From Chloroflexota bacterium (GTDB lineage: Bacteria > Chloroflexota > Dehalococcoidia > UBA3495), in NCBI GenBank assembly GCA_022576105.1, contig JACZRM010000135.1, positions 1-5,523 on the forward strand: DNA of 5,523 bases, in the 5' to 3' direction. The notes below the pieces were generated by a model. That model saw only the letters and a program-made list of their open reading frames with translations. It ran no database searches and was not told the origin of the DNA. Within the stretch, counting starts at the first letter, position 1. Each line of letters begins with the position of its first letter. This document shows, piece after piece, positions 1 through 5,523 of the stretch. The position numbers and the translations under genes were made by a program.

Positions 1-12
1 GCAGGCTGCCAA
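1..12 (-). other. Lipobox (Leu-Ala-Ala-Cys) of the partial lipoprotein
   Basis: The last four visible codons read Leu24-Ala25-Ala26-Cys27 straight after a Leu-rich core, matching the signal peptidase II consensus. Cleavage would fall between Ala26 and Cys27. The call rests on the motif alone because the mature protein lies beyond the edge. Confidence 0.55.
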
Positions 13-81
13 GGTCAGCAGCAGGAGGATCAGGCCAACCGGCAGCCCATTGCCTAGCCATTCGAATCTAGACAAAATCAC
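1..81 (-). CDS. Probable lipoprotein, N-terminal signal peptide only (partial)
   Basis: This is an open frame running off the left edge; only 27 codons are visible. It begins with GTG at 81-79, immediately after the TAA stop of the preceding gene (82-84), with no gap. A GGAG Shine-Dalgarno sequence at 91-94 lies 9 nt upstream, inside the end of the preceding gene, which favours GTG over the in-frame TTG two codons later. The peptide has a short polar start with one Arg (residue 5), a hydrophobic core with a run of Leu (about 13-24), and ends Leu-Ala-Ala-Cys, a good lipobox with Cys27 encoded by bases 3-1. By the usual rules it would be exported, lipidated on Cys27 and kept at the membrane surface. 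The mature part is outside the window, so its function is unknown. Tight coupling to the membrane-protein gene suggests a shared envelope role. A plain membrane helix is the alternative. Confidence 0.6.
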   Translation of the reverse strand, partial: MILSRFEWLGNGLPVGLILLLLTLAAC

Positions 82-1290
82 TTACTTCAACTCCGATATT
101 GTTAACGACAGCTTGCCGTCGGCCTGACCGCTGTCCGTGTTGTTTTTCAGGTTAAGCCGCCAGCCGGTCAGCCCTTGCTGCACCGCGGCTTGGTCCAGGC
201 GGAAAGTTACACTGGGAGCTTGAGGCGATATCTGCACCGGCTTGGACTGGCTGCCGTCCGGTCGCAGGAAAATTACCTCCAGGGAATCAGCCGTTCCCTG
301 CCACTCTGCCTTGGCATGAACGCGAGTTGGTACCGCTTCCGGCAAGGGGAAGGCAAAAGTGACATCTTCGCCAGGGTCCAGCAGGAAATCGGCTTGAAAG
401 GACGCACCGCCACCGCGAAGCACCAGGAAGGCAATTATTATTGCGGCCACCGCCAGCACCAGGACGGCCGCGCCGGCCCAGAGCAGCCATTTGGGAAATC
501 CCCTGGCCGGCGCCGGGGCGTCGGTCGCCTGGTCCAGCGCCTGCTCCGGTCTGCTGGACACTCGTAAATAGGCCCGGGGATTGCGCCGACGCCGGAACAT
601 GAACGCCACCGCGTTGCCCATGAAATTGGGTAAACGGGCCGTAGCATCCAACTGCGCTGGAATAGTCTTTGGCTCTGCGGTCTCCGGGTCCGGCGTTGCG
701 GAGAGCGTGAGCGAGTAGGTGCGAGGACGGCCTTTCAGGGGCCGTTTGGCTGGTTCAACCACCAACTCAACCCCGGTATTTTCACCCGGGCCCAACCGGG
801 GACGCTGGGGATCAAACAGGAACCGGCAAAGCGATTCCTGATCGCTTCCCGACATCTGAATGTTCAAGTCAGAGTTGCCGGAGTTGCTTAACTCCACCAG
901 AAAGTACCCCTTGGGGTTAGTGTCTTTCTGGGGTCGCACGAGGGCGTCGAAGGCGTAGAAAGGCAACAAGTCCAGAGTTGCCGGTTGCTCGGTTACTTGG
1001 GTGGGGTCTTTTTGCGAGCTGACTTTGATGGCAAAGGAATAATTCTTGGCCAGGGAAGCGCTGACCTTGGGAGGAGTGATCGTTAAAACGCTTTCGGCCT
1101 GGTCGGCCGGGAAAAGGGCGGAACTCACCAGAGATAGCTTACACCAGGATGGATCCAGCCCCACCACTTCCAGGGAAACTACGTCAACTACGTTGCTGGA
1201 GTTCTGCAGGGCAATGGTGATTTCAGCGGATTCGCCGGGGTTAAGCTGAATATTTTCGGGAGTAAGCGTAACTCCGATGTTGTCCGACAT
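82..1290 (-). CDS. Single-pass membrane protein with two Ig-like domains; candidate CisA-like CIS membrane adaptor
   Basis: The protein has 402 aa and no N-terminal signal peptide. Residues about 5-108 and 112-219 look like two Ig-like beta domains of the COG1470/NEW3 type, with paired features such as LNPGE (16-20) and LGPGE (166-170). An Arg-rich stretch (RRRR at 233-236) and a Pro/Ala-rich linker follow, then one strong membrane helix at 268-291. A beta-rich C-terminal domain at about 297-402 carries DPGED, PDG and GWRLNLKN elements that resemble PPC-type domains. Positive charges before the helix predict the N-terminus inside and the C-terminus outside. The ATG at 1290-1288 has GAGG 9 nt upstream and follows the DUF4159 gene by 23 nt. 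Known from the literature: S. coelicolor CIS needs a membrane adaptor, CisA, with a cytoplasmic N-terminus. Inferred: this protein plays the same docking role. The fold and topology are fairly secure; the adaptor role is a hypothesis, and homology to CisA was not tested. Confidence 0.72.
   Translation of the reverse strand: MSDNIGVTLTPENIQLNPGESAEITIALQNSSNVVDVVSLEVVGLDPSWCKLSLVSSALFPADQAESVLTITPPKVSASLAKNYSFAIKVSSQKDPTQVTEQPATLDLLPFYAFDALVRPQKDTNPKGYFLVELSNSGNSDLNIQMSGSDQESLCRFLFDPQRPRLGPGENTGVELVVEPAKRPLKGRPRTYSLTLSATPDPETAEPKTIPAQLDATARLPNFMGNAVAFMFRRRRNPRAYLRVSSRPEQALDQATDAPAPARGFPKWLLWAGAAVLVLAVAAIIIAFLVLRGGGASFQADFLLDPGEDVTFAFPLPEAVPTRVHAKAEWQGTADSLEVIFLRPDGSQSKPVQISPQAPSVTFRLDQAAVQQGLTGWRLNLKNNTDSGQADGKLSLTISELK
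91..94 (-). promoter_or_regulatory. Ribosome binding site deciding the GTG start of the lipoprotein
   Basis: GGAG on the minus strand lies 9 nt before GTG (81-79), within the last codons of the preceding gene. With stop and start directly adjacent (TAA then GTG), the two genes are probably translationally coupled. Confidence 0.5.
418..489 (-). other. Transmembrane helix coding segment of the 402-aa protein
   Basis: Codons 268-291 encode an uninterrupted run of Trp, Leu, Ala, Val, Ile and Phe, about 24 residues long. It is flanked by Arg/Lys before it (RGFPK) and Arg-Gly-Gly-Gly after it. It is the only segment of this kind in the protein, so the protein is single-pass. The heavier positive charge on the N-terminal side (residues 233-249) supports an N-in, C-out orientation. 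Confidence 0.85.
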
Positions 1291-1313
1291 TTGGCTTCGC
1301 CTCGGTTTCCTCT

Positions 1314-2489
1314 TTACCCGGTAGCCACTTTTATGGACCGAAGGTGAGTGCGCCGATAGGAATAGATACCCATATTGGTCCCAATCTCCATAGCCGACCG
1401 AATTGATGACCGGGCAGCGGGTTTTCCGGGGCTACCGCCCGCCCAGAGGCAACCAAAATCGCCGTCGCTGAATACTATACCATCACCCGCCATCAAGCGC
1501 GAGGGGCCGTTGGAGCCTTCCGGAGGTTGGCCGAATCGGTAGGGAGTTGTCAGCAAGGGGTGGTCCCGTTCCACCAATACCAGCTCCCGATTTAACTGCC
1601 GCGCCAGGGTTATAAATGATTGACTGAATGGATTGGAGTCTCCGCCGCCGACGTTTCCGGAACTGCAGGGTTCCCCCAACAGCACGCCACCGCGCCCTAG
1701 AAAATTGAGCAGAACATTTTGCCAGTCTTCGGTCACGTCAAATTCCTGGTGGCCGGCCATCAACAGCAGGCTGATCCCGGAAATGTCCTCGTTGAGATTA
1801 ACCGTCCCCTTCAATTCGGCCTGGTAGCCAGTATGAGAATTGATGGCCTGGACCAAGCCGAGCGCGCCGGACAAATGCAGCACTTCACCGCTGGCGGTAG
1901 CCTCCAACGGCACCACGCCAACGCTGATCTCCCCCATCGACCGCGGCCCGGATTCCTTGCGGTAACGCAGGTCGATCTGGTCCGGCCCCGGATCGCCCAT
2001 CTCCGGAGCGTCGGATACAGTTGAGCTGGTCCCAGAAATGGATACCCGGGCCAGTTCAACGCAAACATCGTTGGGGACCTGCCGGCGCTCCTCCAAGGTG
2101 TAGCCTTCCAGTATGTAGGCGGCCTGGGAATCGTCGCCGGCGGTGGCTTCATCACTGCCCTGGGAGACCTCCCGGTACTGCAAGACCAGCAACGCGCTGC
2201 CTGCTTCTTGGACTTGCAGCTGCAGGCGGAGTGGTTCCGCCACCATGATTACGTTTCCCTCCGAGTCTACGGCCACTCCGGGGTACACCACCACTGAATT
2301 GTCGGGAGGGCTCCAGGCGACCACATCCAGCCCGGTCACAACTCCAGGACGGTGCATGGACAGGGTGTGCAACTGGCGGTGCAACCGGTGGTAATCGTGG
2401 GCTGCCGACCAGGTGGCGACATCAATTGCCAGGCCACGGTGGGGATTGAGTCTTCGGATTGGCTTCTTCAACAGGTCGGCTAGAGACAC
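1314..2489 (-). CDS. Two-domain CIS accessory protein: baseplate-style N-terminal module plus DUF4159-like domain
   Basis: The protein has 391 aa and starts at GTG (2489-2487) behind a strong GGAGG 7 nt upstream. Residues about 16-105 contain HRPGVVTGLDV (46-56) and VYPGVAVDSEGNVI (68-81), a pattern of the beta-rich 'PG-A-D-G-I' modules found in tail and baseplate proteins. A middle stretch (about 125-205) includes VELARVSI and an acidic loop. Residues about 212-378 match the DUF4159 layout: LLLMAGHQEF (241-250), LLNFLGRGGVLLGEPC (260-275), ERDHPLL (307-313), then GIVFSDGDFGCLWAGG (337-352) and a late AMEIGTNMGIYSY (366-378). DUF4159 has a glutaminase-like fold in family classification, but no activity is established and no catalytic triad is claimed here; Cys275 is noted only as a candidate. 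The gene follows the tail protein I gene after 101 nt and precedes the membrane protein by 23 nt. It could be a peripheral baseplate part or a regulator of firing; which one cannot be told from sequence. Confidence 0.7.
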   Translation of the reverse strand: MSLADLLKKPIRRLNPHRGLAIDVATWSAAHDYHRLHRQLHTLSMHRPGVVTGLDVVAWSPPDNSVVVYPGVAVDSEGNVIMVAEPLRLQLQVQEAGSALLVLQYREVSQGSDEATAGDDSQAAYILEGYTLEERRQVPNDVCVELARVSISGTSSTVSDAPEMGDPGPDQIDLRYRKESGPRSMGEISVGVVPLEATASGEVLHLSGALGLVQAINSHTGYQAELKGTVNLNEDISGISLLLMAGHQEFDVTEDWQNVLLNFLGRGGVLLGEPCSSGNVGGGDSNPFSQSFITLARQLNRELVLVERDHPLLTTPYRFGQPPEGSNGPSRLMAGDGIVFSDGDFGCLWAGGSPGKPAARSSIRSAMEIGTNMGIYSYRRTHLRSIKVATG

Positions 2490-2590
2490 GCTGGCACCTC
2501 CGGGGCATTCAGATTACGGTAAATCCGAGATTCTTTGTTGTTCATCAGTTGGGCCAATATCGGGCGGTTTGACTCCCAGATCTGATCCCA
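2490..2590 (-). other. 101-nt gap between the wedge genes and the accessory genes
   Basis: This is the longest non-coding stretch in the window. It holds the GGAGG site at 2497-2501 and a weak 6-bp inverted repeat with a 6-nt loop (2510-2527, one G-U pair) with no T-run, so it is not a terminator. No convincing -35/-10 pair was seen. A 25-codon frame starts at an ATG overlapping the previous stop (TGATG, 2593-2589) and ends with TAA at 2516-2514. Separately, the tail protein I frame stays open past its TGA until TAG at 2482-2480. Neither frame has a recognisable product, and open frames of this length are expected by chance. Confidence 0.5.
2497..2501 (-). promoter_or_regulatory. Strong Shine-Dalgarno site fixing a GTG start
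   Basis: GGAGG on the minus strand sits 7 nt before GTG (2489-2487). The only nearby upstream ATG (2508-2506) is out of frame. This is the best ribosome site among the accessory genes and the only one not inside or touching the preceding gene, so the DUF4159 fusion probably initiates independently. Confidence 0.75.
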
Positions 2591-3238
2591 TCAATTGGGG
2601 GATTCGGGCGATTGGGTGGGTTGAGCAGTCACCGACCCGTTTCTGGCCACCACTTCAAGACTGTAGGCGGTGTGGGCTGGTTTCTCCGATTCGATGATTA
2701 ACTTTAGCTGGCGTAGGTTCACCGAGGCGGGGTCATCCAGTTCCAGGCGAACATTGAAAGTGAACTGCCCTCCGCTCCCTCCCAGTATTGTGTTCCAGCC
2801 CAGACGGGCGCTGCCGTCAAGCGTCAAGCCGCCAAATTCTTCGGTAATCTCCGGTTCCACTCCGCTGTAAACCTTCAAATAGTCTCGCAGACCTCGCTTG
2901 GTGCCCCGCCATTGGTACAGCTCAACCGCCGATTTTATCAGCGCCCGCCGGCTTTCCAGCGGCCAGGTCTCGTCCAGGACCAGGTTCAGCCAGGACGCCA
3001 GCCAGGTCAGCAATTCCGGCGGAGCGATGGCGGGATCCAGATAATATGAGATGTTGTCCAGGACCTCCTCCAGCGGCGCCATCACGCTCTCAAAAATCAT
3101 TAGAAAACGCCCCATGAAATCGCCCTCGGAGTAGATGGCCGGTAAATAGGCCAGGTAACTGCTGCGCTGCTCAACTCCAACGGCGTTGGGAGGCGCAAAT
3201 TCCTGGGGGACAGTGTTTTCCCTGGTGCTGACGACCAT
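2591..3238 (-). CDS. Phage tail protein I (P2 gpI / T4 gp7-like) of a CIS baseplate; Afp12/Cis12-type
   Basis: The protein has 215 aa and is complete. The motifs follow the CIS form of the family closely: YLAYLPAIYSEGDFMGRFL (28-46), a helix leading to YYLDP (65-69), then APPELLTWLASWL (72-84), the RGTKRGLRDYLKVYSG segment (111-126) followed by EITEEF (130-135), and a C-terminal LIIESEKPAHTAYSLEV (180-196). The last 15 or so residues are Pro/Ser/Gln-rich and probably disordered. In the family, this protein pairs with the J/gp6-like protein to form the baseplate wedge that surrounds the hub and holds the sheath until firing. The start ATG (3238-3236) has GAGGT at 3250-3246, 7 nt upstream, overlapping the J stop codon; the gap to J is 11 nt. 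Family assignment is secure; the number follows Afp/Cis order by analogy. Confidence 0.9.
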   Translation of the reverse strand: MVVSTRENTVPQEFAPPNAVGVEQRSSYLAYLPAIYSEGDFMGRFLMIFESVMAPLEEVLDNISYYLDPAIAPPELLTWLASWLNLVLDETWPLESRRALIKSAVELYQWRGTKRGLRDYLKVYSGVEPEITEEFGGLTLDGSARLGWNTILGGSGGQFTFNVRLELDDPASVNLRQLKLIIESEKPAHTAYSLEVVARNGSVTAQPTQSPESPN

Positions 3239-3245
3239 GACAACG

Positions 3246-3250
3246 ACCTC
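3246..3250 (-). promoter_or_regulatory. Ribosome binding site of tail protein I, touching the J stop codon
   Basis: GAGGT on the minus strand lies 7 nt before the ATG at 3238-3236 and shares its first base with the TAG stop (3252-3250) of the J gene. This arrangement favours coupled synthesis of the two wedge partners. Confidence 0.6.
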
Positions 3251-5283
3251 TAAAAGCAGGTTACGCTATGGCTGTGGGAGCAGAGCAACCCGGATGCTGG
3301 AACCGATAAGGACTGTATGGCCTCTCCCCGTACCCCGGTTGTTGGATCGACGGGGAACACCTTCAGGTCCTCAATGTAGTTCACCCCGGGCACCGATTGT
3401 ATCTGGGCGGAAAGTTCCGAGTCGAAGAGCCCCCGGCCAAAAGCCCAACCGGAGCCGTCGCCACCGCCGTGAACGGGATTGATGAACCGGTAAAGCTGCT
3501 CTTCGATGGCCTGCTTCACCTGGATTTCGGTCCCGGGTCTGGTGTTCACCCTGGCCTCTACTGCCACCCAGGTATACTCAGGTTCCGATACAGTCAATGC
3601 CACCGACAGTAATCGGCGCTCGTCCAGGTATTCCTTGACCTGTTTCAACAAATCGGCGGGGATAGCCAGGTCTTCCGGGGTTAGTCGGCGGTCAGACCTG
3701 GGGAGATTGGGCACCAGCAAGACCTGGACCACGCCCGGTGGCGGCGCTCCCTCCTGACCGGTTTCTTGGGGTTGCAAGCAGTGGGCGCGCCCCACCGAAG
3801 GAGACGCCTCCTTGGCCAGGAACTCAAAGTCTCCGGCGGTTACCGCGCGGTGCAGCGTGCGCAGGGCTTGCGGGCCCCGCATCTTGGCGTTTTCAATGTC
3901 CTCCGCTTCGACGCCGCCGGTGGCCGACCGACGGTTGGTCACGGATGCCACGTAAGGGATAGAAGACTTGAGCACCCGGAGGGTTTCCCTTCCCACGTTG
4001 CCCTGAGGTCCAGCGCCATGCCGATACGAAGTCAGCCGCACCCGGGAACCCCGGGGCGGCGCCGCCCCATGCCGGACGTTATCTCCATTGGGGGAGCGAA
4101 TGGCCGGGCCAAATCGGACTTCTCCCGAAACCGGATCACACTCAAAGTGACGGTCCAAAACGCCAGATTGGGAGAACTCGGAAACCTGTTCCCAGGCTTC
4201 CCATCCGCTGTTGTCTTCGGCTTCCACCTCCACGGTTTCCCCGGGGCCCAGCGGCAGTATGGGCACCTGGGATATCTTCATCACTTGCCCGGTCTTGCCG
4301 TCACTGGTGCCCAGCACTTCGCCCACTTGGCGGGTGATATTGCTGGCCGCAACCAGCCCTCCCACTGCTTGGGACTCGATAGTCCTCAATCGCGGGGACG
4401 ACTCGTAGGAGCCTTGCGACCGGCTGAAGGGTGTTAACTGACAGCGGATCCAGTATCCTTCCCGTAGACCCACGGTGGTCAGACCCGCGGTACGTGGCAG
4501 GTGGAACAACACTTGACCGTGGGTGTTCAGTCCTTGAGTGGCATCGGTATCCAACCAGGCCTGGCTTTCCGGTTGACGTTCAAACCTGTTCCAGTCTTGG
4601 TCGGCCCCGTCCCAATATTCCCAGAGCAATGGCGGATTATCCGGATTAACCCCCACCACGGCGATATCCTCCAAGCCAAAGTTGACCAGCAGCACCGCCC
4701 CTCGGAGATCAGACCCGTAACCAAGATAAAAGGTGTTGCCCGGCTGCGGTACGTCTTGAAACAGGCTGAAGTAGGGTGGTGCGTCGCCCTGGCCCGGACC
4801 CCGGGCCTGGCTGGCAGCCATTTCCTCCAGCAAGGGGATGCGGTCTTCGAATTGGGTCCCGTCCGGGGTGGTAAGAAAATGGTCGAGCCGGGGCACGGAG
4901 ATACTTAGATTCTCGTCGGTGGTAAAAACGATGGCGTTCTGAGTTTCGGTGCGTACTGTCGCTACCTCGGTGCCCCGGGGAATGGTCAGGGTTTCGGAGG
5001 TGGGCGCGGTGAGGCGAAAAGTGATCTCGGTCCTGGCCGGGTTGCCGGGGGTCAGCCTTACCCCGATCAGGTCCAGGAACTTCACATAGTTCTTGTCCGG
5101 CACCCGATTGAGCCGGTAGATAATCAGCTCGGTCATCCAGGCGAACAGCTCGATCAGCGTAATGCCCGGATCACTCAGGTTGTGGTCAGTCCATTCAGGA
5201 CAGTATTGGGGTATTTTGCTGCGGGCCTCGTTCACCAGGTCTTGAAATGTGCGATCGTCCAGGTTTTGCACCGGCAGAGCCAT
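3250..5283 (-). CDS. Baseplate J-like / putative baseplate assembly protein (T4 gp6-like; Afp11/Cis11-type)
   Basis: The protein has 677 aa and is complete. The N-terminus carries the family signature: DHNLSDPGITLIELFAWMTE (33-52), YRLNRVPDKNYVKFLDLIGV (56-75) and a PARTEITF turn (82-89). The middle has WEYWDGADQDW (221-231), GYWIRCQL (276-283) and WEAWEQVSEFSQSGVLDRHF (361-380), then GEVRFGPA (387-394) where relatives usually show FGDG. The C-terminal half has GAGPQGNVG (423-431), a LRTLHRAVTAGDFEFLAKE segment (474-492), the GRGLFDSELSAQIQSVPGV block (616-634) and a Ser/His-rich end. In the family this is the large wedge subunit that forms the baseplate ring with the gpI-like protein and links to the gp25-like protein. 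The ATG has GAGGAG 7 nt upstream and follows the gp25-like stop by 4 nt. No frameshift or internal stop is seen, and the length is within the usual CIS range. Confidence 0.93.
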   Translation of the reverse strand: MALPVQNLDDRTFQDLVNEARSKIPQYCPEWTDHNLSDPGITLIELFAWMTELIIYRLNRVPDKNYVKFLDLIGVRLTPGNPARTEITFRLTAPTSETLTIPRGTEVATVRTETQNAIVFTTDENLSISVPRLDHFLTTPDGTQFEDRIPLLEEMAASQARGPGQGDAPPYFSLFQDVPQPGNTFYLGYGSDLRGAVLLVNFGLEDIAVVGVNPDNPPLLWEYWDGADQDWNRFERQPESQAWLDTDATQGLNTHGQVLFHLPRTAGLTTVGLREGYWIRCQLTPFSRSQGSYESSPRLRTIESQAVGGLVAASNITRQVGEVLGTSDGKTGQVMKISQVPILPLGPGETVEVEAEDNSGWEAWEQVSEFSQSGVLDRHFECDPVSGEVRFGPAIRSPNGDNVRHGAAPPRGSRVRLTSYRHGAGPQGNVGRETLRVLKSSIPYVASVTNRRSATGGVEAEDIENAKMRGPQALRTLHRAVTAGDFEFLAKEASPSVGRAHCLQPQETGQEGAPPPGVVQVLLVPNLPRSDRRLTPEDLAIPADLLKQVKEYLDERRLLSVALTVSEPEYTWVAVEARVNTRPGTEIQVKQAIEEQLYRFINPVHGGGDGSGWAFGRGLFDSELSAQIQSVPGVNYIEDLKVFPVDPTTGVRGEAIQSLSVPASGLLCSHSHSVTCF

Positions 5284-5287
5284 GTCG

Positions 5288-5523
5288 CTACTCCTCGCCC
5301 AGAATTGTGTAGAAGGGGTACACCATGTTCACTTCGTCATTGGTGCCCCGTACCACGTACTGAATGTTGATCATGACCAAGCTGTGGTCCGAAGGGTCGG
5401 GTTGCACATCCACGTTGGTCACGTCAATGCGGGGCTCCCAGCGGGCCAACGCCTCTTGAACGTGGTAAGCCAGCAGCCCGGCGGTGGTGGCGTTATTGGG
5501 AGCGACGATAAATTCGTGAATCG
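5288..5523 (-). CDS. GPW/gp25-like baseplate wedge protein, C-terminal part (Afp9/Cis9-type)
   Basis: A frame enters from the right edge and ends at TAG (5290-5288); 77 full codons are visible, so the N-terminal third or so is missing. The visible protein reads through the typical gp25 C-terminal pattern: IHEFIVAPNNATT near the edge, HVQEALARWEPRIDV (the conserved EPRI turn), a LVMINIQYVV strand, then TNDEVNMVYPFY just before the end (ILGEE). In T4, P2 and Afp-type particles this small protein joins the wedge to the first sheath ring and starts sheath assembly. It is followed after 4 nt by the J gene, the usual neighbour in CIS loci. The call comes from manual translation of the minus strand. 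The start codon and upstream genes (hub, spike, PAAR, sheath, tube) lie outside the window. Confidence 0.9.
   Translation of the reverse strand, partial: IHEFIVAPNNATTAGLLAYHVQEALARWEPRIDVTNVDVQPDPSDHSLVMINIQYVVRGTNDEVNMVYPFYTILGEE
5291..5296 (-). promoter_or_regulatory. Ribosome binding site of the J gene, inside the end of the gp25-like gene
   Basis: GAGGAG on the minus strand is formed by the last two Glu codons of the gp25-like gene and lies 7 nt before the J ATG (5283-5281). The stop of one gene and the start of the next are 4 nt apart, so translation is likely coupled. Confidence 0.65.

Follow-up and report, generated by a model that had tools for sequence, protein, structure and literature searches.

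A CIS-linked Ig-like, single-pass membrane protein of Chloroflexota: kinase-less form of a proposed membrane receptor family that includes Sco4256-4258

The locus and its Ig-TM protein

The stretch of DNA analysed here, which we call the window (5,523 nucleotides of contig JACZRM010000135.1 from a Chloroflexota bacterium), carries a run of genes on one strand in the order gp25, J, gpI, a CIS13-like gene and, last, a gene for a membrane protein with Ig-like domains (Ig-TM). The gp25-like wedge protein is cut by the window edge and represented by its C-terminal end (5288..5521, minus strand; PF04965, 49.8 bits); it is followed by a J/Cis11-like baseplate wedge protein (3250..5283, minus strand; TIGR02243, 492.8 bits) and a gpI/Cis12-like one (2591..3238, minus strand; TIGR02242, 117.7 bits). 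From J through gpI and the CIS13-like gene to the Ig-TM gene, the intergenic gaps are 11, 101 and 23 bases. An earlier note on this DNA had grouped the Ig-TM gene with the baseplate wedge genes, and the same-strand gp25, J, gpI and CIS13-like genes that adjoin it bear this out.

The 391-aa CIS13-like protein (1314..2489, minus strand) combines a weak N-terminal match to CIS13_fam (37 bits, far under the cut-off of 370) with a C-terminal DUF4159 (PF13709, 36.1 bits, cut-off 25.9), and a hydropathy scan finds no transmembrane or other hydrophobic segment in it. This fusion of a CIS13-like N-terminal part to DUF4159 stands at a position often occupied by tail fibre genes, and similar genes occur in eight Chloroflexota genomes (G057, G085, G109, G157, G213, G245, G260 and G287). 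The window covers part of the cluster; no FHA domain was found in its four complete proteins, gpI included, and no kinase in its Ig-TM protein.

The Ig-TM gene (82..1290, minus strand) begins with ATG and encodes 402 aa, predicted to be single-pass and arranged as Ig, Ig, transmembrane helix and jelly roll; sequence, an AlphaFold2 model, alignment, BLASTP and a tree place the protein in the CIS-linked family of Sco4256-4258. Its N-terminus, MSDNIGVTLTPENIQL, has no hydrophobic signal sequence. The model has beta-sandwich domains inside residues 5-216, mostly with a pLDDT above 90: a first, PapD-like Ig-like domain at residues 3-110 (961..1284, minus strand), delimited by the model and fold matches, and a second at residues 113-216 (643..954, minus strand), delimited by the model and Pfam, which matches PF22067 at 133-182 (27.3 bits, cut-off 27) and, below threshold, PF22544 at 133-196. 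Fold matches to this N-terminal half include PapD-type pilus chaperones, CEP192/SPD-2, ciliary central-pair proteins and WxLIP. A low-confidence link (222-264) contains RRRRNPRAYLR at 233-243, and sequence and low pLDDT together define an Arg-rich stretch at residues 233-247 (550..594, minus strand). The transmembrane helix (residues 267-291; 418..492, minus strand), placed by model, hydrophobicity and alignment, starts within a PKWLL motif (266-270) that is found again in actinobacterial relatives. The predicted structure ends in an all-beta jelly-roll domain (residues 296-402; 85..405, minus strand; all-beta over 296-400 in the model), for which a Pfam scan gives zero matches, and cysteine occurs twice in the whole protein, at 50 and 155. 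The reading frame and the model agree with the two Ig-like domains, single transmembrane helix, missing signal peptide and C-terminal domain described earlier; the stretch that had been called Arg-rich and juxtamembrane is indeed Arg-rich, but it lies on the N side some 24 residues ahead of the helix.

Relatives in Actinomycetota, Chloroflexota and Deinococcota

A phmmer search with the window protein returned close relatives, as well as distant ones from Actinomycetota annotated as COG1470 or as hydrolytic protein, and BLASTP aligned window residues 4-182 with a Sco4257/4258-like protein at 65 bits (E 9e-16). On these sequence grounds, the window protein belongs with the Streptomyces CIS proteins Sco4256-4258 in one family. 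The comparison rests on two members from an S. coelicolor-like genome, identical over their first 280 residues, which fit the published description of Sco4257/4258; no third paralogue was seen there. Their C-domains match a ricin-type lectin and PF03498 (cytolethal distending toxin A/C domain). In the published accounts Sco4257/4258 closely resemble Sco4256 at the N-terminus (PMC10066040), and the first part of Sco4256 is pilus-chaperone-like (PMC10020575). The window protein is thus like Sco4256-4258 in its homologous N-terminal Ig-like region followed by one transmembrane helix, its pilus-chaperone-like first part, its link to CIS and its variable C-terminus, and unlike them in having a jelly roll where they have a ricin-type lectin domain, in belonging to a different clade, and in gene position, the Streptomyces genes lying between an AAA ATPase and the sheath gene whereas the window gene lies beside baseplate genes. 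The family profile served to fetch 80 loci (79 from Actinomycetota and one from Chloroflexi, with flanks of 10 kb and several short contigs). Of these, 69 have one or more of six CIS-type neighbour families, or 66 when the two families named by our own comparison are left out, and 36 hold VgrG, CIS5 or J. In 61 of 70 loci the actinobacterial family member is accompanied by a gene for a TolB-like propeller of about 1080 aa with an N-terminal hydrophobic segment (e.g., L070:5664-8906, minus strand, and L002:4956-9734, plus strand), which often adjoins it.

In many relatives the sequence ahead of the Ig-Ig-TM module holds FHA domains, with or without a Ser/Thr kinase, as seen with Pfam, which was run on 10 receptors. 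Forty genomes were classified from 58 entries, a few of which belong to a single gene split by a locus edge (L114/L176, and two of G170); using phmmer with few query domains, as for FHA on gpI, we find the kinase form in 12 and either the kinase or the FHA form in 20. An HRD-type motif is present in 14 of 18 kinase entries and DFG in 17; L114, one of those without HRD, is a cut entry. Reading of gpI in 37 Chloroflexota genomes likewise shows FHA at its N-terminus in 14, and Deinococcus aquaticus has it too, compared with none of three actinobacterial genomes; when nine gpI proteins were run through Pfam, seven had FHA and two (L184 and L166) did not. The two features go together, FHA-bearing gpI occurring in 11 of 11 kinase-form genomes read versus 2 of 25 others (p 1.3e-7; this and all other p-values here are descriptive, being inflated by kinship among the genomes). 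In four of 10 clusters (G072, G112, G297 and D. aquaticus), the gpI and kinase genes overlap by 4 bp, stop on start. The D. aquaticus plasmid pDATS01 is annotated in its own record with gp25, baseplate J, an FHA protein and a protein kinase; Pfam, through which the kinase was also run, identifies the FHA protein as gpI. Roseiflexus castenholzii P0141 is an Ig-TM protein of the kinase/FHA type, and the Roseiflexus-like genome G170 encodes a relative 82% identical to P0141 after J and gpI.

Several of these loci have features of their own. Behind J in G170 (L153 and L154, C1:2040000-2072000) lie six Ig-TM family genes in a row, with kinase/FHA parts and differing C-termini, and one kinase-FHA-Ig-TM protein (L157:3316-6300, minus strand) ends in a formylglycine-generating-enzyme-like (FGE) domain (PF03781). 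Fusions of FHA to gpI, mostly in kinase-bearing CIS clusters, are encoded at L158:9777-10742, L174:8089-9066, L175:7600-8550, L167:6565-7485, L173:2568-3497, L155:7193-8089, L162:6913-7896, L161:5853-6746, L153:5953-6993 and L216:12734-13720. Our searches of open-access literature, as distinct from subscription papers and preprints, found no paper linking FHA or Ser/Thr kinase domains to CIS beyond T6SS; the available text of PMC8213781 mentions only a histidine kinase beside a regulator.

In a tree of the module (arbitrarily rooted, with 6 of the 58 entries left out), the window protein, its metagenome relatives and the proteins of G057, G085, G173 and G260 form a clade of 13 rows with support 99/93, all without kinase and FHA domains. 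The other clades are an actinobacterial/CisA one (19 rows), a double-FHA type (6 rows) and a kinase-rich one (19 rows: 15 kinase, 3 FHA and 1 with neither), and another two kinase rows sit in a group that the tree does not resolve. CisA and the kinase/FHA form never share a genome among the 40 classified (10 with CisA, 20 with kinase/FHA; p 4e-4). CIS13-like genes, scored in the fetched loci only, occur in eight genomes, none with FHA-gpI or CisA (gpI read in seven of the eight; p 0.03). Eight genomes fit none of these three settings (CisA, FHA-Cis12 or CIS13).

Receptor, cargo and other readings

Our essential contention, to which we assign a probability of about one half, is that the window protein represents the kinase-less form of a family of membrane receptors, dedicated to CIS, that dock or sense at the cell's own membrane. 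A kinase must face ATP, and for this reason the N-terminal side of the module is cytoplasmic in the relatives that carry one; by homology with them, the Ig-like half of the window protein is probably inside the cell, as the earlier note had proposed. Charge bias was considered as further support for this N-in topology and fails family-wide, the N side of the transmembrane helix having the greater net charge in 27 of 57 family proteins, and both sides the same in seven. The related idea of a CIS docked at its own cell's membrane gains strength from the kinase/FHA relatives and from FHA on their gpI, but published work on Sco4256-4258 favours a role as cargo (PMC10066040).

A serious rival, which we hold to be less likely than not, is that the protein is instead loaded in the CIS tube and ejected, its transmembrane helix inserting in the membrane of the target or of the producer, where the variable C-domain would act. 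Sco4256-4258 were published as effectors of the S. coelicolor CIS, their loss emptying the tubes (approximately 85% empty in the triple mutant, whereas approximately 97% are filled in the wild type); the mutant is reported to survive nisin and the proteins to be toxic in E. coli (PMC10066040). Purified particles contained Sco4256, but they contained SCO4242/CisA likewise, so presence there is not decisive (PMC10020575), and the cargo reported for S. lividans is another pair, Sle1/Sle2 (PMC13277306). Within the family, the part after the transmembrane helix varies as in an effector family, from 134 aa (L102) to 2625 aa (L160), and few C-terminal pieces match any Pfam family; the scan covered 44 of 54 Chloroflexota pieces and that of the window, and most of the pieces must be matchless. 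Each of the 22 Pfam families found there matches one to three pieces; most are of Ig-like, lectin and repeat types, a C39-peptidase-like domain and an FGE domain occur once each, and no classical toxin is among them. The PF03498 and ricin-type lectin matches of the Streptomyces members favour cargo, and the scarcity of Pfam matches together with PF03498 leads us to put somewhat more weight on it. On the other side, the kinase-FHA-Ig-TM proteins, many of which reach or exceed about 1000 aa and which are coupled to an FHA-bearing baseplate protein, have the look of resident signalling proteins. Glycosylation of SCO4256 is presumably extracytoplasmic. SCO4256 is tabulated as a membrane glycoprotein with one transmembrane helix and no signal peptide, a listing that fits a resident N-in/C-out protein and speaks against cargo; it is no proof of an outside part, because the same table has five proteins classed as Other, ribosomal protein S15 among them, and includes some apparently cytoplasmic proteins (PMC6593405).

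An improbable reading is that this is a generic COG1470-type membrane protein that neighbours CIS genes but serves envelope stress and not the CIS. That homologues should adjoin CIS genes was one of the checks that the earlier note proposed, and the census agrees: the family is present in 46 of 301 Chloroflexota genomes (E < 1e-20; 64 matches, and 46 of the 61 genomes with any match), a full-length-like J in 42 (a single-piece match scoring 245 bits or more, from among the 69 genomes with any J match) and both in 40 (p 7e-41). With a looser criterion for J (over the TIGR02243 cut-off, 59 genomes), 43 have the family (p 5e-35), leaving three of the 46 family genomes without J and 16 J genomes without the family. 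Absences are soft, the first pass having scored at most five candidates per genome for the family and at most three for J, and G213, which the census gave as J-only, proves on direct reading to have a family gene beside J. Thirty-five of the 64 family matches share a contig with a full-length-like J, all within 20.7 kb. In at least 15 fetched clusters, read by eye, the family gene comes after gpI or CIS13 on the same strand, as in the window, and the window's gene order is found again in L172 and L152, for example; elsewhere the gene has a different cluster position and may be on either strand (L150/L151, L163, L164, L168 and L170). A scan of viral contigs, with the Ig-TM protein and J as queries, gave no relative. 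In favour of a generic neighbour are the six family genomes without a full-length-like J (three without any J over the cut-off) and the 29 matches on contigs without one; against it stand the family's presence in 40 of 42 full-J genomes, with one of the two exceptions (G213) corrected on direct reading, its recurrent place after gpI or CIS13, and the overlap with gpI in some relatives.

CisA itself was recovered from the S. coelicolor-like genome, at a locus anchored with two SCO4253 primers, each exact over 22 bases and giving the published 432-base product (PMC2000904); the first 12 bases of one primer are unmatched and probably a designed tail. It is the first open reading frame past the J gene region, 468 aa from its ATG, with a transmembrane helix at 285 and zinc-ribbon cysteines, in agreement with the account in PMC12237407. 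That the window protein is a homologue of CisA, as the term CisA-like in the earlier note implied, deserves next to no credence, for although the order of parts is alike (a soluble N-part, one transmembrane helix and an all-beta C-domain) and the gene is near wedge genes, hhalign gives a probability of 1.9% and BLASTP an E of 0.79, the invariant zinc-ribbon cysteines of CisA are all missing, and both exist as separate genes in 10 of 301 genomes; at the sequence level it is refuted, and it could return only through a deep structural relationship between the C-domains. The CisA C-domain is F5/8 type C-like (a PF25302 match just below cut-off) and that of the window protein a jelly roll by model, with no Pfam match. 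Strong CisA profile matches (E < 1e-40) occur in 10 of the 301 Chloroflexota genomes, all 10 also with J and an Ig-TM family member, and since both genes occur together, CisA and the Ig-TM family are separate components. At E <= 0.001 the profile matches 167 genomes, of which those outside the 10 were set aside; among the matches listed, the weak ones are short and mostly zinc-ribbon pieces. CisA-type proteins are thus encoded in Chloroflexota (L169:9887-11251, and L196-L205), a wider range than the actinomycetes stated in PMC12237407.

A receptor model and its analogues

In the receptor model, the window protein would sit in the producer's cytoplasmic membrane, its two Ig-like domains in the cytoplasm and its jelly roll facing out. 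Contact with the CIS would be made by the Ig-like half, probably through gpI/Cis12 or the CIS13-like protein encoded next door, while the jelly roll would sense the envelope; together the two halves would hold an intracellular CIS at its own membrane or trigger it there, as is proposed for CisA in Streptomyces. FHA domains bind phosphothreonine. One on gpI, with a membrane kinase alongside, points to baseplate docking that depends on phosphorylation. In the relatives, with kinase and FHA on the receptor and FHA on gpI, docking would accordingly be gated by threonine phosphorylation. The sequences suggest such a switch in the relatives only; the window protein, as the kinase-less form, would dock through its Ig domains, perhaps with the CIS13-like protein. 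It is also conceivable that a receptor role may be limited to other clades, given that the window protein, its gpI and its 13-row clade have neither kinase nor FHA. Roseiflexus particles are reported to be unanchored in intact cells (PMC12998442), which we count against docking, while noting that it would be compatible with a transient, gated contact.

The model has analogues in other systems. CisA (SCO4242) resembles the window protein in its single transmembrane helix, soluble N-part, C-domain (outside, as it probably is in the window protein) and gene close to the wedge genes, and possibly does the same job; what sets it apart are its zinc ribbons, a C-domain like F5/8 type C, and the lack of any detectable sequence relation. 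In T6SS, PpkA has a kinase, a transmembrane helix and a periplasmic domain in that order and recruits T6SS parts with Fha (PMC12607579). The relatives likewise have kinase, transmembrane helix and outside domain with an FHA protein encoded next door, whereas the window protein has neither kinase nor FHA, the relatives' FHA is on the baseplate protein itself, and the Ig-like domains and CIS context set the family apart. We favour the view that the window family works like CisA or PpkA-Fha, being neither. In the thylakoid CIS of Anabaena, Cis13 is described as tying the baseplate to the cell's own membrane, and it is alike in being a CIS-cluster protein that makes this link; however, it is trimeric and tail-fibre-like with a C-terminal transmembrane helix, whereas in the window the helix is in a separate Ig-TM gene (PMC8894136).

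A broader proposal, which we put forward tentatively and with rather less than even confidence, is that Chloroflexota and Deinococcota CIS related to subtype IId use a phospho-threonine switch composed of a transmembrane kinase-FHA-Ig-Ig receptor and an FHA-bearing Cis12, and that Ig-Ig-TM proteins, Sco4256-4258 included, are general receptors at the cell's own membrane and not injected effectors. CisA, FHA-Cis12 and CIS13 would then be three docking alternatives, the window being an example of the third, kinase-less kind.

These observations bear on how and when an intracellular CIS meets its own membrane and fires, for which CisA is the factor characterised in Streptomyces. A 2026 study reports that Roseiflexus is without a close cisA homologue and that its mechanism may differ (PMC12998442). 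The Ig-TM family adjoins baseplate genes in the Roseiflexus-like genome G170 and in many Chloroflexota CIS, and its kinase and FHA domains would provide a concrete and testable switch. The evidence from this family also puts in question the view of Sco4256-4258 as injected effectors only.
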